Below, in pieces: positions 1 to 64,000 of a stretch of 64,000 nucleotides of DNA. Numbering within the stretch: position 1 is the stretch's first letter; every line of letters begins with the position of its first letter. This stretch comes from Chthonomonadales bacterium (GTDB lineage Bacteria; Armatimonadota; Chthonomonadetes; Chthonomonadales; CAJBBX01). The stretch is from NCBI GenBank assembly GCA_020849275.1, contig JADLGO010000064.1, positions 70,289 through 134,288 on the forward strand, in the 5' to 3' direction. A program made the position numbers and the translations under genes. The notes beneath the pieces are model-generated. The model saw nothing but the letters and a program-made list of their open reading frames with translations, was not told where the DNA came from and did not search any database.

Positions 1-539
1 ACCACCCAGCTCAGGGGCCTGCGCTCGGTGCCCACGGCCTGCCGCAGCAGCAGCAAGCCCTCCATGAAGGCGTCCGGACGGGGCGGGCATCCTGGCACGT
101 ACACGTCCACCGGCAGGAACTTGTCCACGCCCTGCACCACGCTGTAGATGTCGTACATGCCGCCCGAGTTGGCGCACGAGCCCATCGATATGACCCAGCG
201 CGGCTCCATCATCTGCTCGTAGAGCCGCTGGATCACGGGCGCCATCTTGATGAACACGGTCCCGGCGATCACGATCAGATCGGCCTCGCGCGGAGTAGCG
301 CGGATCACCTCGGCGCCATAGCGCGCGATGTCGTACTTGCTCGTGAGGCTCGTCGCCATCTCCACGAAACAGCAGGAGAGGCCGAAGTTAAACGGCCAGA
401 GGGAGTTCTTGCGGCCCCAGGTGATCAGGTCCTGAAGTCGCGACAGCAGAAACACCCGGCGCCCGGCGTCGTCCTCGTCGGAGAGGCCCTCCGGGTGCAG
501 CGTCGTCGGGTTACTCGGGTTGGACAGAGACCAGCGCAT
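1..539 (-). CDS. nuoB: NADH-quinone oxidoreductase subunit B (partial, C-terminus off window)
   Basis: NuoB carries iron-sulfur cluster N2, the last redox centre of complex I before quinone. About 179 codons are visible. The translation shows the tandem cysteines in GLSCCFVEM (about residue 60), the [11 protein letters not shown] stretch and PGCPPRP, which together supply the four cluster ligands of the family. The ATG at 539 lies inside the end of nuoA, so the two genes overlap by 29 nt and are probably translationally coupled. The first 30 residues (acidic, SDEDDAGR) are a lineage-specific extension. The rest of a nuo operon is expected to the left of the window. Confidence 0.95.
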
Positions 540-963
540 CGTTTCCTCGGCTGTCGTGGCCATCGCGGCCCGCGTTCCCACGGAAGGCGACCTGCCGCCG
601 GTAGGCGCCCCAGTCCAGCGCGCCGAGCCGCCACAGGTAGAAGAGGGCGGCCGCGAGCACGACGACGAACACCAGCATCTCCACGTAGCCCGCCCAACCG
701 ACCTCGCGGGCGGCGACCGCCCAGGCGAAGAGGAACGCCGCCTCCAGGTCGAACACCACGAAGAACATCGCGACCAGGTAGAAGCTGGCGTCGAAGCGGA
801 CCCTGGCGCTCCCGGTGGAGACGATGCCGCCCTCGTAGGGCTGCGCGGTCTGCGGCTGCCGATGGCGCGGGCCCAGCAGCCACGACAGAACCAGCATGCC
901 AGCGACCACGAGGACAACGGCGCCGAAGTAGACGGCTAAGGCCCATAGGGGCGTGATGCTCAT
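511..963 (-). CDS. nuoA: NADH-quinone oxidoreductase subunit A
   Basis: NuoA is a small membrane subunit of complex I (150 residues here, in the usual range). Three transmembrane segments are visible: residues about 4-26, a second around the [19 protein letters not shown] block (conserved, with the acidic FDLE motif in the membrane) and a third at about 95-115. The conserved YEGG motif precedes the second segment. The start at 963 (MSITPLW) was chosen over an upstream in-frame ATG at 990 because family homology begins there. It is the first visible gene of the nuo operon; nuoB overlaps its end. Confidence 0.95.
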
Positions 964-1565
964 TCGAGCCTGCTCTCCCGAACGCGCCAAGAGGGCCGCG
1001 GCCCGCCGCGGCCCTTGCTCTGCCCTACTACGACGATCGCGTCGGATTAGTTCGGTGGCCGCGCGGGACGGGGGAGGGGAATGGCAAGGAGCGCGGCGTG
1101 AAGGCGAGGAGACGCGCGCAAGTGTGCCGGCGGCGGACCCGGCGGGCGCCCTTCGCGGGTACTTCGGTACGCCCGACCACTCTGGGCGCCACGCGCGGCG
1201 GGTCCACTCTGTCGTCGCGGGATCTTCTCGTCTGAACGGAACTCTGGCCTGTCGAGCCGTCCCCCTAGCCCGATCGACCGCGCGGATCCCGCGATGATGG
1301 CCTCAGTGGCCGCGCCCATTTCGGGGTAGCGGTTCGGGTTCGGTCCGCCTGGGCAGCGGTCGAACTCGTGCGACCGGCCTCGCCTATCCAGATGGCCGCT
1401 GGCCATCTGGATCCGGATCTCGCTCTCTGTGTGGGATGTCGGAGACCGAGATCTGGACGCGAGTCGCGGCCGCCGACCTCGACTGCAGTGTCCTTCGGGC
1501 GACACTGGAGCCAGGCCACGGCAGTGATCGCCCCTGCTCGGCACCGGGCCTGGCCCCGACCGGAG
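964..1565. other. 602-bp gene-free gap upstream of nuoA
   Basis: No convincing gene is visible. Open frames across this stretch are arginine-rich and match no family. It should hold the nuoA promoter on the minus strand, but no clear -35/-10 pair was found. The one structured element is the hairpin listed at 1386-1412. Confidence 0.5.
1386..1412. repeat. Perfect 12-bp inverted repeat, 3-nt loop
   Basis: ATCCAGATGGCC is followed by GCT and then its exact reverse complement GGCCATCTGGAT. It sits alone in the gap between nuoA and the sugar isomerase-like gene, about 150 nt past the stop of the latter's convergent side and 420 nt upstream of nuoA. No T-tract follows on either strand, so it is not a typical intrinsic terminator; it could be an operator or an mRNA structure. 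Confidence 0.6.
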
Positions 1566-2393
1566 TCACTTCAGCAGGCGACGCAGGTTCGCGAGGCACT
1601 TCTCGACGCACTCAAGCGGCGGGTAGGCGTAGCTCTCCTGCTCCACGATGAACCACTGCGTGCCGCCGGTTTTCCGCAGCAGCGGCAGGAGCGTGGCGAA
1701 CGGCACGTCGCCCTCGCCAAGGAGCGCCTTGTCGTTGGTGGCGGAATGGTCCTTGATGTGCACCGTGAGGGCGCGGCCGGGGTAGCGCGCGATGAACGGC
1801 GCCGCCTCCGCGCCTCCCACCATCGCGTTGCCGGTGTCGAACTGCATCACGACCCGCTTCGAGCTGGTGCCGAAGAAGATGTCCCAGGGGAGCTCGCCGT
1901 CGAGCGGCTGGAACTCGGCCGTGTGGTTGTGGTAGCCCACGTACATCCCGTGCGGCCTGAGCTTCTCGGCGATCTCGCCGAAGAGGCGCGCCGTCTCGCG
2001 CCACGCCGCCGGACTGGCGGTGCGCTCGGCCGGCAGGCCGGGCACGACGAGGAACCGGTTGCCGAGGGTCTTGTTGAAGGCGATGGTCTTCGCGAGCTCA
2101 TCGCCCATCAGGCTGTCCAGGCCGATGTGGGTGCCGCAGCACTTCAGCCCCGCCCGGTCGAGCATCCGCCGCAGCTCCTCGGCGGTGCGGCCGTAGTAGC
2201 CGGCGAACTCGACGCCCTCGTAGCCCATCTTGCCGACGGCCTGGATGGTGCCCTCGAGGTCGCGGGCGCAGTCGTCGCGCACCGAGTAGAGTTGCAGCCC
2301 GATCTGCGTGCGCGGGCGGCGCTGTGCCGAGGCGGGGCCGGCCAGGCCCATCAAGGCGCACGCAAGCGCGATCACACACACGGTTCGAAGCAT
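1566..2393 (-). CDS. Secreted sugar phosphate isomerase/epimerase-like TIM-barrel protein
   Basis: This is a 275-residue member of the xylose isomerase-like/AP endonuclease 2 superfamily. A signal peptide is evident (MLRTVCVIALACALMG followed by ASA), so it acts outside the cytoplasm. The family core is seen in IGLQLYSVRD, GYEGVEFAGYYG, YVGYHNHTAEF, MQFDTGNAM, VHIKDHS and IVEQESY, which carry the His/Glu/Asp metal ligands. Two start codons lie six nt apart; the ATG at 2393 is better placed for the AAGGAG site than the one at 2399. Secreted members are common in polysaccharide-degrading bacteria, but the substrate cannot be read from sequence. Confidence 0.85.
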   Translation of the reverse strand: MLRTVCVIALACALMGLAGPASAQRRPRTQIGLQLYSVRDDCARDLEGTIQAVGKMGYEGVEFAGYYGRTAEELRRMLDRAGLKCCGTHIGLDSLMGDELAKTIAFNKTLGNRFLVVPGLPAERTASPAAWRETARLFGEIAEKLRPHGMYVGYHNHTAEFQPLDGELPWDIFFGTSSKRVVMQFDTGNAMVGGAEAAPFIARYPGRALTVHIKDHSATNDKALLGEGDVPFATLLPLLRKTGGTQWFIVEQESYAYPPLECVEKCLANLRRLLK

Positions 2394-2538
2394 TCGCATG
2401 TCTCCTTGAGCGGCCGGCCACGGCGCTCCGAGCGTCCGCGCCGGCCTGCCGGCGGCGCCCGCTGCCGGCGCGCCGCCTCCCTGTCTTTCGCGCCAGGCGG
2501 GCCGGAACCCTTCGCCAGCGCGCTTGCCCACCACCCTC

Positions 2539-2594
2539 TATGCGCGTGCCTTGCGCCTGCTATGCGCGTGCCTTGCGCCTGCTATGCGCGTGCC
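2539..2594. repeat. 22-bp tandem repeat, about 2.5 copies
   Basis: The unit TATGCGCGTGCCTTGCGCCTGC occurs at 2539-2560 and 2561-2582 without a mismatch, followed by a 12-nt partial copy to 2594. It lies between the divergently arranged isomerase-like gene and the URO-D-like gene, 60 nt before the latter's start. Without spacers it is not a CRISPR; it may be a slippage product or a repeated binding site. Confidence 0.85.
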
Positions 2595-2616
2595 GCAGGA
2601 CGCCGGGCACGCCGGG

Positions 2617-2628
2617 GCGTATATACGC
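2617..2628. promoter_or_regulatory. 12-bp perfect palindrome, candidate operator
   Basis: GCGTATATACGC is a perfect palindrome 26 nt upstream of the URO-D-like start codon at 2655. Its AT core is rare in this sequence and could be an operator, or part of a -10 region. No regulator gene is adjacent, so the assignment is tentative. Confidence 0.4.
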
Positions 2629-2654
2629 GTGTACGCACCGGTAGGGAGGCAGCC

Positions 2655-3662
2655 ATGACCCCTCGCGAGGTCATCTTGCGCAACCTGCAATGCGCCGACG
2701 CGCCGCGCATCGGCATGGATTTCGGCGGCGGACGCTGGAACGACTTTCGCGGCGCGAGCATCGCGCCCTCGCCCTCGTGGCGCCAGCGCAGATGGACCGA
2801 GGGCAAGGTCGAGTTCTACGACGACGAGTGGGGCAACCTCTGGCACCGCGTCGTCGGGATGTCCAGCGGGGGTGAGGTGTCCCGCCCCGCGCTGGAGGAC
2901 TGGTCGGCGCTCGACTCCTATCGCCTTCCGGACCTGGCCGCGCCAGAGCGCTTCGCGCCTGCCGCGGAGCGCTTCGCCGAGGACGACGGGCACTTCCGCG
3001 TGGGCTGGCTCCCCGGCTTCCCCTTCGCCATCTGCCGCTACCTCCGCAAGATGGAGAACTACTTTCAGGACCTGGTGCTGGAGCGCGAGCGCGTCGACGT
3101 GCTGCACGAGCGCGTGTGCGGCCTCCTCGAACGCATGATCGTCCGCTATGCCGACGCGGGCGCCGACGGGGTGATGTTCTGCGAGGACTGGGGCGTGCAG
3201 GACCGGCTCCTGATCCGCCCGGCCATGTGGCGCGAGGTCTTCCGGCCCATGTTCGAGCGGCTCTGCGGGGCGGCCCGGGCGCGCGAAATGCACGTCCTGA
3301 TGCACTCCTGCGGCTGCGTTCGCGACATCATCGGCGACCTGGCCGCTGTCGGCGTGAGCGCGCTCCAGTTTGACCAGCCGGCGCTTCACGGTCTGGAGTG
3401 GCTGGCCGAACGCCTGGGCTCGCTGCGCGTCTGCCTCTACTCGCCCGTCGACATCCAGCGCGTGCTGCCGGGCGGCGACCGCGAGCGCATCGAGGAGGAG
3501 GCCCGCCGCATGTGCGCCCTGTTCGACGGCCGCCTCATCGCGAAGAACTATCCGGACCTTCACGGCATTGGCGTCCTGCCCGAGTGGGACGGCTGGGCGT
3601 ACGAGGTGTTCGAGCGAGCCGCCAGCGCGGGCCGAGCCGTCGCCGCGCGTTCGCCCGGCTGA
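2655..3662 (+). CDS. Uroporphyrinogen decarboxylase-family (URO-D) protein
   Basis: A 335-residue protein of the URO-D superfamily, which includes HemE and the corrinoid methyltransferases MtaA/MtbA/CmuA. Seen in sequence: the N-terminal MTPREVILRNL, a central block around DAGADGVMFCEDWG, and MHSCGCVRDIIGDL. The His-x-Cys in the last motif is how methyltransferase members bind zinc, which argues against a haem biosynthesis role. Members of this branch often accompany sugar-catabolism genes in Planctomycetota and Armatimonadota, with unknown substrate. The start is set by GGGAGG nine nt upstream. The next gene begins 20 nt after the stop. Confidence 0.75.
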   Translation: MTPREVILRNLQCADAPRIGMDFGGGRWNDFRGASIAPSPSWRQRRWTEGKVEFYDDEWGNLWHRVVGMSSGGEVSRPALEDWSALDSYRLPDLAAPERFAPAAERFAEDDGHFRVGWLPGFPFAICRYLRKMENYFQDLVLERERVDVLHERVCGLLERMIVRYADAGADGVMFCEDWGVQDRLLIRPAMWREVFRPMFERLCGAARAREMHVLMHSCGCVRDIIGDLAAVGVSALQFDQPALHGLEWLAERLGSLRVCLYSPVDIQRVLPGGDRERIEEEARRMCALFDGRLIAKNYPDLHGIGVLPEWDGWAYEVFERAASAGRAVAARSPG

Positions 3663-3682
3663 GCCGCCCCCGGTGCCGCTCC

Positions 3683-4219
3683 ATGCATGACCCCGCGCTC
3701 ATCGCCTTCCGGCCGCTCTGCATGGACGACCTGCCGCGCGTGAGCGGTTGGCTCGCGGCGGGACCCGCGCGGCGGTGGTTCGCGCGCCGCGACATGACCT
3801 ACGAGGAGGTGGCCGATCACTTTGGCCCCATCATTCGAGGAGAGCGCCCCACCCTCGGCTACATCGTGATCTATGCCGGCGAGCCCGCCGGTTACGTGCA
3901 GACCTATCGCCTGCGCGATCACCCGCGCTACTGGCGGGCGCTTCAGGTGGAGCCGGGCGCCGCCGGCCTGGACCTGTTCATCGGCAGGGAGGACCTTCTC
4001 TATCAGGGCCTGGGAGCGGCCGTGGCGCGCCGCTTCCTGCGCGAAGTGGTGTTCGGCGCGACGGACGCCTCGACGTGCGTGGTGGGGCCCGATCCCCAGA
4101 ACCGGGCCGCCATTCGGGCCTACGAGAAGGCCGGATTCCGCTACCTGAAGACGGTTCGCATCCCGGACGAGGGCTCGCTGGAGTACGTGATGCAGGCCGA
4201 TCGTGCCGACTTCGAGTGA
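3683..4219 (+). CDS. GNAT acetyltransferase resembling aminoglycoside 6'-N-acetyltransferases
   Basis: A 178-residue GNAT protein. The order of blocks FRPLCMDDLPRVSGWL, GYIVIYAGEPAGYVQTYR, GLDLFIG and CVVGPDPQNRAAIRAYEKAGFRYLKTV matches the AacA4/IucB-like branch, which acetylates amino groups of aminoglycosides, siderophore precursors or related small molecules. The usual acetyl-CoA loop Q/RxxGxG/A appears as YQGLGAA. The substrate is not deducible, so calling it a resistance gene would go too far. It is probably cotranscribed with the URO-D-like gene; the ATG lies in GCATGCATG without a strong ribosome site. Confidence 0.8.
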   Translation: MHDPALIAFRPLCMDDLPRVSGWLAAGPARRWFARRDMTYEEVADHFGPIIRGERPTLGYIVIYAGEPAGYVQTYRLRDHPRYWRALQVEPGAAGLDLFIGREDLLYQGLGAAVARRFLREVVFGATDASTCVVGPDPQNRAAIRAYEKAGFRYLKTVRIPDEGSLEYVMQADRADFE

Positions 4220-4238
4220 GCGCGGGCGGGGAGGGACC

Positions 4239-7200
4239 ATGCGAGGAACCGACGTGCGCGTAGCGGTAGGGGTCGTGGCGGTGTTGGCGTGTGGCCTGGC
4301 GCTGGGCGCGGCGCGCGGCGCGGCCGCGCAACCGCTGCTGAGCGGCTTCGGCGGCCGAACGGGCGGCTGGCGGCTGGAGGGAGGAGCCGGGGGACGGCCG
4401 GCGGCGGGCATCGTCAGCGTGACCGGCACCGGCGACGACAACAGCTACTGGGCGGCGGCGCCGCGCGGCCTGCGGCCGGGGACCGCCTACCGGGTGCGCT
4501 TCAAGGCGCGCTGCATGCCGGGCTCCGCCCACTCCACGGTGATCAGCGGCCTGGACGTGTGCAACCGCGACTTCGGGGTGTCGACCGATTGGCGGCCCTA
4601 CAGCTTCGTGTTCACCACGCCGAACGACGCGTCGCGCGCCTTCGCGCGGGTGGGCCAGTGGCACTTGAAGGGCGAGGTCGCCTTCCGCGACTTTGTGCTG
4701 GCTCCCGTGGTAGCCCTCCACTCCCGGCGCGGCGCGCTCGCCCTTGGCGAGGGGGAGCGCGTGGCGGGCAAGGCCTACGAGTTCGTCGCGCCGCTGATCG
4801 GCGAGGGATCCAACAGCGCGCGCGTGCTTGCCTCGCATACGGCCGCCTTCAACTCCAGCCGCTGGCTCTTCACGGGCGGCAGTGAGGTCGTATACCGCCA
4901 CACGGTGCCCGGCGCGCGCCACGCGTCCGGCCGTGTCTCGATCAACGTGGGCTACTGGGTGGGCGGCGAGTGCGTTATAGCTGCCTCGGGAGACGGCGGC
5001 CCGTGGACCGAGGTCGGCAGGGCGCGCGGGCTGGGCGAGCTGCGGGTCGAGCTTCCCGCATCCCTCTTTCCTTGCCGCGAGCTGCGCGTGCGTCTGCGGG
5101 GCGCCGACGCCAGCGACGCCGCCGGCAACTCGGCCCCGGGCGCCCTGCAGGTCTACGACTATTCCTGCGCGACCACGCTCGACCGCGCCCTGCCCGAGAT
5201 GGATGGCGCCACTCGCTACTTGGAGGTCACGCGGAGCACGCCCGCCCTCGCGGTGACGGTGCGGGATCCGGGCGACCTGGGCTGCGGCCCGCGCGCCGCG
5301 ATGCGGCTGCGGCTGGAGCCCGCGCGGAGCGGGGCGGTGCGCGCGACGCTGCGGATCGCCCCGGTGGGCCGGGCGCCTGTTGCGTTCGTGACGAGGGCCG
5401 CGCTGAAGGCCGGCCAGCCGCGCGAGGTGTCGATCCCGTACCGCTGGCCCGGCAGTGGCGCGGCCGAGGTGACGCTGGAGGTGCGCCGCGCCGGCTCGGC
5501 GACAGCGCTCTTCGCCGGGCGCATGGCCGCCTTCGTTCCCGCCTACTACGCCGCCGACTACGGCCATGCGCTCGCGCCGGTGCCCGACGGCGCCCTCTGG
5601 TGGTGCGAGGCGCCCTACAAGGTGTCGCCCGGGCGACCGTCGCCCGGTGGCGGCATCTCCTCGGGCCTGCGGCTGTGGGCCGCTCGCCGCGAGCGCGAGC
5701 ACGCCCAGCTCGTCCTGCGGCCCTCGCGCGAGCCGGGGCCGGTGAGCGTGAGCGTCAGCGATCTGCGCGGGCCCGCCGGCGCGCGGATCCCTCGATCCGC
5801 CGTCGAGGTGCGCGAGGTGGCCTACGTGCGCGTGCGCGTGCCAACCGACCGCACCGGCGTTCGCGGCGAGTGGCCGGACCCGCTGCCGCCGCTGGCGGGG
5901 GCCTGGCGCCCTCGTGCCGGCCGGAACAACCCGCTCTGGATCACGGTGAGCGTGCCGGCCGGCGCGCGCGCGGGCGACTACCAGGGAACGGTGCTGCTGC
6001 GCGCGGCGAGGTGGCGCCGCGCCGTGCCGCTGCGGCTGCGCGTGTGGGCCTTCTCGCTGCCCGAGCACACGGCGCTGCGCTCCGGGTTCGGCGTTCAGCC
6101 CGGCAACATCGCCCGCTACCACAACCTTCGCTCGCCCGGATCGCTTGAGAAGGCGTGGGACCGTTATATGCGGGCCTTCGCAAAGCGCCGGCTGGCTCCC
6201 TACAACCCCATGGCGCTGGCTCCGTACCGGGTCGAGGTCAAGGGAGTGCGGTGGAACGGCGGCACGCGCGACGCGACGCGGCCCGCCTCGGGCGGGTGGA
6301 GCCTGAGGGTGGACGACGCGCTCGACAACGCGTCGGTGACGGCCGGGAGCCCGGAGATGATGCCGGTGACGCCCGGCGGGCGCTACCGCCTGTCGTGGTC
6401 CTGTCAGACCGAGCGGCCCGGACAGCCGTATCTGGTGACGCTCGGCTGCTTCGACGCGAGCCGGCAGTGGATCAGCGGCCGCAATATCGACGTGGAGCGC
6501 GTCGGCGACGGCGCCTGGCGCAGCGAGTCGGAGGAGGTGGGCGAGCGGATCCCGGCGGAGGCGCGCTACGTGCAGTTGACACTGCGCCCCGTGCTCTGGA
6601 CGGAGAAGGGTGAGCACACCGGAACGGCCTGGTTCGATGACGTCGCCTTCGCGGCGGAGCCCGGTGGCCCGAACCTGGTGCCCGATCCCGGCTTCGAGGC
6701 GGAGCGCCGGCCCGAGGTGAGCATCGACTTCACGGACTTCGACCGGGCCGCGCGCCGCTACCTGGACGAGATGGGCTTCAACTCCTTCACGATCGCCTTC
6801 ATGGGGTTGCCAGGCGGCAGGTCACCGAGCTTCGACCACGGCTCGTTCTTCGGCTACACGCCGAACATGCCGGAGTTCGACGCGCTCATGGCCCAGTACG
6901 GCAGGCTGCTCCAGGATCACCTCGAGAGGAACGGGTGGCTGGAGAAGGCGTACGTCTACTGGTATGACGAGCCAGAGGAGAAGGACTACCCCATCGTCGA
7001 GGAGGGGGCGGCACGGCTGAAGCGCTACGCGCCCAAGCTCAAGCGAATGATGACGGAGCAGTTCGAGAAGCCGCTCTACGGCAGCGTCGACCTCTGGTGC
7101 CCGATCACCCCGGCCTACGCGCACGCGCCGGCGGCGGAGCGCCAGCGCCGTGGCGAGGAGGTCTGGTGGTATGTGTGCACCGGCCCCAAGGAGCCCTACT

Positions 7201-7721
7201 GCACGCTCTTCATCGACCACCCGGCCGTGGAGCTTCGCACCTGGCTGTGGCAGACCTGGAAGTACGGGGTTCAGGGCATCCTGATCTGGGAGACGACCTG
7301 GTGGACGAGCCCGGGGCAGTTCAAGGGCCCGGACGTGCAGAACCCGTGGCAGGACCCGATGAGCTACGTGGACGGCGGAGGGGGCACATGGGGCAACGGC
7401 GACGGGCGGTTCCTGTACCCGGCCAACCGGCGCCCGAATGAGGACCGCGCCACCGGGATGGTGGCCGACCCGGTGGACTCGCTGCGCTGGGAGATGCTCG
7501 GCGACGGCGTGGAGGACTGGGAGTACTACCGCCTGCTGGACGGGTTGGTGCGGCGGGCCCGCGCGCGAGGCGCGCGCTCACCGGCCGGCGAGCGCGCCGC
7601 GCGCCTCCTGAGCGTCCCGGACGCCGTCTGCCGTGACATGACCACGTTCTCGACCGATCCGCGGCCGCTGCTGCGCCACCGGGCAGCCCTGGCGCGCGCG
7701 ATCGAGGAGCTCACGCGCTGA
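4239..7721 (+). CDS. Large secreted DUF4091 (GH123-like) protein
   Basis: A 1160-residue exported protein. Residues 1-30 form a signal peptide ending in GAAAQ. Residues about 35-160 and again 700-820 look like carbohydrate-binding beta-sandwich modules (CWFDDV-type endings such as TAWFDDVAF). The C-terminal 330 residues are the DUF4091 TIM-barrel, related to glycoside hydrolase 123: YLDEMGFNSFTI, KAYVYWYDEPEEKDY, and the tryptophan-rich strip near LIWETTWWTSPG. The Asp-Glu of YDEPE sits where GH123 has its acid/base and stabiliser pair. The role is probably breakdown of an amino-sugar polymer, inferred from family only. GGGAGGG lies five nt before the ATG. Confidence 0.8.
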   Translation: MRGTDVRVAVGVVAVLACGLALGAARGAAAQPLLSGFGGRTGGWRLEGGAGGRPAAGIVSVTGTGDDNSYWAAAPRGLRPGTAYRVRFKARCMPGSAHSTVISGLDVCNRDFGVSTDWRPYSFVFTTPNDASRAFARVGQWHLKGEVAFRDFVLAPVVALHSRRGALALGEGERVAGKAYEFVAPLIGEGSNSARVLASHTAAFNSSRWLFTGGSEVVYRHTVPGARHASGRVSINVGYWVGGECVIAASGDGGPWTEVGRARGLGELRVELPASLFPCRELRVRLRGADASDAAGNSAPGALQVYDYSCATTLDRALPEMDGATRYLEVTRSTPALAVTVRDPGDLGCGPRAAMRLRLEPARSGAVRATLRIAPVGRAPVAFVTRAALKAGQPREVSIPYRWPGSGAAEVTLEVRRAGSATALFAGRMAAFVPAYYAADYGHALAPVPDGALWWCEAPYKVSPGRPSPGGGISSGLRLWAARREREHAQLVLRPSREPGPVSVSVSDLRGPAGARIPRSAVEVREVAYVRVRVPTDRTGVRGEWPDPLPPLAGAWRPRAGRNNPLWITVSVPAGARAGDYQGTVLLRAARWRRAVPLRLRVWAFSLPEHTALRSGFGVQPGNIARYHNLRSPGSLEKAWDRYMRAFAKRRLAPYNPMALAPYRVEVKGVRWNGGTRDATRPASGGWSLRVDDALDNASVTAGSPEMMPVTPGGRYRLSWSCQTERPGQPYLVTLGCFDASRQWISGRNIDVERVGDGAWRSESEEVGERIPAEARYVQLTLRPVLWTEKGEHTGTAWFDDVAFAAEPGGPNLVPDPGFEAERRPEVSIDFTDFDRAARRYLDEMGFNSFTIAFMGLPGGRSPSFDHGSFFGYTPNMPEFDALMAQYGRLLQDHLERNGWLEKAYVYWYDEPEEKDYPIVEEGAARLKRYAPKLKRMMTEQFEKPLYGSVDLWCPITPAYAHAPAAERQRRGEEVWWYVCTGPKEPYCTLFIDHPAVELRTWLWQTWKYGVQGILIWETTWWTSPGQFKGPDVQNPWQDPMSYVDGGGGTWGNGDGRFLYPANRRPNEDRATGMVADPVDSLRWEMLGDGVEDWEYYRLLDGLVRRARARGARSPAGERAARLLSVPDAVCRDMTTFSTDPRPLLRHRAALARAIEELTR

Positions 7722-7771
7722 GGAAGGGGAGCTCCGCCCGCCGCGACGCGGACGGGGCGCCGGGCACTCGC

Positions 7772-10012
7772 ATGACCACACAACGAGACATCCAGCCCTC
7801 GACGGCGGCCGTCGAGGAGCGGCCGGCCACGCCGGAGATACGTTCCGTGGCGAACCGGTACGCGGTGGCAATCGCCATCACGGCGCTGGCGACGCTGTCG
7901 CGGCTGGCGCTCAACCCCGTGCTCCACCACCGCGGCGCGGGCTACCTCTACCTGCTGGGGGTGTTCCTGGCCGGGCTCTACGGCGGTCTGGGCCCCGGCG
8001 CCCTCTGCGCCGCGGTCAGCGGGGTGCTCGTCTGGTATCTGTTCGTTCCGGTCCAGCACTCATTCGCCATCAAGGACCCGGCGGAGGTGGCGGCCCTGGG
8101 GCTGTTCGCCGGCGTTGGTTTAGCAGCGGCGCTGCTGAGCGACCGTCTTCGGAGCGAGACGCGCCGGGCCGAGGCCGGCGAGCAGGAGGCGCGGCTGCAG
8201 GCCGACGAGGCCGAGCGCCGGCGCGACGCCGCCGCCAGGGCGGAGCGCCGGACGGCAGCCATTCTCGGCAGCATCGCCGACGGCTTCGTCGCCATCGACC
8301 GCGAGTGGCGCTACACCTACGTCAACCCGCGGGCCGAGCGCCTGCTCGGCAGTTGTCGCGAGGAGTTGGGCGGCCACCCGCCCTGGGAGGTGTTCCGCGA
8401 GCCCTCGGGCGTCGACGGCCAGCGCTGGATGCGGGAGGCGATGGAGGACGGCCGGCCCCGCGAGTTCGAGATGCTCCACGCGCCGACCTCCCGTTGGCTC
8501 GACGTGCACGTCTATCCCTCCGACGAAGGGCTCTCCGTCTTCTTCACCGACACCACCGAGCGGCACGCCGCCGACCTGGCCCTCCGCGCCAGCGAGCGCC
8601 GGTTCGCCACGACGCTCTCCAGTATTGGCGACGCCGTCGTCGCCACCGACGCGTCCGGCCGCGTCACGTTCATGAACGCGGTGGCGGAGGAGCTCACGGG
8701 TTGGCCGATGCCCGAGACGGCGGGTAGGCCTCTCGAGGAAGTCTTCGCCATCGTGAACGAGGAAACGCGCGGCTCCGTGGAGAGCCCGGTGGCGCGCGTC
8801 ATCCGCGAGCAACGCGTGGTCGGCCTGGCCAACCACACGCTGCTCATCGCGCGAGACGGCACGGAGCGCGCCATCGACGACAGCGGCGCGCCCATTCTGG
8901 ACGACGATGGCGTCCTCACCGGCGTGGTGCTGGTGTTCCGCGACATCACGGGGAGCCGGGCCGCCGAGCGCGAGCGCGCCGCGCAGACCGAGCTGGTTCG
9001 GCGCAACGAGGAGCGCCTGCGTCGGCTCGTGGAGTCCAATATCGTCGGCGTGCTCTTCGCGCGCTCCGACGGTCGCATCACGGACGCCAACGAGGCCTTC
9101 CTGCAGACGGTGGGCCGGACCGGGGTCGACCTGGAGGCCGGGCCCGTCCGCTGGACCGACATGACTCCTCCCGAGTGGCGCGAGGCGGACGAGGCGGCGG
9201 CGGCCGAGTTGCGCTCCGCCGGCCGGTGTCTGCCCTACGAGAAGGAGTACCTGCGGCCGGACGGCGCGCGCGTGCCCGTGCTGGTGGCGCTGGCCGATCT
9301 GGACGCCGAGGACGGCCTCGCGGTGGGCTACGTCGTTGACATCACGGACCGCAAGCGGGCCGAGCAGGAAAGGACCCGTCAACTCGCCGAGATCAGCCAG
9401 CTCAACGAGCGGCTTCAGCGCGCGATGAGCGAGACGCACCACCGAATCAAGAACAACCTCCAGGTCATCAGCGCCCTGATCGGCCTGCAGGCCGCCGCGA
9501 GCGGCGATACCGTGCCGGCCGCCGCCCTGAGTCGGCTCACGCAGCACATCGGGTCGCTGGCCACCCTGCACGACATACTCACGCGGCAGGCGCGCGACGA
9601 CGCCGAGAACGACACCCTCTCCGTGCGCGACGCGATGCGCAAGTTGCTCCCGATCTTGCAGGCCATCGTCGTCGAGCGCAGCGTGCACCTGGCGTGTGAG
9701 GACGCGCGCCTTCCCATTCGCCAGGGGACCGCCATCGCCATTCTGGTCAACGAGCTCGTCGCGAACGCCGTTAAGCACGGCGACGGCGACATCGACATCT
9801 CCTTCGCGGTGATGGACGGCCGTGGCGAGCTCACCGTGCGCGACGGCGGGCCGGGCTTCCCGGAGACCTTCGACCCGGCCTCGGCCGGCCACGTCGGCAT
9901 CGAGCTCATCGAGTCGCTCTCGCGGTGGGACCTGCGGGGCTCGACCCGCTACGAGAACGCGCCCGAGGGGGGCGCGCGCGTCGTCGTCGAGTTCCCCCTG
10001 GGCGGGCGGTGA
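7772..10012 (+). CDS. Membrane sensor histidine kinase, DUF4118 plus three PAS domains, HisKA_2
   Basis: A 746-residue kinase. Residues about 30-125 give several hydrophobic helices of the KdpD-type DUF4118 module (GYLYLLGVFLAGLYGGLGPG). Three PAS domains follow, about 160-270, 275-395 and 405-530. The dimerisation/phosphoacceptor domain is of the HisKA_2 type, with the motif HHRIKNNLQ and the likely phospho-His at 557. The ATPase domain shows the N box (NELVANAVKHG) and DGGPGFP. No response regulator gene is next to it, so it is an orphan kinase whose partner is elsewhere. HisKA_2 kinases often act on general stress or PAS-linked signalling circuits. Confidence 0.9.
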   Translation: MTTQRDIQPSTAAVEERPATPEIRSVANRYAVAIAITALATLSRLALNPVLHHRGAGYLYLLGVFLAGLYGGLGPGALCAAVSGVLVWYLFVPVQHSFAIKDPAEVAALGLFAGVGLAAALLSDRLRSETRRAEAGEQEARLQADEAERRRDAAARAERRTAAILGSIADGFVAIDREWRYTYVNPRAERLLGSCREELGGHPPWEVFREPSGVDGQRWMREAMEDGRPREFEMLHAPTSRWLDVHVYPSDEGLSVFFTDTTERHAADLALRASERRFATTLSSIGDAVVATDASGRVTFMNAVAEELTGWPMPETAGRPLEEVFAIVNEETRGSVESPVARVIREQRVVGLANHTLLIARDGTERAIDDSGAPILDDDGVLTGVVLVFRDITGSRAAERERAAQTELVRRNEERLRRLVESNIVGVLFARSDGRITDANEAFLQTVGRTGVDLEAGPVRWTDMTPPEWREADEAAAAELRSAGRCLPYEKEYLRPDGARVPVLVALADLDAEDGLAVGYVVDITDRKRAEQERTRQLAEISQLNERLQRAMSETHHRIKNNLQVISALIGLQAAASGDTVPAAALSRLTQHIGSLATLHDILTRQARDDAENDTLSVRDAMRKLLPILQAIVVERSVHLACEDARLPIRQGTAIAILVNELVANAVKHGDGDIDISFAVMDGRGELTVRDGGPGFPETFDPASAGHVGIELIESLSRWDLRGSTRYENAPEGGARVVVEFPLGGR

Positions 10013-10161
10013 GCGCCACTCCGCGGAGCCGTCGCCGACGGGTATGATGGAGAAGGACCGCGGCGGCCTCAAGCGGCGAGCCGCGTCGGACGTCGGCCGC
10101 CGCGGCGTCGCCTCGCACGGCCTCGGCGGGGGCGGCCCACACCACCTACCAGGACAGGTTC

Positions 10162-11559
10162 ATGCCCAGAAAACGCAAGCCCAACATCGTGCTCCTCGGC
10201 GTCGACAGCCTGCGCGCGGACCATATGAGCTGCTACGGCTATCCGCGCCTGACGACGCCGCACATCGACCGCTTCGCGCAGTCAGGCACGCTCTTCGAGC
10301 GCAACCTCAGCCCGCACATCCCCACCACCAGCGGCTACTCCAACATGCTGACGGGCCTGGACGCCTTCGGCACGCAGTGCGTGGCGCTGCGGCACAAGGG
10401 GCCGCTGCGCCCGGAGATACGGACGTTGCCGGAGCTCCTGCGCGGCGGCGGCTACACCACCACCTGCGTCGGATTCGGCGGCAACCCGGCCTCCCGCGGC
10501 TTCGACAAGTACGTGGAGTTTCGCGGGTGGGGGCCCGATGAGAGCGGCCGCAGCCCCAAGGCGCAGAACCTCAACGCGGCCGCCATCCCCGAGCTCGAGC
10601 GGCTCGCGAAGGGCAAGGAGCCGTTCCTGCTCTTCCTGCGCCACATGGATCCGCACAGCCCGTACCTGCCGCCGCATCCCTACGAGCGCATGTTCTACCA
10701 CGGCAACGAGTGCGACCCGAGGAACCGCTCGATGGACGCCGTGATGTCGTTCAAGCCCTTCTGCGACTACTTCGCCGCCTGGATGCCCCGAGGCATCAGC
10801 GACAAGGAGTACGTCATCGCGCAGTACGACGGCGCCATCGCCTACATGGATGCCGCCATCCAGACGCTCTTCACCGCGATTGAGGGTCTGGGCATTCTGG
10901 ACGACACCATCGTCGTGCTCAACTCGGACCACGGCGAGACGCTGCACGACCACGAGTGCTGGTACGACCATCACGGCACCTACGACAACGTGCTTCACGT
11001 GCCGCTGATCATCCGCTATCCGGCCCGCGTCCCCGTGGGCCGGCGCGTGGGCGGCTTCTCCCAGCACAAGGATCTCGTGCCCACCCTGCTCGACCTCTGC
11101 GACGTCGCCGTGCCCGACTACCATTTCGATGGGCGCAGCCTCCTGCCGCTGGCGCGCGGCGAGGTGACCACGCACGAGACCGAGCTCTACTTCACGGAGT
11201 GCACCTGGCAGCGCAAGCACGGATGGCGAACGCCCCAGTGGAAGCTGATCGTCGCCCTGGAGCCCGACTTCCACTTCAAGCCGCCGGTCGAGCTCTATAA
11301 CCTGCTCGCCGACCCCGAGGAGAACCACAATCTGGCCGAGCAGGAGCCAGAGACGGTGGCCTACCTGAAGGCGCGCATGGAGGCGTGGATCGCCCGGCGC
11401 GAGGCGGAGACCGGCCTGCCGAACCCGATCCACACCCAGGGCGATTGGCACGGCATCGAGGGCATCGGCCCGTTCAAGACGTCGCAGCAAGCCTACGACA
11501 CGCTGCACATCGGCGACCCCGGCGAGGCCGCGCGCCTGCAGGCCCGCTCGCGCAAGTAG
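10162..11559 (+). CDS. Sulfatase-fold hydrolase without the formylglycine cysteine
   Basis: A 465-residue cytoplasmic (no signal peptide) member of the alkaline phosphatase/sulfatase superfamily. The opening NIVLLGVDSLRADHMSCYGY, the NSDHGE metal site and LYNLLADPEENHNLAE tail are typical of sulfatases. The nucleophile motif is not: where type I sulfatases have C/S-x-P-x-R followed by LTG, this protein has TTSGYSNMLTG (residues 55-65), placing Thr55 at the nucleophile position. Threonine is the nucleophile in phosphodiesterase and phosphoethanolamine transferase branches, so the substrate may be a phosphate ester. A strong hairpin follows the gene. Confidence 0.8.
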   Translation: MPRKRKPNIVLLGVDSLRADHMSCYGYPRLTTPHIDRFAQSGTLFERNLSPHIPTTSGYSNMLTGLDAFGTQCVALRHKGPLRPEIRTLPELLRGGGYTTTCVGFGGNPASRGFDKYVEFRGWGPDESGRSPKAQNLNAAAIPELERLAKGKEPFLLFLRHMDPHSPYLPPHPYERMFYHGNECDPRNRSMDAVMSFKPFCDYFAAWMPRGISDKEYVIAQYDGAIAYMDAAIQTLFTAIEGLGILDDTIVVLNSDHGETLHDHECWYDHHGTYDNVLHVPLIIRYPARVPVGRRVGGFSQHKDLVPTLLDLCDVAVPDYHFDGRSLLPLARGEVTTHETELYFTECTWQRKHGWRTPQWKLIVALEPDFHFKPPVELYNLLADPEENHNLAEQEPETVAYLKARMEAWIARREAETGLPNPIHTQGDWHGIEGIGPFKTSQQAYDTLHIGDPGEAARLQARSRK

Positions 11560-11577
11560 GAGGCCGCCGCCCGCGAG

Positions 11578-11627
11578 GCGAAGGGCCCGCACCCCCGCCC
11601 TGTGTGCGCGGGGTGCGGGCCCTTCGC
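11578..11627 (+). terminator. GC-rich 18-bp hairpin after the sulfatase-like gene
   Basis: Positions 11578-11595 are the exact reverse complement of 11610-11627, with a 14-nt loop. It starts 18 nt after the stop codon at 11559 and faces the relic gene on the other strand. There is no T-tract, as is common for hairpins in this window, so it may terminate both strands or simply stabilise mRNA ends. Confidence 0.7.
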
Positions 11628-11651
11628 GCCGGTGACGGTCGGCCGGGTGGC

Positions 11652-12090
11652 TCAGCGGGCCGAAAGGTCGGCCTCCAGCCCGGCCATGTAGACCAGGAAA
11701 GCGCGCGCGGCTCGTAGGCGATCCGGTCGGGGAGGTAGGCGAAGCGCGGCGCCACGCGGTAGTCGGCCACGGTCGCGAAGACGCACAGGTGCGCGATTCG
11801 GGCCACCTCCGCAGACCGCGATGGTCTCCTCGCGCGCCGGTGCACCGCCCGCGATTCCCGTGGGAGTAGATCCGCAGCGACCGTGCGTATCCCTGCATCG
11901 GTGACACACCGCCCAGCGAGACGACATACAAGAGGCCCTCCCATACCGGATGCTTCGCCCGCATTCGCTGGCCGGTTGTCCCAGTCCAGGGGGTTCGCGC
12001 CATGAACGCGGATCGCTTCGCCGACGCGGCTGCCGGCGACCATGGCGATGGCCGTAGCCGTCGGTGCCGGGGTAGGGGATGAAGGGCGTC
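11652..12090 (-). pseudogene. Frameshifted gene relic, family not recognised
   Basis: On the minus strand, protein-like segments with strong third-position GC bias follow each other in different frames. In order they begin TPFIPYPGTDGYGH, AMVAGSRVGEAIRVHG, KHPVWEGLLYVVSLGG, AREETIAVCGG, SEVARIAHLCVFATVAD and FLVYMAGLEADLSAR before a stop at 11652. No single frame stays open with sensible composition. This is what a gene with about four single-base indels looks like. No intact homologue could be named. Its 5' end overlaps the first codons of the acyltransferase on the other strand. Confidence 0.5.
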
Positions 12091-13446
12091 ACGGTCGGTC
12101 GCCGAGCGCGTGGGCGAGCGGCGGACGCCGTCGACGGCCAACATGCGGGCCACCGCGCCGACGGTCACGGTCCAAGGCTGACCGGCATCGATGCCTTGCG
12201 CGGCGTCGGGGCGCTGATGGTGCTCGGGTACCACGGGTTCTCGAGCCACCTGGTCGGCACGCTGTGGACGGCGCCCACGCGCGCCGCCTTCTGGGCCGGC
12301 TACCCGTTCCTGCAGGGCTTCGCCGGCGTGCATCTGTTCCTGGTCGTCAGCGGCTTCTGTATCCACAGCACCACGGCGAACCGTTCGCCGGACCGCTATC
12401 CTGCCTTCGGCGCGTTCTGCGCTCGGAGGTTCCGTCGGCTGTATGGGCCCTATATCGCCGCAGTCGGCGCCACGGTGGTCGCCCTCGTCGTAGCCGCGGT
12501 GCTGCAACCCGGCCCGCTCTCCGGCGGCGCCGTCGTTCGGCGCCTCGCTCCACAGGGGTTGGCCTGGTTCTCCCTGGCCGGGCTGGTTCACGTGTTCATG
12601 CTCTTCCCTGTGTGGACCCGCTCGCTGGTCATCTTCGGGAATCCCGCGCTCTGGACCCTGTCGCTGGAGGCTCAACTCTATCTGATGTACTTCCCCATGC
12701 TCTGGCTGCGCAGGCGGCTGGGGATGGGCGGAACGCTGGCCGTGGTGCTTGCCGTGACGCTGGCCTTTCGGTACCTCGCGCTGTACGGAGTGCTCGGCTT
12801 CGGTCGCCCCGTGATGTCGGGTGCGCCTCTCGCCTATGTGCCTCGACCGGGGCCCTCGGAGGCACATCCTGCCTGGCTGGTCGGCGTCGCGTGGATCACG
12901 ACCGGCCCCGCCCGCTGGTTCGAGTGGGTGCTCGGAGCGGCCGCCGCCGAGGTAGCGGCCGGCAGGGGGCTTCGGCTGCCGTTCCATACCAGCCGATGGC
13001 TGGCTGCCATCGCCCTGGTCGGCGCCCTGGCGTGCCAGTGGAGCCGGGCGGGTTGGCTCTTCACGGACCTTCTCTGGGGCGTGGCGTTCTTCGTGCTGGT
13101 GAACCGGACCGCGGCATCGGAGGCATCCGGGCGGCTGCGCCGCCATCGCCTGGTCGCCGCGCTGGGCTGGGTCGGTACCTTTAGCTACAGCCTCTACCTT
13201 GTCCACCAGCCGCTGCTGCGCGTCCTTCAGGCGCTGCTGGCGCGGGTAGCGTCATGGCCCGGCGCATCGGCGATCGATATGATCCGCGTGGCCGCGCCCC
13301 CGCTGGCCGGGCTGCTGCTTGCCCTGTTCGTGATGGTCGCGTTGCCGATCGGCGTGGCCCTCGTGATGCTGCCTGCCTGGCTGTTCCATCGAGTGTTCGA
13401 GTTGCCAGCGATCCGATGGTCGCAGCGCCGACGCGCGGTAGCGTGA
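12079..13446 (+). CDS. Acyltransferase 3 (OafA/YrhL-like) membrane protein
   Basis: A 455-residue polytopic protein. The family opening RLTGIDALRGVGALMVLGYHG contains the Arg and His conserved in acyltransferase 3 proteins, which O-acetylate or O-acylate cell-surface glycans using cytoplasmic acyl-CoA. Around ten hydrophobic helices follow, with GFCIHSTT and the C-terminal TFSYSLYLVHQPLLR characteristic of the family. Homology starts near residue 33, and the first 32 residues are arginine-rich, but no alternative in-frame start was found. The 3' 220 nt are also open on the opposite strand as the tail of the glycosidase gene. Confidence 0.9.
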   Translation: MKGVTVGRRARGRAADAVDGQHAGHRADGHGPRLTGIDALRGVGALMVLGYHGFSSHLVGTLWTAPTRAAFWAGYPFLQGFAGVHLFLVVSGFCIHSTTANRSPDRYPAFGAFCARRFRRLYGPYIAAVGATVVALVVAAVLQPGPLSGGAVVRRLAPQGLAWFSLAGLVHVFMLFPVWTRSLVIFGNPALWTLSLEAQLYLMYFPMLWLRRRLGMGGTLAVVLAVTLAFRYLALYGVLGFGRPVMSGAPLAYVPRPGPSEAHPAWLVGVAWITTGPARWFEWVLGAAAAEVAAGRGLRLPFHTSRWLAAIALVGALACQWSRAGWLFTDLLWGVAFFVLVNRTAASEASGRLRRHRLVAALGWVGTFSYSLYLVHQPLLRVLQALLARVASWPGASAIDMIRVAAPPLAGLLLALFVMVALPIGVALVMLPAWLFHRVFELPAIRWSQRRRAVA

Positions 13447-16400
13447 CCGGCGAGGCCGCGCGCAGGAGCCCAGTGGCGCGCGGCGCGGGCGCGCGCACCC
13501 GGCCCGCCCGCGCCGATCGAGACCTCGTAGAGCATTCGCGCCGAGCCGCCATCGTCCACGTCCAGCGGCACGACCAGCGCTCCGTCCGCCACATGCGCGT
13601 CCACCTCGCCGCGGCGCTTGCCGCTGGTCTCCAGACCCCACACGCGGGCGCGCGCGGCGTCCTTCAGGCGGATCGTCAGGGTGGCGCGACCGCGCCGCGC
13701 CAGATAGGGCAGGGCGCCCCAGCCCAGCAGCACGCGCCGTGCCCGGTCGCCGTAGCGCGCACCCGTGTTCTGCAGGTCCGTCAGGTGCGTGATCAGCAAC
13801 CGGCTGCTCTCGGCGATCGGCCGGCCGTCGAGGCTCGACACCCAGACGGTCGCTCCGGCATCGGCAATATCGACCGTGACGGCGCCGGCCTCGACGCGCC
13901 GGCCGGCTGGCGCGTAGCCGCCCGCGGTCCGCGGCGTCGCCAGCACGAGCGTGTCGTTGGGGCCGTTCACGGTGAGCTCGCCGGTCTCACTCTGGAAGAT
14001 GAGCCGCGCGGGGTCCGTGGGGTTACCCTCCTTCAGCCATCCGCGCGTTCGCATCTCCCTGAGCAGGACGTCGCCGGTCTCTGGCGCGTAGGGGCCGGTA
14101 GCCAGCTTCGCGCCGTGCCAGCGCGCGGCGGGCGTGGCCCAGCCGAGCGGCACCAGCAGGTCGGCGGCCGCCTGGCCCGGGTCGTCCGTGACGAGCGAGC
14201 CGACGCGCGTGACGAGCGCCAGCCAGTTCCAGTCGGGCACCACACCGCGGGCCGCGCGCGGGGCCTGGAGCGCGTCGGCGCGTGTCATCGCGATGGCGAC
14301 GGTGTGGGGGGCGGCGCGCATGTCGCCGCGCCGGAACAGGCAGAGGCTGGCGCGCTCGGAGGCGAGGCTGAGCGGGTCCGAGACCATGTCGAAGTACCCG
14401 GCCGGCGCGGGCTGAAACAGGTTGTCGCGCGAGTGGCTGTAGGCGAAGCGCCAGATCACGGACCAATCCTGCACGGCCCCGAGCGCGCCGGTGAGGATCC
14501 CGCCGACCCCGCGATAGCGGCCCGGGCCGGAGTAGTTGAACTCGCTGCACGTGAACGGCCGATCCACCAGGCGCACGAAGGCGCACGCGCGCCCACCCGG
14601 GGCGCCCTGCGCCACCGGGCTGGTATTGGGGCAGCGCGACGGGAGCTGCCAGGGCTGCTCGATGAACTCCGGGTGATCGACGTAGAAGTGGTCGTCGACG
14701 TAGTCGAAGTCCGCGCGCGCGGCCTCGATCTGCACGGGGTTCGTCCAGGCGTTCATGTTGGTGAGGAGGGCCTTGCAGCCGAGCTCGTCGCGCAGAAGCG
14801 CGGCACATCGGCGGTAAAGGTCGCGCTGCGTCTTCGCGAGGAAGACGTTGAAGACGACGGAGGCCGGCGTTCCGTCAGAGGAGGAGGGCATCGGGACGGT
14901 TCCCGTCCTCGGGACCTGGCCCACTGTCAGGCCTGGGAGTGCCGCACGCAGCGCCGCCGCGTCCGGATAGCGCGCGGTGAGCCAGCCGTTCCAGGCGCGC
15001 TGCCAGTCGTCGCGCAGGGGCCCCGTGACGCGGTCAACGAAGTTGCCCGGGTTTCCCTCGTTGATCAGGCTGAGCCAGCCCAACACGGGGTCATCGGCCA
15101 GGCGCGTGCGCGTGTAGGGGTTCTCATGCCCCAGGAGCGCGCGGGTGAAGGAGGCGAAGTTGGCGAACGCGCGGTCGTTCACCGGGACGGCCATCTTGAA
15201 GTCGTCCATCGGGACGTCCCCTTCAAGGCCCTCCCACACGTCTTTGCGGAACACGGGCCGCGACACGAACAGGTCCGTGGTCACATAGATCCCGCGCTGC
15301 TTGAGGGCGGCGATCAGGTAGTCCAGCCGGTCCAGCGCCTGCGGGTCAAGGCGGGTGCTCGAGCCGCCGGAGCGGTCCACGAGCTCCCACTCGTAGTGGT
15401 GGAGCCGGACGGCGTTGTAGCCGAGCCGGCGCAGGCGCGTGGCCAGGAGATCGGCCTGGTCATGCGGGAGGTATTGCGCGCTGAAGCAGAGATTGACCCC
15501 GTAGAAGCGCACGGGCTCGGCGGGCCTGGAGGCAAAGGCAAGCCGGCCGCCCGGCGCCGCGATCACTCGTCCAAGCTTGCCCGCCGGCGCCTGCCAGGGC
15601 GTCAGGTCGGTGAAGTCCAGCGCGGAGCCCGGCTCAATATCGAGCTCGGCCTTCAGCGGCAGCCAATCCGGGCCCGGTTGCACGGTGATGGGACCGTCCT
15701 GCTCCACGGCGAGCCCTCCTTCCGCGGTGAGCGTGAAGGCGACCTCGAGCGGCGTGCCGACGGGCCACGGCGTCGCGCCGTCGCTCTGAGGTCCGATGCG
15801 GATCGAGAACGTCTGGCCCCATTGCCGGTCGTCCTGCAGAAGCACCGGCGTGGGCGCGGCGAATCGGAGGCGTAGCGCGGCCCCGTCGGCGTAGCGGAGC
15901 AGAAGGTCGCGCGTGGGCTCCGAGCGCAGGCCGACCTCACGGAAGCCGCGTGGGAAGGCGCCCTGCTGGCCGTCGGCTGTCCACGACCCGCCGGCCAGGC
16001 GCTCGGCTGGCGCCACCAGGCCAACGTGCAGGCTGTTGAGCCGCACGGCGGAGCGCGGCGTGAGGCGGTAGGCCATCCGCAGCGCGCCATCCGCCTGGCT
16101 CCAGCGCGTGTCGACGTCCACCACGGCGCCTCCCGGCGCGTGGATCTCGCCGCGCAGCGGCGCGTCGCCGGGCGCCTGCGCTCCCGGTCGCGCCGGGCTC
16201 ATCGCGGCGCCCTGCCAGGGCACCTCGAACAGCCCGGGAAGCAGCGTGGCCATCTCGCGCCCCGCGCGCTCCAGGCGCACCTCTCCCGAGGGCGCCACGA
16301 GCGCCCGCCAGGCGAGCGCCTGTTGTGGCGCCTGTTGGGGCGCCGCGGCTGCGCAGACGAGCGCGGCCGTGGCCATGGCGCCGCTCAGCAGACCGATCAT
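13227..16400 (-). CDS. Secreted GH5-like (cellulase superfamily) glycosidase
   Basis: A 1057-residue exported protein with a short signal peptide (MIGLLSGAMATAALVCAAAA). Residues about 25-260 form an N-terminal beta-sandwich. The TIM-barrel starts near RFYGVNLCFSAQYLP and YNAVRLHHYEWE, with the acid/base in SLINEGNPG and the nucleophile in CSEFNYSG, the arrangement of clan GH-A. A beta-rich C-terminal region follows. The last ~73 codons (13227-13446) are antisense to the acyltransferase and low in hydrophobics, so the natural stop may have been lost by mutation. AAGGAG lies seven nt before the ATG. It follows the VOC gene by 51 nt on the same strand. Confidence 0.8.
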   Translation of the reverse strand: MIGLLSGAMATAALVCAAAAPQQAPQQALAWRALVAPSGEVRLERAGREMATLLPGLFEVPWQGAAMSPARPGAQAPGDAPLRGEIHAPGGAVVDVDTRWSQADGALRMAYRLTPRSAVRLNSLHVGLVAPAERLAGGSWTADGQQGAFPRGFREVGLRSEPTRDLLLRYADGAALRLRFAAPTPVLLQDDRQWGQTFSIRIGPQSDGATPWPVGTPLEVAFTLTAEGGLAVEQDGPITVQPGPDWLPLKAELDIEPGSALDFTDLTPWQAPAGKLGRVIAAPGGRLAFASRPAEPVRFYGVNLCFSAQYLPHDQADLLATRLRRLGYNAVRLHHYEWELVDRSGGSSTRLDPQALDRLDYLIAALKQRGIYVTTDLFVSRPVFRKDVWEGLEGDVPMDDFKMAVPVNDRAFANFASFTRALLGHENPYTRTRLADDPVLGWLSLINEGNPGNFVDRVTGPLRDDWQRAWNGWLTARYPDAAALRAALPGLTVGQVPRTGTVPMPSSSDGTPASVVFNVFLAKTQRDLYRRCAALLRDELGCKALLTNMNAWTNPVQIEAARADFDYVDDHFYVDHPEFIEQPWQLPSRCPNTSPVAQGAPGGRACAFVRLVDRPFTCSEFNYSGPGRYRGVGGILTGALGAVQDWSVIWRFAYSHSRDNLFQPAPAGYFDMVSDPLSLASERASLCLFRRGDMRAAPHTVAIAMTRADALQAPRAARGVVPDWNWLALVTRVGSLVTDDPGQAAADLLVPLGWATPAARWHGAKLATGPYAPETGDVLLREMRTRGWLKEGNPTDPARLIFQSETGELTVNGPNDTLVLATPRTAGGYAPAGRRVEAGAVTVDIADAGATVWVSSLDGRPIAESSRLLITHLTDLQNTGARYGDRARRVLLGWGALPYLARRGRATLTIRLKDAARARVWGLETSGKRRGEVDAHVADGALVVPLDVDDGGSARMLYEVSIGAGGPGARARAARHWAPARGLAGHATARRRCDHRIAGNSNTRWNSQAGSITRATPIGNATITNRASSSPASGGAATRIISIADAPGHDATRASSA

Positions 16401-16451
16401 CTACAGGCTCCTTGAGGCCGCTCGGGGCGGGGCGGCCGCGCCGTTGCCCCC

Positions 16452-16922
16452 TCAGCCCTCGACGCGCTCCTCGCGAACGCGCTCGAGCAGCTCGAGCGTC
16501 GTGCCCAGGCGTTCCCGGGCATCGAAATACGCGTACTGCCCATCGCCCATGTCTCCTCGCTGCACCAGGGCGATGCCGTGCTCTCGCAGAGATTCCACCG
16601 ACCTCTGCATCCCGTCGACCCAGAACGCGACGTGGTGCACGCCCTCCCCGTCGCGATCGAGCGCCTCCTGCCAGGTGCTCGCGCCGCCCAGTGGCTCGAT
16701 CAGCTCGAGCTGCACCTGGCCCAGGTCGAAGAAGGCGAGCCTGGCGCGCGCGTCCGATGGACGGCCGCGAAAGGTCTGGTGAACCTCCAGACCGGGCGCC
16801 GTCTCGACGAACCGGGGCACCGGCATCCCGAGGACGGCGGCCCATCGGCGCGCACTCTCCTCGATGTCCCTCACAACGATCGCCACCTGCGCCAACTGTC
16901 GGCTGCCGATCTCCGATGCCAT
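16452..16922 (-). CDS. VOC (glyoxalase/methylmalonyl-CoA epimerase-like) protein
   Basis: A 156-residue vicinal oxygen chelate protein. The two-module fold is visible: QVAIVVRDIEESARRWAAVLG with the first module ligands, and VHHVAFWVDGMQRSVESL opening the second, then LGTTLELLE. The HHVAFWV metal ligand and QLELIEP strand match methylmalonyl-CoA epimerase and glyoxalase I relatives. An AAGGAG site lies seven nt upstream of ATG 16922; longer upstream frames are low-quality. It precedes the GH5-like gene, and the pair may be cotranscribed, though a functional link is not obvious. Confidence 0.85.
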   Translation of the reverse strand: MASEIGSRQLAQVAIVVRDIEESARRWAAVLGMPVPRFVETAPGLEVHQTFRGRPSDARARLAFFDLGQVQLELIEPLGGASTWQEALDRDGEGVHHVAFWVDGMQRSVESLREHGIALVQRGDMGDGQYAYFDARERLGTTLELLERVREERVEG

Positions 16923-17348
16923 CGCGCGTCTCCTTGTTGCTGAGCCAGTGGATCGGCTCGCACCTCTCGGAGCGGCCACGGCAAGGGATTCGGGCGCCCG
17001 CGAGGCGGTTCCTTCCCCGGCGCCCGAGGGTCTGGCCCCGATGCGCCTTCGGAAGAGCGTCGGCGTCGGCGGGAACCCCGGCGCGGGCGCTGCCGTCTTA
17101 CCCCGCAAGCCGGGTGGTCCGTCTCACGGGCCAGCGCGGGGGCGGCTGGGGCGGTCTGCCCTCCGCGCGCCAGAATGCCGCGCGTGATTGGGCGCACGCG
17201 CGGCGGGAGTGCCGTCCAGACGCGTACCGTCGCTGCCATGCCTACCGCGTGGCGCCGGCCCGCGGGGCGAGCGGACGATCGCGCTCCGCCATGCGAGAGG
17301 GGCCACCCGGCCGTTCGTCCGTGTCGCCAACGCAACGAGGAGACCTCA
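16923..17348. other. 426-bp divergent intergenic region
   Basis: This lies between the divergent VOC and YflT-type genes and must contain promoters for both. Short open frames are arginine-rich and poor in hydrophobic residues. No tRNA, riboswitch or convincing -35/-10 pair was recognised. Confidence 0.5.
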
Positions 17349-17879
17349 ATGACCACCGCAATCAGGACTGCCATCGATCGGACGGTCGTGGCCGTCTACG
17401 GCAACCATTCCGCCGCCGAGGACGCGGTTCGACGACTTCAGCACGCCGGCTTCGCGATGGACCGCCTGTCCATCGTCGGCCGCGACTTCCAGCTTCACCA
17501 GGACGTGGAGGGCTACTACCGGCCGGCCGACGCCGCGCTCGAGGGCGCGGGCGAAGGGGCCTGGGTCGGAGGGATCTTCGGCACGCTCCTCGGTTTCGGC
17601 TTCTTCCTGGTGCCCGTTGTCGGCCCCTTCTTCGCTCTCGGACCGCTGGCGGGCCTGATCGCGGGAGCCATCGGTGGCGCGGGCGTCGGCGCGCTGATCG
17701 GCGCCTTGACAACGCTCGGTGTCCCCAGGGATCAGGCCCTCAAGTACCAGTCCCGGTTGCAGGCCGGCGAGTTCCTGGTGATCATCGAGGGCACCGCCGA
17801 CGAGGCCGAGCGGGCCCGCGAGGCGCTCAGCGGGAGCGGCGAGATCGAGATCAACACCCACCAGCGCCCGGCAGCTTGA
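17349..17879 (+). CDS. General stress protein, YflT domain with glycine-zipper membrane hairpin
   Basis: A 176-residue protein. Residues 12-50 (TVVAVYGNHSAAEDAVRRLQHAGFAMDRLSIVGRD) form the YflT/GSP17M ferredoxin-like half, and the second half (FLVIIEGTADEAERAREAL) repeats the fold. Between them is a hydrophobic glycine-rich hairpin (GGIFGTLLGFGFFLVPVV, then GPLAGLIAGAIGGAGVGALIG) likely to insert in the membrane. Homologues are induced by heat, salt or oxidative stress, but their chemistry is unknown. The ATG follows CGAGGAGACC. Two consecutive hairpins follow the gene. Confidence 0.85.
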   Translation: MTTAIRTAIDRTVVAVYGNHSAAEDAVRRLQHAGFAMDRLSIVGRDFQLHQDVEGYYRPADAALEGAGEGAWVGGIFGTLLGFGFFLVPVVGPFFALGPLAGLIAGAIGGAGVGALIGALTTLGVPRDQALKYQSRLQAGEFLVIIEGTADEAERAREALSGSGEIEINTHQRPAA

Positions 17880-17895
17880 CGACCGGGCGCGGGAA

Positions 17896-17925
17896 GCGGG
17901 GCCGGCGATCGGTCGCCGGCCCCGC
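17896..17925 (+). terminator. 13-bp hairpin after the YflT-type gene
   Basis: GCGGGGCCGGCGA pairs exactly with its reverse complement across a TCGG tetraloop, beginning 17 nt after the stop at 17879. The stem is very stable but lacks a T-tract; a terminator or 3' end stabiliser is likely. Confidence 0.7.
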
Positions 17926-17974
17926 GCCCCCACGCGTGCCTCGGCGTCGCTGCGGTGCCGGGATCGGCCTCACT

Positions 17975-18003
17975 GCCGAGCCGCGCGGAGCGCGCGGCTC
18001 GGC
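17975..18003 (+). terminator. Second hairpin, 12-bp stem, 5-nt loop
   Basis: GCCGAGCCGCGC is followed by GGAGC and its exact complement. It sits 67 nt upstream of the GTG start of the GNAT-ankyrin gene, so it separates the two transcripts or forms part of the latter's 5' leader. Confidence 0.55.
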
Positions 18004-18069
18004 CCCGTCGTACCTTCTGGTGGCGCGCTGCCCCTCGGTGCGCCGCACAAACCCCTTCGGGAGCGCCAC

Positions 18070-19362
18070 GTGACCAGTACCGACGCCGACCGCGACCTTC
18101 CCCACGACGCCGCGGTGCGGCCGCTCGAGGAGGCCGCGGCCGAGAACCACCGGGAGATGTTTCGCCTGAGCGCTCTCGCGTCAGGCGGCGAGGTGCTCGA
18201 GCGCCATGGGGTCATGTGGACGTGGGGCGGCGAGTGCTGCGAGAGCGTGATCGCGTTTCCGCGCCTGCCGGACGCCGCCGCCGGGTCGGCGCTCGATGAC
18301 ATCGTTGCGTTCTACCTGGAGCGCCCGGCGGCGAAGCTCGTCGGCTGCTGGTCGCTCGAGCCTCCGTGCCCGACCGATCTGGACGGAAGGCTGCTCGCCC
18401 GCGGCTTCCAGGTCGGGTGGCGACCATGCTGGATGTGGCTGCCGCTGGAGCGCCTGCGCGACGGACACCCGCGCCCGGCGGGGCTGGTGGTTGGCGAAAT
18501 CGAGGACGAGACCGCGTGGCGGCCCGAGGGCATGCCCTACCACGACCCGGCGAACGCCGAAGCGCGCGCCCGGGCCAGGAGGCTGGCCGCCGGTCGCTTG
18601 CTCCGCTTCGGCGCCTGGCTCGACGGCGTCCCGGTGGGGCAGAGCACCCTGCTCCTGACGGCCGACCCGCCGGGCGTGGCGGGGATCTACGACGTCGGCG
18701 TGGTGGAGCGGGCGCGCGGACAGGGCATCGGCAAGGCGGTCATGTCCGCGGCCTGCGCGCGCGCGCGGGCTCTCGGGTGTGGCCACGCGCTCTTGAACGC
18801 CACCGGCGAACGAATGTACCGCCAGTTGGGGTTTCGGCGCATCGGGCGCGGGTGGACCTGGTGGCTCGACGTGGCGCGACTGGCGCAACGGCAGCCCTCC
18901 GCCGGGCGCGTGGCGCTGGCGGAGGCCGTGTGGCGGGGCGACACCGCCGCGCTCGCGGCCCTCGCGCCGGGCCAGCCGACCGCCGTCCTGGACGAACCGC
19001 TGCCCTGCGAGATGACACTGATGGCGCTCGCCGCGCACGCTGGCCGACCCGGCGCGGCCGAATGGCTTGCCGAGCAGGGCGCAACCCTCGACGTGGTGTC
19101 CGCCTGGGACCTGGGCTGGCGCGAGCGCGTGCCGGCCCTTCTGGCCGCGCGCCCGGAGCTCGCCGATCGGCGCAGTGGGGAGGGCGGTCTCACGCCCCTG
19201 CACGTGGCCGTCGAGCGCGGCGACGCCGACCTCGCCCGCGCGGTGCTCGCCGCCGGCCCGGACCTCGCCGCCGAAGACCCGCGCTTCCATGCCACCGCGC
19301 TCGGCTGGGCGCGCCACCTGGGGCGCGCCGACATCGCGCGCTTGATCGAGGAGCACGCCTGA
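18070..19362 (+). CDS. GNAT acetyltransferase fused to ankyrin repeats
   Basis: A 430-residue two-part protein. Residues about 15-270 contain a GNAT fold; the acetyl-CoA loop is VVERARGQGIGKAV (211-224), followed by NATGERMYRQLGFRRIG. Residues 280-430 hold ankyrin-type helices: ALAEAVWRGDTAALAAL, TLMALAAHAGRPGAAEWLAEQGA, TPLHVAVERGDADLARAVLAAG and TALGWARHLGRADIARLI. The ankyrin part probably binds the protein to be acetylated or a regulator; that is inference. The start is GTG with GGGAG seven nt upstream. No neighbour suggests a substrate. Confidence 0.85.
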   Translation: MTSTDADRDLPHDAAVRPLEEAAAENHREMFRLSALASGGEVLERHGVMWTWGGECCESVIAFPRLPDAAAGSALDDIVAFYLERPAAKLVGCWSLEPPCPTDLDGRLLARGFQVGWRPCWMWLPLERLRDGHPRPAGLVVGEIEDETAWRPEGMPYHDPANAEARARARRLAAGRLLRFGAWLDGVPVGQSTLLLTADPPGVAGIYDVGVVERARGQGIGKAVMSAACARARALGCGHALLNATGERMYRQLGFRRIGRGWTWWLDVARLAQRQPSAGRVALAEAVWRGDTAALAALAPGQPTAVLDEPLPCEMTLMALAAHAGRPGAAEWLAEQGATLDVVSAWDLGWRERVPALLAARPELADRRSGEGGLTPLHVAVERGDADLARAVLAAGPDLAAEDPRFHATALGWARHLGRADIARLIEEHA

Positions 19363-19631
19363 CGGCGGGGCCAGGTGGCGCGGGAGACGGTCACGCGGCA
19401 ACCCCCCTCGCGCCACCCTGCCTGCCAGCGCCTCCCGCGGCGTGTAAGGCGGGCCGCGGGCCCCAGCCCGATCAGGGTAGAGACAGCACGCGCTTCCGCC
19501 GACAATCCAGGTGTCCGTCTCACGGCTCGGCCAGGCGACACCACATGGATCGCTCGTGACACCGAAGCGTGCCGGGTGCAAGGCCCGACGGCGCTCACCC
19601 GGCGGACCCGGAATGATCGGGGCATGGAAGC

Positions 19632-20549
19632 ATGGCGACTAGAGAACCCCTTCGACGTATGCTAGACGGCGACCTGGTGCTCCCGATGCCCGCGCAGCCG
19701 GGCCCGCTTGATGACGCTGCGCTCGCTGGCGCGTTCAAGGCTGGCGGGCCGCCCGCGCTCGGCGACGTGGAGCGCCTGTTCAACGCGTATCTCTCCGAGC
19801 GAGAGCCCGCGCGCGCGGCGGCCCTCCTTCGCATTGCAGCCGCCGCCGGCCTCGACGTCGCGTGGCTCCGCGCCCTGCTTGCGCGCATGCTCCTGGCCTC
19901 CGGCGCCTGCGGCGCGCCGCGTGGCGGCCTGGTGGCCAGCCTCCGTGCTCGGGGGACGGACGGCGCCTGGTCGGCGCTAGCGCGCGCCGAGCTGGCGCTC
20001 GCCCCGTTCCCCCTCGCGCCCGCGGAGGGCCAGTGGCTTGTGTGCCGGCAGGTCGCCGCATCCGACGGCGCGGAGGGCGGCCTGGCCCTTGTGCTGAACG
20101 GCATCGCGCCGAGCCGCCGGCCGGTGCTCGAGCCCGACGAGCGCAGGCAGGACGCGCGGCTCCCGCAGCATCTGGCCGCCGCCTGCACCTTCGCGGCCGA
20201 CGACGACAGCTCGCTCACGGTGCGTGGCGAGGTGGTGGACGTGTCCGACACGGGGCTCCGCGTGCGCATCGACAACCGCTTCGGCTCCCTGGAGCCGGAC
20301 CGCCAGCCCGGCCAACGCATGCAGATTGAGATTCCGGACCCGCAGGGGGGCGCGCAGTTGACGCTTGCCGGCGAGGTGCGATGGTGCCGGCCCGAGCGGG
20401 CCGGGCGCAAGCGAGTTGTCATGGTCGGGGTGCAATGCGAGGACGCCCACCAGCCGGGCCTGGCGGCGCTGGCCGGCCTCGTGGCCCAGGGAAAGGGTGA
20501 CCAGCGATTCCTATGGAACCTGTGGGAAGCGTTCGTGACGAGCCGCTAG
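19632..20549 (+). CDS. PilZ-domain protein (predicted c-di-GMP receptor)
   Basis: A 305-residue protein. The first ~160 residues are helical and unassigned. The PilZ domain spans about 168-290 and has both binding motifs: RxxxR at 172-176 (RQDAR) and DxSxxG at 203-208 (DVSDTG), so c-di-GMP binding is likely. It overlaps the following MinD-like ATPase gene by 37 nt, implying coupled translation and a joint job, perhaps polar placement or control of pili or flagella. The start codon is uncertain: ATG 19632 lacks a good ribosome site and an in-frame ATG at 19659 is possible. Confidence 0.85.
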   Translation: MATREPLRRMLDGDLVLPMPAQPGPLDDAALAGAFKAGGPPALGDVERLFNAYLSEREPARAAALLRIAAAAGLDVAWLRALLARMLLASGACGAPRGGLVASLRARGTDGAWSALARAELALAPFPLAPAEGQWLVCRQVAASDGAEGGLALVLNGIAPSRRPVLEPDERRQDARLPQHLAAACTFAADDDSSLTVRGEVVDVSDTGLRVRIDNRFGSLEPDRQPGQRMQIEIPDPQGGAQLTLAGEVRWCRPERAGRKRVVMVGVQCEDAHQPGLAALAGLVAQGKGDQRFLWNLWEAFVTSR

Positions 20550-21466
20550 GCGGCGCGCTCCCTTCGGGGATGTGGTCGGTCGGCGGAGGCAAGGGCGGGG
20601 TCGGCAAGAGCATCGTGGCTGCGTCGCTCGCCTACTGGCTCGGCCAGGCCAAGCACCGCGTCGTGCTGGTCGACGGCGACCTGGGAGGCGCGAACCTGCA
20701 CACGCTGCTGGGCATCCGTGTGCCGAGGCTGACGCTGGAGGACTACCTGCTGCATCGCGTGGAGGACCTGGAGGACGCGCTGCTGGAGACGCCCTTCGAG
20801 GGCGTGCGGCTGCTCGCCGGCGGCTACGACGTGGCCTCCCTGGCGAACCCCAACTACGGCCAGAAGGCGCGCGTGCTCCGCGCCCTGAACCGCCTGCGGG
20901 CCGACCACATCCTGGTAGATCTGGGCGCGGGTACCAGCCTGAACGTGCTCGACTTCTTCCTGGCCAGCCCGCACAGGCTCGTGGTGATGGCGCCGCAGCC
21001 CACTTCCATCCAGAACGCCTACGGCTTCATCAAGGCAGCTCTCTATCGGCAGCTCGCGCGCATCGTCGCAAAGGTGCCCGAGGCCGCCGCCGTGCTTGGC
21101 GGTGCGCGCGGCGAGGGTGGGCCCACGCGGACGGCGCCCGAGCTGATCGCCGAGATGGCGCGGCGCGCGCCCGATCTTGGCGACCGTCTGGCGGCGGTAT
21201 TGCCGGGGTTCCGCGTGCGCCTCGTCGTCAACATGACCCACAACCTGCACGACGCGCAGACGGCCGAGGTCGTGGGCGGCGTGTGTCAGCGCTACCTGGG
21301 CATCGCGGTCGACGCGCTCGGCGCGATCCCGGTCGACGCGGCCGTCGAGCGCTGGGCGGCCACGATGGACCCGGCCTGCTTCCTTCGGCCCGGCGTCGAC
21401 GGGGCCCGGCGCGGCGCCTACGACATCGCCGCTCGGATGGCCGCGCCGCCCGCGAAGGCCGCTTGA
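20513..21466 (+). CDS. MinD/ParA-family ATPase (FlhG-like)
   Basis: A 317-residue P-loop ATPase of the MinD/FlhG branch. The deviant Walker A is GGGKGGVGKS (24-33), switch I/II regions appear as VDGDLGGANLHTLLG and LVDLGAGTSLNVLDFFL, and VVMAPQPTSIQNAYGFIK matches the FlhG/MinD family. FlhG proteins set number and position of flagella or pili. The first 20 residues extend beyond the usual family start because the gene begins inside the PilZ gene. No membrane-targeting amphipathic C-terminal helix is obvious. A strong hairpin follows. Confidence 0.88.
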   Translation: MEPVGSVRDEPLGGALPSGMWSVGGGKGGVGKSIVAASLAYWLGQAKHRVVLVDGDLGGANLHTLLGIRVPRLTLEDYLLHRVEDLEDALLETPFEGVRLLAGGYDVASLANPNYGQKARVLRALNRLRADHILVDLGAGTSLNVLDFFLASPHRLVVMAPQPTSIQNAYGFIKAALYRQLARIVAKVPEAAAVLGGARGEGGPTRTAPELIAEMARRAPDLGDRLAAVLPGFRVRLVVNMTHNLHDAQTAEVVGGVCQRYLGIAVDALGAIPVDAAVERWAATMDPACFLRPGVDGARRGAYDIAARMAAPPAKAA

Positions 21467-21492
21467 CCCCCTCCGCCTCGTAGTGCCGCCGC

Positions 21493-21545
21493 GCGGGGGG
21501 CGGGAGGGCGTGGCGACCCCCGCGCGCGTCCCTCCCGCCCCCCGC
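21493..21545 (+). terminator. Perfect 16-bp G/C hairpin after the MinD-like gene
   Basis: Positions 21493-21508 are exactly complementary to 21530-21545, with a 21-nt loop. It begins 26 nt past the stop of the MinD-like gene. There is no T-tract, so termination efficiency is uncertain. Confidence 0.65.
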
Positions 21546-21615
21546 ACGGGACCTCGCCCCCTCCAGCACGAAGAAGCCCTCCGCGGCGCCGCGGGCCGAT
21601 GCGCCGCGATCGCCC

Positions 21616-21644
21616 TTGCATCCGGGGCGGTTGGGCGCTATGAT
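21616..21644 (+). promoter_or_regulatory. Sigma-70 type promoter: TTGCAT-N17-TATGAT
   Basis: The -35 hexamer TTGCAT (21616-21621) and -10 TATGAT (21639-21644) are separated by exactly 17 nt. The expected start is near 21651, giving a leader of about 190 nt before the GTG start at 21839. Confidence 0.65.
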
Positions 21645-21838
21645 GGGGATGGGAAGCCCGGCCCATGCGCCCGCCCGAGGGGGCCGTCGTCCACGGGTCT
21701 GGCGAGCGTGGGACCATCGGGCCGCCGGAGACTCCCGAGAGCGCGCCAACCGCTCCCTCATTCCCGCGGACGTCAGTCCATCCGCGGCGCTTGTCGGCTG
21801 GCGCCGCGGTCGCGCCGCGACAAGGAAAGGATCAGCGC

Positions 21839-23929
21839 GTGAGCATCCCGCCTGACTATACCGAGCGCGTCTACGCGGGCGTGCTCGGCAAGATCATTGG
21901 CGTCTACCTTGGCCGCCCCTTCGAGGGCTGGTTGCACGACCGAATCCTGGAGGATCTCGGCGAGGTGGAGTACTACGTCCACGAGCGGCTGAACGTCCCG
22001 CTCGTGGTGACCGACGACGACATCTCGGGCACCTTCACGTTTGTGCGCGCGCTGGAGGACTACGGCGCGGGCCACGCCGTCACTCCCGAGCAGATCGGGC
22101 GCACCTGGCTGAACTACCTCATCGAGAAACGCACCATCCTCTGGTGGGGCGGGATGGGCACCTCCACGGAGCACACGGCCTACCTGCGCCTCAAGCACGG
22201 CGTTCCGGCCCCGGTCAGCGGCTCCGCCGCGCTGAATGGGCAGGTCGTCGCCGAGCAGATCGGCGCGCAGATCTTCATCGACGGCTGGGGGATGGTCTGC
22301 CCGGGCGACCCGCGCCGCGCCGCGGACCTCGCGCGCAAGGCTGCCAGCGTCAGCCACGATGGCGAGGCCATCCACGGCGCGCAGGTCGTGGCCGCGTTGG
22401 TGGCCCAGGCGTTCGTTGAGACGCGCATCGACGCGCTGCTGGACGCCGCGGTGAGCGTCATCCCGGCCGACTGCCTGATCCGCCGGCTGGTGGACGATCT
22501 GCGCGCCTGGCGGGCGGAGGAGAGCGACTGGAGAGCCAACTTCCGCAAGCTCTCCGCGCGCTACGGATACGACCGCTTCGGCGGCGGATGCCACATGGTC
22601 CCCAACCACGGCCTGGTCATACTGAGCCTGCTTCACGGCGACGGGGACTTTCAGAAGTCGCTGATGATCGTCAACACCTGCGGGTGGGACACCGACTGCA
22701 ACAGCGGCAACGTGGGCTGCATCATGGGCATCCGCAACGGACTCGCGGGCATCGCGGCCGGACCGGACTGGCGCGGCCCGGTGGCCGACCGCATGTACCT
22801 GCCGACGGCCGACGGCGGCCGGTGTGTGACCGACGCAGTCCGCGAGAGTCTGACGATCGCGAACATGGGCCGGGCGCTGGCCGGCGAGGCGCCGTCCGCG
22901 CCGAAGGGCGGGCGCCGCTACCACTTCGAGCTGCTCGGCTCCGTGCAGGGCTTCGTGCCCGAGGAGAGCGTGGAGGCGCGGGGCACCGTGTGGGTGGCGA
23001 ACGTGGCGGGGCACAGCGCGGCCGGCTCCCGCAGCCTGGCGCTGCACTGCCACGGGCTGGCCTCCGGGCGTGCCGCCCGCGTGGCGACGGGCACCTTCGT
23101 TCCGCCCGACGCGGCGCGCATGCCGGGCTATGCCCTGCTGGCTTCGCCGACCCTCTACTCCGGCCAGCAAGTCAGCGCCGCGCTGAGCGCCGACGAGGGC
23201 AACGAGGACGCGCTCGCGTGCCGGCTCTACGTGCGGGTCTACGACGCCGACGGCGCCCTGGAGCACGTGAACGGGCCTGTCGCCTCGCTCGAGGCGGGCC
23301 GGTCGCACGCCTACTCCTGGCGCGTGCCGGACACCGGGGGCAGGCCCGTGGCCGAGGTCGGCATGCAGGTGACGGGCGCGGGCGGCGCCAGCGGCACGCT
23401 CTACCTTGACTGGCTCGACTGGGGCGGCGCTCCCGAGGCCCTTCTCACGGCCGACGCGGGCCCGATGGCGCGGCAGGCCTGGGTCGACGGAGTCGACCGC
23501 TGCGACGCGTGGGGAGGCGTCTACCATCTTGGGCAGGACGAGGGACGTGGCCTTCTGTTTCAGGGCACGCGGGAGTGGGCCGACTACCGCGCCGAGGCGA
23601 CCCTCTCGGCACACCTCGCCACGTCCTTCGGGCTGGCGATCCGGGCGCAGGGCATGCGCCGCTACTACGCGCTCCTCGTGGGCCGCGACGGCCAGGCGCG
23701 TCTCGTGAGGGCGCTGGATGGCGAACAGGTGCTCGCCTCGGCGCCGATCGCGTTCGAGCTCGACCGTGCCTATCGTGTCGCGCTGACCGCCGAGGGAGCC
23801 CGCCTGCGCGCCACCATCGACGACGTCGTGTTGGAGGCCGAGGACGCCTCCCTTGCCGGCGGCGCCGTGGCCATCGTGTGTGAGGAGGGGCGCGTCACGG
23901 CGCGCGACGTGCGCGTCGCCCCGCCCTGA
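21839..23929 (+). CDS. ADP-ribosylglycohydrolase-fold protein with C-terminal lectin-like modules
   Basis: A 696-residue protein without a signal peptide. Residues 1-345 are the ADP-ribosylglycohydrolase (ARH) fold; the metal-binding motifs are TDDDIS (58-63) and GWDTDCNSGNVG near 285. ARH enzymes cleave ADP-ribose from proteins or hydrolyse related N-glycosides. Residues ~370-530 and ~535-696 look like beta-sandwich modules; the last (YRAEATLSAHLATSFGLAIRAQG) resembles the DUF1080/LamG fold. That tail suggests a sugar-polymer or glycoside substrate rather than protein ADP-ribose. The start is GTG with AAGGA ten nt upstream. Confidence 0.82.
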   Translation: MSIPPDYTERVYAGVLGKIIGVYLGRPFEGWLHDRILEDLGEVEYYVHERLNVPLVVTDDDISGTFTFVRALEDYGAGHAVTPEQIGRTWLNYLIEKRTILWWGGMGTSTEHTAYLRLKHGVPAPVSGSAALNGQVVAEQIGAQIFIDGWGMVCPGDPRRAADLARKAASVSHDGEAIHGAQVVAALVAQAFVETRIDALLDAAVSVIPADCLIRRLVDDLRAWRAEESDWRANFRKLSARYGYDRFGGGCHMVPNHGLVILSLLHGDGDFQKSLMIVNTCGWDTDCNSGNVGCIMGIRNGLAGIAAGPDWRGPVADRMYLPTADGGRCVTDAVRESLTIANMGRALAGEAPSAPKGGRRYHFELLGSVQGFVPEESVEARGTVWVANVAGHSAAGSRSLALHCHGLASGRAARVATGTFVPPDAARMPGYALLASPTLYSGQQVSAALSADEGNEDALACRLYVRVYDADGALEHVNGPVASLEAGRSHAYSWRVPDTGGRPVAEVGMQVTGAGGASGTLYLDWLDWGGAPEALLTADAGPMARQAWVDGVDRCDAWGGVYHLGQDEGRGLLFQGTREWADYRAEATLSAHLATSFGLAIRAQGMRRYYALLVGRDGQARLVRALDGEQVLASAPIAFELDRAYRVALTAEGARLRATIDDVVLEAEDASLAGGAVAIVCEEGRVTARDVRVAPP

Positions 23930-23960
23930 GCCCGCGAGCGGCCGTGAGCAGGCGCCGAAG

Positions 23961-23985
23961 GGAAGCCACCGCGCGCGGCGTCGTC
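23961..23985 (+). promoter_or_regulatory. Candidate ECF-type autoregulatory promoter
   Basis: GGAAGC (23961-23966) and CGTC (23982-23985), 15 nt apart, resemble the GGAAC/CGTC elements recognised by many ECF sigma factors, which often drive their own operon. It lies 60 nt upstream of the sigma gene. The match is short and may be chance. Confidence 0.3.
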
Positions 23986-24044
23986 CTGACGATGGGAGTA
24001 GGGCAGCACCATTCCTGCCGGCCTGCGCGCTCACCGAGGACCAC

Positions 24045-24644
24045 GTGACCGATGGCGAGTTGGTTGCCCGCGCGGTCGATGGCGATCCCGGGGCATACGA
24101 CGATCTGTTCCGTCGCCATTACGCCAGGGTCTACAACCTGGCCCTGCGGCTCGACGGCAACCACGCGAACGCGGAGGACATCGCGCAGACGGCGTTCCTG
24201 CGCGCGCACGGCAGCCTGGGCCGGCTGCGCGATGGCCAGGCCTTTCTGAAGTTCGTCTATCGTATCGCGGTGAACCTGGTGCGCGACCGGGCGAAGGCCG
24301 CCCGGCGCCGACCGCTGGCGCTCTTCGGCGACCTGTGGCGGCCGGGCCGGCAGTCCGCGGACGAGGGCGGCGGCGAGGACCCGCGCCTCGCGGATGTGGA
24401 GGCCGACCCGGCGCGGCGGACGGTGGAGTTGGAGCGCGACCGCGCGCTGCTCGCGGCGATCGCCGCGCTGTCGCTCGACCAGCGCGAGGTTGTGGTCCTG
24501 CACCATCTCGAGGGGCTGGGTGTGCGGCAGATCGCGGAGACGCTGGGCGTGCGCGAGGGCACCGTCTTCTCGCGATTGGGGCGCGCGCGGCAGCGGCTGC
24601 GCGAGGCGCTCCGGGGCTGGTTCGAGGCGGAGGAGGAGACGTGA
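24045..24644 (+). CDS. ECF RNA polymerase sigma factor
   Basis: A 199-residue sigma-70 family protein with region 2 (YDDLFRRHYARVYNLALRLDGNHANAEDIAQTAFLRAHGSL) and region 4 (IAALSLDQREVVVLHHLEGLGVRQIAETLGVREGTVFSRLGRARQRLREAL) and no region 3, as in ECF sigma factors. The GTG at 24045, six nt after GAGG, was chosen because homology begins at DGELVARAVDGD. The gene overlaps the anti-sigma gene by four nt (GTGA). With the RseB-like gene it forms a sigma/anti-sigma/co-regulator operon, which suggests response to an envelope signal. Confidence 0.92.
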   Translation: MTDGELVARAVDGDPGAYDDLFRRHYARVYNLALRLDGNHANAEDIAQTAFLRAHGSLGRLRDGQAFLKFVYRIAVNLVRDRAKAARRRPLALFGDLWRPGRQSADEGGGEDPRLADVEADPARRTVELERDRALLAAIAALSLDQREVVVLHHLEGLGVRQIAETLGVREGTVFSRLGRARQRLREALRGWFEAEEET

Positions 24645-25126
24645 GCGAGAGAGACTGCGCCCGGGTTCGGAACCGCATCGCGGGCTACCGCGAGGGCTGG
24701 CTCGGCGGCCGCGAGCGCGCGCGCATCGAGCGGCACCTGAGCGGGTGCTCGAGCTGCGCGCGCGAGGCGCGGCGGGACGCGGCGCTCTCGGCCGCGCTGG
24801 GCGCCGTGTCGGCGGCTGCCGCCCCGCCAGCCGTCTGGCGGGCACCCGTCGCGCCCCGGCCGCTCCCCGCGCGGCTCCGCCCGGCCTGGGTGCTGGCGAG
24901 CGGCCTGCTGGCCGTGCTGCTCGGGTGGGCAGCCTGGACGGGCCTCGCCGGGTGGGGCGGCTCGCCGGCGCCGGGCGAGGCGCCAGCCCCGGCCGTGGTC
25001 GCGGCCCGCGACGAGCAGCCTTTCCTCGCCGCGCACGCGCTCGCCTCCATGGGCGACGTGTCTCTGGACCCGAATCGTGCCGTGGTGCTCTACGCCCTCC
25101 AGACCGACCCGGAGCGCAGCCCATGA
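24641..25126 (+). CDS. Zinc-finger anti-sigma factor, single membrane span
   Basis: A 161-residue protein. The N-terminal anti-sigma domain has the zinc motif H-x3-C-x2-C (His32, Cys36, Cys39 in RHLSGCSSCA) plus Cys6, the ZAS pattern. A proline-rich linker leads to one transmembrane helix (WVLASGLLAVLLGWAAW), and about 45 residues lie outside. It should hold the ECF sigma factor at the membrane until a periplasmic signal triggers release, by family analogy. Its end overlaps the next start by ATGA. Confidence 0.88.
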   Translation: MSERDCARVRNRIAGYREGWLGGRERARIERHLSGCSSCAREARRDAALSAALGAVSAAAAPPAVWRAPVAPRPLPARLRPAWVLASGLLAVLLGWAAWTGLAGWGGSPAPGEAPAPAVVAARDEQPFLAAHALASMGDVSLDPNRAVVLYALQTDPERSP

Positions 25127-26166
25127 CGCGGCGGCGATCGGCGCTGGTGGTGGCTGGCGCTCTCGCGGCGCTCCCGGTTGCCGCGTCCGCCGCGGGCGCC
25201 GCCGACGCGCGGGCCCTGCTGACGCAGGCGTTCGCCGGGCCCACGCGGCCCTTCGGCGGCGAGCAGGTGTCCGTGGTGGCCGTCGAATCCGGGAGCGTAC
25301 GTTCGGTCGTCCACTTCCACTCGGATGGCAAGGGGCGCGTGCGCCGCGAGTATCGCAGCGGCCCGGCCGAGGGAGTGGTCCTGCTGGAGGCCGGCCGCGC
25401 TGTCTGGCAATACGCGCCCGGCGTCGGCTGGAGTCGCCTGCCGGACACCGCGGCGGCGAACGCGGCGGCCGCGGCCGCGATGACGCTCGCCAACTACAAC
25501 GTGACGGTCGCCTCCCCCGCGAAGCTGCTCGGCCTGCGCGTCTATCCGGTGCGTATAGCCGCGCGCCGCGCGTTCGACCCCTCGCGCCGTCTCTGGCTGG
25601 ACCCCACCACCGGCGTCCTGCTCAGGGACGAGCTCTACGCGCCTGACGGTCGGCTGCGGTCCTCCACCACGGTGACCGCGATCCGCTTCGGGCCGCAGTC
25701 CGAGGCCGAGTTTCGGCCGCCCTCCAACGCTGCGGAGACCGAGAGCTTCGGCCCCGGCTCGTTTCGCCCGGCGGCATCGCGCGCGGCGATGGAGCGCGCG
25801 ACCGGTTGGACGGCGCCGGCGCCGGGCCATGTGCCCGCCGGCTACCGGCCTGTCCTCTACGGCATCATGACCGCCGGCAGCGGCCGGCAGCTCCCGGCGG
25901 TGCGCTACTCGAATGGCATCGGCGCCTTCACCATCTTTCGGCGCGGCGCGGGACCTGGAGGGGGCATGGGCCGGGGCGCGGGTCGCGGGATGGGGCGCGG
26001 CCGCGGCGGGGGCCGGGGCATGGGCGGCCCATCCCCTGGCGCCCACGGCCTGCGCGGCGACGTGCAGCGGGCGGTGGTGGAGGCGCGGGGCCGGGAGGGC
26101 AACTACCTGCTGATCGGCGACATCGCCGAGGACGAGTTGCGCCGCGTGGCCGCCTCGCTTGCGTAG
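25123..26166 (+). CDS. RseB/MucB-like periplasmic regulator with Gly-Arg-Met-rich insert
   Basis: A 347-residue exported protein: signal peptide residues 1-27 (ending ASAAGAADA), then a LolA/RseB-type beta-fold (VVAVESGSVRSVVHFHSDGKGRVRREY, RLWLDPTTGVLLRDELY) and a C-terminal RseB-like domain (YRPVLYGIMTAGSGRQLPAVRYSNGIGAFTIF). In proteobacteria RseB binds the anti-sigma factor and blocks its proteolysis. Between the last strands is an insert made almost only of Gly, Arg and Met (about 276-310), unusual for this fold. Its position after the anti-sigma gene, with ATGA overlap, supports the role. Confidence 0.8.
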   Translation: MTRRRSALVVAGALAALPVAASAAGAADARALLTQAFAGPTRPFGGEQVSVVAVESGSVRSVVHFHSDGKGRVRREYRSGPAEGVVLLEAGRAVWQYAPGVGWSRLPDTAAANAAAAAAMTLANYNVTVASPAKLLGLRVYPVRIAARRAFDPSRRLWLDPTTGVLLRDELYAPDGRLRSSTTVTAIRFGPQSEAEFRPPSNAAETESFGPGSFRPAASRAAMERATGWTAPAPGHVPAGYRPVLYGIMTAGSGRQLPAVRYSNGIGAFTIFRRGAGPGGGMGRGAGRGMGRGRGGGRGMGGPSPGAHGLRGDVQRAVVEARGREGNYLLIGDIAEDELRRVAASLA

Positions 26167-26544
26167 GCCACACTCGCGTTCCTCGGGCGGCCGCCCGCCG
26201 CCAGCGGCCCCCGGCATGGCGGCGGCGCGCCGCGCCGTTCGCCGGGCGGGTGTGTCGAAGGCGCGCGACGCTCGCGATCGCCAACGGCGCCCGGATCGGG
26301 TACGCTAGTTTCGAGCGCGCCCATCGCCGCGGACCCGATTCGCCCTGCGCCGGCGAGCGCTGCACGCTGAAAGGACATCGATGCGTACCCGCACCGACGC
26401 CGGGCCCTGTCCCGGCGACGTTCGTCTCCTGGCTGGTAGCCGCGCGGCCGATGGCCGCTGTCGGCGAGCCGGCCGGCCTACCCTTCGCTCCACCGGTCTC
26501 AGCCCGACACTGCTCGCCGCGCCCGCGCGCGCGGGCCGCGCAAG
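26167..26544. other. 378-bp intergenic region
   Basis: No recognised gene. A 55-codon frame at 26381-26548 has an AAAGGA site and ends in a GTGA overlap with the next gene, but its codon third positions are only about three-quarters G/C, far below its neighbours, so it was not called. Confidence 0.5.
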
Positions 26545-27996
26545 GTGATCCGCGATCTGATCGACGGCATGCCCCGCCTCATCCAGGCCGGCATGGGCGT
26601 CCACATCTCGTGCGCGGCGCTCGCGCGCGCCACGTCGCGCCTGGGCGCCCTCGGCGTCGTGTCCGGCGTGGGCATGCGTCACATCGTGGCCGAGCAGGTG
26701 CGCGCCGGCGATGAGGAGGCCATCGAGACCGCGCGCCGCTTCCCGCTCCCCGCGTATGTAGAGGAACTCCTTTCCTTTGCGCCTGGCGGCAGCCGGCATC
26801 GCACCCCCGTGCCGATGGATCACACGAGCCCCGCGCGCAGCGCGCTCCCCCGGCGCCTCAGCGTGATCGGCGCCTATGTCGAGGTGATGCGGGCGCGGCA
26901 GGGGCATCGCGGGAAGGTCGGCGTGAACGTGATGTGGAAGTGCGCGCTGACCGTGCTGCCCACGCTCTACGGCGCGATGCTGGCCGGGGCGGATGCGCTG
27001 CTCTGCGGCGCGGGCGTGCCGATGGAGCTGCCGGACATCGTCGCGCAACTGCGCGCAGGCGAGGACCTGGCCTACCGCCCGCTGACCGGCACCGGCACCA
27101 ACGTGGCGCTGGAGGTGGCGCGCGACGGCTCCGCGGAACTGCTCCGCTCGATGCCCCCGCCCCGCCTGATCCCCATCCTCTCCAACTATGCCTTCCCGCG
27201 GCGCATCCTGGATGTCTGGGGCAGGGAGCACGACGGCGCGCGGCCGTTCGCGTTCGTCCTGGAGAACCACACCGCCGGCGGCCACAACGCCCCGCCGCGC
27301 AACAAGTCCGCCTTCTCCTCCGCCGACGACATCGACGGCTACTTCGAGAAGGTGGTGGCGACGGGGGTGCCCGTGTATGTGGCCGGCTCCTTCGAGCACG
27401 GCGGAAGCCGGCGCGACCTGGAGCACTGGATGGGTCGAGGCGCCTACGGTGTCCAGGTCGGGTCCCGCTTCGCGCTGTGCGACGAGTCCGGCATGCGGCG
27501 CGACTTGAAGGACCGTGTGATCGAGGGCAACGCCGCCGGCGAGACCGAATTGGCGACCGATAACCGCCTCTCGCCCACGGGGTACCCGTTCAAGCGCGTC
27601 TCCCTGCCCGGCACGCTGACCGACGAGAGCGTCTACCGCTCCCGGCGCCGCATCTGCAACCGCGGCTACCTACTGCAGTCGCATACCGTCCAGCAGGCCG
27701 ATGGCAGCGAGCGCGAGGTCTATATCTGTCCCGCCATGCCGGAGAAGCAGTACGAGCGGCTGGGCGGCAACGTGGAGGACACGCGCGACCGTGTCTGCCT
27801 GTGTAACGCGCTCCTCTCCACGGCAGGGTTCCACACCGATACGGAGCAGCCCCTGGTGACGCTGGGCGTTAGCGGCACGCAGGTGGTGGAGCGCGCAAGC
27901 GCCCGGCAGGTGGTGGAGGACATCCTGACGCCGGAGTACGTGGCGCATATGGAGGCCGAGCTCGGCGGCAACGAGTCGCTGCGGCGCGCGGGCTGA
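26545..27996 (+). CDS. Nitronate monooxygenase (2-nitropropane dioxygenase)-like FMN protein
   Basis: A 483-residue TIM-barrel FMN protein. The opening PRLIQAGMGVHISCAALARATSRLGALGVVSG and the mid-section GVPVYVAGSFEHGG and YGVQVGSRFALCDESG follow the nitronate monooxygenase/enoyl reductase II family. It is about 120 residues longer than typical family members; the extra C-terminal part includes CNRGYLLQSH, VYICPAMPEKQYERLGG and RVCLCNALLSTAGF with several cysteines. That size and tail fit the PfaD-like or NMO-associated branch, so nitronate may not be the substrate. The GTG start has a weak ribosome site; ATG 26569 is an alternative. Confidence 0.75.
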   Translation: MIRDLIDGMPRLIQAGMGVHISCAALARATSRLGALGVVSGVGMRHIVAEQVRAGDEEAIETARRFPLPAYVEELLSFAPGGSRHRTPVPMDHTSPARSALPRRLSVIGAYVEVMRARQGHRGKVGVNVMWKCALTVLPTLYGAMLAGADALLCGAGVPMELPDIVAQLRAGEDLAYRPLTGTGTNVALEVARDGSAELLRSMPPPRLIPILSNYAFPRRILDVWGREHDGARPFAFVLENHTAGGHNAPPRNKSAFSSADDIDGYFEKVVATGVPVYVAGSFEHGGSRRDLEHWMGRGAYGVQVGSRFALCDESGMRRDLKDRVIEGNAAGETELATDNRLSPTGYPFKRVSLPGTLTDESVYRSRRRICNRGYLLQSHTVQQADGSEREVYICPAMPEKQYERLGGNVEDTRDRVCLCNALLSTAGFHTDTEQPLVTLGVSGTQVVERASARQVVEDILTPEYVAHMEAELGGNESLRRAG

Positions 27997-28084
27997 TCGC
28001 GCCGAGGTGGGCGACCCTGCGAGGCCGGCCCCGATGTGCCGCGGTGGATGCCTTCACGTTGGCGGGGAACGGGCCTCAACGACG

Positions 28085-28552
28085 ATGACGTGCACACTTC
28101 GCAGGGCGCGCACCGGCGACGCCGTGGCCATCCAGAAGCTGGTGAACGGGTTTGCCGAGCGCGACCTGATGCTCCCGCGCAGCCTCAGTCAACTTTACGA
28201 GAACATTCGCGACTTCACCGTCGCCGACTGCGACGGCGAGATGGCCGGCTGCGCGGCATTGCACGTCAACTGGAAGGACCTGGCCGAGCTGAAGTCGCTG
28301 GCCGTTGCGGAGCGCCACCAGGGCAAGGGCCTTGGACGGCGCCTCATCGAGACCTGCGTCGCCGAGATGGACGCGCTCGGCGTGAGCAGGGTCTTCGCCC
28401 TCACCTACGTTCCAGGCCTGTTCGAGAAGCTGGGGTTCGTGCGGATCGACAAGGCGCTGCTGCCGCGCAAGGTCTGGACGGAGTGCGTCTATTGCCCCAA
28501 GTTCAACGACTGCACCGAGGTAGCCGTCATCTGGCAGCCCGGCGACGGCTGA
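28085..28552 (+). CDS. argA: Single-domain N-acetylglutamate synthase-type GNAT protein
   Basis: A 155-residue acetyltransferase. The signature LMLPRSLSQLYENIRDFTVADCDGEMAGCAALHVNWKDLAELKSLAV and the CoA loop HQGKGLGRRL match the stand-alone bacterial ArgA-like group that makes N-acetylglutamate for arginine synthesis. The C-terminal cysteines (ECVYCPKFNDCTE) are also typical. It converges on homoserine dehydrogenase, with three nt between the stops. The exact substrate is inferred from family resemblance. The start codon lacks a strong ribosome site. Confidence 0.8.
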   Translation: MTCTLRRARTGDAVAIQKLVNGFAERDLMLPRSLSQLYENIRDFTVADCDGEMAGCAALHVNWKDLAELKSLAVAERHQGKGLGRRLIETCVAEMDALGVSRVFALTYVPGLFEKLGFVRIDKALLPRKVWTECVYCPKFNDCTEVAVIWQPGDG

Positions 28553-28555
28553 TCC

Positions 28556-29845
28556 CTACTCCTCCACGCGCAGCCAGTTGTCGACGGAGGCGACCACCGG
28601 CAGGTCGCCGATCCGCCCGAGCGCCGCGCGCATCCTCGCCTCCCGCACCCGGTGTGTCACCCAGACGATCTCCGCCTGCTGCTCGCCGCACGAGCGCTGC
28701 ACCACCGACTCCACGGAGACCCCCTCCTCGCCGAGCACTCCGGCTACGGCGGCCAGTACGCCCGGCCGGTCCGTCACGGTCATCCGCAGGTAGTACTTCG
28801 TCTCCACGGCGTCGATGGGCAGCATTCGCTTGCGCTCGAAGCAGGTGCACTGGATGCGCCCGGTGGCGCCGAAGAGGATGTTGCGGGCGACGTCGATGAT
28901 GTCGCCGACGACGGCGCTGCCGGTGGGCATCATGCCGGCGCCGCGGCCGTAGAACATGACGTCGCCCACGGCGTCGCCGCGCAGGTAGATGGCGTTGTAG
29001 ACGTCGCTGGTGGAGGCGAGCGGGTGGGTAGCCGGCAGCAGAGCCGGGTGCACGCGCACCTGCATGGCGTCGTCGTCCACGCGGGTGCCGATGGCGAGGA
29101 GCTTGATGATGTAGCCAAGCTGCCGCGCCCACTCGATGTCGCGGGCCGCGATGGCCGTGATGCCCTCGACGTAGACGTCCCCGACATGGACGCGGCTGGT
29201 GAAGGCGATGGAGCTGAGGATGGCGATCTTATACTGCGCGTCGAATCCCTGCACGTCGCTGGAAGGGTCGGCCTCGGCGTAGCCGAGAGCCTGGGCCTCG
29301 CGCAGCACGTCGCCGAAGTCGGCGCCCTCTCGCGTCATGCGCGTGAGGATGTAGTTGGTGGTGCCGTTGACGATCCCCTTGACCTCCTGCACCTGGTTGC
29401 CGGCCAGGGCGCTCTTCATCGGCTGCACGATGGGGATCCCACCGCCCACGGAGCCCTCGAAGTGGAAGTCCTGTCGGCGGCGGCCCGCCTCCTCCATGAT
29501 GGTGTGGCCGTCCTTGGCGATCAGCTCCTTGTTGGCGCTGACGACGTGCTTGCCGCCGCGCAGGGCGCGCAGGATGTACTCGCGGGCGGGACTGATGCCG
29601 CCGATGAGCTCGCAGACGATGTCGATCGCGGGGTCGTCGAGGAGCTCGGTGGGGTTGTTTGTGAGGAGCGAGCGCTCGACCTGCACGGCCCGGCGCTTGG
29701 TCAGGTCGCGAACCGCGATCCGCGCGACGCGGATACGGGCGCCCACCTTGCGCTCGATGGCGTCGGCGTTCTGCTCCAGGAGGGCGTACGCCCCCGAACC
29801 GACCACGCCCAGGCCGAGGATGCCGACGTTAATCGTCTTCTTCAT
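28556..29845 (-). CDS. hom: Homoserine dehydrogenase
   Basis: A 429-residue enzyme reducing aspartate semialdehyde to homoserine for threonine and methionine synthesis. The NAD(P) motif GILGLGVVGSG opens the protein; the catalytic domain shows ANKELIA, SVGGGIPIV, GIVNGTTNYILT and GYAEADPSSDVQGFD. A C-terminal ACT domain (about 350-425, from YYLRMTVTDRPGVLAAVAGVLGEEGVSVESVVQ) predicts feedback control by an amino acid, usually threonine. It starts 81 nt after the accB stop and probably shares its transcript. Confidence 0.96.
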   Translation of the reverse strand: MKKTINVGILGLGVVGSGAYALLEQNADAIERKVGARIRVARIAVRDLTKRRAVQVERSLLTNNPTELLDDPAIDIVCELIGGISPAREYILRALRGGKHVVSANKELIAKDGHTIMEEAGRRRQDFHFEGSVGGGIPIVQPMKSALAGNQVQEVKGIVNGTTNYILTRMTREGADFGDVLREAQALGYAEADPSSDVQGFDAQYKIAILSSIAFTSRVHVGDVYVEGITAIAARDIEWARQLGYIIKLLAIGTRVDDDAMQVRVHPALLPATHPLASTSDVYNAIYLRGDAVGDVMFYGRGAGMMPTGSAVVGDIIDVARNILFGATGRIQCTCFERKRMLPIDAVETKYYLRMTVTDRPGVLAAVAGVLGEEGVSVESVVQRSCGEQQAEIVWVTHRVREARMRAALGRIGDLPVVASVDNWLRVEE

Positions 29846-29926
29846 AAGGCTGCCCGTGCAGGCCGTCGTCTTGGCGCGGCCGCGCGTGTCCGGTGCGTTG
29901 GGCCGGCGGGCACGTTCGGGGCGGTG

Positions 29927-30415
29927 TCAGGTCTCCGCGGCGCTCAGGTAGACGAGGGGCTCGCCTTCCTTCACGAGCTGGCCGTTGGCCGCCGCTATGG
30001 CGGCGACGACGCCCGCGTAGTCGCTCGGGATCTCGGAGAACACCTTCATCGCCTCGATCAGGCCGATGGTCTGCCCGACCTCGACGCGGTCGCCGACCTC
30101 CACGAAGGGCGGATCGTCCGGGCTGGCGGAGCGAAAGAAGATGCCGACCATCGGCGCCTCGATGGCGGTCCGTCCGTTCCCCTCGGGCTCCGGCGCCGGC
30201 TCGGCCGGTGTCGGCGTGCCAGACGGCCCGGCGCCCGCCTGCGCCGCCGGTTCGGCCGGCGCCTGGGCGAGCCGCGCGCGGCGCGGCCGGTAGGCGGCGC
30301 CCCGGATCCTCACCGTCCAATCACCGTCCTCCACGATCAGCTCGGCGAGGCCGCGGGTCTCCACGAGCCGGATCAGGCGGACGATGTGGTCCAGCTCGAT
30401 GCCGGAGTCGGTCAT
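29927..30415 (-). CDS. accB: Biotin carboxyl carrier protein of acetyl-CoA carboxylase
   Basis: A 162-residue BCCP. The N-terminal part (IVRLIRLVETRGLAELIVEDGDWTVRIRG) is the dimerising segment, followed by an Ala/Pro linker and a biotinyl domain from residue 84. The biotin site is intact: EAMK at 121-124, with Lys124 as the acceptor. This is the window's functional carrier, in contrast to the lysine-less copy at 53707. It has its own promoter (30500-30528) and lies upstream of hom, away from accC. Confidence 0.95.
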   Translation of the reverse strand: MTDSGIELDHIVRLIRLVETRGLAELIVEDGDWTVRIRGAAYRPRRARLAQAPAEPAAQAGAGPSGTPTPAEPAPEPEGNGRTAIEAPMVGIFFRSASPDDPPFVEVGDRVEVGQTIGLIEAMKVFSEIPSDYAGVVAAIAAANGQLVKEGEPLVYLSAAET

Positions 30416-30460
30416 CTGCCCCTCGCGGCCGCTGCCGACGCGCCCGGCGCGACAGCGACG

Positions 30461-30490
30461 AAAACCGGAAGGGCGCGCGCCGCCCTTCCG
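30461..30490 (-). terminator. Intrinsic terminator after the LolA-like gene (minus strand)
   Basis: CGGAAGGGCG pairs with CGCCCTTCCG over a 5-nt loop (30466-30490). On the minus strand it is followed by G then TTTT (30464-30461), one of the few T-tracts in the window. It lies 35 nt past the stop of the LolA-like gene but also just downstream of the accB promoter, so it forms part of the accB leader. Confidence 0.75.
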
Positions 30491-30499
30491 TTGGGCTCC

Positions 30500-30528
30500 A
30501 GTATACCGCCGGGCCGGGGCCGTGTCAA
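30500..30528 (-). promoter_or_regulatory. Sigma-70 promoter for accB: TTGACA-N17-TATACT
   Basis: On the minus strand a consensus -35 TTGACA (30528-30523) is 17 nt from TATACT (30505-30500). The -35 overlaps the stop codon of the LolA-like gene. Transcription should begin near 30493, directly before the hairpin at 30466-30490, and accB starts at 30415. Confidence 0.8.
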
Positions 30529-31298
30529 CGCGAGGCGGCGGCCGCGGGAGGCCGGGCGTCGAGGAAGAGATCGTCCGAGAGCCCCTGGTTCACCCGCACG
30601 TCGCGGTAGGCGGTGATGCCGGCCAGCGTCCCACTGCCGTTACGCACCAGCACGCGCGTGGGCACCCAGACGCCCGGGGCGCACTCCGCGGGCGCCTGGT
30701 ACTGGAACTCGGCGCGCAGCGTGCCGTCGCCGTCAAACCACTGGCGCTTAACGACCACGTGCCGCTTCGGATCGATCCACACCACATAGCGGGCGGAGTC
30801 GTTGCCGCGATAGCACACCTCGAACACCTCGATCCGGCCGTCCGGGGCCCCTTCGGTGCGCAGGAAGCGCGACTGCAGCAGGGTGGCGGCGCGCTGCGTG
30901 ATCACGCCGAGGTCGAACAGGGAGTAGCGCCGGCTAAGCGACTCGCCCAGGTCGTCCCGGCGAGTAAGCCCGAGTGCGGGCACGCGCAGGTAGCGATGGG
31001 GGCCGTTGAGGATGAAGAGGCCAACGCGGTTCTCCATGCGAACCTTGTCGGGCTCCTTGTAGCGCACGGTGACGTCGCGCAACTGGTAGAGGATCGCCCA
31101 GTCGCGGCTGATCTTCTGGAGCTCGCCGATCTCGGCCCGCTCGACCTTGACGGTGGCCTCCAGGTCGGTCACGTTGCGCGCCGCGAGGTCCTCGAGGCGA
31201 GGGGCGTCGTCGCGGGAGGCGCTCCGCCCGGCGGCCGGGGCGGCGAGCGCGATCAGTGCGACGAGCGGCGCCAGGGCGCGGCGGTTGACCGGCGGCAT
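30525..31298 (-). CDS. LolA-like outer-membrane lipoprotein-sorting/DUF1571-type protein
   Basis: A 257-residue exported protein. Signal peptide: NRRALAPLVALIALAAPAAG. The mature part has the half-barrel strands of the LolA/LolB/RseB fold: LEATVKVERAEIGELQ, VRYKEPDKVRMENRVGLFILNG, SARYVVWIDPKRHVVVKRQWFDGDGTLRAEFQY and a final GITAYRDVRVNQGLSDDLF. Such proteins carry lipids or lipoproteins across the periplasm; this branch is uncharacterised. The gene has its own promoter and terminator and so is probably monocistronic. Confidence 0.75.
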   Translation of the reverse strand: MPPVNRRALAPLVALIALAAPAAGRSASRDDAPRLEDLAARNVTDLEATVKVERAEIGELQKISRDWAILYQLRDVTVRYKEPDKVRMENRVGLFILNGPHRYLRVPALGLTRRDDLGESLSRRYSLFDLGVITQRAATLLQSRFLRTEGAPDGRIEVFEVCYRGNDSARYVVWIDPKRHVVVKRQWFDGDGTLRAEFQYQAPAECAPGVWVPTRVLVRNGSGTLAGITAYRDVRVNQGLSDDLFLDARPPAAAASR

Positions 31299-31360
31299 CG
31301 CGGCGGGTCCTTTCGGCGGGAGGCGCGCCGGAGCGGCGCCTCGCCGCGCGTGGTTGCCGG

Positions 31361-31389
31361 AGTATAGCCTACGCCGGCCCTGCCGTCAA
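31361..31389 (-). promoter_or_regulatory. Sigma-70 promoter for the LolA-like gene: TTGACG-N17-TATACT
   Basis: On the minus strand TTGACG (31389-31384) and TATACT (31366-31361) are 17 nt apart. The ATG at 31298 lies about 56 nt downstream of the expected start. Confidence 0.75.
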
Positions 31390-31483
31390 GGTGCGAGCCG
31401 GCGCGCCTGCTCGCTCCGCGCCCGTTTCCCGCGCGGGGCGCGAGCCAACGACAGGGTGTGCTGCCCCGCGGGGCGGCGGGAGG

Positions 31484-32932
31484 CTACCGCCGCGCCGTGT
31501 AGCGCAGGTCGTCGAAGTAGACCACCTGTGCGTTGCCGTCGATCGCCGTGGTGACGATGCCGAAGCGATCCAGGCGGGTGTTCTCGCCGGCGCGCTCGGG
31601 CGGCACTCTCACCGTGGAGGCGTGTCCGTCCAGCGCCGCCGTGAGCCGCCCGCCGCCTCCCGGAGTCGGCACGAACTCGAGCGACCAGTCGTGCGCCGCG
31701 CCGTCCGGGTAGACGTGGGGCGCCGAATCGTAGCGCCCGCGCGAGTCGCCGCCATCGCGGAGGCGGCAGACGGGGTAGAACAGGAAGCCCTCGGCGCTGG
31801 GCCCCTCGATGGCCGCTCCCACGAAGCCGCGCGGCAGGCTATGGCGAGCCGCGGCCTCCACCTCCAGCGTGTCGCGCGAGTGGAAGAAGCCGATCAGCGC
31901 GGTGCTGTCGCTGACGGCATGGCGCAACGCAAGGCGCCCGCTCGCGCGCAGCGGGCCGTCCAGGCTTAACTGGTCGATCCGGTCGGCGTAGAAGGCCATC
32001 GTCTCCGGCCGCGTGGAGTCTCCGCGATAGACGAGGCCGCCGATCTCGCCGGCCCGCCGGCCGCCCGCATAGCGCGTGGGGCTGAAGCCGAAGTCGAACC
32101 GGGGACGCACGTTGCCCGTGCGGTAGTTCCTCCGATTACCGAGTGCGTCCCAGCCCGGGTCGCGCTCGAACCGCTCCGTTCGGCCGTCCACCGTCACGTC
32201 GTCCAGCCAGACCTCACCGGCGCCGTCGACCTGCTTGAGCACCGGAAGCAGGCCGAAGCGGTCGAAGGTGGCGCCATCCTGCTGGTGCCCCTCGCCGAGC
32301 TCGCATAGGGCGGTCTGGTCGTCGATCGTGGCGGCGATGGCGCCGCGGCCGCCGGCAGCGTCGGGGTCGTAGGTCAGAGACCAGCGGTGCACGACCCCTC
32401 GGCTGGCGAAACCGCGCATCTCCGCGCTCCCCGTGGCGGGGTCGCGCACGGTGAAGCCGCGCGGGCTGTCGGCTCCGGCGCGCCAGCGGCTCGTGGCGTA
32501 CTCCAGGTAGACGCAGAACACATCGCCGCGCCCATAGAACCGCAGCGCCAGCGTGTTGGGAGTGCGCCAGCCCACGAGCGTTCGCGAGTTGAAGAGGCCG
32601 ACGAGCACGTGAAACTCGCGGCCAACGGCGGCGAAGGTGCCGGAGGCGCTCAGGCGGTCGCGCAGGGTCCGGCGGGGGAGGCGGAGGGCGTAGTAGGCCG
32701 GCTCCGCCACCGGCGTCACGAAGCCGCCGATCTCGCCGGGCTCGCCGCCGGCGTGGTCGGTGCGGCTGTAGCCAAAGTCCTGGCGCACCTCGCGTGGGGG
32801 CGTCCGCGGCCGGTTGTTGTGGCCCTCCCAACCGGGATCGCCGTCAAACAAGGCGGCGCGCTCCGTGGGAGCGGCCGCCGACACGCCGGCGAGCGCCGCG
32901 AGAAGCAGAGCGACGCGGACGTGAGCGTTCAC
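31484..32932 (-). CDS. Secreted protein with two internally repeated beta-sandwich domains
   Basis: A 482-residue exported protein of unknown function. The signal peptide is VRVALLLAALAGVSAAA. The rest is an internal duplication: residues ~28-255 open with FDGDPGWEGHNN, FGYSRTDHAGGEPGEIGG and VLVGLFNSRTLVGW; residues ~256-482 repeat as FERDPGWDALGN, FGFSPTRYAGGRRAGEIGG and ALIGFFHSRDTLE. Each half ends in a jelly-roll strand (EVWLDDVTV; VVYFDDLRY). This resembles concanavalin-like carbohydrate-binding folds, though no named family was recognised. The start is GTG, six nt after AAGGAGG. Confidence 0.7.
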   Translation of the reverse strand: MNAHVRVALLLAALAGVSAAAPTERAALFDGDPGWEGHNNRPRTPPREVRQDFGYSRTDHAGGEPGEIGGFVTPVAEPAYYALRLPRRTLRDRLSASGTFAAVGREFHVLVGLFNSRTLVGWRTPNTLALRFYGRGDVFCVYLEYATSRWRAGADSPRGFTVRDPATGSAEMRGFASRGVVHRWSLTYDPDAAGGRGAIAATIDDQTALCELGEGHQQDGATFDRFGLLPVLKQVDGAGEVWLDDVTVDGRTERFERDPGWDALGNRRNYRTGNVRPRFDFGFSPTRYAGGRRAGEIGGLVYRGDSTRPETMAFYADRIDQLSLDGPLRASGRLALRHAVSDSTALIGFFHSRDTLEVEAAARHSLPRGFVGAAIEGPSAEGFLFYPVCRLRDGGDSRGRYDSAPHVYPDGAAHDWSLEFVPTPGGGGRLTAALDGHASTVRVPPERAGENTRLDRFGIVTTAIDGNAQVVYFDDLRYTARR

Positions 32933-33216
32933 GCGGGACCTCCTTGGCGGTCAGAGCGAGCGCTGGCGCGGCCGGCGGGCGCGCAGGCGGAAACGCGCGG
33001 CAGCGAGACGCGGTACAGTTAAGCGGTGGGGTCGTCGATCTTGCTTGTCCGTCAGCAAGGAGGCGCGCGTCCGCCGCGCCCAGCGCGGCAAGACGGTGGG
33101 CCCCCTGGCGCACGCCAGCGGCCCCGGCGCTTCATGCAAGCGTCCTGAGTCCTATTCGTCGCGCGAGGCGCGTCTCCTCTCGCCGCGACGGCCGGCGGCA
33201 GAGAGGAGGGGAGGCG

Positions 33217-34146
33217 ATGGCGGCTCGAGAGGGCGAGCGGCACGTGGTGACGGGGGCATTCGGGTTCACGGGGCAGCGCATCGCCGCGCGTCTGCTGGAG
33301 GCCGGAGTCGAGGTGACGACGCTCACGAGTCGGCCCGAGAGCGAGAGCCCGTTCGGCGGGCGCGTGCGCGCCGCGCCGTTTGACTTCGACCGGCCGGATC
33401 GGCTGGTCGAGACGCTGCGCGGCGCCGCTGTGCTCTACAACACCTACTGGGTGCGCTACGCCCACTCGGGCGCCACCTATGAGCGCGCGGTCGAGAACTC
33501 GCGTGCGCTCCTCGGCGCCGCCTGCCGGGCGGGTGTGCGGCGCGTGGTGCACGTGAGCATCGCCAACCCCTCGCTCGACTCGCCGCTGCCCTACTACCGC
33601 GGAAAGGCGATGCTGGAGCGTGACCTGGGCTCCTCCGGCCTATCGCACGCCATCCTGCGGCCCACCGTCGTCTTCGGGCCAGGCGACATCCTGATCAACA
33701 ACATCGCCTGGTTCGTGAGGCGCTCCCCGGTGTTCGCCGTGCCCGGCGACGGCGCTTACGGCGTGCGGCCGATCTTCATCGAGGACATGGCCGACCTCGC
33801 CGTGCGGGAGGGGGCCGGCACCGAGGACACCGTTCTGGATGCCGTCGGGCCCGAAACCTACCGCTTTGACGAGCTGGTGGCGCTGATCGCCCGGTCCCTG
33901 GGTCGCCGAGTGCGGCTTCTGCACGTTCCGCCGGGCCTGGCGCTGGCCCTCACGCGGGCGGCGGGCTGGTGGGTCGGCGACGTCGTCCTCACGCGCGAGG
34001 AGATCGCCGGCCTGATGCAGGGGCTTCTCGTATCGCGCGCTGCGCCGACCGGCGCCACGCGGCTCAGCGCGTGGCTCGCGGAAAACCGCCGCTCCGTGGG
34101 AGTACGCTACGCATCCGAGGTGGCGCGGCATTTCCGGGGCCGATAG
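33217..34146 (+). CDS. NAD(P)-binding SDR/NDUFA9-like epimerase family protein
   Basis: A 309-residue Rossmann protein of the atypical SDR group. The dinucleotide motif is HVVTGAFGFTGQRIA (TGxxGxxG), followed by FDFDRPDRLVETLRGAAVLYNTYWV, RRVVHVSIANPS, PYYRGKAMLERDL (the YxxxK pair) and SHAILRPTVVFGPGDILINNIAW. The last blocks match the NDUFA9/YwnB-like branch. The substrate is not inferable. GGAGGGGAGG precedes the ATG. A redoxin gene follows by 18 nt, so a redox role in one operon is possible. Confidence 0.8.
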   Translation: MAAREGERHVVTGAFGFTGQRIAARLLEAGVEVTTLTSRPESESPFGGRVRAAPFDFDRPDRLVETLRGAAVLYNTYWVRYAHSGATYERAVENSRALLGAACRAGVRRVVHVSIANPSLDSPLPYYRGKAMLERDLGSSGLSHAILRPTVVFGPGDILINNIAWFVRRSPVFAVPGDGAYGVRPIFIEDMADLAVREGAGTEDTVLDAVGPETYRFDELVALIARSLGRRVRLLHVPPGLALALTRAAGWWVGDVVLTREEIAGLMQGLLVSRAAPTGATRLSAWLAENRRSVGVRYASEVARHFRGR

Positions 34147-34164
34147 GCCACCAGGGAGGGCAAC

Positions 34165-34659
34165 ATGCTGCGGAACAAGACCAGGCCGCCGACCTTTGCG
34201 CTTCCGGACGAGGCGGGCGAGATGCGCACGCTGGATGAGCTGCGCGGCGACGGCATCCTGGTGCTGCTGTTTCTGCGCTTCGCCGAGTGCCCCACCACCC
34301 GGCGCGACCTGCTGGCCTACGCCAACGTGAGCGGGCGCCTGGAGGCGCTTGGCGCGCGCCTGGTCGCCGTGACGGCCGACACCGTCGAGGGGCACGCCGA
34401 CCTCTGCCGCCGGCTGGAGCCCGGATTCCCGGTCCTCTCGGACGCGCGCTTCGAGGTGTCGGGGCGGTACGGTGTCTATCACTCCGACGAGACGGACGAG
34501 GGGCCGCAGCCTCACGGCGAGCCGGCGGTCTTCGTGGTGGATGTGGAGGGGGAACTGGCCTACAGCCAGTCGCAGACCGGGCCGAAGGGGCTGGCGAACG
34601 CGGCGGAGATCGCGCTGATCGTTCAGTACATGGCCGCGAACAGCGGGCGGTACTGGTAG
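34165..34659 (+). CDS. AhpC/TSA-type redoxin with atypical active site
   Basis: A 164-residue thioredoxin-fold protein. The family frame is clear (RPPTFALPDEAGEMRTLDELRGDGILVLLFLRFAECPTTRRDLLAY, then LVAVTADTVEGHADLCRRLEPGFPVLSDARFEVSGRYGVY). The putative reactive cysteine (Cys42) sits in AECPTTRRD, where related PrxQ-like or YyaL-type redoxins have WCPxC; there is no second cysteine two or five residues on, and the peroxiredoxin PxxxTxxC motif is absent. Peroxide reduction would need a resolving thiol from elsewhere (Cys76 region is present). GGAGGG precedes the ATG. Confidence 0.78.
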   Translation: MLRNKTRPPTFALPDEAGEMRTLDELRGDGILVLLFLRFAECPTTRRDLLAYANVSGRLEALGARLVAVTADTVEGHADLCRRLEPGFPVLSDARFEVSGRYGVYHSDETDEGPQPHGEPAVFVVDVEGELAYSQSQTGPKGLANAAEIALIVQYMAANSGRYW

Positions 34660-34831
34660 CGAGGGCACCCGGCCGTGCTGCCCGGCCCCGGGGGCCCGGC
34701 GGGGTACCCGCGGCCACGGGGTGGGAGGAGCGCGAGCAAGCGGCAGGTGTGCGGGCCGGCCGCGGCGAACAGGAGGCCGGCGCGGCCCACCCCCCCGGGG
34801 CGCGCTTCGTGATAGCTCAGGAGGACCCCGT

Positions 34832-36832
34832 ATGCGCCCGCTCGCAGCCCGCGCGCTCGCCCGCGCCACGCTTGCCACCCTGCTCGCCTGCACGGTCGCC
34901 GCGCATGCGGCCGGCCAGAAGCCCGGCGCGGCCAGTCCCCCGTCCGCCACGTTCCCGGCCGTCGTCGATGCCGCCCTGAAGGACGCGATGCGCCGTGCTC
35001 CGGCCGCGTCGAAGTACCCCAACAGCGGCTACGCCCGCCTGCTCGACCTCGCCACCGTCACCGTCCGGCCCGACGGTACCACCGTGACGGACACCTACGA
35101 GGCGAACAAGCTCTACAACGAGCGGGGCCGCGGCGCCGCGGAGGTCGACATCCCCTTCAACGCGTCCTATGGGCGCGTCGAGGTGCTGTCCGCCTTCACC
35201 ATTCGCAAGGACGGGCGCATCGTGCCGGTTCGCCGGGCGGACGTGCGCGTCGGCAGCCGCTACAGCGACTACCCGCTCTACGACGACACGAAGGCGGTCG
35301 GCTTCTCCATGCCCGCCGTCGAGGACGGATGCGTGATCGTCCACAGGGTGCGCGAGGTGACGAGGCCGATCCTGCCGGGCCACTTCTGGACGCGCTGGGC
35401 CTTCTCCAGCCGGGAGCCGGCGGTCGTGAGCCGTTTGACGCTGCGCGCCCCCGCCGACAAACCCGTGCGCGCGCAGGTACTCAATGACCCTGGCGTGAAG
35501 CCGAGCGTCACGCTCTCGCCCGATGGCCGCGCGAGGACCTGGGTCTGGGAGATGCGCGACCTGCCACCGGTCGAGGTGGAGCCCTCCATGCCGGAGGCCA
35601 CCGAGGTGACGCGGTGGCTGGAGGTGACCTCTCTCGACTCGTGGCAGCAGGTGGCCGCGTGGTTCTGGGGCCTGGCGAAGCCGCGGTTTGCGGCGAACGG
35701 GGCCTTGCGCGCCGCCGCCGAGAAGTTAATCGCCGGCAAGGCGACGCCGGAGGAGAAGGCAAAGGCGATCTACGATTGGGTTGCGACGCGCGTGCGCTAC
35801 GTGGGCCTGGAGTTCGGCCTCTCCGCCTTCCAGCCGCACGCCGCGAGCGAGGTGCACGCCAAGCTCTACGGTGACTGCAAGGACAAGGCCGGCCTGTTGA
35901 TCGCGATGCTCGGGGTCGCCGGGATCGCGGCGCACCCGGTGCTGCTGAGCGCCGGAGAGCGCTTCCCGATGCACACGCTCCTGCCCTCGCCGGCCACATT
36001 CGACCACTGCATCGCCGTGGCCGAGGTCGGCGGCAAGCCGGTGTGGCTTGACCCGACGTCCGAGGTCTGCGCCTACGGCGACATCCCCGACTCCGATCGC
36101 GGCGCCGACGCGCTTGTGGTGCGCGATGGGCAGGCCGAGTGGCGGACGGTGCCGGACTGGACGGCGCTGGACAACCGAATCGAGTTCCGGACGAAAGTCA
36201 CCCTCTCGGCCGACGGAAGCGCCGACGTGCACGCCGAGGCGCGCTTCCTCGGCGAGAGCGGCCAGGGCATGCGCGCCTATATGCGCCAACTCTCGCCCGA
36301 CCAGCGCAGACAGGTGGCGCAGGGGCTGGCGCAGGCGTTTGCCGGCGGCACCACGCTCACCGACAGCTCCGTGCCCGATGGCATGGACCGCGAGGGGCCG
36401 TTCGTGCTGCGCTTCTCCCTGCGCACCACCGCGTGGGCGCGCAAGGTGGGCAAGTTGCTCCTGGTACCGCTGCGCACCGGCGCCGCGGGCTCGTCGCAGC
36501 GCCACCCGTACGTGAAAGAGGAGCGGGTGTGGCCGGTCGTGCTGCCCTCGGCCGCCGGCCAGAGCACCGAGACGGTCTTCACCCTCCCCGAGGGCTACGA
36601 GGTGGAGGAGGCCCCGCGGGACGTGCGGCTCGATGGGCCGCTCAACTCCGCGGAGCGCAGAACCGTGCGCGGCGCGGACGGCCGCACCGTCACGATCACG
36701 AGCCTCTCCACCCAGGAGGCGGGCCGCGTTCCCGTGGCCGACTACCCGAAGCTCAAAGCGTTCTACGACGAGGTGCTGCGCCTGACGGAGGACCAACTCG
36801 TCCTGCGGCAGCCCGGCTCCGCCGCCCCCTGA
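34832..36832 (+). CDS. Secreted DUF3857/transglutaminase-like protein
   Basis: A 666-residue exported protein. Signal peptide: ALARATLATLLACTVAAHA. Residues ~60-290 are DUF3857 (YNERGRGAAEVDIPFNASYGRVEVL). A transglutaminase-like cysteine-peptidase core follows, with Cys in YGDCKDKAGLLIAML, His in TFDHCIAVAEV and Asp in WLDPTSEVCAYGDIP, all present. The last 200 residues form the beta-rich DUF3858-type tail. Such proteins are widespread in Bacteroidota and Armatimonadota and are thought to act on extracellular peptides. GGAGG lies 7 nt before the ATG at 34832. rnhA starts 24 nt after the stop. Confidence 0.85.
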   Translation: MRPLAARALARATLATLLACTVAAHAAGQKPGAASPPSATFPAVVDAALKDAMRRAPAASKYPNSGYARLLDLATVTVRPDGTTVTDTYEANKLYNERGRGAAEVDIPFNASYGRVEVLSAFTIRKDGRIVPVRRADVRVGSRYSDYPLYDDTKAVGFSMPAVEDGCVIVHRVREVTRPILPGHFWTRWAFSSREPAVVSRLTLRAPADKPVRAQVLNDPGVKPSVTLSPDGRARTWVWEMRDLPPVEVEPSMPEATEVTRWLEVTSLDSWQQVAAWFWGLAKPRFAANGALRAAAEKLIAGKATPEEKAKAIYDWVATRVRYVGLEFGLSAFQPHAASEVHAKLYGDCKDKAGLLIAMLGVAGIAAHPVLLSAGERFPMHTLLPSPATFDHCIAVAEVGGKPVWLDPTSEVCAYGDIPDSDRGADALVVRDGQAEWRTVPDWTALDNRIEFRTKVTLSADGSADVHAEARFLGESGQGMRAYMRQLSPDQRRQVAQGLAQAFAGGTTLTDSSVPDGMDREGPFVLRFSLRTTAWARKVGKLLLVPLRTGAAGSSQRHPYVKEERVWPVVLPSAAGQSTETVFTLPEGYEVEEAPRDVRLDGPLNSAERRTVRGADGRTVTITSLSTQEAGRVPVADYPKLKAFYDEVLRLTEDQLVLRQPGSAAP

Positions 36833-36856
36833 CAGCCGACCCCAGACGGAGTACCG

Positions 36857-37339
36857 ATGTCCGACCTGCAGCACGTGACGATCTACACGGACGGCGCCTG
36901 CCTCGGCAATCCCGGGCCTGGTGGCTACGGCGCCGTCCTTCTTTTCGGCGAGCAGCGCCGCGAGCTCTCGGAGGGCTTCCGCCGCACCACCAACAACCGG
37001 ATGGAGATCCTGGCCGTTGTCGCGGCCCTTCGTGCCCTCCGCCACCCGTGCGATGTGACCGTGTATAGCGATTCGCAGTACGTGGTGAACGCCATGGGCA
37101 AGGGCTGGGCCCGGCGCTGGCGGGCGAGCGGCTGGATGCGCACGCCCACGGAGCCCGCACGGAACGCCGACCTGTGGGAGGATTTGCTGGCGCTCTGCCA
37201 GACGCACCGTGTGCGCTTCTGCTGGGTGCGAGGCCACGCGGGCCACCGCGAGAACGAGCGGTGCGATGGGCTCTCCGTGGCCGCGGCCCGCGGACCGGCG
37301 TGGAGCGTGGACGAGGTCTACGAACGCGGCGGACACTGA
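36857..37339 (+). CDS. rnhA: Ribonuclease HI
   Basis: A 160-residue enzyme cutting the RNA strand of RNA-DNA hybrids. The catalytic carboxylates are all present: Asp12 (YTDGACLGNPGPGGYG), Glu50 (NNRMEILAV), Asp72 (VYSDSQYVVNAM) and Asp137 (NERCDGLS); His127 lies in WVRGHAGH. The basic-protrusion helix (KGWARRWRASGWMR) is also present, as in E. coli RNase HI. It converges on the 5'-nucleotidase-like gene with 37 nt between the stops. Confidence 0.96.
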   Translation: MSDLQHVTIYTDGACLGNPGPGGYGAVLLFGEQRRELSEGFRRTTNNRMEILAVVAALRALRHPCDVTVYSDSQYVVNAMGKGWARRWRASGWMRTPTEPARNADLWEDLLALCQTHRVRFCWVRGHAGHRENERCDGLSVAAARGPAWSVDEVYERGGH

Positions 37340-37376
37340 CGGCGGCGCCGGGGGACCGCCCGGCGCTCCCGCGCCA

Positions 37377-38891
37377 TCAGGCCGGAGCGGGAGCGGCGCG
37401 CCTCCCGCAGTCCCTCGCTGGGTGGTTCGCCCGGGCGCGGCAGGTGAGCGCGGCGTGGTCGCGAACGCCCTCCGATGCAGTCCCGAGGTGCTCGATCAGC
37501 GCGTCGCGCACGTCCCGGCCCGTGCTCGTGAGCCGGTCGGCAGCGATCCCCAGCGCCGACGTCGCCACGAAGTCGACCATCGCAACGCGGTAGGTGGCGC
37601 CGGACGCGAGGCGCGCGGGGTCGCCGGAGACCACCATGCCGGGCCGCGCGCGCAGGAGCGCGGCGATCTCGGCGCCGGTCATCGCCGCCACGGCGACGCC
37701 GTTGTGGTACGGCATGGCGGCGTAGACGTCGTAGCGGGTCACGTCGTGGCGGCGGAAGCTCTCGAACATGCCTTCGCCGGGCGGGTTGAGGGCGAGGTCG
37801 GCCCCGGCCGACCGGCGCATGGCGTCGCACAGCGCCTGCGTGGTCAGCCGGACACGCTCGGCGGGCGTCGCCCCCACGCGCGCGACGCGGCCCGCCACCC
37901 GACGGAACGGCCGCAGATAGGGCTCCAGCGCCGCGCGAACGTGCGGCGCTTCCGGCAGCGAGGCCGTCACGGGCAGCAGGCGGTACGCGTAGCCCTTCAA
38001 CTCCCAGCGCCCGGCGGGGCCGCGCGCCAGCCGCAGGTCCAGCCGCCCCAGGTTCACCCCGAACTCCCCCGTCTGCACGATCGGCACTCGGCGCCCGTCG
38101 AGCCCCGGCGCCTCGACGGCACGGTAGAGGAAGGTGTGCGAGTCGCCTCCCACGATGGCGTCGATGCCGCCCGTTTCCGCCGCCAGCCGCCGGTCCAGGT
38201 CCACGCCGATGTGCGTCACGGCGATCAGCACGTCGCATTGCGCTCGCGCGCGTGGAACCCACTCCTTCGCGGCCGCCAGTGGGTCGCCGATGCGCCAGCC
38301 CTGCGTCTGCGGGTAACCGGCGGAGCGCGGGGCGGTCAGCCCGAGGAAGCCGACGCGCACCCCGCGCCACACGCGCACGGCGAAGGGCAAAACGCCCTCC
38401 AGCGGCGCGCCGCGCGCGTCGGCGACGTTGGCGCAGAGCCAGTGGAAGCGCGATCGCTTCACCACGGCCAGAAGCGCGGCCTGGGAGCCAGCGGCATCGA
38501 CCGCGTCCACGCCGTCACGCGCCTTGAACTCGTTGTTGCCGATGGCCGCGAAGTCGTAGCCGATCGCGTTGAGCGCCTCGACATCCGCCAGCCCCTGCCA
38601 GGTCGTCGCCAACGGGCCGCGCGTGAACAGGTCCCCGGAATCCACGAGCGCCACCGGGTGAGCGATCGTGGAGCGCAGGCGCCGTATGAGCGTGGCGCGG
38701 CGCGCAGCGCCTCCAACCGAGGGCTTCTCCGCCTTGCCGCCCTCCGAGTAGGCGAAGGGCAGCAGGTGCCCGTGCAGGTCGTTCGTGTGCAGGATCGTAA
38801 GGTCGAGCTCGTCGGCCGCTCGCGCGCCGGGGCACGACGCGGCGGCGAGCCAGAGAACGAGCGCGAGGGTGGCGCGGCGCGACCGGCCCAT
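37377..38891 (-). CDS. UshA-like 5'-nucleotidase family protein with altered catalytic dyad
   Basis: A 504-residue exported protein with a signal peptide (ATLALVLWLAAASCPGARA). Metallophosphoesterase motifs are present: LTILHTNDLHGH, LVDSGDLFTRGP, THIGVDLD and VGGDSHTF, giving the two-metal site. The GNHEFD motif, however, reads GNNEFK: the metal-binding Asn stays, but the His and Asp that form the catalytic dyad in UshA are Asn and Lys. The C-terminal substrate domain (~320-480) is present with ADLALNPPG and YDVYAAMPYHNGVAVAAMTG. It may bind nucleotides without efficient hydrolysis or use another mechanism. GAGGAG precedes the start. Confidence 0.82.
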   Translation of the reverse strand: MGRSRRATLALVLWLAAASCPGARAADELDLTILHTNDLHGHLLPFAYSEGGKAEKPSVGGAARRATLIRRLRSTIAHPVALVDSGDLFTRGPLATTWQGLADVEALNAIGYDFAAIGNNEFKARDGVDAVDAAGSQAALLAVVKRSRFHWLCANVADARGAPLEGVLPFAVRVWRGVRVGFLGLTAPRSAGYPQTQGWRIGDPLAAAKEWVPRARAQCDVLIAVTHIGVDLDRRLAAETGGIDAIVGGDSHTFLYRAVEAPGLDGRRVPIVQTGEFGVNLGRLDLRLARGPAGRWELKGYAYRLLPVTASLPEAPHVRAALEPYLRPFRRVAGRVARVGATPAERVRLTTQALCDAMRRSAGADLALNPPGEGMFESFRRHDVTRYDVYAAMPYHNGVAVAAMTGAEIAALLRARPGMVVSGDPARLASGATYRVAMVDFVATSALGIAADRLTSTGRDVRDALIEHLGTASEGVRDHAALTCRARANHPARDCGRRAAPAPA

Positions 38892-38964
38892 GTCTGCTCC
38901 TCTCGGGACGTGTTGCTGTCAGGTTCACCGTTCACGTGGGCTCGCTCCTGCCGAGAGGCGGGGA

Positions 38965-39208
38965 TCGAGGCGACTCTGGCGAGGAGTGCGTGGGTGCAGG
39001 CTCTCGTCGTGGCGATGCTCCGGCAGCTCGTCAGCGCTCACGAGGAACTCGGAACGCTCCGCGGGCGCCGGGGCACGCGCAGCGCGCGGTTGCGCCTGAG
39101 CCGCTGATGGAGGAAGCGCACTGCGACCTGATGCGCCTCTACGCGGCGGCCGGCCAGCGCGCCGACGGGCTACAGGCGGTAGCGTCCGCCGGCGCGTGGC
39201 GCCCGTGA
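38965..39208 (+). pseudogene. Remnant of a BTAD-type transcriptional activator
   Basis: Two adjacent frames hold consecutive parts of a bacterial transcriptional activator domain, as found in SARP/AfsR regulators. The first frame reads ARSAWVQALVVAMLRQLVSAHEELGTLRG (split here: about 38977-39065); after a frame change, HAQRAVAPEPLMEEAHCDLMRLYAAAGQ follows up to about 39170. The helical order matches the BTAD tetratricopeptide pattern, but the DNA-binding part and the rest of the protein are missing. It lies between two minus-strand genes and overlaps the end of the 155-residue membrane protein gene. Confidence 0.65.
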
Positions 39209-39637
39209 CGCTCGAAGACCGGCCTCGTCCCGCGGCCAGCGCTCCTCCACGAAGCGTAGAAGGTACACCGTCGCGACGGCGCAGAGAGTCGTCGCCAAGA
39301 CGATGAACAGCGTCGCCGTAACAACCGTCGTAACCGCGCTCGCAACGCTTGCGAACACCGTGCGGCTCCGCACCATCGACAACTGGAACAGGAGCGCGCC
39401 CACGGCGCACACGGGCACCTGAAGGAGGATGGCGCGGGCATAGGTGGCGCGCAGGGCGGCCTGGAGCGGGCCGAACACCGCGCCGACCACGGCGCCCATC
39501 GCCGCGCCCACGCCCAGTTGGGCGCTGCTGTACTGGCCGGCGCCGAAGAACAACGCCGAGACCGTCTCGATGGCGAACGCGCCGCCGACGGCGCCGGCCA
39601 CGACGCCCAGCGCCAATCGTCGAAGCAGGGCTAGCAT
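39170..39637 (-). CDS. Small membrane protein, four predicted spans
   Basis: A 155-residue protein with four hydrophobic helices: about 4-28 (glycine/alanine-rich), 40-62, 70-90 and 98-130, followed by a basic tail. The pattern GVGAAMGAVVGAVFGPLQAALRA suggests helix packing by small residues. No family was recognised. GAGGAG precedes the ATG. The last 39 nt overlap the BTAD remnant on the other strand. Confidence 0.65.
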   Translation of the reverse strand: MLALLRRLALGVVAGAVGGAFAIETVSALFFGAGQYSSAQLGVGAAMGAVVGAVFGPLQAALRATYARAILLQVPVCAVGALLFQLSMVRSRTVFASVASAVTTVVTATLFIVLATTLCAVATVYLLRFVEERWPRDEAGLRASRAPRAGGRYRL

Positions 39638-39670
39638 GGGTCGCTCCTCTTCCCGCCCGTGCGCCGGCGA

Positions 39671-40366
39671 TCAGTCGGGCGGCTCGCGGTCCTGGTCCGT
39701 CATGAGCGTCCAGATGGTGATCCAGCGGCGGTCTAGGACCCACCGCACCACGCTGCCGTCGAAATAGAGGCGGAACGTCAGCCCCTTGAACCAGGGCGGG
39801 TCCCCGGGTTCCAGTCCGCCTCCAAGGCTCTCGCCGTGCAGGACGCACACGGCATAGCCGGGCCGGCCCGGCTGCGCGCGCACCTTCTCCCAGTCACCGT
39901 CATCCGAGAGCGCGCTGAAGAAGAAGTAGCCGTAGGACATCGGAAACGGCCAGTGCTCCGGCGGTGTGATCTGCTTACCCCAGGCCCCCCAGGCCCAGCC
40001 CCCCTGCGCGACCCATGCGTCGGAAGGGCAGATGAACAGGCGCCTGTCCGACACGTAGGCCGGGTAGAGCGAGTCCAGGCGCAGCGGGCGTCGGTCATCG
40101 TAGTCGTCCAGATAGAGGTGCACGGCCTTGCCGACCCGCGAGAGTTGCGACACGCACTGCGACTGGCGTCCGCTCTGCAGGGCTCGCGCAACCACGGCGA
40201 GCACCAGTCCGGCCAGCACCGTCACGACGGCGATGGCGACCAGCAACTCGATGAGCGTGAAGGCGCGCCGCCAAACGCCGCGCCGCGCCGCGCGGTAGGG
40301 GCCTGCGTCCGGGCGACCCGCGCTACACGGGCGGGCAGGCGCCGAGCACCGGGCATTGGGGTTCAT
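39671..40366 (-). CDS. Type IV prepilin-like protein with long leader
   Basis: A 231-residue protein of the prepilin N-methylation group: [21 protein letters not shown] gives the cleavage site after the basic leader and Glu5 of the mature helix. The remainder resembles the DUF1559-type pseudopilins: CVSQLSRVGKAVHLYLDDYDDRRP, RRLFICPSDAW and a C-terminal YFDGSVVRW. The leader is about 34 residues, far longer than usual. The ATG at 40366 sits directly on a GGAGG; another in-frame ATG exists at 40390. Either way the gene begins inside the cysteine-rich gene upstream. Confidence 0.8.
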   Translation of the reverse strand: MNPNARCSAPARPCSAGRPDAGPYRAARRGVWRRAFTLIELLVAIAVVTVLAGLVLAVVARALQSGRQSQCVSQLSRVGKAVHLYLDDYDDRRPLRLDSLYPAYVSDRRLFICPSDAWVAQGGWAWGAWGKQITPPEHWPFPMSYGYFFFSALSDDGDWEKVRAQPGRPGYAVCVLHGESLGGGLEPGDPPWFKGLTFRLYFDGSVVRWVLDRRWITIWTLMTDQDREPPD

Positions 40367-40705
40367 CCTCCAGGCTGTTGCAGCACCCATCCTGTACCGG
40401 ACCGCCGCACGCCGAGCAGAGGACGGCGGGAACGGGAGGCTGGCCGGTCTTCGTGCACTTCCTGATGATCAGGTACTTCTTGAGCCGTAGTTCGGGCTGT
40501 ACCACACGCAGGTGCCGGGCTCGTCCTGGCACCAGGTGATGTCCGGGCACGCCGAGCCGAACTGCTCACATGTCCACGGCGAGCCCGGGCAATGGCTGAC
40601 CTGCGCCCAGCAGGCGGCCGCGCCCCCGATGGCCAGGGCCGCCGCCAGCGCGGCCAGCGCGCTCCTCGCCCATCCGCGCCGAGCGCCCGTCCCTCGTCCT
40701 TGCAT
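40323..40705 (-). pseudogene. Cysteine-rich secreted protein gene split by a one-base frameshift
   Basis: The first frame (start 40705, AAGGAG upstream) encodes a signal peptide and CWAQVSHCPGSPWTCEQFG, CPDITWCQDEPGTCVWYSPNYGS, then stops at 40469. In the -1 frame the protein continues as KKYLIIRKCTKTGQPP, LCSACGGPVQDGCCNSLED and EPQCPVLGACPPV to a stop at 40323. Together they give about 125 residues with some 16 cysteines. One missing A in the GGCTCAAGAAG stretch near 40479 would restore the frame. It may be a real lesion, an assembly error or a slippage site. Its end overlaps the prepilin gene. Confidence 0.65.
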
Positions 40706-40875
40706 ACGAGTCGCTCCTTCCCGTGGGTTCAGCGAACCGGGTCGGACGGGACCTGGCGGCCCGGCGCGGACGCGCGACGACGCACCAACGCCCCTTGATT
40801 AGCGCCCGGGGAGGCCGTGACCTTGCGGGTCATGTCGCGCCGAACCTGCGCGGCCGCCCGCGCCCGCATGGCCCC

Positions 40876-42243
40876 TCAGGCCAGCCAGTGCAACAGGAGC
40901 GAGGCCAGCCAGAGGAACACCGTGAAGCCGACCACGTCCTGAAAGGCCGTCTCGAACGGCCCCGCCGTCGTGGCCGGGTCGAAGCCGAGCCGCTTGGAGA
41001 GCATCGGGATCAGGGTGCCCATCGCGCCGGCCGTCATCATCGAGCAGATCATCGCCGCACCGATGACCACGCCGAACGGGAGGTGGCGCGACCATGCGGC
41101 GCCCACCGCGCCGAGGAGGGCGCCGCACACCATCGCCAGCAGCAGCGACGTCTGGATCTCCTTGCCCACGGAACGCACCCACCCGCCCAGGCTCACGTGC
41201 CCGGTGTCCAACCCGCGCACCACGATGGCCGCCGCCTGCAGGCCCACGTTGCCGGAGACCGCCGAGATGACGGGCATGAAGGAGGCCAGCAGGATGACCT
41301 CCTTGAGCACGCCCCCAAACCGAGCGATCACGAGGCCCGCGAAGAGCTCGATCACCATCGTGCCGATCAGCCACGGCAGCCGGAGCCGCGCCACCTGCGC
41401 CGGCGTGCGCCGCTCCATCTCCTCGGCGTCTGAGCCCACCAGGCGCATGTAGTCCTCGTTGAACTCCTCCACCAGCACGTCGATCACGTCGTCCACCGTC
41501 ACGATGCCCAGGAACCGCCCGGCGTCGTCGGTGACCGGCAGCGCCAGGAAGTTGTAGCGCGCGATGATGCGCGCCACCTCCTGCTGATCGGTCTCCGGCG
41601 GCACCGTGAGAGGGTCGTGCACCATGATCTCGCCGATCGGGCGGTCCGGCTGCGCCATCAGCAGCCGCCGGATCTGGCAGACACCCACCAGCCTCTCGCC
41701 TGGATCGACCACGTAGACCTCGTGCACCGTCTCGAGCGTGTCGGCCTTGCGATGCAGTACGTCCAGTACTCCGGCCACGGTCGTCTGTGGCGAGACGAGC
41801 GCCACGTTGTCGGTCATCAGGCGGCCGGCGGTCTGCTCGGGGTACGAGAGAAGCTCGCGCACCTCGGCCGCGTCGGACGAGGGCAGGCCCGCGAGGATTG
41901 GCTCGGCGCGCGGCGGCCCGAACTCGGAGACCACCTCGGCGGCGTCGTCCATCGGGAGGATGTCGAGCATATTGACGGCGCGCTCGCGCGGCGAGTGCTC
42001 CAGCAGGTAGCGGCCTGTCTCGGGCGACACCTCGTGGAGCGTCTCGGCGGCCCGGTCGTCGTCGAGCAGGCCGAACACCTCGAGGGCCCGCGGCAGCTCG
42101 AGGTGCTCGAGGCGGGCGGCAACGTCGGAGGGATGCACCTCTCGCAGCAGGTCGGCGAGCTCGCTCGCGTCGCGCTCGTCCGCTGGAAGCGCGAGCAGGG
42201 CGCCCAGCCGCTCCAGGGCGACCGTCAGGGTGCCGGTTCGCAT
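40876..42243 (-). CDS. mgtE: MgtE-family magnesium transporter
   Basis: A 455-residue magnesium channel. The N domain (about 20-130) has the superhelical repeats LLREVHPSDVAARLEHL, LHEVSPETGRYLLEH and ILPMDDAAEVVSEFG; the CBS pair spans ~135-255 (LMTDNVALVSPQTTVAGVLDVL and PLTVPPETDQQEVARIIARYNFLALPVTD); five transmembrane helices fill the rest, with SGNVGLQAA and GAMGTLIPML near the pore. The N and CBS domains close the pore when cytosolic Mg is high. ATG 42243 has AAAGGAG upstream. No M-box leader was recognised. Confidence 0.95.
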   Translation of the reverse strand: MRTGTLTVALERLGALLALPADERDASELADLLREVHPSDVAARLEHLELPRALEVFGLLDDDRAAETLHEVSPETGRYLLEHSPRERAVNMLDILPMDDAAEVVSEFGPPRAEPILAGLPSSDAAEVRELLSYPEQTAGRLMTDNVALVSPQTTVAGVLDVLHRKADTLETVHEVYVVDPGERLVGVCQIRRLLMAQPDRPIGEIMVHDPLTVPPETDQQEVARIIARYNFLALPVTDDAGRFLGIVTVDDVIDVLVEEFNEDYMRLVGSDAEEMERRTPAQVARLRLPWLIGTMVIELFAGLVIARFGGVLKEVILLASFMPVISAVSGNVGLQAAAIVVRGLDTGHVSLGGWVRSVGKEIQTSLLLAMVCGALLGAVGAAWSRHLPFGVVIGAAMICSMMTAGAMGTLIPMLSKRLGFDPATTAGPFETAFQDVVGFTVFLWLASLLLHWLA

Positions 42244-42631
42244 CGGCGTCTCCTTTCGCTCGCCCGCGCGCCTAACCGGCGCGCGGCGGGCGCCGCGCCG
42301 AGGGAGGCGCGCGGGGAGAAGCATGGTCACGCGGTGCGGTCTCGGAAGCAGAGGGAAGCCTCCGCCAGGGCCGGGGTGGCCGGGCGGAGACGCCGGGAGC
42401 GGGTCCTAGCGGCTGACGTCCGGGGCCGGCGGCCGGGAGCACCGCCTGTGTTCGGGACTGTCGTCGGTCATCGTGTGCGTGCGTCCTTTGCCCTGCCGGC
42501 GGGGGCCGCCCGGGGCGCTCATGCGCGCGTGATGTCAATCGGTATACGTTGCCGACGGCCCCGCGGTGCCGCCCGCGCGCGGAATCCCCGGCAAGCTCAC
42601 TCACGACCCGCTGTCCGCGCGCGCCCGTGCC

Positions 42632-44511
<1,880 letters not shown>

Positions 44512-44544
44512 GCGAGCGTCGGCGCATCGCAAAGGCGCCGGAGC

Positions 44545-45771
44545 TCAGTCCGCCCAGCCGTCCGTGAAGTGGAAGACCGCGCTGAAGTAGGTGCGCGCCA
44601 TCAGGATGATGACCACGCCGCCGATCGCCAGGAAGAGCGAGATGCCGATGCGGTACATCCAGAAGCGCGCGTTGCCGAAGGCACGGTCCACGTTGCCCTG
44701 GTAGTACTCCGCCACGCGGTCGAGCATCTCCACCACCTGGCCGGTGACGACGCCCGTGGCCAGAAGCTGCTCGGCCTCGCTGGCGAAGAGGCCGGTGGCG
44801 GTGAACGCCTCGTGCAGCGGCACGCCGCTCCGCACCATGTCGTGGGAGGCCCGCAGCCGCTCGCGGATCACCCGGTTCGGCGCCACGCTCATCGCCCCCT
44901 CCCAGGCGCCGGCCGGGCCGAGCCCGGCGTTGTAGAGCCGTCGCAGCATACGGACGAAGGCGGCCAGCGCGTTCTGGCGCACGAGGTCGCCGAAAGCGGG
45001 CAGGCGAAGCACCCACGCGTCGCGCCAGGCGCGGTAGCGCGGCAGCTTCAGGCGCGCGAGCGCCCATCGGCCGACCAGCAGCAGGGCGAGCAGGATCGGA
45101 ACGTTGCGCCCGAACGCCAGGAGCAGATACTCGCCGAACCGCGCGTTGGGGAAGAGGGTGGGGAAGAGCGGCTGTGCGATGGCGAGGGCGAGCAACTCCT
45201 GCAAGATCAGCGTCCGTGGCAGCCACAGCCCCTTGTAGAACGCCTCCTCCTGCTCGTAGCCCAGGGCGATCTCGTCCAGCACGATCTCTAGGAAGCCGCC
45301 CGTCTCGCCGGCCCGCACGCCGGCGACGACGTGCGGAGCGAACAGACGGGGATAGCGCTCCATCACATCGGAAGCGCGGCCTCCCGCGCGCGCGCTGGCC
45401 GCCACGTCCGCGGCGGCGGCGCGCAGCGGAGCCGAGCCGATGCGGGGCGCCAGGTTATCGAGAGCCTGGAAGACGCTGATGCCTGCGCGCGCCATCGAGG
45501 CGAACTGACGGAAGAAGACGGCGAGCTCGTGCGCCGATGCGCCGCCGCGGCCGGCGGCAGCCGACGCTGCAACCGACCGCGGCGGCGCCGAGATCACCGC
45601 GCCGTTGGCCGGCTTCGTCGTGGCCCCGCGCGAGGGCGAGGGCGATATGGCGACGGGCTGATACCCCATCTGCCCGAGACGCGCGCGCACCTCCGGCTCG
45701 CTGGCCGCGTCCATCGTTCCCAGGACGACCTTGCCCCGCGCGTCCGTCGCCTCGTACCGCCAGAATGCCAT
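44545..45771 (-). CDS. Type II secretion/type IV pilus inner-membrane platform protein (PilC/GspF family)
   Basis: A 408-residue protein. The N-terminal MAFWRYEATDARGKVVLGTMDA is the short family start; two T2SSF domains follow (from ELAVFFRQFASMARAGISVFQALDNL and from RQNALAAFVRMLRRLYNAGLGPAGAWEGA), with three membrane helices near 205-245 and at the C-terminus. It would recruit pilins to the assembly ATPase. The gene is apart from other pilus genes but shares the window with several prepilins. It follows folK by 25 nt. Confidence 0.9.
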   Translation of the reverse strand: MAFWRYEATDARGKVVLGTMDAASEPEVRARLGQMGYQPVAISPSPSRGATTKPANGAVISAPPRSVAASAAAGRGGASAHELAVFFRQFASMARAGISVFQALDNLAPRIGSAPLRAAAADVAASARAGGRASDVMERYPRLFAPHVVAGVRAGETGGFLEIVLDEIALGYEQEEAFYKGLWLPRTLILQELLALAIAQPLFPTLFPNARFGEYLLLAFGRNVPILLALLLVGRWALARLKLPRYRAWRDAWVLRLPAFGDLVRQNALAAFVRMLRRLYNAGLGPAGAWEGAMSVAPNRVIRERLRASHDMVRSGVPLHEAFTATGLFASEAEQLLATGVVTGQVVEMLDRVAEYYQGNVDRAFGNARFWMYRIGISLFLAIGGVVIILMARTYFSAVFHFTDGWAD

Positions 45772-45796
45772 GGGGTTCTCCGCCCGACCGTGCGCC

Positions 45797-46294
45797 TCAG
45801 CCGGCGCCCGTCCACGCCGTCACCTCCTGGGCGGCCACGGAGGGCAGGCGCAGCAGATCGGCCACGGGCGTGCCGTCCGGCAGGGCGAGGTCCGGCGCCA
45901 ATTCCGCCAGCGGGCGCAGCACGAACGCGCGCTCGCGCAGGCGCGGGTGCGGCAGCACCAGCCGGGTGGAACGCATCACGAGGCTATCGTAGAGCAGCAG
46001 GTCGACGTCGATGGTTCGCGGCCCCCAGCGAAAGGTGGGCGTGCGGCCGCCGGCCGCCTCCACCTGCTGGGTAAGGTCGAGCAGGGCTTCTGGCTGGAGC
46101 AGCGTGCGCGCCCGAAGCGCGCAATTGAGGTACGTCGGGACGGGTTCGGGCGTCTCGCCCATCGGCGCCGTTTCGTAGATGCTCGACACGGCGTCTATCC
46201 GAAGGGAAGCCGCGCGCAGCCGATCGATGGCCGCGCGCAGGTTCGCCGCCCGGTCGCCGAGGTTGGAGCCGAGGCCGAGGTAGACTGTGAGCAT
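45797..46294 (-). CDS. folK: 2-amino-4-hydroxy-6-hydroxymethyldihydropteridine pyrophosphokinase
   Basis: A 165-residue HPPK of folate synthesis. Motifs: VYLGLGSNLGDRAANLRAAI at the start, SSIYETAPMG, PTYLNCALRA, and the signature FRWGPRTIDVDLLLYDSLV followed by LVLPHPRLRERAFVLRPLAEL. The length is typical. It is divergent from the HtrA-like gene with 66 nt between the starts, and precedes the PilC-like gene. Confidence 0.95.
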   Translation of the reverse strand: MLTVYLGLGSNLGDRAANLRAAIDRLRAASLRIDAVSSIYETAPMGETPEPVPTYLNCALRARTLLQPEALLDLTQQVEAAGGRTPTFRWGPRTIDVDLLLYDSLVMRSTRLVLPHPRLRERAFVLRPLAELAPDLALPDGTPVADLLRLPSVAAQEVTAWTGAG

Positions 46295-46360
46295 GGCAAT
46301 GCCTGCCGCCGCGCGGCATCGCCGCGCCGTCGAACCCATTATACGCACGGGGAGCCGCCG

Positions 46361-47530
46361 ATGTCCACCTTCACCGAGCCCGCGGAGGCCGGGCGCTGCC
46401 CGGCGAGGGGAGCCGCCATGCGCAGGAGGATCCTGGCGTTGGTCGTGCTGGGCGCCCTGGCGGTTCTGCTGCTGATCGCGCCGAACCTGCGCGTGAGCTG
46501 GCGCGGTCCGGGCAGCGATGCCGCCACGTCGGGCCTGGGTGTGAAGCTCGGCGAGCCGCAGAAGGCCCTCGCGCCCGGCGAGGTCTATGCCCACGCGGCC
46601 GAGGCGGCCTACCGTTCCGTCGTGAACATCGACACCACAGAGCGCGTGCGCGTGCGCGGCTTCTTCGACGAGGAGTTCTTCGGGCCGCGCTATCGGGAGC
46701 GCAGCAGCGAGGGCTCGGGTGTCATCATCACGCGCGACGGCTACATCATCACCAACGAGCACGTCGTCGGCGCGGCCAACCAGACCGGCAAGAAGATCTA
46801 CATCTTGCTGACCGATGGCCGCAGGTTCCCCGGCACCATCGTTGGTGCCGACTCCACGGCCGACATCGCGCTCGTGAAGGTGGACGGCAAGGACCTGCCG
46901 GCTGCGCACCTGGGCACCGTCCGGGGCCTGGTGCCCGGCCAGATGGCGGTCGCCATCGGCAACCCTCTCGGCCTGCGCTTCACGGTGACCAACGGCGTCA
47001 TCAGCGCGCTCGGCCGGCCGCTCACGATGCCGGACGGCCGGGTCTACCAGGACCTCATCCAGCACGACGCCCTGATTAACCCGGGCAACTCCGGCGGCGC
47101 CCTGGTGGACCTGCGCGGGGACGTGATCGGCATCAACACGCTGGTCAACGCCAATGCGCAGGGGATCGGCTTCGCCATCCCCATCGACACCGCCCTGCGC
47201 GTGGCGGACGAGCTGAAGCGGTTTGGGAAGGTGAAGCGGCCCTGGCTGGGCATCGTCCCCGACACGAATGGGCCGCTCTACGTGCACCGGTTCGGCCTGC
47301 CGGACGTGCCCGGCGTGGTGGTGCGCGGCGTCTACCGCGGCGGTCCGGCCTCGGGCGCCGGCGTGGAGGCCGGGGACGTGATCACGAGCCTGAACGGCAA
47401 GCCGGTGAAGACGGCGGAGGAGTTCCGCGAGCGCGAGAAGGCGCTGCGCATCGGCCAGCGCGTGGAGGTCATCGTGCGGCGCGGCGACCAGGAGGCGCGG
47501 GGTACAATGACGGTTGGGGAAGCTCCGTGA
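46361..47530 (+). CDS. HtrA/DegP-family serine protease with one PDZ domain
   Basis: A 389-residue envelope protease. One N-terminal membrane anchor (ILALVVLGALAVLLLIA, residues 24-40) is followed by the trypsin-like domain with the intact triad His134 (TNEHVVGA), Asp168 (STADIALVKV) and Ser244 (NPGNSGGAL). A single PDZ domain covers about 290-385 (VPGVVVRGVYRGGPASGAGVEAGDVITSLNG). This is the architecture of HtrA proteins that degrade misfolded exported proteins. GGGGAG lies before the ATG; an in-frame ATG at residue 20 directly before the membrane segment is an alternative start. Confidence 0.92.
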   Translation: MSTFTEPAEAGRCPARGAAMRRRILALVVLGALAVLLLIAPNLRVSWRGPGSDAATSGLGVKLGEPQKALAPGEVYAHAAEAAYRSVVNIDTTERVRVRGFFDEEFFGPRYRERSSEGSGVIITRDGYIITNEHVVGAANQTGKKIYILLTDGRRFPGTIVGADSTADIALVKVDGKDLPAAHLGTVRGLVPGQMAVAIGNPLGLRFTVTNGVISALGRPLTMPDGRVYQDLIQHDALINPGNSGGALVDLRGDVIGINTLVNANAQGIGFAIPIDTALRVADELKRFGKVKRPWLGIVPDTNGPLYVHRFGLPDVPGVVVRGVYRGGPASGAGVEAGDVITSLNGKPVKTAEEFREREKALRIGQRVEVIVRRGDQEARGTMTVGEAP

Positions 47531-47737
47531 CAACTGCGGCGGCTTCGGGCACTCCGCCCGGCGCCGCCGGGTGCGTCCGGACATGCGCGGCCGCCCTGCC
47601 CGCTGCTTCCGCCACCGCGGCTCCCGCCGGCCCGCGACCCTCCGCGGTCGTCGCTCGCGCCCGTCGGCTCCCAGGCGCAGGCTACCCGCCGACCGATCCG
47701 ATCGCGTCGTTTCGCAGGGAGGAAGGAGAGTTCCACC

Positions 47738-48697
47738 GTGATCGTTCCGACTCGTGTCCTCTTTGAGCACGCGTACGGCAAATACGCTCTCGGCGCCTAC
47801 AACATCAACAACCTGGAGCAGGCGATGGGCCTGTTCCGCGGCAACATGGACTCGCGGGCGCCGTTCATCATTCAGATCAGCAAGGGCGCCCGGGGCTACA
47901 CCGACAAGAGGATGCTCGAGGCCATCATCCGCACGGCCGACCAGATATGGCCGGACGCGCTCTTTGCGGTCCACCTTGATCATGGCGACGAGCAGACCTG
48001 CTACGACTGCATCGAGAGCGGTTTCTACTCATCCGTGATGATCGACGGTTCCCACTTCCCGTTCGAGGAGAACATCGCCGTGACGAAGCGGGTGGTGGAC
48101 GCCGCCCACGCGCGCGGCGTAAGCGTGGAGGCGGAGCTGGGGCAGCTCGGCGGCGTCGAGGAGCACGTGGCGGTCGACGAGAAGGACGCGCACCTGACGG
48201 ACCCCGACGAGGCCAAGGAGTTTGTGGAGCGCGCAGGCTGCGACAGCCTGGCCTGCGCCATCGGCACCAGCCACGGCGCCTTCAAGTTCACGGGAAGCCA
48301 GGGTCTCCACTTCGACCGGATCAAGGGGATCCAGCAGCTCCTTCCCGGCTACCCGCTCGTGATGCACGGCTCCTCGTCGGTTCCGCAGGATGAGGTGGCG
48401 CGCATCAACGCCGCCGGCGGCGACCTGAAGGGCGCCAAGGGCGTCGACGCCAACGAGTACCTGCCTGCCGCGCGGCTGGGCGTCTGCAAGATCAACATCG
48501 ACACGGACGGCCGCCTGGTGTGGTGTCGCGTGCACCGCGAGTACTTCCGCGACAAGCCGGCCGACTTCGACCTGCGCGGCCCCGGCAAGATCTTCCAGGC
48601 CGAGTACGCGAAGTTCATCGCCAGCCGCAACGAGCTTCTGGGCTCGGCGGGGCAGCTTGCCGCCTCCCGCGAGCACGCGATGGCTGGCGCGAGGTAG
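47738..48697 (+). CDS. Class II fructose-bisphosphate aldolase
   Basis: A 319-residue zinc aldolase. Motifs: YALGAYNINNLEQAMG, PFIIQISKGA, FAVHLDHGDE (catalytic Asp81 and zinc ligand His82), SVMIDGSHFPFEENIAVTK, VEAELGQLGG, CAIGTSHGAFK and VMHGSSSVP. It belongs to the FbaA/GatY-KbaY type. Sequence alone does not separate fructose- from tagatose-bisphosphate use, but glycolysis is the simplest reading. The GTG start follows AAGGAGAG by eight nt. A strong hairpin follows the stop. Confidence 0.93.
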   Translation: MIVPTRVLFEHAYGKYALGAYNINNLEQAMGLFRGNMDSRAPFIIQISKGARGYTDKRMLEAIIRTADQIWPDALFAVHLDHGDEQTCYDCIESGFYSSVMIDGSHFPFEENIAVTKRVVDAAHARGVSVEAELGQLGGVEEHVAVDEKDAHLTDPDEAKEFVERAGCDSLACAIGTSHGAFKFTGSQGLHFDRIKGIQQLLPGYPLVMHGSSSVPQDEVARINAAGGDLKGAKGVDANEYLPAARLGVCKINIDTDGRLVWCRVHREYFRDKPADFDLRGPGKIFQAEYAKFIASRNELLGSAGQLAASREHAMAGAR

Positions 48698-48717
48698 GCC
48701 TCCTCGTCAACGCCTCG

Positions 48718-48750
48718 AGGCCCGGCGGCGCCATCGGCGCCGCCGGGCCT
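48718..48750 (+). terminator. 15-bp hairpin after the aldolase gene
   Basis: AGGCCCGGCGGCGCC pairs exactly with its complement over an ATC loop, starting 21 nt after the stop at 48697. It is very GC-rich and followed by TCGACGTCT rather than a T-run. Confidence 0.75.
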
Positions 48751-48772
48751 TCGACGTCTGGCCCGCCGCGCC

Positions 48773-48883
48773 TCAGAGGCTCGCGTTCCGTGGCTCGCTC
48801 ACCTTCGTGTCCGAGCCGACCACCTGGTTGGTGAACATGCCGACGACGTCCCGGTGGATCTCGTGGCCGCGCACGCAAGCCAT
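48773..48883 (-). CDS. Possible 36-residue peptide or gene remnant
   Basis: The frame from ATG 48883 reads MACVRGHEIHRDVVGMF, then TNQVVGSDTKVSEPRNASL, then a stop. More than nine in ten codons end in G or C, as in neighbouring genes, which suggests coding origin. No ribosome site or family was recognised, so it may be the end of a decayed gene. Confidence 0.3.
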   Translation of the reverse strand: MACVRGHEIHRDVVGMFTNQVVGSDTKVSEPRNASL

Positions 48884-48966
48884 GACGCCGCCGGGCGCGC
48901 CAGCGCGCGGACGCGGACGCGGTCAGCCGCCGCGAAAGGATCGGAGGGGAACGGGCGGCTTCGCGC

Positions 48967-48976
48967 GGGGGGGGGG
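48967..48976. repeat. Homopolymer of ten G
   Basis: The longest single-base run noticed in the window. It lies in a non-coding stretch about 235 nt before the prepilin promoter. Runs of this length are prone to slippage and to sequencing error. Confidence 0.85.
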
Positions 48977-49210
48977 GTAGACGCACACCCGGGCCGGCCG
49001 GGCGGCCGGCCATCGGGCCGTGGTCGGTGTCGAACGGATGCGACGGGAGGCACATCGTGGCCTCGCTTCTCGCGCGCGGCGCAAGGCACAACGGCGTAAC
49101 TGTTCCATGGTAACACCGGGCTCGACGAGTATCAAGGGCCGGAGGAGCGCGACAGGGCGCGGCGCGTCGCGGCCACGGCTCCCTTCTCAGCCCACGGGGC
49201 TACCCGCTCC

Positions 49211-49239
49211 TTGACAGCCGGCGTGACCTCCGATAGAAT
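49211..49239 (+). promoter_or_regulatory. Sigma-70 promoter: TTGACA-N17-TAGAAT
   Basis: A consensus -35 TTGACA (49211-49216) is 17 nt from TAGAAT (49234-49239). It lies about 100 nt upstream of the first prepilin gene at 49342. Confidence 0.82.
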
Positions 49240-49341
49240 GGAGTCGGGCTGCTGTCGCATCCGGATGGTGCGGCTTCCCCGTTGCCCACCATCGGCCGTG
49301 CGCACGGCTGCCTCACGTTCCCCGAAGAAGGAGACACGGAA

Positions 49342-50160
49342 ATGCGACCAGGGCGTCGGCGCGGCTTCACCCTCATCGAGCTCCTCGTGGTCATCGCCAT
49401 CATCGCGATCCTCGCCGCGATCCTCTTCCCCGTGTTCGCGCGCGCTCGCGAGCAGGCCCGCAAGACGACCTGCCTCTCGAACCTCAAGCAGACCGGCCTG
49501 GCCACCCTCATGTATGCCCAGGACTACGACGAGACCTTCCCCTGGCTCATGATGGATGGGCGCAACAACGACGACAACACCGGCCTCAGCACGCGCATGA
49601 GCAGCGGCCCGCCCAACCTCAACGGAGTCCGAGGGCTCTTCATGGAGTACGTTCTGTACCCGTACATGAAGAACTACGGCATTTTCGGGTGCCCCACGCT
49701 CCGGCCCGACCCGGTGCGCCTGGGCGCCGACAACCTCCCTCTCAACCAGTTCGGCTCCTACGCCTACGCTTACGGCGGAATCGGCGCCGGCTGCGGCCCG
49801 GGCGCCCCGGCGACCTCGCCGCGCCCAACGCCGTTCGAGCTCTTCGTGCGCCTCGGCCCCTTCCTGGACAGTCGGCTGGGCTACCTGCTCACCACCAACT
49901 GCAACCCGCAGGCCTACTTTATTGCGGGCCAGCCGCTCGCGGCGGTGGGGTCCTCCTCCACCGCGATCCTCTCCGTCTGCAACTCCTATGGCGCGCACCA
50001 GGGCTTCACCGACGACGACATCGTGCCGGTCTCGGTGGGGGGCACCGGGCGCGAGGAGACGGGGGCGACCTTCGCGGTCTTCGCGGACGGGCACGCGCGC
50101 TACAAGACCGGCAAGTTCATCGACCTGGTGGCCTTCTCGCTGGCTCCGCTGAACCCCTAG
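49342..50160 (+). CDS. DUF1559-type prepilin-like protein 1
   Basis: A 272-residue protein. The short basic leader MRPGRRRG precedes [12 protein letters not shown], the prepilin peptidase site and hydrophobic stalk. After the helix come [25 protein letters not shown] and [10 protein letters not shown], then the C-terminal [16 protein letters not shown], where the DG of the H-x9-DG motif is found. Such proteins are abundant in Armatimonadota and Planctomycetota; they are probably pseudopilin-like surface or secretion components with unknown cargo. It has its own promoter and is followed after 10 nt by a small membrane protein. Confidence 0.9.
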
Positions 50161-50170
50161 GAGGAGCGCC

Positions 50171-50353
50171 GTGAAGAGCGAGCTCAACCCCGTGATCGCC
50201 GTCGTGGTGATCGCGTTGGTGGTGGTGGGCCTTGGCATCCTGTTCTGGTCGAAGGGCCAGGGCACCACGTTCACTAAGGCCGAGGCCCATGGGAAGCTCG
50301 GAGAGCGCCTGGACGCGCTGACCGGGGCGCAACCGGGCTCAGGCTCGCGGTAA
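50171..50353 (+). CDS. Small single-span membrane protein paired with prepilin 1
   Basis: A 60-residue protein: MKSELNPVIAVVVIALVVVGL gives one membrane helix, followed by about 35 hydrophilic residues. The GTG start has GGAGGAG eight nt upstream and lies 10 nt after the prepilin stop. A similar arrangement recurs after prepilin 2. The function is unknown; a helper in prepilin assembly is a guess from position. Confidence 0.75.
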   Translation: MKSELNPVIAVVVIALVVVGLGILFWSKGQGTTFTKAEAHGKLGERLDALTGAQPGSGSR

Positions 50354-50359
50354 CATTGT

Positions 50360-50383
50360 GCCCCCCGCACGCTTGCGGGGGGC
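50360..50383 (+). terminator. 10-bp hairpin closing prepilin module 1
   Basis: GCCCCCCGCA pairs with TGCGGGGGGC over CGCT, seven nt after the stop of the small membrane protein. It separates the first module from the promoter of the second. Confidence 0.75.
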
Positions 50384-50405
50384 GCGCCTCCCTGCCGCCT
50401 CCGCC

Positions 50406-50435
50406 TTGACAGATGAAGCATGGCCTTGTTACACT
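50406..50435 (+). promoter_or_regulatory. Promoter of prepilin module 2: TTGACA-N18-TACACT
   Basis: TTGACA (50406-50411) is a perfect -35; TACACT (50430-50435) is a moderate -10 at 18 nt. The leader to ATG 50575 is about 130 nt. Confidence 0.65.
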
Positions 50436-50574
50436 GTAGCTGTCCGGGCCCGGCGGGCCGGCGCCGTGCCTGATGTCCCGTAGCGCGCGACCTCGCGCGC
50501 CTGCCTGGCTACCCCCGCCTCCCGATGTTATCTCTTATTGCGAGTCGCTTCGGAAATCGGAAAGGAGATCGAGG

Positions 50575-51363
50575 ATGCGACGTTCCCGCATGGGGTTCAC
50601 GCTGATCGAACTACTCGTCGTCATCGCGATTATCGCGATCCTCGCCGCGATCCTGTTCCCGGTGTTCGCTCAGGCCCGGGAGAAGGCGCGCGGCACCTCG
50701 TGCCTGTCGAACACCAAGCAGATCGGCACGGCGACCCAGATGTACGCGCAGGACTACGACGAGACGCTCCCGCTGAGCCTCTACATGGCCGACTGGGGCA
50801 CGGGCACCGTGGCCACCTGTTATGACGGGCTCTTCCCGTACATGAAGAGCGCGGCCATTCTGCAGTGCCCTTCGGCGCCGAGGGTGATCGACTTCGCGGC
50901 CTACATGGCGGCCTTCGGCTTCCAGCTCCAGGGCAACTTCCGCTACGGTTCCTACCCGCCCAACGTCGTCGTGATCGCCGACGGAGACCCCGGCCTGGTC
51001 AACGACCGCCCCGCGCAGACGCTCGGAGGCATCCCGTACCCGGCCTCGCAGCCCGTCTTTGCCGACGGCTACATCGGCGGCGGCGGCACCTTCTACACGC
51101 CCGTTGAGGGGCGGCACACCGACGGCACCAACGTGTCGTATCTGGACGGCCACTCCAAGTACTTCCGCCTGAGCCGGAACCCGAACCCCGATCCGGGGCT
51201 CTACGACACGGCGGTCGGCAAGCAGATCGACGGCTGGATCATCACCTCCGGACCGTTCCGCTCGCCCGATCCCAACAACCCGAACTTCGAGCTGGCCGGC
51301 ATCGTGGTCGATCCGGATTGCCCGGACCCGGTCGCCAGCCCCTGCGTACGCGACACCCGCTGA
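50575..51363 (+). CDS. DUF1559-type prepilin-like protein 2 (H-x9-DG)
   Basis: A 262-residue paralogue of the protein at 49342. Leader MRRSRMG is followed by [12 protein letters not shown]; the following block [25 protein letters not shown] is close to that of the first copy. The C-terminal motif is complete: [18 protein letters not shown] has His, nine residues, then Asp-Gly. AAAGGAG lies ten nt upstream. The two copies differ strongly in the middle, suggesting different surface roles. Confidence 0.92.
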
Positions 51364-51373
51364 CACGGTGGCG

Positions 51374-51403
51374 CCGCCGGGCGGGTCTGGGTCCGCCCGG
51401 CGG
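51374..51403 (+). terminator. 11-bp hairpin between prepilin 2 and its small partner
   Basis: CCGCCGGGCGG pairs exactly with CCGCCCGGCGG over an eight-nt loop, ten nt after the prepilin stop and 27 nt before the next start. It may reduce transcription into the small gene, giving more prepilin than partner. Confidence 0.6.
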
Positions 51404-51429
51404 TGTTCGCCGGCCAGGGAGAATGGCCC

Positions 51430-51693
51430 ATGTCACGAAGAGCGCGCGGGGCGGTGAGCGCGGAGATCGGCACGCCACTGATCGTCGTGGTGGTGGTGCT
51501 GGTGGTGGTGGTCCTCGGTTACTTTGCGTGGCGCACCTTCGCGCCCCCGCCGGATCCGATGGCCAACATGACGATGGATCAGAAGGTCCAGGCGATCCGG
51601 GACGCTCAGAAGAACCTGCATCCGCGCAACCCGAACCCCGGCGGCGTGCTCAATCGCGGCCACGGCATCCAGCCGATGAGTCCGGGCCGATAG
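51430..51693 (+). CDS. Small single-span membrane protein paired with prepilin 2
   Basis: An 87-residue protein. A basic N-terminus (MSRRARG) and one membrane helix (PLIVVVVVLVVVVLGYFAW) are followed by a soluble tail with MTMDQKVQAIRDAQKNL and an Asn/Pro/Gly-rich end. It shares placement and topology, but little sequence, with the 60-residue protein at 50171. GGGAG lies eight nt before the ATG. Confidence 0.75.
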   Translation: MSRRARGAVSAEIGTPLIVVVVVLVVVVLGYFAWRTFAPPPDPMANMTMDQKVQAIRDAQKNLHPRNPNPGGVLNRGHGIQPMSPGR

Positions 51694-51798
51694 CCCCCGC
51701 GGCGTGGCGGCGCTGGGGACGCGTCCGCGGGGTTCGTGCCGCCGACGCTCGCGCGCGCCGGCCGCCGGCGCTGCAGGCTGGCGCCTCCGAGGCTCGTA

Positions 51799-51807
51799 TG
51801 CTATAAT
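51799..51807 (+). promoter_or_regulatory. efp: Extended -10 promoter for efp: TGC-TATAAT
   Basis: A perfect TATAAT (51802-51807) is preceded by TG one base upstream, the extended -10 element, which can work without a good -35; none is visible here. The TTG start of efp is 49 nt downstream. Confidence 0.7.
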
Positions 51808-51855
51808 AGCTCGCCGCCCCAGCGTGGTCGCGGTTGCTTCGGAGGTGCCTCGCCA

Positions 51856-52416
51856 TTGATCGATACCAGCGACTTCCGCAACGGCCTGAGCATACGCCAG
51901 GACAGCGACATCTTCACCATCGTCGAGTTCCAGCACGTTAAGCCCGGAAAGGGCGGCGCCTTCGTGCGCACCAGGCTGCGCAACGTGCGCACCGGCGCGG
52001 TCATCGAGAAGACCTTCCGGGCCGGCGAGAAGATGGAGCAGGCCCGCCTCGAACGGCGTCCCATGCAGTTCCTCTACGTGCAGGAGGACCTCTACTTCCT
52101 CATGGACACGGAGACCTACGAGCAGATCTCCGTGCCTCGTTCGGCCTTCGGCGACCCGGTGAAGTACCTCAAGGACGGAACGGAAGTCACGGTACTCGAC
52201 CACGACGGCACCGTGATCGGCGTGGAGGTTCCCTTCTTCGTGGAGCTCGAGGTGGTGGAGACCGATCCCGGAGTGCGCGGCGACACGGCGGCCGGGGGCT
52301 CCAAGCCGGCCAAGGTGGCGACGGGAGCGGTCATCCAGGTCCCCTTCTTCATCAACGTCGGCGACCGCGTCAAGATCGACACGCGGACCGACTCGTACCT
52401 CGAGCGCGTTAAGTAG
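51856..52416 (+). CDS. efp: Translation elongation factor P
   Basis: A 186-residue EF-P, which relieves ribosome stalling at polyproline. Domain I carries the loop [16 protein letters not shown], with Lys32 at the tip that reaches the peptidyl transferase centre and is modified in many bacteria. Domains II-III follow ([49 protein letters not shown]). The start is TTG, fixed by the family opening (M)IDTSDFRNG and GGAGGTG nine nt upstream. It heads the block that ends with accC. No epmA or ymfI-like modification gene is nearby. Confidence 0.97.
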
Positions 52417-52447
52417 GGGCCGCGCGCCCATTCCGAGGGCCTTGCCT

Positions 52448-53710
52448 GTGCGGTCAAGCCGACGCACGCGAAGCTCGTCCTCCGAGCGACTGTTCCAGAC
52501 GTTTCTGGACTGGGTCCGCCGGCTCGGGCAGCTCGCGACAATCATCGCGCTGGTTGCCGTCGCCTACCTCCTGTATGGGCTGTTCGCCGGCGGCATCACC
52601 GTGTGGGGCACCCTCGACGCGGCGGCACGGGCGCGCATCGGCTCCAACGTCCATCTCGGAATCCAGGTCCTCAACATCTCCATCGGCGTCCTGCTCCTAT
52701 CGCTCTGCGTGCTCTACTACGACGAGGAGACGCTCGGCTACGCGCTCGTGGCCTCCTCCGTGCTCCTCTACTACGGCGTCCCCTTCCTGATGGACTATCT
52801 GATGGTCGGGCAGTTCGCCCAATGGGAGCGCACGGGCAACGTCGCGGCCCTCTCGATCTACAACGAGTTGCGCTTCGTGGGCGTGGCGAGCGCGGTGCCG
52901 GGCGTCATCCTCACGGTGCGCGACCTGTTCCTGCGGCTCCTCGACGGCGTGGGGCGCAAGCGCGACCAGTTCAGCGCCATGCCGTATGGCGGCACGGTGC
53001 AGGAGGAGACCCCCGTGAGCCCGGCGCTCATCGGGGCCCTGGCCAAGTGCTGGCAGCTTCCGTTCTGCCGCGAGTTCGTGCGCATCCGCTGCCCCATCTT
53101 CCACGCGCGCACGCGCTGCTGGCGCGAGCGCGTGGGCTGCATGTGCGAGGAGACCGTCATCCGGCACGCGATGGACGCCATGATGGCGGAGGTCGAGGTC
53201 AAGCGCCCGGACGGGCCCGTCGACTTCGCCGCGGTCGTGCCGGACGAGCGCCGGATCGACCTGGACAACCCGACCGGCGTGAAGAAGCCCGTCTGGGAAG
53301 CTCCGCCGCCGCGCGCGCCGAAGATCTCGCGCAAGCAGGTTCGCATCCCTCACAACCCCAACCTCACCATGCCCGTGAAGCGAGAGCGCTGCCGAAACTG
53401 CGTGATCTACAACGAGCACCAGCGCCTGAAGTACCAGGCCCTGGCGCCGCTGATCGTGCTGGCGCTGCCGGCCCTTGCTTACTGGCGGTTCGCCGAGATC
53501 CAGGGGGGCTTGAACCACTTCCTGCGGACGGCCGATCGCGTCATGTCCCGGCTATCGTTGGACCCGCACGCGCGCGAGTTCGGCATCGTCAGCAGCATCA
53601 CGTCGGCCAGCGTGCTGGCCGAGTACATCCTGATCGGCTGCCTCGTGGTCATCTTCACCACCATGGTGCTGCGGCTGCTGGAGTACCTCGTGTTCAAGCT
53701 GAAGGTATGA
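52448..53710 (+). CDS. Membrane protein with cysteine-rich soluble domain, function unknown
   Basis: A 420-residue protein. Four hydrophobic helices lie in residues ~28-165 and two more near the C-terminus. The soluble part between has a dense cysteine cluster: CWQLPFCREFVRIRC, HARTRCWRERVGCMCEE and, further on, RCRNCVIYNEHQ, about eight Cys that could bind metal or an Fe-S cluster. The family was not recognised. It lies 31 nt after efp and overlaps the carrier-like gene by ATGA, so it belongs to this operon. GTG 52448 fits the GAGGG site better than TTG 52442. Confidence 0.7.
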   Translation: MRSSRRTRSSSSERLFQTFLDWVRRLGQLATIIALVAVAYLLYGLFAGGITVWGTLDAAARARIGSNVHLGIQVLNISIGVLLLSLCVLYYDEETLGYALVASSVLLYYGVPFLMDYLMVGQFAQWERTGNVAALSIYNELRFVGVASAVPGVILTVRDLFLRLLDGVGRKRDQFSAMPYGGTVQEETPVSPALIGALAKCWQLPFCREFVRIRCPIFHARTRCWRERVGCMCEETVIRHAMDAMMAEVEVKRPDGPVDFAAVVPDERRIDLDNPTGVKKPVWEAPPPRAPKISRKQVRIPHNPNLTMPVKRERCRNCVIYNEHQRLKYQALAPLIVLALPALAYWRFAEIQGGLNHFLRTADRVMSRLSLDPHAREFGIVSSITSASVLAEYILIGCLVVIFTTMVLRLLEYLVFKLKV

Positions 53711-54177
53711 GGCGCGGCGTCATGATGGCACCCGGGTTGTTGAGCGATCTCGAGAAGCTGGTCGACCTGGTGGCCGGCGCGGCCGTGGTCGAGGTGACCG
53801 TGCGCTCTGGCGACCTGCGGATCACCATCCGCAAGCCCGGCGGCGCGCCCGGCGGCGCGCCCCCGACACGCCCGGGCGAGGTCCGCGCGCCCGCCGCGCT
53901 TCCGGCGGTTACAGCCGCCGCCGCGCCGGCCGCGGGGGCGCGCCCGGGGGAGCGGTGGGTCACCGCGCCCCTCGTGGGGGTGTTTCATCCGGCAGAGCCG
54001 CCCGTGCTGATCGGCGTGCGCGTGCGTGAGGGGCAGGTGGTCGGACTCATCGAGTCGATGCGCATCATGAGCGACGTGCGCGCGCCCGAGCCGGGTGTGA
54101 TCATCGAGGCGCTCGTGGAGGACGGCATGCCGGTGGAGTTCGGGCAGCCGCTCTTCGCTCTGCACCCCTCGGACTGA
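53707..54177 (+). CDS. BCCP homologue lacking the biotinyl lysine (BADC-like)
   Basis: A 156-residue AccB homologue. The N-terminal segment LLSDLEKLVDLVAGAAVVEVTVRSGDLRITIRK parallels that of the accB product, then a Pro/Ala linker, then a biotinyl/lipoyl fold from about residue 84. At the biotin site the usual E-A-M-K is E-S-M-R (116-119): arginine replaces the lysine, codon CGC. It cannot be biotinylated at this place. Plant chloroplasts and some bacteria have such lysine-less proteins (BADC) that regulate acetyl-CoA carboxylase by joining the carrier complex. It lies two genes before accC, in the usual accB slot. Confidence 0.85.
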   Translation: MRRGVMMAPGLLSDLEKLVDLVAGAAVVEVTVRSGDLRITIRKPGGAPGGAPPTRPGEVRAPAALPAVTAAAAPAAGARPGERWVTAPLVGVFHPAEPPVLIGVRVREGQVVGLIESMRIMSDVRAPEPGVIIEALVEDGMPVEFGQPLFALHPSD

Positions 54178-54210
54178 CGACGCCGGGACGCGCCGCCCCG
54201 GAGGAGAGCC

Positions 54211-54582
54211 ATGATGAGAGCGGACCGCGACCGGTGGCGGGGCCTCGGGCTCATCGAGGTGCTGGTGGTCGCCGTGCTGCTGATCGCCCTGGCGGCGTTC
54301 CTGCTGCCGCGCTACCTGGGAGGGCGTGCCGGCGGCAAGGTGGTGCGCGCCCCGATCACCGTGGCGCGCGACGCCGTGTGCCGTACCGACCTCAACAGCG
54401 TGAGGCAGAGCATCCAGGCGGCCGCCGCGGGCGACCCGGACGGTCGCCCCGTGGGCAGCCTCGAGGAGTTGCGGGAGTTGACGCCGGACCTCAAGCGCTG
54501 TCCCGTGGGCGGGGAGCCCTACGTCTACGACCCGCGCACCGGGCAGGTGCGCTGCCCGCACCCGGGGCACGAGAGCTACTGA
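54211..54582 (+). CDS. Small minor-prepilin-like protein in the acc operon
   Basis: A 123-residue protein. The stalk WRGLGLIEVLVVAVLLIALAAF resembles a prepilin N-terminus (Gly, then LIE with the Glu5 equivalent) though Phe is replaced by Leu. The soluble part (CRTDLNSVRQSIQAAAAGDPDG, LTPDLKRCPVGGEPYVYDPRTGQVRCPH) resembles the end of GspG/DUF1559 proteins and has three cysteines. GGAGGAGAG precedes the ATG. Its place between a carrier homologue and accC is unexpected. Confidence 0.75.
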   Translation: MMRADRDRWRGLGLIEVLVVAVLLIALAAFLLPRYLGGRAGGKVVRAPITVARDAVCRTDLNSVRQSIQAAAAGDPDGRPVGSLEELRELTPDLKRCPVGGEPYVYDPRTGQVRCPHPGHESY

Positions 54583-54599
54583 GCGCACGCCACAACCGC

Positions 54600-55955
<1,356 letters not shown>

Positions 55956-56015
55956 TCTGGGCGCGCGTTCGCGCTGCCGCCGCGGGGCACGCCGCGCGAG
56001 CCGGGGGGGCGGCGC

Positions 56016-56723
56016 TCAGCCCGTCAGGCGCTGCACGCGGCGGCGCCGCGCGGACGGCGGCGCCGCGAACGCCACGGCATGCCCAACCCCCATCTCGCAG
56101 CCGCGCACCCGCGCCAGCGACCGGTAGTAGTCGATGTAGGCGAAGCGCGACACACCGCCGCGGAACAGCTCATAGCGCTCGGCCACGTGCTGCCAGAGTG
56201 CCATGTCCTCCTCCGTCACCTCCAAGAAGGTCTCCGCCACGAACCCCTCCTGGTCCTCCCAGTTCTCGGCGTAGAGGAGGCGATAGACACCGTGGGCGGG
56301 GTCCGATCGCTGGAAGCCGGCGATCGCCGCATAGAACATGGCGTGCGGCACGTTGTCGGCGCAGGCGGTGTGATCCTTGTGCATACTGCCGCGCCAGTGG
56401 GTCAGCACGGCCCGCGGGCGGCAGACACGGATGACGTCGGCGATGCGCAGTTGGGCCTCCTGGGTGCAGGGGAGCTCGCCGTCCGCGTAGTCCAGCGCGA
56501 ACATGCGCGCGCCGAGCGCCGCGGCGGCCTCCTCGGCCTCCGCGCGCTTCTGGCGCGCGTAGGCATCGGGCGCCAGCCTCGGGTGGCCCTTCTCGCCCGG
56601 CGTCAGGTGCAGCATCGCGATGCCTCCGCCCTGGCGCGCGTGGGCGGCCAGCGCCATGCCGCAAGCGATCTCGCAGTCGCCCATGTGCGCGCCGATGGCC
56701 AGGATCTCCACTCCCTCGCTCAT
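56016..56723 (-). CDS. PIG-L (LmbE) family deacetylase-like protein, HMGD variant
   Basis: A 235-residue protein. The family normally opens with a zinc-binding HPDDE motif; here it is AIGAHMGDCEIACG, keeping His and the second Asp (zinc ligands) but with Gly in place of the Asp that acts as base. HWRGSMHKDHTACADNV supplies the second His ligands. Known members deacetylate GlcNAc-containing compounds such as mycothiol or bacillithiol precursors. The variant may form a distinct subfamily. ATG 56723 overlaps the stop of the double-GNAT gene (ATGA) and has AAAGGAG upstream; it is last in a four-gene operon. Confidence 0.8.
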   Translation of the reverse strand: MSEGVEILAIGAHMGDCEIACGMALAAHARQGGGIAMLHLTPGEKGHPRLAPDAYARQKRAEAEEAAAALGARMFALDYADGELPCTQEAQLRIADVIRVCRPRAVLTHWRGSMHKDHTACADNVPHAMFYAAIAGFQRSDPAHGVYRLLYAENWEDQEGFVAETFLEVTEEDMALWQHVAERYELFRGGVSRFAYIDYYRSLARVRGCEMGVGHAVAFAAPPSARRRRVQRLTG

Positions 56724-57673
56724 GTTCCCAGCTCCTTTCGCATCACGGCGAACCTCCTCGTCTCCCGGAACCCCGCCGCCGCATAGAGCCGCTCGGCGGT
56801 GCGGTCGTCCGACCACAGGAACCAGGCCGCGTGCAGGCCCTCTGCCCGCATCGCCTCCAGGGTCTTGTACATGAGCACCTGCCCGAGGCCTCGGCCCCGG
56901 TGCGCGGCGGCAACACCGATCGGGCCGAAGCGCTCGCCATCATGGTGGCTGAAGCCCAGAACCTCGCCGCCCGCCCCGGCTGCGGTCCAGAGGCGCGCCG
57001 CGCGGTCGCCGGTCTCCGCGCTGGCTGCGGCTTCGCGCGCCAGGCGCTGCCAGTCGCCGGGGAACTCGCGCGCCAGGAAGGCGAGCAGGGCCGGTAGTTG
57101 CTCGGCGGAGCAGGGGGCCGCCCGCACGCCCTCCGCGGCGAGCATGGCCTCTCGCTCGTGGACCCAGGCCGGGCGGCTGAGGCCGGGAAGGGCGCAGTCC
57201 ATCGCCACCGGGCGGTACACCTCGGAATAGCCGCGGGCGGCCAGGAAGCGCAGCGCCTCCGGGTAGGCCCGCACATCGACTCCCGGTGTCCAGTAGCCCG
57301 GAGCGTAGGGCGACACGAGCGCGACCCGCCTGCCGCGTGCCTCCAGGTAGGCCTCCGCGTCGGCGAGCAGCGCCGAGCCCACGCCGCGCCCGCGGGCCTC
57401 CGGCGCCACGGCCAGCAGCGTGACGTACCCGCGATCGGGGTCGGGGGGCGCGTCCTCCAGCGGCACGCGCCGGGCGATGGCGAGGGCGAAGCCGGCGACC
57501 GCTCCGCCGATCCGCGCCACCGGCGCGCCGGCGGCGTCGAAGTTGGGGTCCAGGAGCACCTTGCGCACAAAGGCCGCGCGCGTCACCGGGTCCGCCGTGA
57601 GCGCGTTCGCCAGGAGCGAGACGACGGCGCCCAGGTCTCCCCCAACGTACGGCGCGATCCGGGTGGCGCTCAC
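56720..57673 (-). CDS. Tandem double GNAT acetyltransferase
   Basis: A 317-residue protein with two GNAT folds. The first (1-160) has LLAVAPEARGRGVGSALLADAEAYL; the second (165-317) has GPIGVAAAHRGRGLGQVLMYKTLEAMRAEG and ERLYAAAGFRETRRF. Both acetyl-CoA loops look intact. This arrangement resembles mycothiol synthase (MshD) and similar double GNATs. Together with the PIG-L gene it recalls a deacetylate-then-acetylate pair in low-molecular-weight thiol or sugar metabolism, but no MshA/MshC-type gene is here. The GTG start overlaps the preceding stop (GTGA). Confidence 0.8.
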   Translation of the reverse strand: MSATRIAPYVGGDLGAVVSLLANALTADPVTRAAFVRKVLLDPNFDAAGAPVARIGGAVAGFALAIARRVPLEDAPPDPDRGYVTLLAVAPEARGRGVGSALLADAEAYLEARGRRVALVSPYAPGYWTPGVDVRAYPEALRFLAARGYSEVYRPVAMDCALPGLSRPAWVHEREAMLAAEGVRAAPCSAEQLPALLAFLAREFPGDWQRLAREAAASAETGDRAARLWTAAGAGGEVLGFSHHDGERFGPIGVAAAHRGRGLGQVLMYKTLEAMRAEGLHAAWFLWSDDRTAERLYAAAGFRETRRFAVMRKELGT

Positions 57674-58401
57674 CGCGCGGCCTGGCCGGCCGCCCGACCG
57701 GCGGACGCGCGCACGAACGCCCGGAAGAGCGACAGGCAGCGCGGGCAGGCCTGAACCATGTCCTCGGGATGGAACTGCACGGCGAGCACGAACGCGGCGT
57801 CCGGCGCCTCCACGCCCTCGATGATGCCGTCCTCGGCGCGGGCGCTCACCGCCAACCCGGCCGCGACGCGACGCAGCGCCTGGTGGTGGAAGGTGTTGAC
57901 GCGCCAGGAGCCCGCCCCGACGATCGCCGCGAGGCGCGAGCCGGCCTCCACGTCGATGACATGGGTGGCCTCCGCGCGCGGCGCCTCCTGTCGGTGGGCG
58001 AGGGCGCCCGGCACCTGCGCGGGGATGTCCTGCCAGAGCGTGCCCCCGAGCGCCACGTTCAGCGTCTGGATGCCCCGGCAGATGGCGAGCGTGGGCAGGT
58101 CGCGCCGGAGCGCCTCGGCGATGAGCGGGATCTCGACGCCGTCGCGCGCCGGGTCCTCCTCGACGGTGCCGTTGAGCGTCGTCTCGCCGTAGCGGGCCGG
58201 CGCCACGTCGCGCCCGCCGGAGAGCAGCAGCCCGTCCAGCCGAGCCGCTGCCTCCCGGGCCGCGACCTCCCCGACGTTGGTGATGGCGACCGGAAGGCCG
58301 CCGGCCAATCGTACGGCGCGGCCGTAGCTGCGGTTCAGCCGATCGCCCTCCGGGCCGCTCGCCACGGTGCCGGTGGTGATGCCGATGAGCGGTGGATGCA
58401 T
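57670..58401 (-). CDS. Class I glutamine amidotransferase-like hydrolase (peptidase C26, PuuD type)
   Basis: A 243-residue protein. It has the C26 features: PLIGITTGTV at the start, DGLLLSGGRDVAPARYGE, the nucleophile Cys in LAICRGIQTLNVALGGTLWQDI, and the His/Glu pair in AVQFHPEDM. Relatives hydrolyse gamma-glutamyl bonds, as PuuD does in putrescine breakdown. It lies nine nt after the ferritin-VIT1 gene and overlaps the double-GNAT gene, so it is part of that operon. A gamma-glutamyl thiol or amine is a plausible substrate. Confidence 0.88.
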   Translation of the reverse strand: MHPPLIGITTGTVASGPEGDRLNRSYGRAVRLAGGLPVAITNVGEVAAREAAARLDGLLLSGGRDVAPARYGETTLNGTVEEDPARDGVEIPLIAEALRRDLPTLAICRGIQTLNVALGGTLWQDIPAQVPGALAHRQEAPRAEATHVIDVEAGSRLAAIVGAGSWRVNTFHHQALRRVAAGLAVSARAEDGIIEGVEAPDAAFVLAVQFHPEDMVQACPRCLSLFRAFVRASAGRAAGQAAR

Positions 58402-58410
58402 GGTGTGTGC

Positions 58411-59565
58411 CTAGCCCAGCCGAAACATGACCCCGAGGACGTAGGTGACGACGCCCATCACGACGCCCACCGCCGTCATCTCGAGGCCGGAGACGAACCA
58501 GTGGCGCGCCGTCACCAGGCTCTTGGCGGCGCCCACGGCGAAGTGGGCGAGCGTGCTGATGGCCGCGGAGGCGACAAGCGCGCGCGCGCCGCCGGCGAAC
58601 AGGAACGGCAGGACCGGGATGAGCGCTCCGATCGCGGTGGAGACGCTCGCGGTGCCGAGCGCGAGCCAGGGGTTGGGCAGGTGGCGCTCCGAGAGGCCGA
58701 GCTCCTCCTGGGCCATCGTGCGCAGGAACTGCTCCGGCTGCCCGGAGATGGTGGCCGCCATGTGCTCGGCCTCGGCCTCGGTGAAGCCCTTGAGCTGGTA
58801 GATGAGCGCCAGCTCCTCGCGCTCGTGCTCCGGGGCCTCCTCGATCTCCCGCCGCTCGCGCCCGAGCTCGGCTTCATACACCTCCCGCTCGGAACGGCTG
58901 GCCAGAAACGCGCTGGAGCCCATGGAGAGCGCGCTTGCCAGCGTTCCGAGCAAGCCGGCGAACACCACCTGACGGCCGCTGTCGGAGTACCCGGCCATGC
59001 CGCTGACGATTCCGAAGACGGCTCCCAGGCCGTCGTTCACGCCGTAGATGGCGTCGCCGATCCAGCTTCCCGTGGTGACGTGCCATCTCTCGCCCTTGAG
59101 GATCGCCTCGAGGCGGGTGGCCGGGCCGCCGGGGCCATGCATGGCCTGAAGCAGGCGCGAGTGGGCCCGCTCCTCGCGCTCAACGCTCAGGAACAGCTCC
59201 CGGGAGGCGGCGTCGCCGGCAAGGACGCCAGCGTTGCGCTCGGAGGAGGCGCGGGCGCGCTCTTCTTCGGCCTCCATGCCGCGCAGCATGGCCTCCACGC
59301 CGACCATGCGCGCGCGCAGCCGGTCCGCTGGTCCGACGCGCTCCTCGACTGCGGGGAGGGGTCCGCCGAGCTCGACGATACGCTCCGCGAACCGGCGGGC
59401 GTGGCTCCTCTCGGAGTGGGCGAGACGCTCGAGGAGGGAGCGGCGCTTCGCGTCGCACTGCGCCTCCGCCATCATGCGGTAGAGGCCCGCGGCCCGCAAC
59501 TCGCGGGCGTGCGCATCCCGGAGCGCGGCGAGCAACCTGGGGTCCGGCGGCGGAGGTCTCGTCAT
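58411..59565 (-). CDS. Ferritin-like/VIT1 fusion iron transporter (MbfA type)
   Basis: A 384-residue protein. Residues ~1-140 form a ferritin-like four-helix domain with the diiron ligands in AHARELRAAGLYRMMAE, LAHSERSHARRFAE and SVEREERAHSRLLQAM. Residues ~155-384 are the VIT1/CCC1 membrane transporter (WIGDAIYGVNDGLGAVFGIVSGMAGY, LSMGSSAFLASRSE, and three later helices). In Alpha-proteobacteria MbfA exports iron and protects from peroxide. The start is set by AGGA eight nt upstream and the loss of homology before residue 1. It is first in a four-gene minus-strand operon. Confidence 0.9.
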   Translation of the reverse strand: MTRPPPPDPRLLAALRDAHARELRAAGLYRMMAEAQCDAKRRSLLERLAHSERSHARRFAERIVELGGPLPAVEERVGPADRLRARMVGVEAMLRGMEAEEERARASSERNAGVLAGDAASRELFLSVEREERAHSRLLQAMHGPGGPATRLEAILKGERWHVTTGSWIGDAIYGVNDGLGAVFGIVSGMAGYSDSGRQVVFAGLLGTLASALSMGSSAFLASRSEREVYEAELGRERREIEEAPEHEREELALIYQLKGFTEAEAEHMAATISGQPEQFLRTMAQEELGLSERHLPNPWLALGTASVSTAIGALIPVLPFLFAGGARALVASAAISTLAHFAVGAAKSLVTARHWFVSGLEMTAVGVVMGVVTYVLGVMFRLG

Positions 59566-59797
59566 CGGGTCGTCCTGTTTGGGGGCGATGGGCGCGCCGA
59601 GCTCAGGGAGATTCGGGCGCCGCCGAGGCGATTCCTGCCGCTCACTGCGCGGCGCGCGGGGCGCCCGCTCCTCCAGTTGCCCTGCGTCGACGGCCATAAT
59701 GGGTTGTGCGGGATGCGGCTTACGGACGAGCCGAGTTACCCGCCAGGGCGACGCGTCGGCGTATGATGGGCACGAACGTCGCGTCCATGGATGGCGA

Positions 59798-61129
59798 ATG
59801 GCGACAATCAACCACCGTCGCATGACGGATGCGGCGATACAGGGCCTGCTGAGAGAGTACAGAACGGGACGCCAGAAGGCGGTTCGCGACCGGATCGTGA
59901 TGCAGTACGCAGGGCTGGTCGAGAGCGTTGCGCGGCGGTTCCTCGCATCGGCGGAGCCGCTGGAGGATCTCGTTCAGGAGGGCTACATCGGGCTGATCTC
60001 GGCCGTCGACGGCTACGATGCGGGCAAGGGCGTGAAGTTCAGCACCTACGCCACGCATTTCGTGATCGGCCAGATCAAGCACCACCTCCGCGACCGGGGC
60101 AAGATCATCAAAGAGCCCGCCTGGCTCCAGGAGCTGAACCAGCGCGTGTCGCGCGTGGTGGAGTCGCTGGCCCAGGAGCTCGGGCGCCCGCCCAGCAACG
60201 CCGAGATCGGCGCGCTGGTGGGCATGGCCGAGGAGGCGGTCGGCGACCTGCTGACCGCGCGCGAGGTCTTCAAGGTCGCCTCGCTGGACGGAGGCGAGCA
60301 CGACGACGAGAGTCCCTCGGCCTACGACCTCGAGCGGGTGAAGGGCGCCCGGGTCGAGTTCGAGGTTCCCATCGAGGATCGCCACGTACTGGAGACGGCG
60401 CTCCAGAAGCTCAAGGACCTGGAGCAGACGGTGGTGCACGAGTTCTTCTTCTGCGAGCGTAACCAGACGGAGATCGCGCGCAGCCTGGGTATCTCGTGCA
60501 ACTACGTCTCGCACATCCTGCGCAACTCAACGCGCAAGCTCCGCAAGATCCTGGTCAGCGACGAGCTGAAGGAGGCACAGCTCGAGGTGGCGCTCCTGCG
60601 GCGCAGGGCCGACGAGCAGGCGCAACGGGCCGAGGAGAGCTCGGTGGTCGACGGCCTCACGCGGCTCTACAATCGCCGCTACTTCGACAACAGGCTGGAC
60701 GAGGAACTCAACCGTGCGTCGCGCCACCAGCACCCCGTCGGCATCCTCTTCGCGGTTCTGCGCGGCCACGAGCACGTCGGCCGAGCCTATGGGACCCTGC
60801 GCGCGGAGGACGGCCTGCGCCATGCGGCCGACCTGGTGCGCGCGGCCGTCCGCCGCTCGGACATCGTCACGCGCTATGATGGGGTCACCTTCGGCCTGAT
60901 CCTCCCCCACACGGGCAGCCGGATCACCGTGGTCGTGGAGCGAGTGGGGCGATCCCTGGCTCGCTGGGTCGCGGAGAGCGGTCTGGCGGCGGGGCGCGCC
61001 CCCGTCGTCGTGGAGCTCGGCTGCGCCTGGTACCCGGGCGTGGCGTCGGCTGCGGCGGCGCTGGTGGAGCACGCGTTTGGCAGTCTGGATCGGGCGCCCC
61101 TGGGCGAGGCGCCGCCGGTGGCGGCGTAG
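59798..61129 (+). CDS. Sigma-70 family factor fused to a degenerate GGDEF domain
   Basis: A 443-residue fusion. Residues ~18-105 are sigma region 2 (LVESVARRFLASAEPLEDLVQEGYIGLISAVDGYD), ~110-165 region 3 and ~200-252 region 4 (ALQKLKDLEQTVVHEFFF, then EIARSLGISCNYVSHILRNSTRKLR), like SigB/SigF/FliA-type factors. A charged helix (255-283) leads to a GGDEF-fold domain that opens with DGLTRLYNRRYFDNRL and ends near 435. The GGDEF signature is RYDGVTF (359-365) and the Mg-binding FDID region is FAVLRG, so cyclase activity is unlikely. It may bind a nucleotide or partner. Start ATG 59798; ATG 59822 is an alternative. Confidence 0.88.
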   Translation: MATINHRRMTDAAIQGLLREYRTGRQKAVRDRIVMQYAGLVESVARRFLASAEPLEDLVQEGYIGLISAVDGYDAGKGVKFSTYATHFVIGQIKHHLRDRGKIIKEPAWLQELNQRVSRVVESLAQELGRPPSNAEIGALVGMAEEAVGDLLTAREVFKVASLDGGEHDDESPSAYDLERVKGARVEFEVPIEDRHVLETALQKLKDLEQTVVHEFFFCERNQTEIARSLGISCNYVSHILRNSTRKLRKILVSDELKEAQLEVALLRRRADEQAQRAEESSVVDGLTRLYNRRYFDNRLDEELNRASRHQHPVGILFAVLRGHEHVGRAYGTLRAEDGLRHAADLVRAAVRRSDIVTRYDGVTFGLILPHTGSRITVVVERVGRSLARWVAESGLAAGRAPVVVELGCAWYPGVASAAAALVEHAFGSLDRAPLGEAPPVAA

Positions 61130-61240
61130 CGTGGGGAGCCCTCCCGTCTCGCCTGTCGTCTTAGGTATACTGAAGTCCGAACGTCGCGTCGACCGCTCCG
61201 GCCTCGGCGTCGGGGCGGTTGACCGCCAGGGAGTAGCTCC

Positions 61241-61654
61241 ATGCGCATCGTCCTCGACTCTCCCGATCCGTCCGACGGCTCCGCCGGCACGGCCGCGGGT
61301 GCGGCGAAGGCCCGGGCGCGCAGACACCTGCGGGTCGGCCCCTCGGCCCTTCAGGAGCGCCTGGTGACCGTCGCGCTGGCGGTGGTCATCCTGGGGGCAC
61401 TGGCGTTCGTCGGCTGGTGGTTCGTCAAGCCGCGCGCGGGGCACACGGTGAAGGTGAACGCGGCCTCGGGGCCCGGCTCGCTGAAGCACATGGCGCCAAT
61501 GCGGGGCACGGCCGGCCCGCTGATCCGCACGCCGGGCGCGCATTCCGGGCGGGTGGCGCTGCCGCCCGCCTCCCGCGGCGCGACCCACTTCGGCTCCGGC
61601 TATCGGGCTGGCGCGGGCCAGGAAACGGGCGACCTGCCCGAGGGCATTCACTGA
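61241..61654 (+). CDS. Small single-span membrane protein
   Basis: A 137-residue protein with a charged N-terminus, one membrane helix (LVTVALAVVILGALAFVGWWF, residues 41-61) and a low-complexity tail rich in Gly, Ala and Pro. Topology is similar to the small proteins after the prepilins. No family was recognised. GGGAG lies seven nt before the ATG, and a TATACT at 61166-61171 could be a -10. It follows the sigma-GGDEF gene by 111 nt and overlaps the ATPase gene's 3' end by seven nt. Confidence 0.65.
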   Translation: MRIVLDSPDPSDGSAGTAAGAAKARARRHLRVGPSALQERLVTVALAVVILGALAFVGWWFVKPRAGHTVKVNAASGPGSLKHMAPMRGTAGPLIRTPGAHSGRVALPPASRGATHFGSGYRAGAGQETGDLPEGIH

Positions 61655-62625
61655 TCGGGGAAGTGGCAAGCCGCGCGGTGGCGCGCGGCCACCTCCTCCA
61701 GCGCGGGGTCCTCGTGGGCGCAGCGCTCTCGCGCCACCGGGCAGCGCGGCCGAAACCGGCAGCCCTCCGTGCGCTGCGCCGCAGTGGCTACGTCGCCCTC
61801 CAGCGGGGCCCGAAGGCGCCTGCGGCGGGGGTCCGGCACCGGGATGGCGGCCAGCAGCGCCCGCGTGTAGGGGTGCCGCGGCGCCTCGTAGAGCTCCTGG
61901 GTGGGCCCCTGCTCCACGATGCGCCCCAGGTACATCACCGCGACGCGCTCGCACGTGTGGCGCACGACGGAGAGGTCGTGCGCGATCAGCAGGTAGGCCA
62001 TCCCGCGCTCTTCGCGCAGGTCGGCCAGCAGGTTGAGGATCTGGGCGCGCACGGAGATGTCCAGGGCGGAGATCGGCTCGTCCAGCACGAGGAGGGCGGG
62101 GTCGGTGGCGATGGCCCGGGCGATTCCGACGCGCTGACGCTGCCCCCCGGAGAACTCATGCGGGTAGCGCCCGGCGAACTCCGCGCGCAGCCCCACGCTC
62201 CGCAGCAGCGCCCTCGCCCGCTCCAACCCCTCGCGGCGCGACGCCACCAGCCCGTGCGCGCGTAGCGGCTCGGCCACGATGTCGCCCACCATCATCCGGG
62301 GGTTAAGGGCCGACATGGGGTCCTGGAACACGAGCCCGGCGCGCCGGCGCAGCGCGCGAAGCTGCCGCGGCGGAAGCGAGCCGATGTCCACCCCCTCGAA
62401 CTCCACCGTGCCGGCCGTGGGAGGCAGGAGTCGCAGGATAGCGCGCGCCGCGGTGCTCTTGCCGCACCCGCTTTCGCCCACCAACCCGAGCGTCTCGCCG
62501 CGGCTCAGCCGCAGGTCGATGCCGTCGACGGCACGCACCACCTCGCGCACGGCGCGAAGCCCCTGTCGCCGCGTGACGGCGAAGTAACGCTTGAGCCCGG
62601 TCACCCTGAGTAGCTCGTCGGCCAT
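61648..62625 (-). CDS. Oligopeptide/dipeptide ABC transporter ATP-binding protein (OppF/DppF type)
   Basis: A 325-residue ABC ATPase. Walker A is GESGCGKST, the Q-loop VFQDPMSALNPR, the signature FSGGQRQRVGIARAI, Walker B LLVLDEPISALD and the H-loop LIAHDLS. The C-terminal oligo_HPY domain (EAPRHPYTRALLAAIPVPDPRR, then CRFRPRCPVARERC) marks peptide importers. No permease or binding-protein gene is in the window, and its partner ATPase may lie elsewhere. ATG 62625 has no evident ribosome site; a TATTAT element lies only 7 nt upstream, so the mRNA could be leaderless. Confidence 0.92.
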   Translation of the reverse strand: MADELLRVTGLKRYFAVTRRQGLRAVREVVRAVDGIDLRLSRGETLGLVGESGCGKSTAARAILRLLPPTAGTVEFEGVDIGSLPPRQLRALRRRAGLVFQDPMSALNPRMMVGDIVAEPLRAHGLVASRREGLERARALLRSVGLRAEFAGRYPHEFSGGQRQRVGIARAIATDPALLVLDEPISALDISVRAQILNLLADLREERGMAYLLIAHDLSVVRHTCERVAVMYLGRIVEQGPTQELYEAPRHPYTRALLAAIPVPDPRRRRLRAPLEGDVATAAQRTEGCRFRPRCPVARERCAHEDPALEEVAARHRAACHFPDQ

Positions 62626-62631
62626 GCGGAG

Positions 62632-62638
62632 TATAATA
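62632..62638. promoter_or_regulatory. Overlapping -10 elements on both strands (TATAAT / TATTAT)
   Basis: TATAAT (62632-62637) on the plus strand faces the HIT gene, and TATTAT (62638-62633) on the minus strand faces the ATPase gene. Neither has a good -35 at normal spacing. The minus-strand element would place the transcript start at or beside the ATG at 62625. Confidence 0.4.
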
Positions 62639-62692
62639 CCGCATAGCGCGCGGCCGGGCCGGGAGCGGCCGGCCGAGAGGAGGCTCCGCGTC

Positions 62693-63034
62693 ATGCCCGA
62701 GGACTGCGTCTTCTGCAAGATCGCCGACGGGCGGATACCGGCGGACCTCGTCTACGAGGACGCCGAGTTCGTGGCCTTTCGCGACATCGACCCCCAGGCG
62801 CCGGCCCACGTCGTGTTGATCCCCCGGGCGCACGTGCCCACGCTGCTCGACCTGCCCGACCGCGGCGCGGCCGGCGGCCTCTTGCTGGCCGCCAACGAGA
62901 CGGCGCGCCGGCTCGGCCTGGCCGAGAGCGGGTTCCGCCTCGTCGGCAACTGCGGGCCCGATGCAGGACAGGAGGTGCCGCACGTGCACGTGCACGTGCT
63001 CGGTGGCCGCTGCATGGGCTGGCCGCCGGGGTAG
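62693..63034 (+). CDS. HIT-family (HINT-like) nucleotide hydrolase
   Basis: A 113-residue protein with the HINT pattern: DCVFCKIADGRIPADLVYEDAEFVAFRDIDPQAPAHVVLIPRAH and the histidine triad in GQEVPHVHVHVLGGR. HINT proteins cleave adenosine phosphoramidates such as AMP-lysine. The N-terminal Cys-x2-Cys and the usual GQSVPHLHFH-type end identify it clearly. GAGGAGG lies upstream of ATG 62693. A secreted protein gene follows after 89 nt. Confidence 0.96.
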   Translation: MPEDCVFCKIADGRIPADLVYEDAEFVAFRDIDPQAPAHVVLIPRAHVPTLLDLPDRGAAGGLLLAANETARRLGLAESGFRLVGNCGPDAGQEVPHVHVHVLGGRCMGWPPG

Positions 63035-63123
63035 CGCGCCGAAACCCGCCCTGGGCGGCCGCCGTAATCCAGTTGCCGCCGCCGCGGTCAACGACGGCGG
63101 ACACCGTCCGAGGAGGTGCAGGA

Positions 63124-64000
63124 GTGTTCAGCCTCAAGGGCCTGTGCGCGGCGGCTGGTTGCCTGGCAGTGGCTGGCGCCGCTCTGGCTCAGAACCCCGT
63201 TCCCGCGCCGCAAGCGCCGTCCCCCGCCCCCTTGCTGCGCCATACGTTCGAGGAGAGCGAGCACGGCTGGACGACGATGGGGGGCGGCGCCGTCCGAATC
63301 GCGCATGAGCCCGCCGACGTGCACGGCGGCAACGCCGCGCTTCAGTACGACTACACCGTGACGAAGGGCGAGGCGAGCGCGCTCCTCGTGTCGATGCCCG
63401 AGGGCGTGCCGGCCGGCACGAAGTCGGTCGGCCTGTGGCTGAAGTGCGACGTGGCCGCGCCCCTCGCCCTGATGCTGCAGGAGCGCGACGGCGCACGCTA
63501 CGTTGCCGGCTTCACCGTGCCGAAGGGCCAGTGGCAGGAGGTGCGCCTCGGCCTGGGCGATTTCGCCCTCTCCGACATGAAGGACGACCCGCCGGACGCC
63601 AACGGACGCCTGGACATCGACCAGGTGGTCGGCCTCGGGTTGGTCGACCTTGGCCAGTGGCTCGTCCAGGCGGACAACGCCGACCTGCTGCGGATGCTTC
63701 ACGTCGTCGCCGGCCCTCGTCGCCTCGACGTGGACGACTTCGAGTTGACCTCCGCGCCGCTCCCGCCCGCATTTCGAGTGTCCGGGGCCGAGCTTCGCGT
63801 CGAGGGGTTTTCACGGCCGCAGGTGAGCTGGATGGTGCTCGGCGATGCGCGAGCCGCCGCTATCAGCGGCGCGCCCCTGACCGGCCGCGGCGTGCGGCTC
63901 ACGTACTCGCAGGCGCCGGGCAACGTCGCAGCCATGTTTCGAATGATCCCTCAGCGCCTGCTCGCGGGCGTCGAGAGCATCGCGTTCACGGCGGCGTGCA
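63124..64000 (+). CDS. Secreted carbohydrate-binding-like protein (partial, C-terminus off window)
   Basis: About 292 codons are visible. Signal peptide: KGLCAAAGCLAVAGAALAQ, then a Pro/Ala linker. Residues ~38-205 look like a CBM-type jelly roll: HTFEESEHGWTTMGGGAVRI, SVGLWLKCDVAAPLALMLQERDG, FTVPKGQWQEVRLGLGDF and LDVDDFEL. A second domain begins near 215. Such modules are common at the N-terminus of secreted glycosidases or DUF4091-like proteins; the catalytic part, if any, is outside the window. The GTG start follows GAGGAGG. Confidence 0.75.
   Translation, partial: MFSLKGLCAAAGCLAVAGAALAQNPVPAPQAPSPAPLLRHTFEESEHGWTTMGGGAVRIAHEPADVHGGNAALQYDYTVTKGEASALLVSMPEGVPAGTKSVGLWLKCDVAAPLALMLQERDGARYVAGFTVPKGQWQEVRLGLGDFALSDMKDDPPDANGRLDIDQVVGLGLVDLGQWLVQADNADLLRMLHVVAGPRRLDVDDFELTSAPLPPAFRVSGAELRVEGFSRPQVSWMVLGDARAAAISGAPLTGRGVRLTYSQAPGNVAAMFRMIPQRLLAGVESIAFTAAC

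Follow-up and report, generated by a model that had tools for sequence, protein, structure and literature searches.

A BCCP paralogue of Armatimonadota with repeated loss of the biotinyl lysine in the efp–accC gene row: a possible non-catalytic, BADC-like partner of acetyl-CoA carboxylase

Two BCCP copies occur in Armatimonadota, and one of them, here called BX, forms one clade, keeps its synteny with accC, has repeatedly lost the biotinyl lysine, has a changed thumb and is maintained by purifying selection; the genome from which the window (the whole 64,000-nt stretch of DNA analysed here) was taken has a single AccC. The explanation that we prefer, with a probability of roughly 0.57, is that after an old duplication the standalone copy serves as the carrier and BX acts as a non-catalytic, AccC-associated subunit that, like plant BADC, would function in assembly or inhibition. 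The features of the window that bear on this explanation are as follows.

29927–30415, − strand: standalone accB of canonical type, with EAMK and a full thumb, located upstream of hom; TIGR00531 118.1 bits, cut-off 115.2
30500–30528, − strand: sigma-70-like promoter site upstream of the canonical accB, by consensus only (11/12 matches; mean of shuffles 0.0)
51859–52416, + strand: efp, elongation factor P (start approximate); NF001810 255 bits, TIGR00038 253 bits
52442–53710, + strand: 422-aa membrane protein matching no Pfam family; overlaps the start of BX by 4 bases
53707–54177, + strand: BX, a paralogue of BCCP in which Arg takes the biotinyl-lysine site; the thumb is shortened and the N-terminal helix-hairpin module kept
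54061–54063, + strand: CGC (Arg119) in place of the BCCP biotinyl lysine codon, from the codon and alignments
54211–54582, + strand: gene for a pseudopilin-like protein, after BX and before accC; matches GspG weakly at 17.6 bits (cut-off 88.9)
54600–55955, + strand: accC, biotin carboxylase; TIGR00514 648 bits, the sole one above the family cut-off in the genome

The BX frame encodes 156 aa, the end of which reads ...GLIESMRIMSDVRAPEPG...PVEFGQPLFALHPSD. As the preliminary description had stated, arginine replaces the biotinyl lysine of a BCCP homologue, giving the motif ESMR in translation, and the biotinyl domain (residues 83–156) contains zero lysines. CGC differs from the AAG codon of the canonical copy at all three bases, so a one-base sequencing error does not explain the arginine; given also that 24 of 33 families include lysine-less orthologues, an origin by sequencing error was ruled out. 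BX scored 39.8 bits against Biotin_lipoyl PF00364 (cut-off 22.1) and 74.4 bits against the BCCP family TIGR00531 over residues 12–152, below the cut-off of 115.2; the latter profile was matched by 29/29 BX proteins of set A1 at E ≤ 0.001. The closest solved relative was E. coli BCCP (4hr7, 51 bits over residues 14–151). An AlphaFold model built from a 54-sequence alignment contained a confident barrel together with an N-terminal helix (residues 9–24) and hairpin (29–42), as in the model of the canonical copy, and its best structural matches were the E. coli biotinyl domain 1bdo (E 7.8e-7) and Arabidopsis BCCP1 9a87. In the predicted structure, therefore, BX has both the biotinyl-domain barrel and the N-terminal module of AccB/BCCP. 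Membership of an unrelated lipoyl/biotinyl family, which the preliminary description had named as a possible objection, was ruled out because the best family was BCCP over the full length and the best fold that of E. coli BCCP. BX resembles bacterial AccB/BCCP in its full-length homology and in occupying the accB slot of efp–accB–accC, but differs in scoring below the TIGR00531 cut-off, lacking the biotinyl lysine (ExMK) and the thumb Tyr, having a thumb segment of 11 residues with His where canonical copies have 16 with Tyr, and belonging to a separate clade.

The five genes from efp to accC all lie on the + strand in the order efp, membrane protein, BX, pseudopilin-like gene and accC. The earlier placement of BX between efp and accC was correct in that all three belong to the same row, but the membrane-protein gene precedes BX and the pseudopilin-like gene follows it. 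No promoter-like or terminator-like sites were found within 51300–56100, which fits one operon without proving it, and the efp–BX–accC row is probably co-transcribed. Across the phylum, 82 of the 94 BX loci had accC downstream in the same orientation and 70 had efp upstream, several of the missing neighbours being due to contig ends or short flanks. At locus L049 (genome G055), a BX-type copy with EAIK has been relocated, with neither efp nor accC within 3 kb on each side; seven further genomes had no accC within the 1.5–3 kb of flank read at the BX locus, including L053 and L056, where it was absent within 3 kb. The genome of the window (4.8 Mb, 99.9% complete) encodes one AccC above the cut-off, one AccD and two matches to the biotin/lipoate ligase family. 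A second AccC as a dedicated partner of BX was sought, and none above the cut-off was found in this genome; the canonical BCCP, whose gene lies 23 kb away, must therefore rely on the AccC encoded beside BX as well.

The presence of that canonical EAMK copy had likewise been recognised earlier, at 24 kb and with its own promoter; the copy stands, at 23 kb, and the promoter is a consensus match (TTGACA-17-TATACT directly 5' of the gene). Between the promoter-like site and the gene (30466–30528), a GC-rich hairpin of 10 pairs is followed by a short T tail, which may end transcription of the upstream gene, fold at the mRNA 5' end or act as an attenuator. The homoserine dehydrogenase gene hom adjoins the standalone accB at 57 of 66 loci examined across the phylum (28556–30415 in the window), indicating that the place of the standalone copy is old too.

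To describe both copies throughout the phylum, 101 Armatimonadota genomes were surveyed; the query P0001 matched 100 of them, mostly at two places, 120 further stretches were fetched, and missing genomes were completed by added searches. Copies were assigned as BX or standalone by context, tree and profile score, with L157 left out as the same gene as L031. A BX orthologue was found in 94 of the 101 genomes. The seven genomes in which no BX-type copy was found were G089, which is 93% complete, and G001, G029, G030, G036, G064 and G079, which are 64%–87% complete. The lysine site of the 94 BX copies was occupied by K in 36, G in 26, R in 12, N in 6, D in 5 and T, S or H in 3 each, so that 58 were lysine-less; a survey of related genomes for lysine loss at this locus had been suggested in the preliminary description. 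Statistics on 92 rows (K in 34) omit two contig-end fragments, L077 and L120, both with K and both within the 94. The survey yielded standalone copies from 97 genomes; two end before the site, and K was present in 95/95 of those in which it was readable, in keeping with the earlier proposal that the carrier function lies with the second copy, to which it was suggested to have moved. Among the 58 genomes with a lysine-less BX, 55 had a standalone copy with a readable K, one had a truncated copy, and two, only 64% and 80% complete, had none found. At the family level (33 families), BX was lysine-less in 24 and of the K form in 14, with both forms in 5. Gly was present in all six copies of family f6 (one genus) and in all six of f14, and the window's own family, f1, had 7 K, 2 R and 2 N among its 11 BX copies. 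The objection that close relatives might have lysine was thus partly justified, as 7 of the 11 own-family copies do, but losses recurred phylum-wide and sequencing error was excluded. Lysine loss therefore appears to be permitted and not required, and the lysine-less state is better regarded as a repeated loss within a family already altered in its thumb and Tyr than as a defining trait.

Outside the phylum, a contig pattern search that allowed Lys or Arg at the site yielded at least 593 matches, of which the best 80, a list biased to the query, were examined. Four of these were in an Armatimonadota-type gene row (L207 by gene context only), and L210 was removed as a wrong ORF. In the remaining BCCPs of other organisms from these best 80 of at least 593 matches, the biotin site was K in 75/75. 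Among the matches listed, the order efp–accB–accC with a normal accB was found in Nitrospirae, Omnitrophota, Listeria and others; the slot that BX occupies thus looks like an ancestral place of accB. The cyanobacterial phylum served as a control: none of its 117 genomes searched had more than one match of BCCP size, any second match being a reading frame of ca. 580–630 aa, and the 30 BCCPs fetched had K in 30/30 and a full thumb. Single-genome searches returned one match in each of six genomes outside the phylum and two in each of two Armatimonadota genomes.

A joint tree over 105 columns (BX 38/79, standalone 31/67 and other-organism BCCP 36/75 rows) separated BX from the other rows at a branch with SH-aLRT 98, and the standalone copies fell with ordinary BCCPs; the root was not inferred, and inner forks were poorly resolved with this number of columns. 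With the motif columns removed, the best tree of the 92 BX rows showed 13 changes between K and non-K, and 1000 bootstrap trees gave 12–16. This tree replaced an earlier BX tree with 15 such changes, and counts of 14–19 on collapsed trees were set aside because generalised Fitch on multifurcations gives no strict minimum. Parsimony gives no direction to these changes; loss and not gain of lysine is suggested by the presence of K in all other BCCPs examined. A recent single mutation was ruled out by the 12–16 state changes.

The thumb differs between the two copies more widely than the lysine does. Its segment was 16 residues long in 96/96 standalone copies and in 75/75 of the other-organism BCCPs (again from the best 80 of at least 593 matches), whereas in BX it was ≤ 12 residues in 65/92, 14–15 in 9 and the full 16 in 18. 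Of the standalone copies 94/96 had the thumb Tyr, as did 74/75 BCCPs of other organisms from the same matches, but only 5/92 BX copies had it. Even among the 34 full-length BX copies with K, 33 had no thumb Tyr and 25 had a short thumb. The break with ordinary carrier function therefore seems older and wider than the loss of lysine. E. coli BCCP is reported to be disrupted when the conserved Tyr and Pro of its thumb are mutated (PMC11926652, citing Cronan 2001). The available text of the same source also describes working thumb-less biotin carriers in other carboxylases (PMC11926652), so thumb loss alone leaves carrier function possible.

Selection on the two copies was compared by Nei–Gojobori dN/dS on listed close pairs, saturated synonymous sites giving no value. 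The ratios were 0.05–0.38 for BX, similar to 0.06–0.28 for the standalone copies, and were low in lysine-less BX pairs (0.09 and 0.11 for Gly pairs, 0.22 for an Asn pair). BX is thus kept by purifying selection at the protein level whether or not it has the lysine, and pseudogene status was ruled out. Conserved positions across BX include a VG, the glycines and, close to the C-terminal end, a V-E-[YF]-G-Q motif; conservation of the N-terminal module is only moderate. These results make it unlikely that BX is simply a redundant second carrier that could dispense with biotin because of the standalone copy and is gradually degenerating with no new function. Such decay would account for the mixture of K and non-K forms in f1 and for the long branches of BX in the trees. 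However, BX is full length in most of the 94 of 101 genomes and in 33 families, its dN/dS is that of a maintained gene, and the motif and glycines are conserved over the whole set, whereas a decaying gene should be missing from several complete genomes.

A lineage-dependent role was considered on the basis of the residue at −3. The Glu three positions before the biotin site matters for ligase recognition, and it was present in 34/34 K copies and 30/58 non-K copies of BX, as expected if ligase recognition is no longer selected after loss of K. The same pattern might indicate that recognition is still selected where K is retained, i.e., that K-type BX (36/94) is a true second carrier and that the lysine-less forms are heteromer partners of the standalone BCCP. 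We regard this division of roles as improbable, because the thumb Tyr is lost in nearly all K copies as well (33/34) and the thumb is short in most of them (25). Nonetheless, as 36/94 BX proteins keep K within E-x-[MIL]-K, biotinylation and ordinary carrier function may persist in some of them.

Action outside the holoenzyme appeared slightly more doubtful still. E. coli AccB represses its own operon, and BX, encoded in the very row to be controlled, could by comparison exert feedback on transcription or translation of the efp–accC row or serve as a decoy for biotin ligase. No DNA-binding family was matched by BX in family profile searches, and the loss of Glu −3 in 28/58 lysine-less copies argues against ligase binding. 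Finally, a function tied to EF-P, the membrane protein and the pseudopilin, with the nearness of accC reflecting only ancestral gene order, is very improbable: relatives of the membrane protein and the pseudopilin-like protein are encoded at 52/94 and 73/94 BX loci, respectively, but the most constant neighbour is accC (82/94), and BX has kept the N-terminal module of BCCP.

Under the preferred explanation, a non-catalytic subunit associated with AccC, the role of accB would have been split by an ancient duplication that predates the phylum or took place at its base. The standalone copy beside hom would have stayed the biotin carrier, and the copy in the efp–accC row would have turned into a non-catalytic subunit while keeping the N-terminal helix-hairpin and the barrel. 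BX most likely binds AccC and/or BCCP; it could aid assembly of the BC–BCCP subcomplex or, by occupying BCCP seats, tune the output of acetyl-CoA carboxylase, and we slightly favour assembly over inhibition. By analogy, a BX without a thumb, set against an AccB that has one, would suit a capping partner. If CO2 was no longer carried by BX, as proposed, its lysine would have been free to drift, which could explain the many losses. Lysine-less BX proteins presumably carry no biotin, judging from the missing residue.

The likeness to plant BADC, already raised in the preliminary description, rests on the published description of BADC and on comparisons among bacterial sequences. BADC proteins are described as BCCP homologues without the biotin motif that bind both BC and BCCP, contact the BCCP thumb and are limited to a non-catalytic role (PMC11926652). 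Their inhibition of acetyl-CoA carboxylase, assumed earlier, is the view of one school; for another they are an assembly "glue", and in the available text non-catalytic BCCP-like subunits are called unique to the plant enzyme (PMC11926652). BX is similar in being a BCCP homologue without the biotinylated lysine (in 58/94 of its family only) and in coexisting with an intact BCCP in the same genome (29927–30415 in the window; 55/58 lysine-less genomes). Unlike BADC, BX is bacterial, shares one gene row with accC, retains Lys in 36/94 orthologues and usually lacks the thumb. The suggestion of a bacterial counterpart is thus strengthened by the finding that a paralogue in the place of accB occurs throughout the phylum and has often lost its lysine, and weakened by the copies that keep it. 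That BX works like BADC is a fair hypothesis by analogy; to call it a BADC outright would go further than these comparisons allow, as the lysine is retained in many orthologues. The broader proposition, that the Armatimonadota enzyme has a dedicated non-catalytic subunit derived from a duplicated BCCP, that this subunit is an independently evolved counterpart of BADC, and that the lysine losses followed the end of CO2 carriage, has in our estimate about even odds.

To our knowledge, the actinobacterial epsilon subunit is not a BCCP homologue, and the folds of PII (GlnB) and YqhY are unrelated to that of BX. The proposed role of BX nevertheless resembles that of epsilon as a non-catalytic assembly aid. 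The epsilon (E) subunit of T. fusca, of 8.7 kDa, is described as non-catalytic and as helping to assemble acyl-CoA carboxylase; its partner differs, as it binds the carboxyltransferase subunit and not the BC–BCCP subunit (PMC7835884). For PII and YqhY, action on bacterial ACC or lipid synthesis has been proposed (PMC5080355, PMC5437119). No paper on a bacterial lysine-less or non-biotinylated BCCP-like ACC subunit was found in the open-licence literature, which is weak evidence of absence, and the available part of an early-evolution survey of biotin carboxylases makes no mention of Armatimonadota or accB (PMC3199775).

Repeated loss of the lysine with the rest of the protein kept suggests a structural or regulatory ACC partner of a kind known so far only from plants. 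A phylum with the same design could help in testing the dispute over inhibition and assembly, as it offers natural repeated losses of the lysine, families in which K and non-K copies can be paired, and a gene row of simple layout. There is also a consequence for annotation: BX of the window does not reach the AccB cut-off, and naming genes of this kind accB would mislead metabolic models about the biotin-carrying copy.

Two further observations concern the gene row. The pseudopilin-like gene, recognised by its weak GspG match and with a relative at 73/94 BX loci, is a puzzling pilin-like member of an efp–acc row. Upstream of efp, at 49282–51363 of the window, two adjacent genes encode proteins with type-II-secretion-like N termini.

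What the first reader, a model, noticed from the sequence alone, without database searches (positions are those of the whole stretch)
59798..61129. Sigma factor with a built-in degenerate GGDEF domain
The sequence shows sigma regions 2, 3 and 4, then a helical linker, then a full-length GGDEF-type domain (opening DGLTRLYNRR) in one uninterrupted frame. The catalytic signature is RYDGVTF and the metal-binding FDID is lost, so it probably does not make c-di-GMP. Degenerate GGDEF domains are known to bind GTP, c-di-GMP or proteins. A sigma factor carrying its own second-messenger-fold domain would couple promoter choice directly to a nucleotide or partner, without an anti-sigma factor; none is next to it. 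I know of no characterised example, though c-di-GMP control of WhiG through the anti-sigma factor RsiG is known in Streptomyces.
Basis: partly seen in the sequence, partly recalled or inferred. Interest (0 to 1): 0.85.

Follow-up and report, generated by a model that had tools for sequence, protein, structure and literature searches.

The report
Sigma factor fused to c-di-GMP sensor
Across most of one bacterial phylum (Armatimonadota), a gene-switching sigma factor carries a dead diguanylate-cyclase domain that has kept only its predicted c-di-GMP-binding pocket and usually sits in the type IV pilus gene cluster, so it looks like a sigma factor that senses a second messenger by itself, a design for which I found no published description.

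Summary
ORF 59798-61129(+) encodes sigma-70 regions 2, 3 and 4, a predicted long helix and a complete GGDEF-fold domain in one frame. It is neither an artefact nor an oddity. The fusion is normally single-copy and was found in about 190 of 291 Armatimonadota genomes; its tree follows taxonomy.

(1) In 123 of 123 complete homologues the catalytic motif is lost, yet the inhibitory-site motif RxxD (R352, D355) is invariant. R306 and R382, which align with further c-di-GMP-contacting arginines of PleD, are nearly so. This is the signature of dead GGDEF c-di-GMP receptors (PopA, PelD, CdgA).
(2) In about 70 loci the gene directly follows pilC of a pilus cluster. The window lineage has moved it out.
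(3) In a large clade the protein ends in Ala-Ala: 83 of 133 homologues against 2% of neighbouring ORFs. The host's own ssrA tag ends ALAA, which suggests a ClpXP degron.

Best reading: a one-component, c-di-GMP-responsive sigma factor tied to type IV pili, possibly also controlled by proteolysis. Ligand binding, direction of control and targets are inferred. I found no published description of such a fusion.

The parts
59798..61129 (+). sigma-GGDEF gene, 443 aa, SigB/SigF-like sigma factor with C-terminal degenerate GGDEF domain
   Evidence: homologues
59897..60103 (+). sigma-70 region 2 (residues 34-102); core-binding stretch E-D-L-V-Q-E-G-Y-I-G-L largely invariant
   Evidence: PF04542, 1.6e-19; invariant columns
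60131..60319 (+). sigma-70 region 3 (residues 112-174)
   Evidence: PF04539, 3.5e-10
60398..60547 (+). sigma-70 region 4 (residues 201-250); ISCNYVSHIL recognition-helix segment nearly invariant
   Evidence: PF04545, 7.6e-11
60548..60643 (+). helical stalk (residues 251-282; the predicted helix runs 234-281) between sigma region 4 and the GGDEF domain
60644..61075 (+). degenerate GGDEF domain (residues 283-426)
60713..60715 (+). Arg306, aligned with PleD R313 (secondary I-site); conserved 122/123
   Evidence: register to WspR from the alignment
60851..60862 (+). I-site RxxD (R352-R-S-D355), invariant 123/123, in the canonical register before the lost catalytic loop
60875..60892 (+). lost catalytic loop YDGVTF (canonical YGG[DE]EF); no homologue has GG[DE]EF
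60941..60943 (+). Arg382, aligned with PleD R390 (primary I-site); conserved 118/123
61121..61126 (+). C-terminal Ala-Ala, putative ClpXP (ssrA-like) degron
   Evidence: 83/133 homologues versus 14/742 neighbour ORFs; host ssrA tag ANTNQYALAA

Best explanation
The gene encodes a one-component c-di-GMP-responsive sigma factor. Shown: a SigB/SigF-like sigma (regions 2-4) is joined by a predicted helical stalk to a GGDEF domain that has lost its catalytic site but strictly kept the c-di-GMP inhibitory site; the protein is normally single-copy, inherited vertically within Armatimonadota, and most often encoded directly after pilC in the type IV pilus (T4P) assembly cluster. Inferred: an intercalated c-di-GMP pair bridges the I-site of one GGDEF domain (R352, D355, R382) and the secondary site of another (R306, usually with R309). 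This would change the dimer state through the stalk and so expose or occlude the sigma domains for RNA polymerase, coupling T4P or pilin transcription to c-di-GMP without a separate anti-sigma factor. In the clade that ends in Ala-Ala, including the window protein, ClpXP is a likely second layer of control. Whether c-di-GMP activates or inhibits cannot be told. Estimated likelihoods: binds c-di-GMP 0.75; binding gates sigma activity or stability 0.65; regulon includes T4P/pilin genes 0.55.
For: Domains and fold. Distribution: 193/291 Armatimonadota genomes match at E<=1e-60, 142/194 high-quality genomes, 112/156 genera, one copy in nearly all (a few hits in code group f12 look sigma-only). Tree of 123 homologues needs 31 changes for 32 taxonomic groups, the minimum possible. 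I-site: R352 123/123, D355 123/123, R306 122/123, R382 118/123; R352, D355 and R306 are the three lowest-entropy columns of the domain, whereas the metal (320), guanine (328) and GGDEF (361-364) columns are scrambled and GG[DE]EF occurs in 0/123. Baseline: about 27 of 34 active cyclases of the same phylum carry RxxD in register, so invariance in a dead enzyme exceeds ordinary retention. Host makes and degrades c-di-GMP: several GG[DE]EF proteins and two EAL domains. T4P linkage: PilC/GspF gene immediately upstream and co-oriented in about 70 loci, often preceded by PilT, PilB and a secretin; identities; a prepilin gene follows in 6 loci. Degron; clpX present. Precedents read: PopA and PelD are dead GGDEF receptors binding c-di-GMP through RxxD (PMC10333796, PMC12564702); CdgA, with GVNEF and RxxD, was predicted a receptor from sequence and bound with Kd ~2 uM (PMC3271064); C-terminal AA is a classical ClpXP degron (PMC8119881); c-di-GMP controls sigma-WhiG through RsiG, and the inactive GGDEF domain of RmdB binds sigma-WhiG (PMC13232838).
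Against: No binding or transcription data. T4P is present in 289/291 genomes including those that lack the fusion, so the gene is not needed for T4P and co-occurrence is uninformative; 9 of the 12 genomes in the window's own family lack a match. In the window's organism the gene is not in the T4P cluster. No shared promoter motif was found. RxxD is common in active cyclases too. The relative placement of sigma and GGDEF parts in the model is uncertain (pTM 0.41). Ala-Ala is absent in several families.
Confidence: 0.62

Rival explanations
1. The GGDEF domain is mainly a protein-interaction or dimerisation module (for instance docking a partner cyclase, phosphodiesterase or T4P protein) and c-di-GMP is not the ligand.
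For: Dead GGDEF domains can act through protein contacts; the inactive GGDEF domain of RmdB binds sigma-WhiG directly (PMC13232838). P370, E303 and R299 are also highly conserved.
Against: The three most conserved columns are R352, D355 and R306, which align with c-di-GMP-contacting residues in PleD; some active cyclases of the phylum lack RxxD, so the motif is not needed for the fold.
Confidence: 0.2
2. The domain binds GTP or another nucleotide at the old active site and reports nucleotide pools, as the first reader also allowed.
For: Degenerate GGDEF domains that bind GTP exist (established knowledge); a few homologues keep FxDxD and YGGGTF (L107, L123).
Against: Columns equivalent to the metal and guanine ligands (320, 322, 328, 337) and the GGDEF loop are unconserved in the family and absent in the window protein.
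Confidence: 0.05
3. Regulation works chiefly through proteolysis: c-di-GMP binding, or an adaptor, exposes or hides the C-terminal Ala-Ala tail and sets the sigma factor's half-life, the GGDEF domain being only indirectly concerned with promoter choice.
For: Ala-Ala at the extreme C-terminus in 83/133 homologues versus 2% background, behind an unalignable tail; host ssrA tag ends ALAA; clpX present; analogy to CtrA degradation with PopA.
Against: Ala-Ala is absent from many families that keep the I-site, so proteolysis cannot be the general mechanism.
Confidence: 0.2
4. Artefact or decaying gene: two genes joined by error, or a decaying fusion without function.
For: None found.
Against: Intact fusion conserved across about 190 genomes, almost all without internal stops, vertical inheritance, strict residue conservation.
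Confidence: 0.01

Closest known systems
Sigma-WhiG with RsiG (and RmdB), Streptomyces
   Same: A sigma factor whose activity depends on c-di-GMP; an inactive GGDEF domain (in RmdB) contacts the sigma factor (PMC13232838)
   Different: There the c-di-GMP sensor is a separate anti-sigma protein and the GGDEF domain acts in trans; here a GGDEF domain with an I-site is covalently part of the sigma factor and no anti-sigma gene is adjacent
Degenerate GGDEF I-site receptors PopA, PelD, CdgA
   Same: Dead A-site with RxxD kept in the same register; bind c-di-GMP
   Different: None is a sigma factor; PopA is REC-REC-GGDEF, PelD a membrane protein; binding is not measured here
SigB/SigF/SigG sigma factors (TIGR02980)
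   Same: Best sigma family match, E 7.6e-52, regions 2-3-4
   Different: Below the curated cut-off (176 versus 234 bits), extra C-terminal domain, no partner-switching anti-sigma gene beside it
FimX and other c-di-GMP control of type IV pili
   Same: Links c-di-GMP and a degenerate GGDEF protein to T4P (PMC5595344 and PMC12564702)
   Different: FimX binds c-di-GMP through its EAL domain and acts on PilB after translation; this would act on transcription
ClpXP substrates with C-terminal AA (such as CtrA, sHSP1)
   Same: C-terminal Ala-Ala; the host's ssrA tag ends ALAA (PMC8119881 for sHSP1; CtrA's -AA end from general knowledge)
   Different: Degradation not tested; motif restricted to part of the family

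Membership tests
sigma-70 family (group 3, SigB/F-like) | Regions 2, 3 and 4 present and above Pfam cut-offs | tested here: met
sigma-70 family (group 3, SigB/F-like) | Curated score cut-off of TIGR02980 SigBFG | tested here: not met
   176.2 versus 234.35 bits, though the best E-value of all sigma subfamilies
sigma-70 family (group 3, SigB/F-like) | Partner-switching anti-sigma kinase encoded alongside | tested here: not met
   None among the ten neighbouring window genes scanned or the recurrent neighbours in homologue loci; elsewhere in the genome not searched
sigma-70 family (group 3, SigB/F-like) | Binds core RNA polymerase and directs transcription | not testable with these tools
   -
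Active diguanylate cyclase | GG[DE]EF motif and metal-binding aspartate | tested here: not met
   YDGVTF and V320 in the window; GG[DE]EF in 0/123 homologues
Degenerate-GGDEF c-di-GMP receptors (PopA/PelD/CdgA type) | GGDEF fold with lost A-site | tested here: met
Degenerate-GGDEF c-di-GMP receptors (PopA/PelD/CdgA type) | RxxD in I-site register, conserved among homologues | tested here: met
   123/123, with supporting arginines R306 and R382
Degenerate-GGDEF c-di-GMP receptors (PopA/PelD/CdgA type) | Measured c-di-GMP binding | not testable with these tools
   -
RsiG-WhiG type sigma control | Separate c-di-GMP-binding anti-sigma factor | tested here: not met
   No adjacent candidate; the sensor-like domain is in the sigma protein itself
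ClpXP C-terminal degron substrates | Ala-Ala at the extreme C-terminus | tested here: met
   Window and 83/133 homologues, versus 14/742 neighbour ORFs
ClpXP C-terminal degron substrates | Degraded by ClpXP | not testable with these tools
   -

The most novel reading that the evidence does not exclude
A phylum-wide class of sigma factors that bind c-di-GMP directly through a built-in dead GGDEF domain: one-component, second-messenger-gated promoter choice with no anti-sigma factor, controlling type IV pilus and scattered prepilin genes (39-87 prepilin-type proteins in each of the three genomes searched), with turnover set by an ssrA-like Ala-Ala tail in one large clade.
Probability: 0.5. Interest if true: 0.93.

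Novelty: new variant of a known kind. Interest (0 to 1): 0.85.

Why it matters
Sigma factors are classically switched by anti-sigma factors, partner switching, proteolysis or synthesis. A sigma factor that reads a second messenger through its own domain would be a new control logic, and here it is deeply conserved rather than anecdotal. It gives a specific test: two residues (R352, D355) predicted to abolish ligand binding. It also gives a likely process (type IV pili) in a phylum whose regulation is almost unstudied, and may help explain how genomes with scattered operons coordinate dozens of dispersed prepilin genes.

Tried and rejected
Sequencing artefact or gene decay: rejected. Shared promoter motif: dyad counting upstream of cluster genes returned what look like coding-conservation signals rather than a promoter, and a SigB-like GTTT-N-GGGTA pattern was not enriched (8/350 versus 15/326). 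Upstream regions of 40 prepilin genes in each of two genomes, read by eye, gave no single motif (TATAAT-like boxes and some TTAAC repeats in G163). T4P co-occurrence by PilT: uninformative because PilT is in 289/291 genomes. Papers: no sigma-GGDEF fusion found in the searches made.

Full report
OBSERVATION. The reading frame 59798-61129(+) gives 443 aa without a stop. Pfam finds sigma-70 regions 2, 3 and 4 and a GGDEF domain, all above their curated cut-offs. The sigma part is closest to the SigB/SigF/SigG subfamily (TIGR02980, E 7.6e-52) but below its cut-off. AlphaFold2 on an alignment of 49 homologues gives a confident GGDEF part and a predicted continuous helix, residues 234-281, joining it to sigma region 4; the overall pTM of 0.41 means that the relative placement of the parts is not known. 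Foldseek matches the GGDEF part to cyclase structures (4urg, TM 0.81 by target) and to c-di-GMP-bound PleD (2wb4), and the rest to sigma factors. Among the PDB sequence and fold matches listed, none carries both.

HOW WIDESPREAD. A scan of GTDB contigs with the protein alone returned 49 sigma-GGDEF relatives, 37-65% identical (one of them truncated at a contig end), all from records named Armatimonadota or one of its groups, or just 'bacterium'. A profile search of 291 Armatimonadota genomes found it in 193 (142 of 194 high-quality; 112 of 156 genera), nearly always once. This count includes a few hits that look sigma-only or strongly diverged (code groups f12 and f4). A tree of 123 complete homologues groups them by taxonomy with the minimum number of changes (31 for 32 groups). 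The gene is therefore old in the phylum and vertically inherited, though lost in places: 9 of 12 genomes in the window's own family lack it. No match covering 80% of the query was found in plasmid or phage records; other phyla were not searched exhaustively.

WHAT THE GGDEF DOMAIN HAS KEPT. In 123 homologues no GG[DE]EF occurs, and the columns for metal and guanine ligands are scrambled. R352 and D355 (the RxxD I-site) are invariant, R306 is 122/123 and R382 118/123; R352, D355 and R306 are the three least variable columns of the domain. The register to WspR comes from the alignments. Equating R306, R352, D355 and R382 with PleD R313, R359, D362 and R390 uses my knowledge of PleD numbering and should be checked on a structural superposition. 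R309, which aligns with WspR R198, is 92/123. About 27 of 34 active cyclases of the phylum carry RxxD in register; in them it serves feedback inhibition, which has no purpose in a dead enzyme, so strict retention here argues for ligand sensing. Two lineages keep FxDxD and YGGGTF (L107, L123), consistent with descent from an active cyclase. Literature precedents: PopA, PelD and CdgA. CdgA is especially apt, since its receptor role was predicted from the same sequence pattern (GVNEF, RxxD five residues upstream) and then confirmed with Kd ~2 uM.

HOST CONTEXT. The genome has eight GGDEF matches, several with intact GG[DE]EF, and two EAL domains, so c-di-GMP is probably made and degraded. No anti-sigma gene is adjacent: the window neighbours are biotin carboxylase, PIG-L deacetylase, acetyltransferase, peptidase C26, VIT1/ferritin-like, ABC transporter and HIT proteins.

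GENE NEIGHBOURHOOD. Clustering of neighbours in homologue loci shows a PilC/GspF-type gene immediately upstream and co-oriented in about 70 loci, commonly preceded by PilT, PilB and a secretin, with short gaps; NCBIfam identifies PilT/PilU, a PilB/GspE-type ATPase, PilC/GspF and a PilQ/GspD-type secretin, and PilT marks the system as type IV pilus. A prepilin follows in 6 loci. In the window's organism the pilB-pilT-pilC cluster survives on another contig, followed by a gene I read as prepilin peptidase and a prepilin, without the sigma gene. The linkage is thus ancestral or at least predominant, and broken in the window lineage. T4P itself is near-universal in the phylum (PilT in 289/291), so co-occurrence adds nothing. 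The genomes carry many prepilin-type proteins (87, 53 and 39 matches in three genomes), candidates for a dispersed regulon, but no common promoter was found.

C-TERMINUS. The window protein ends VAA. 83 of 133 homologues end in Ala-Ala, against 14 of 742 neighbouring ORFs. The trait is near-complete in some families and absent in others and changes 9 times on the tree. The residues before it are not conserved. The host tmRNA tag is ANTNQYALAA and clpX is present. This resembles the classical ClpXP AA degron (PMC8119881). It is suggestive only.

MECHANISM. Shown: architecture, conservation, neighbourhood, C-terminal motif. Inferred: c-di-GMP binding at the I-site; bridging of two GGDEF domains, changing the oligomeric state through the stalk; resulting control of sigma availability; T4P or pilin targets; proteolytic control in the AA clade. 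Direction of control is open. The closest system, sigma-WhiG/RsiG, uses a separate anti-sigma factor, and there the inactive GGDEF domain of RmdB touches the sigma factor in trans (PMC13232838); here the two are one protein.

NOVELTY. Both modules are well known; the covalent combination as a conserved class was not found in the papers searched, which cover open-licence articles only. I rate it a new variant of a known kind, with high interest because it is conserved, testable by two point mutations, and would be a new logic for sigma control.

Noticed in passing
C-terminus, 61121-61126, and homologues: Ala-Ala at the extreme C-terminus of the sigma-GGDEF protein in 83/133 homologues (2% background), matching the end of the host ssrA tag ANTNQYALAA.
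   Followed up: partly
L013, L014, L026, L049, L050, L057 and about 65 other loci: The sigma-GGDEF gene usually lies directly after pilC, often in a secretin-pilB-pilT-pilC cluster across Armatimonadota.
   Followed up: yes
L107 and L123: Homologues that keep FxDxD and a half-intact YGGGTF loop: apparent intermediates between an active cyclase and the dead sensor; worth testing for residual activity or GTP binding.
   Followed up: no
G000, G163, G135; in the window about 49354 and 50593, and possibly the ORF 54211-54582: Very many prepilin-type N-methylation proteins per genome (87, 53 and 39 matches), scattered singly over the chromosome.
   Followed up: partly
L228, L239, L242, L266 upstream regions (G163): TTAAC repeats upstream of several prepilin genes, possibly a response-regulator or sigma site; not tested statistically.
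   Followed up: no
window 58411-59565 (-): VIT1 family protein with an N-terminal ferritin/rubrerythrin-like domain, divergent from the sigma gene.
   Followed up: no
window 44545-45771 (-): A divergent GspF/PilC-like protein, one of at least five PilC/GspF-type genes in the genome.
   Followed up: no
G021: 49 GGDEF-domain matches in one Armatimonadota genome against 4-9 in five others searched.
   Followed up: no
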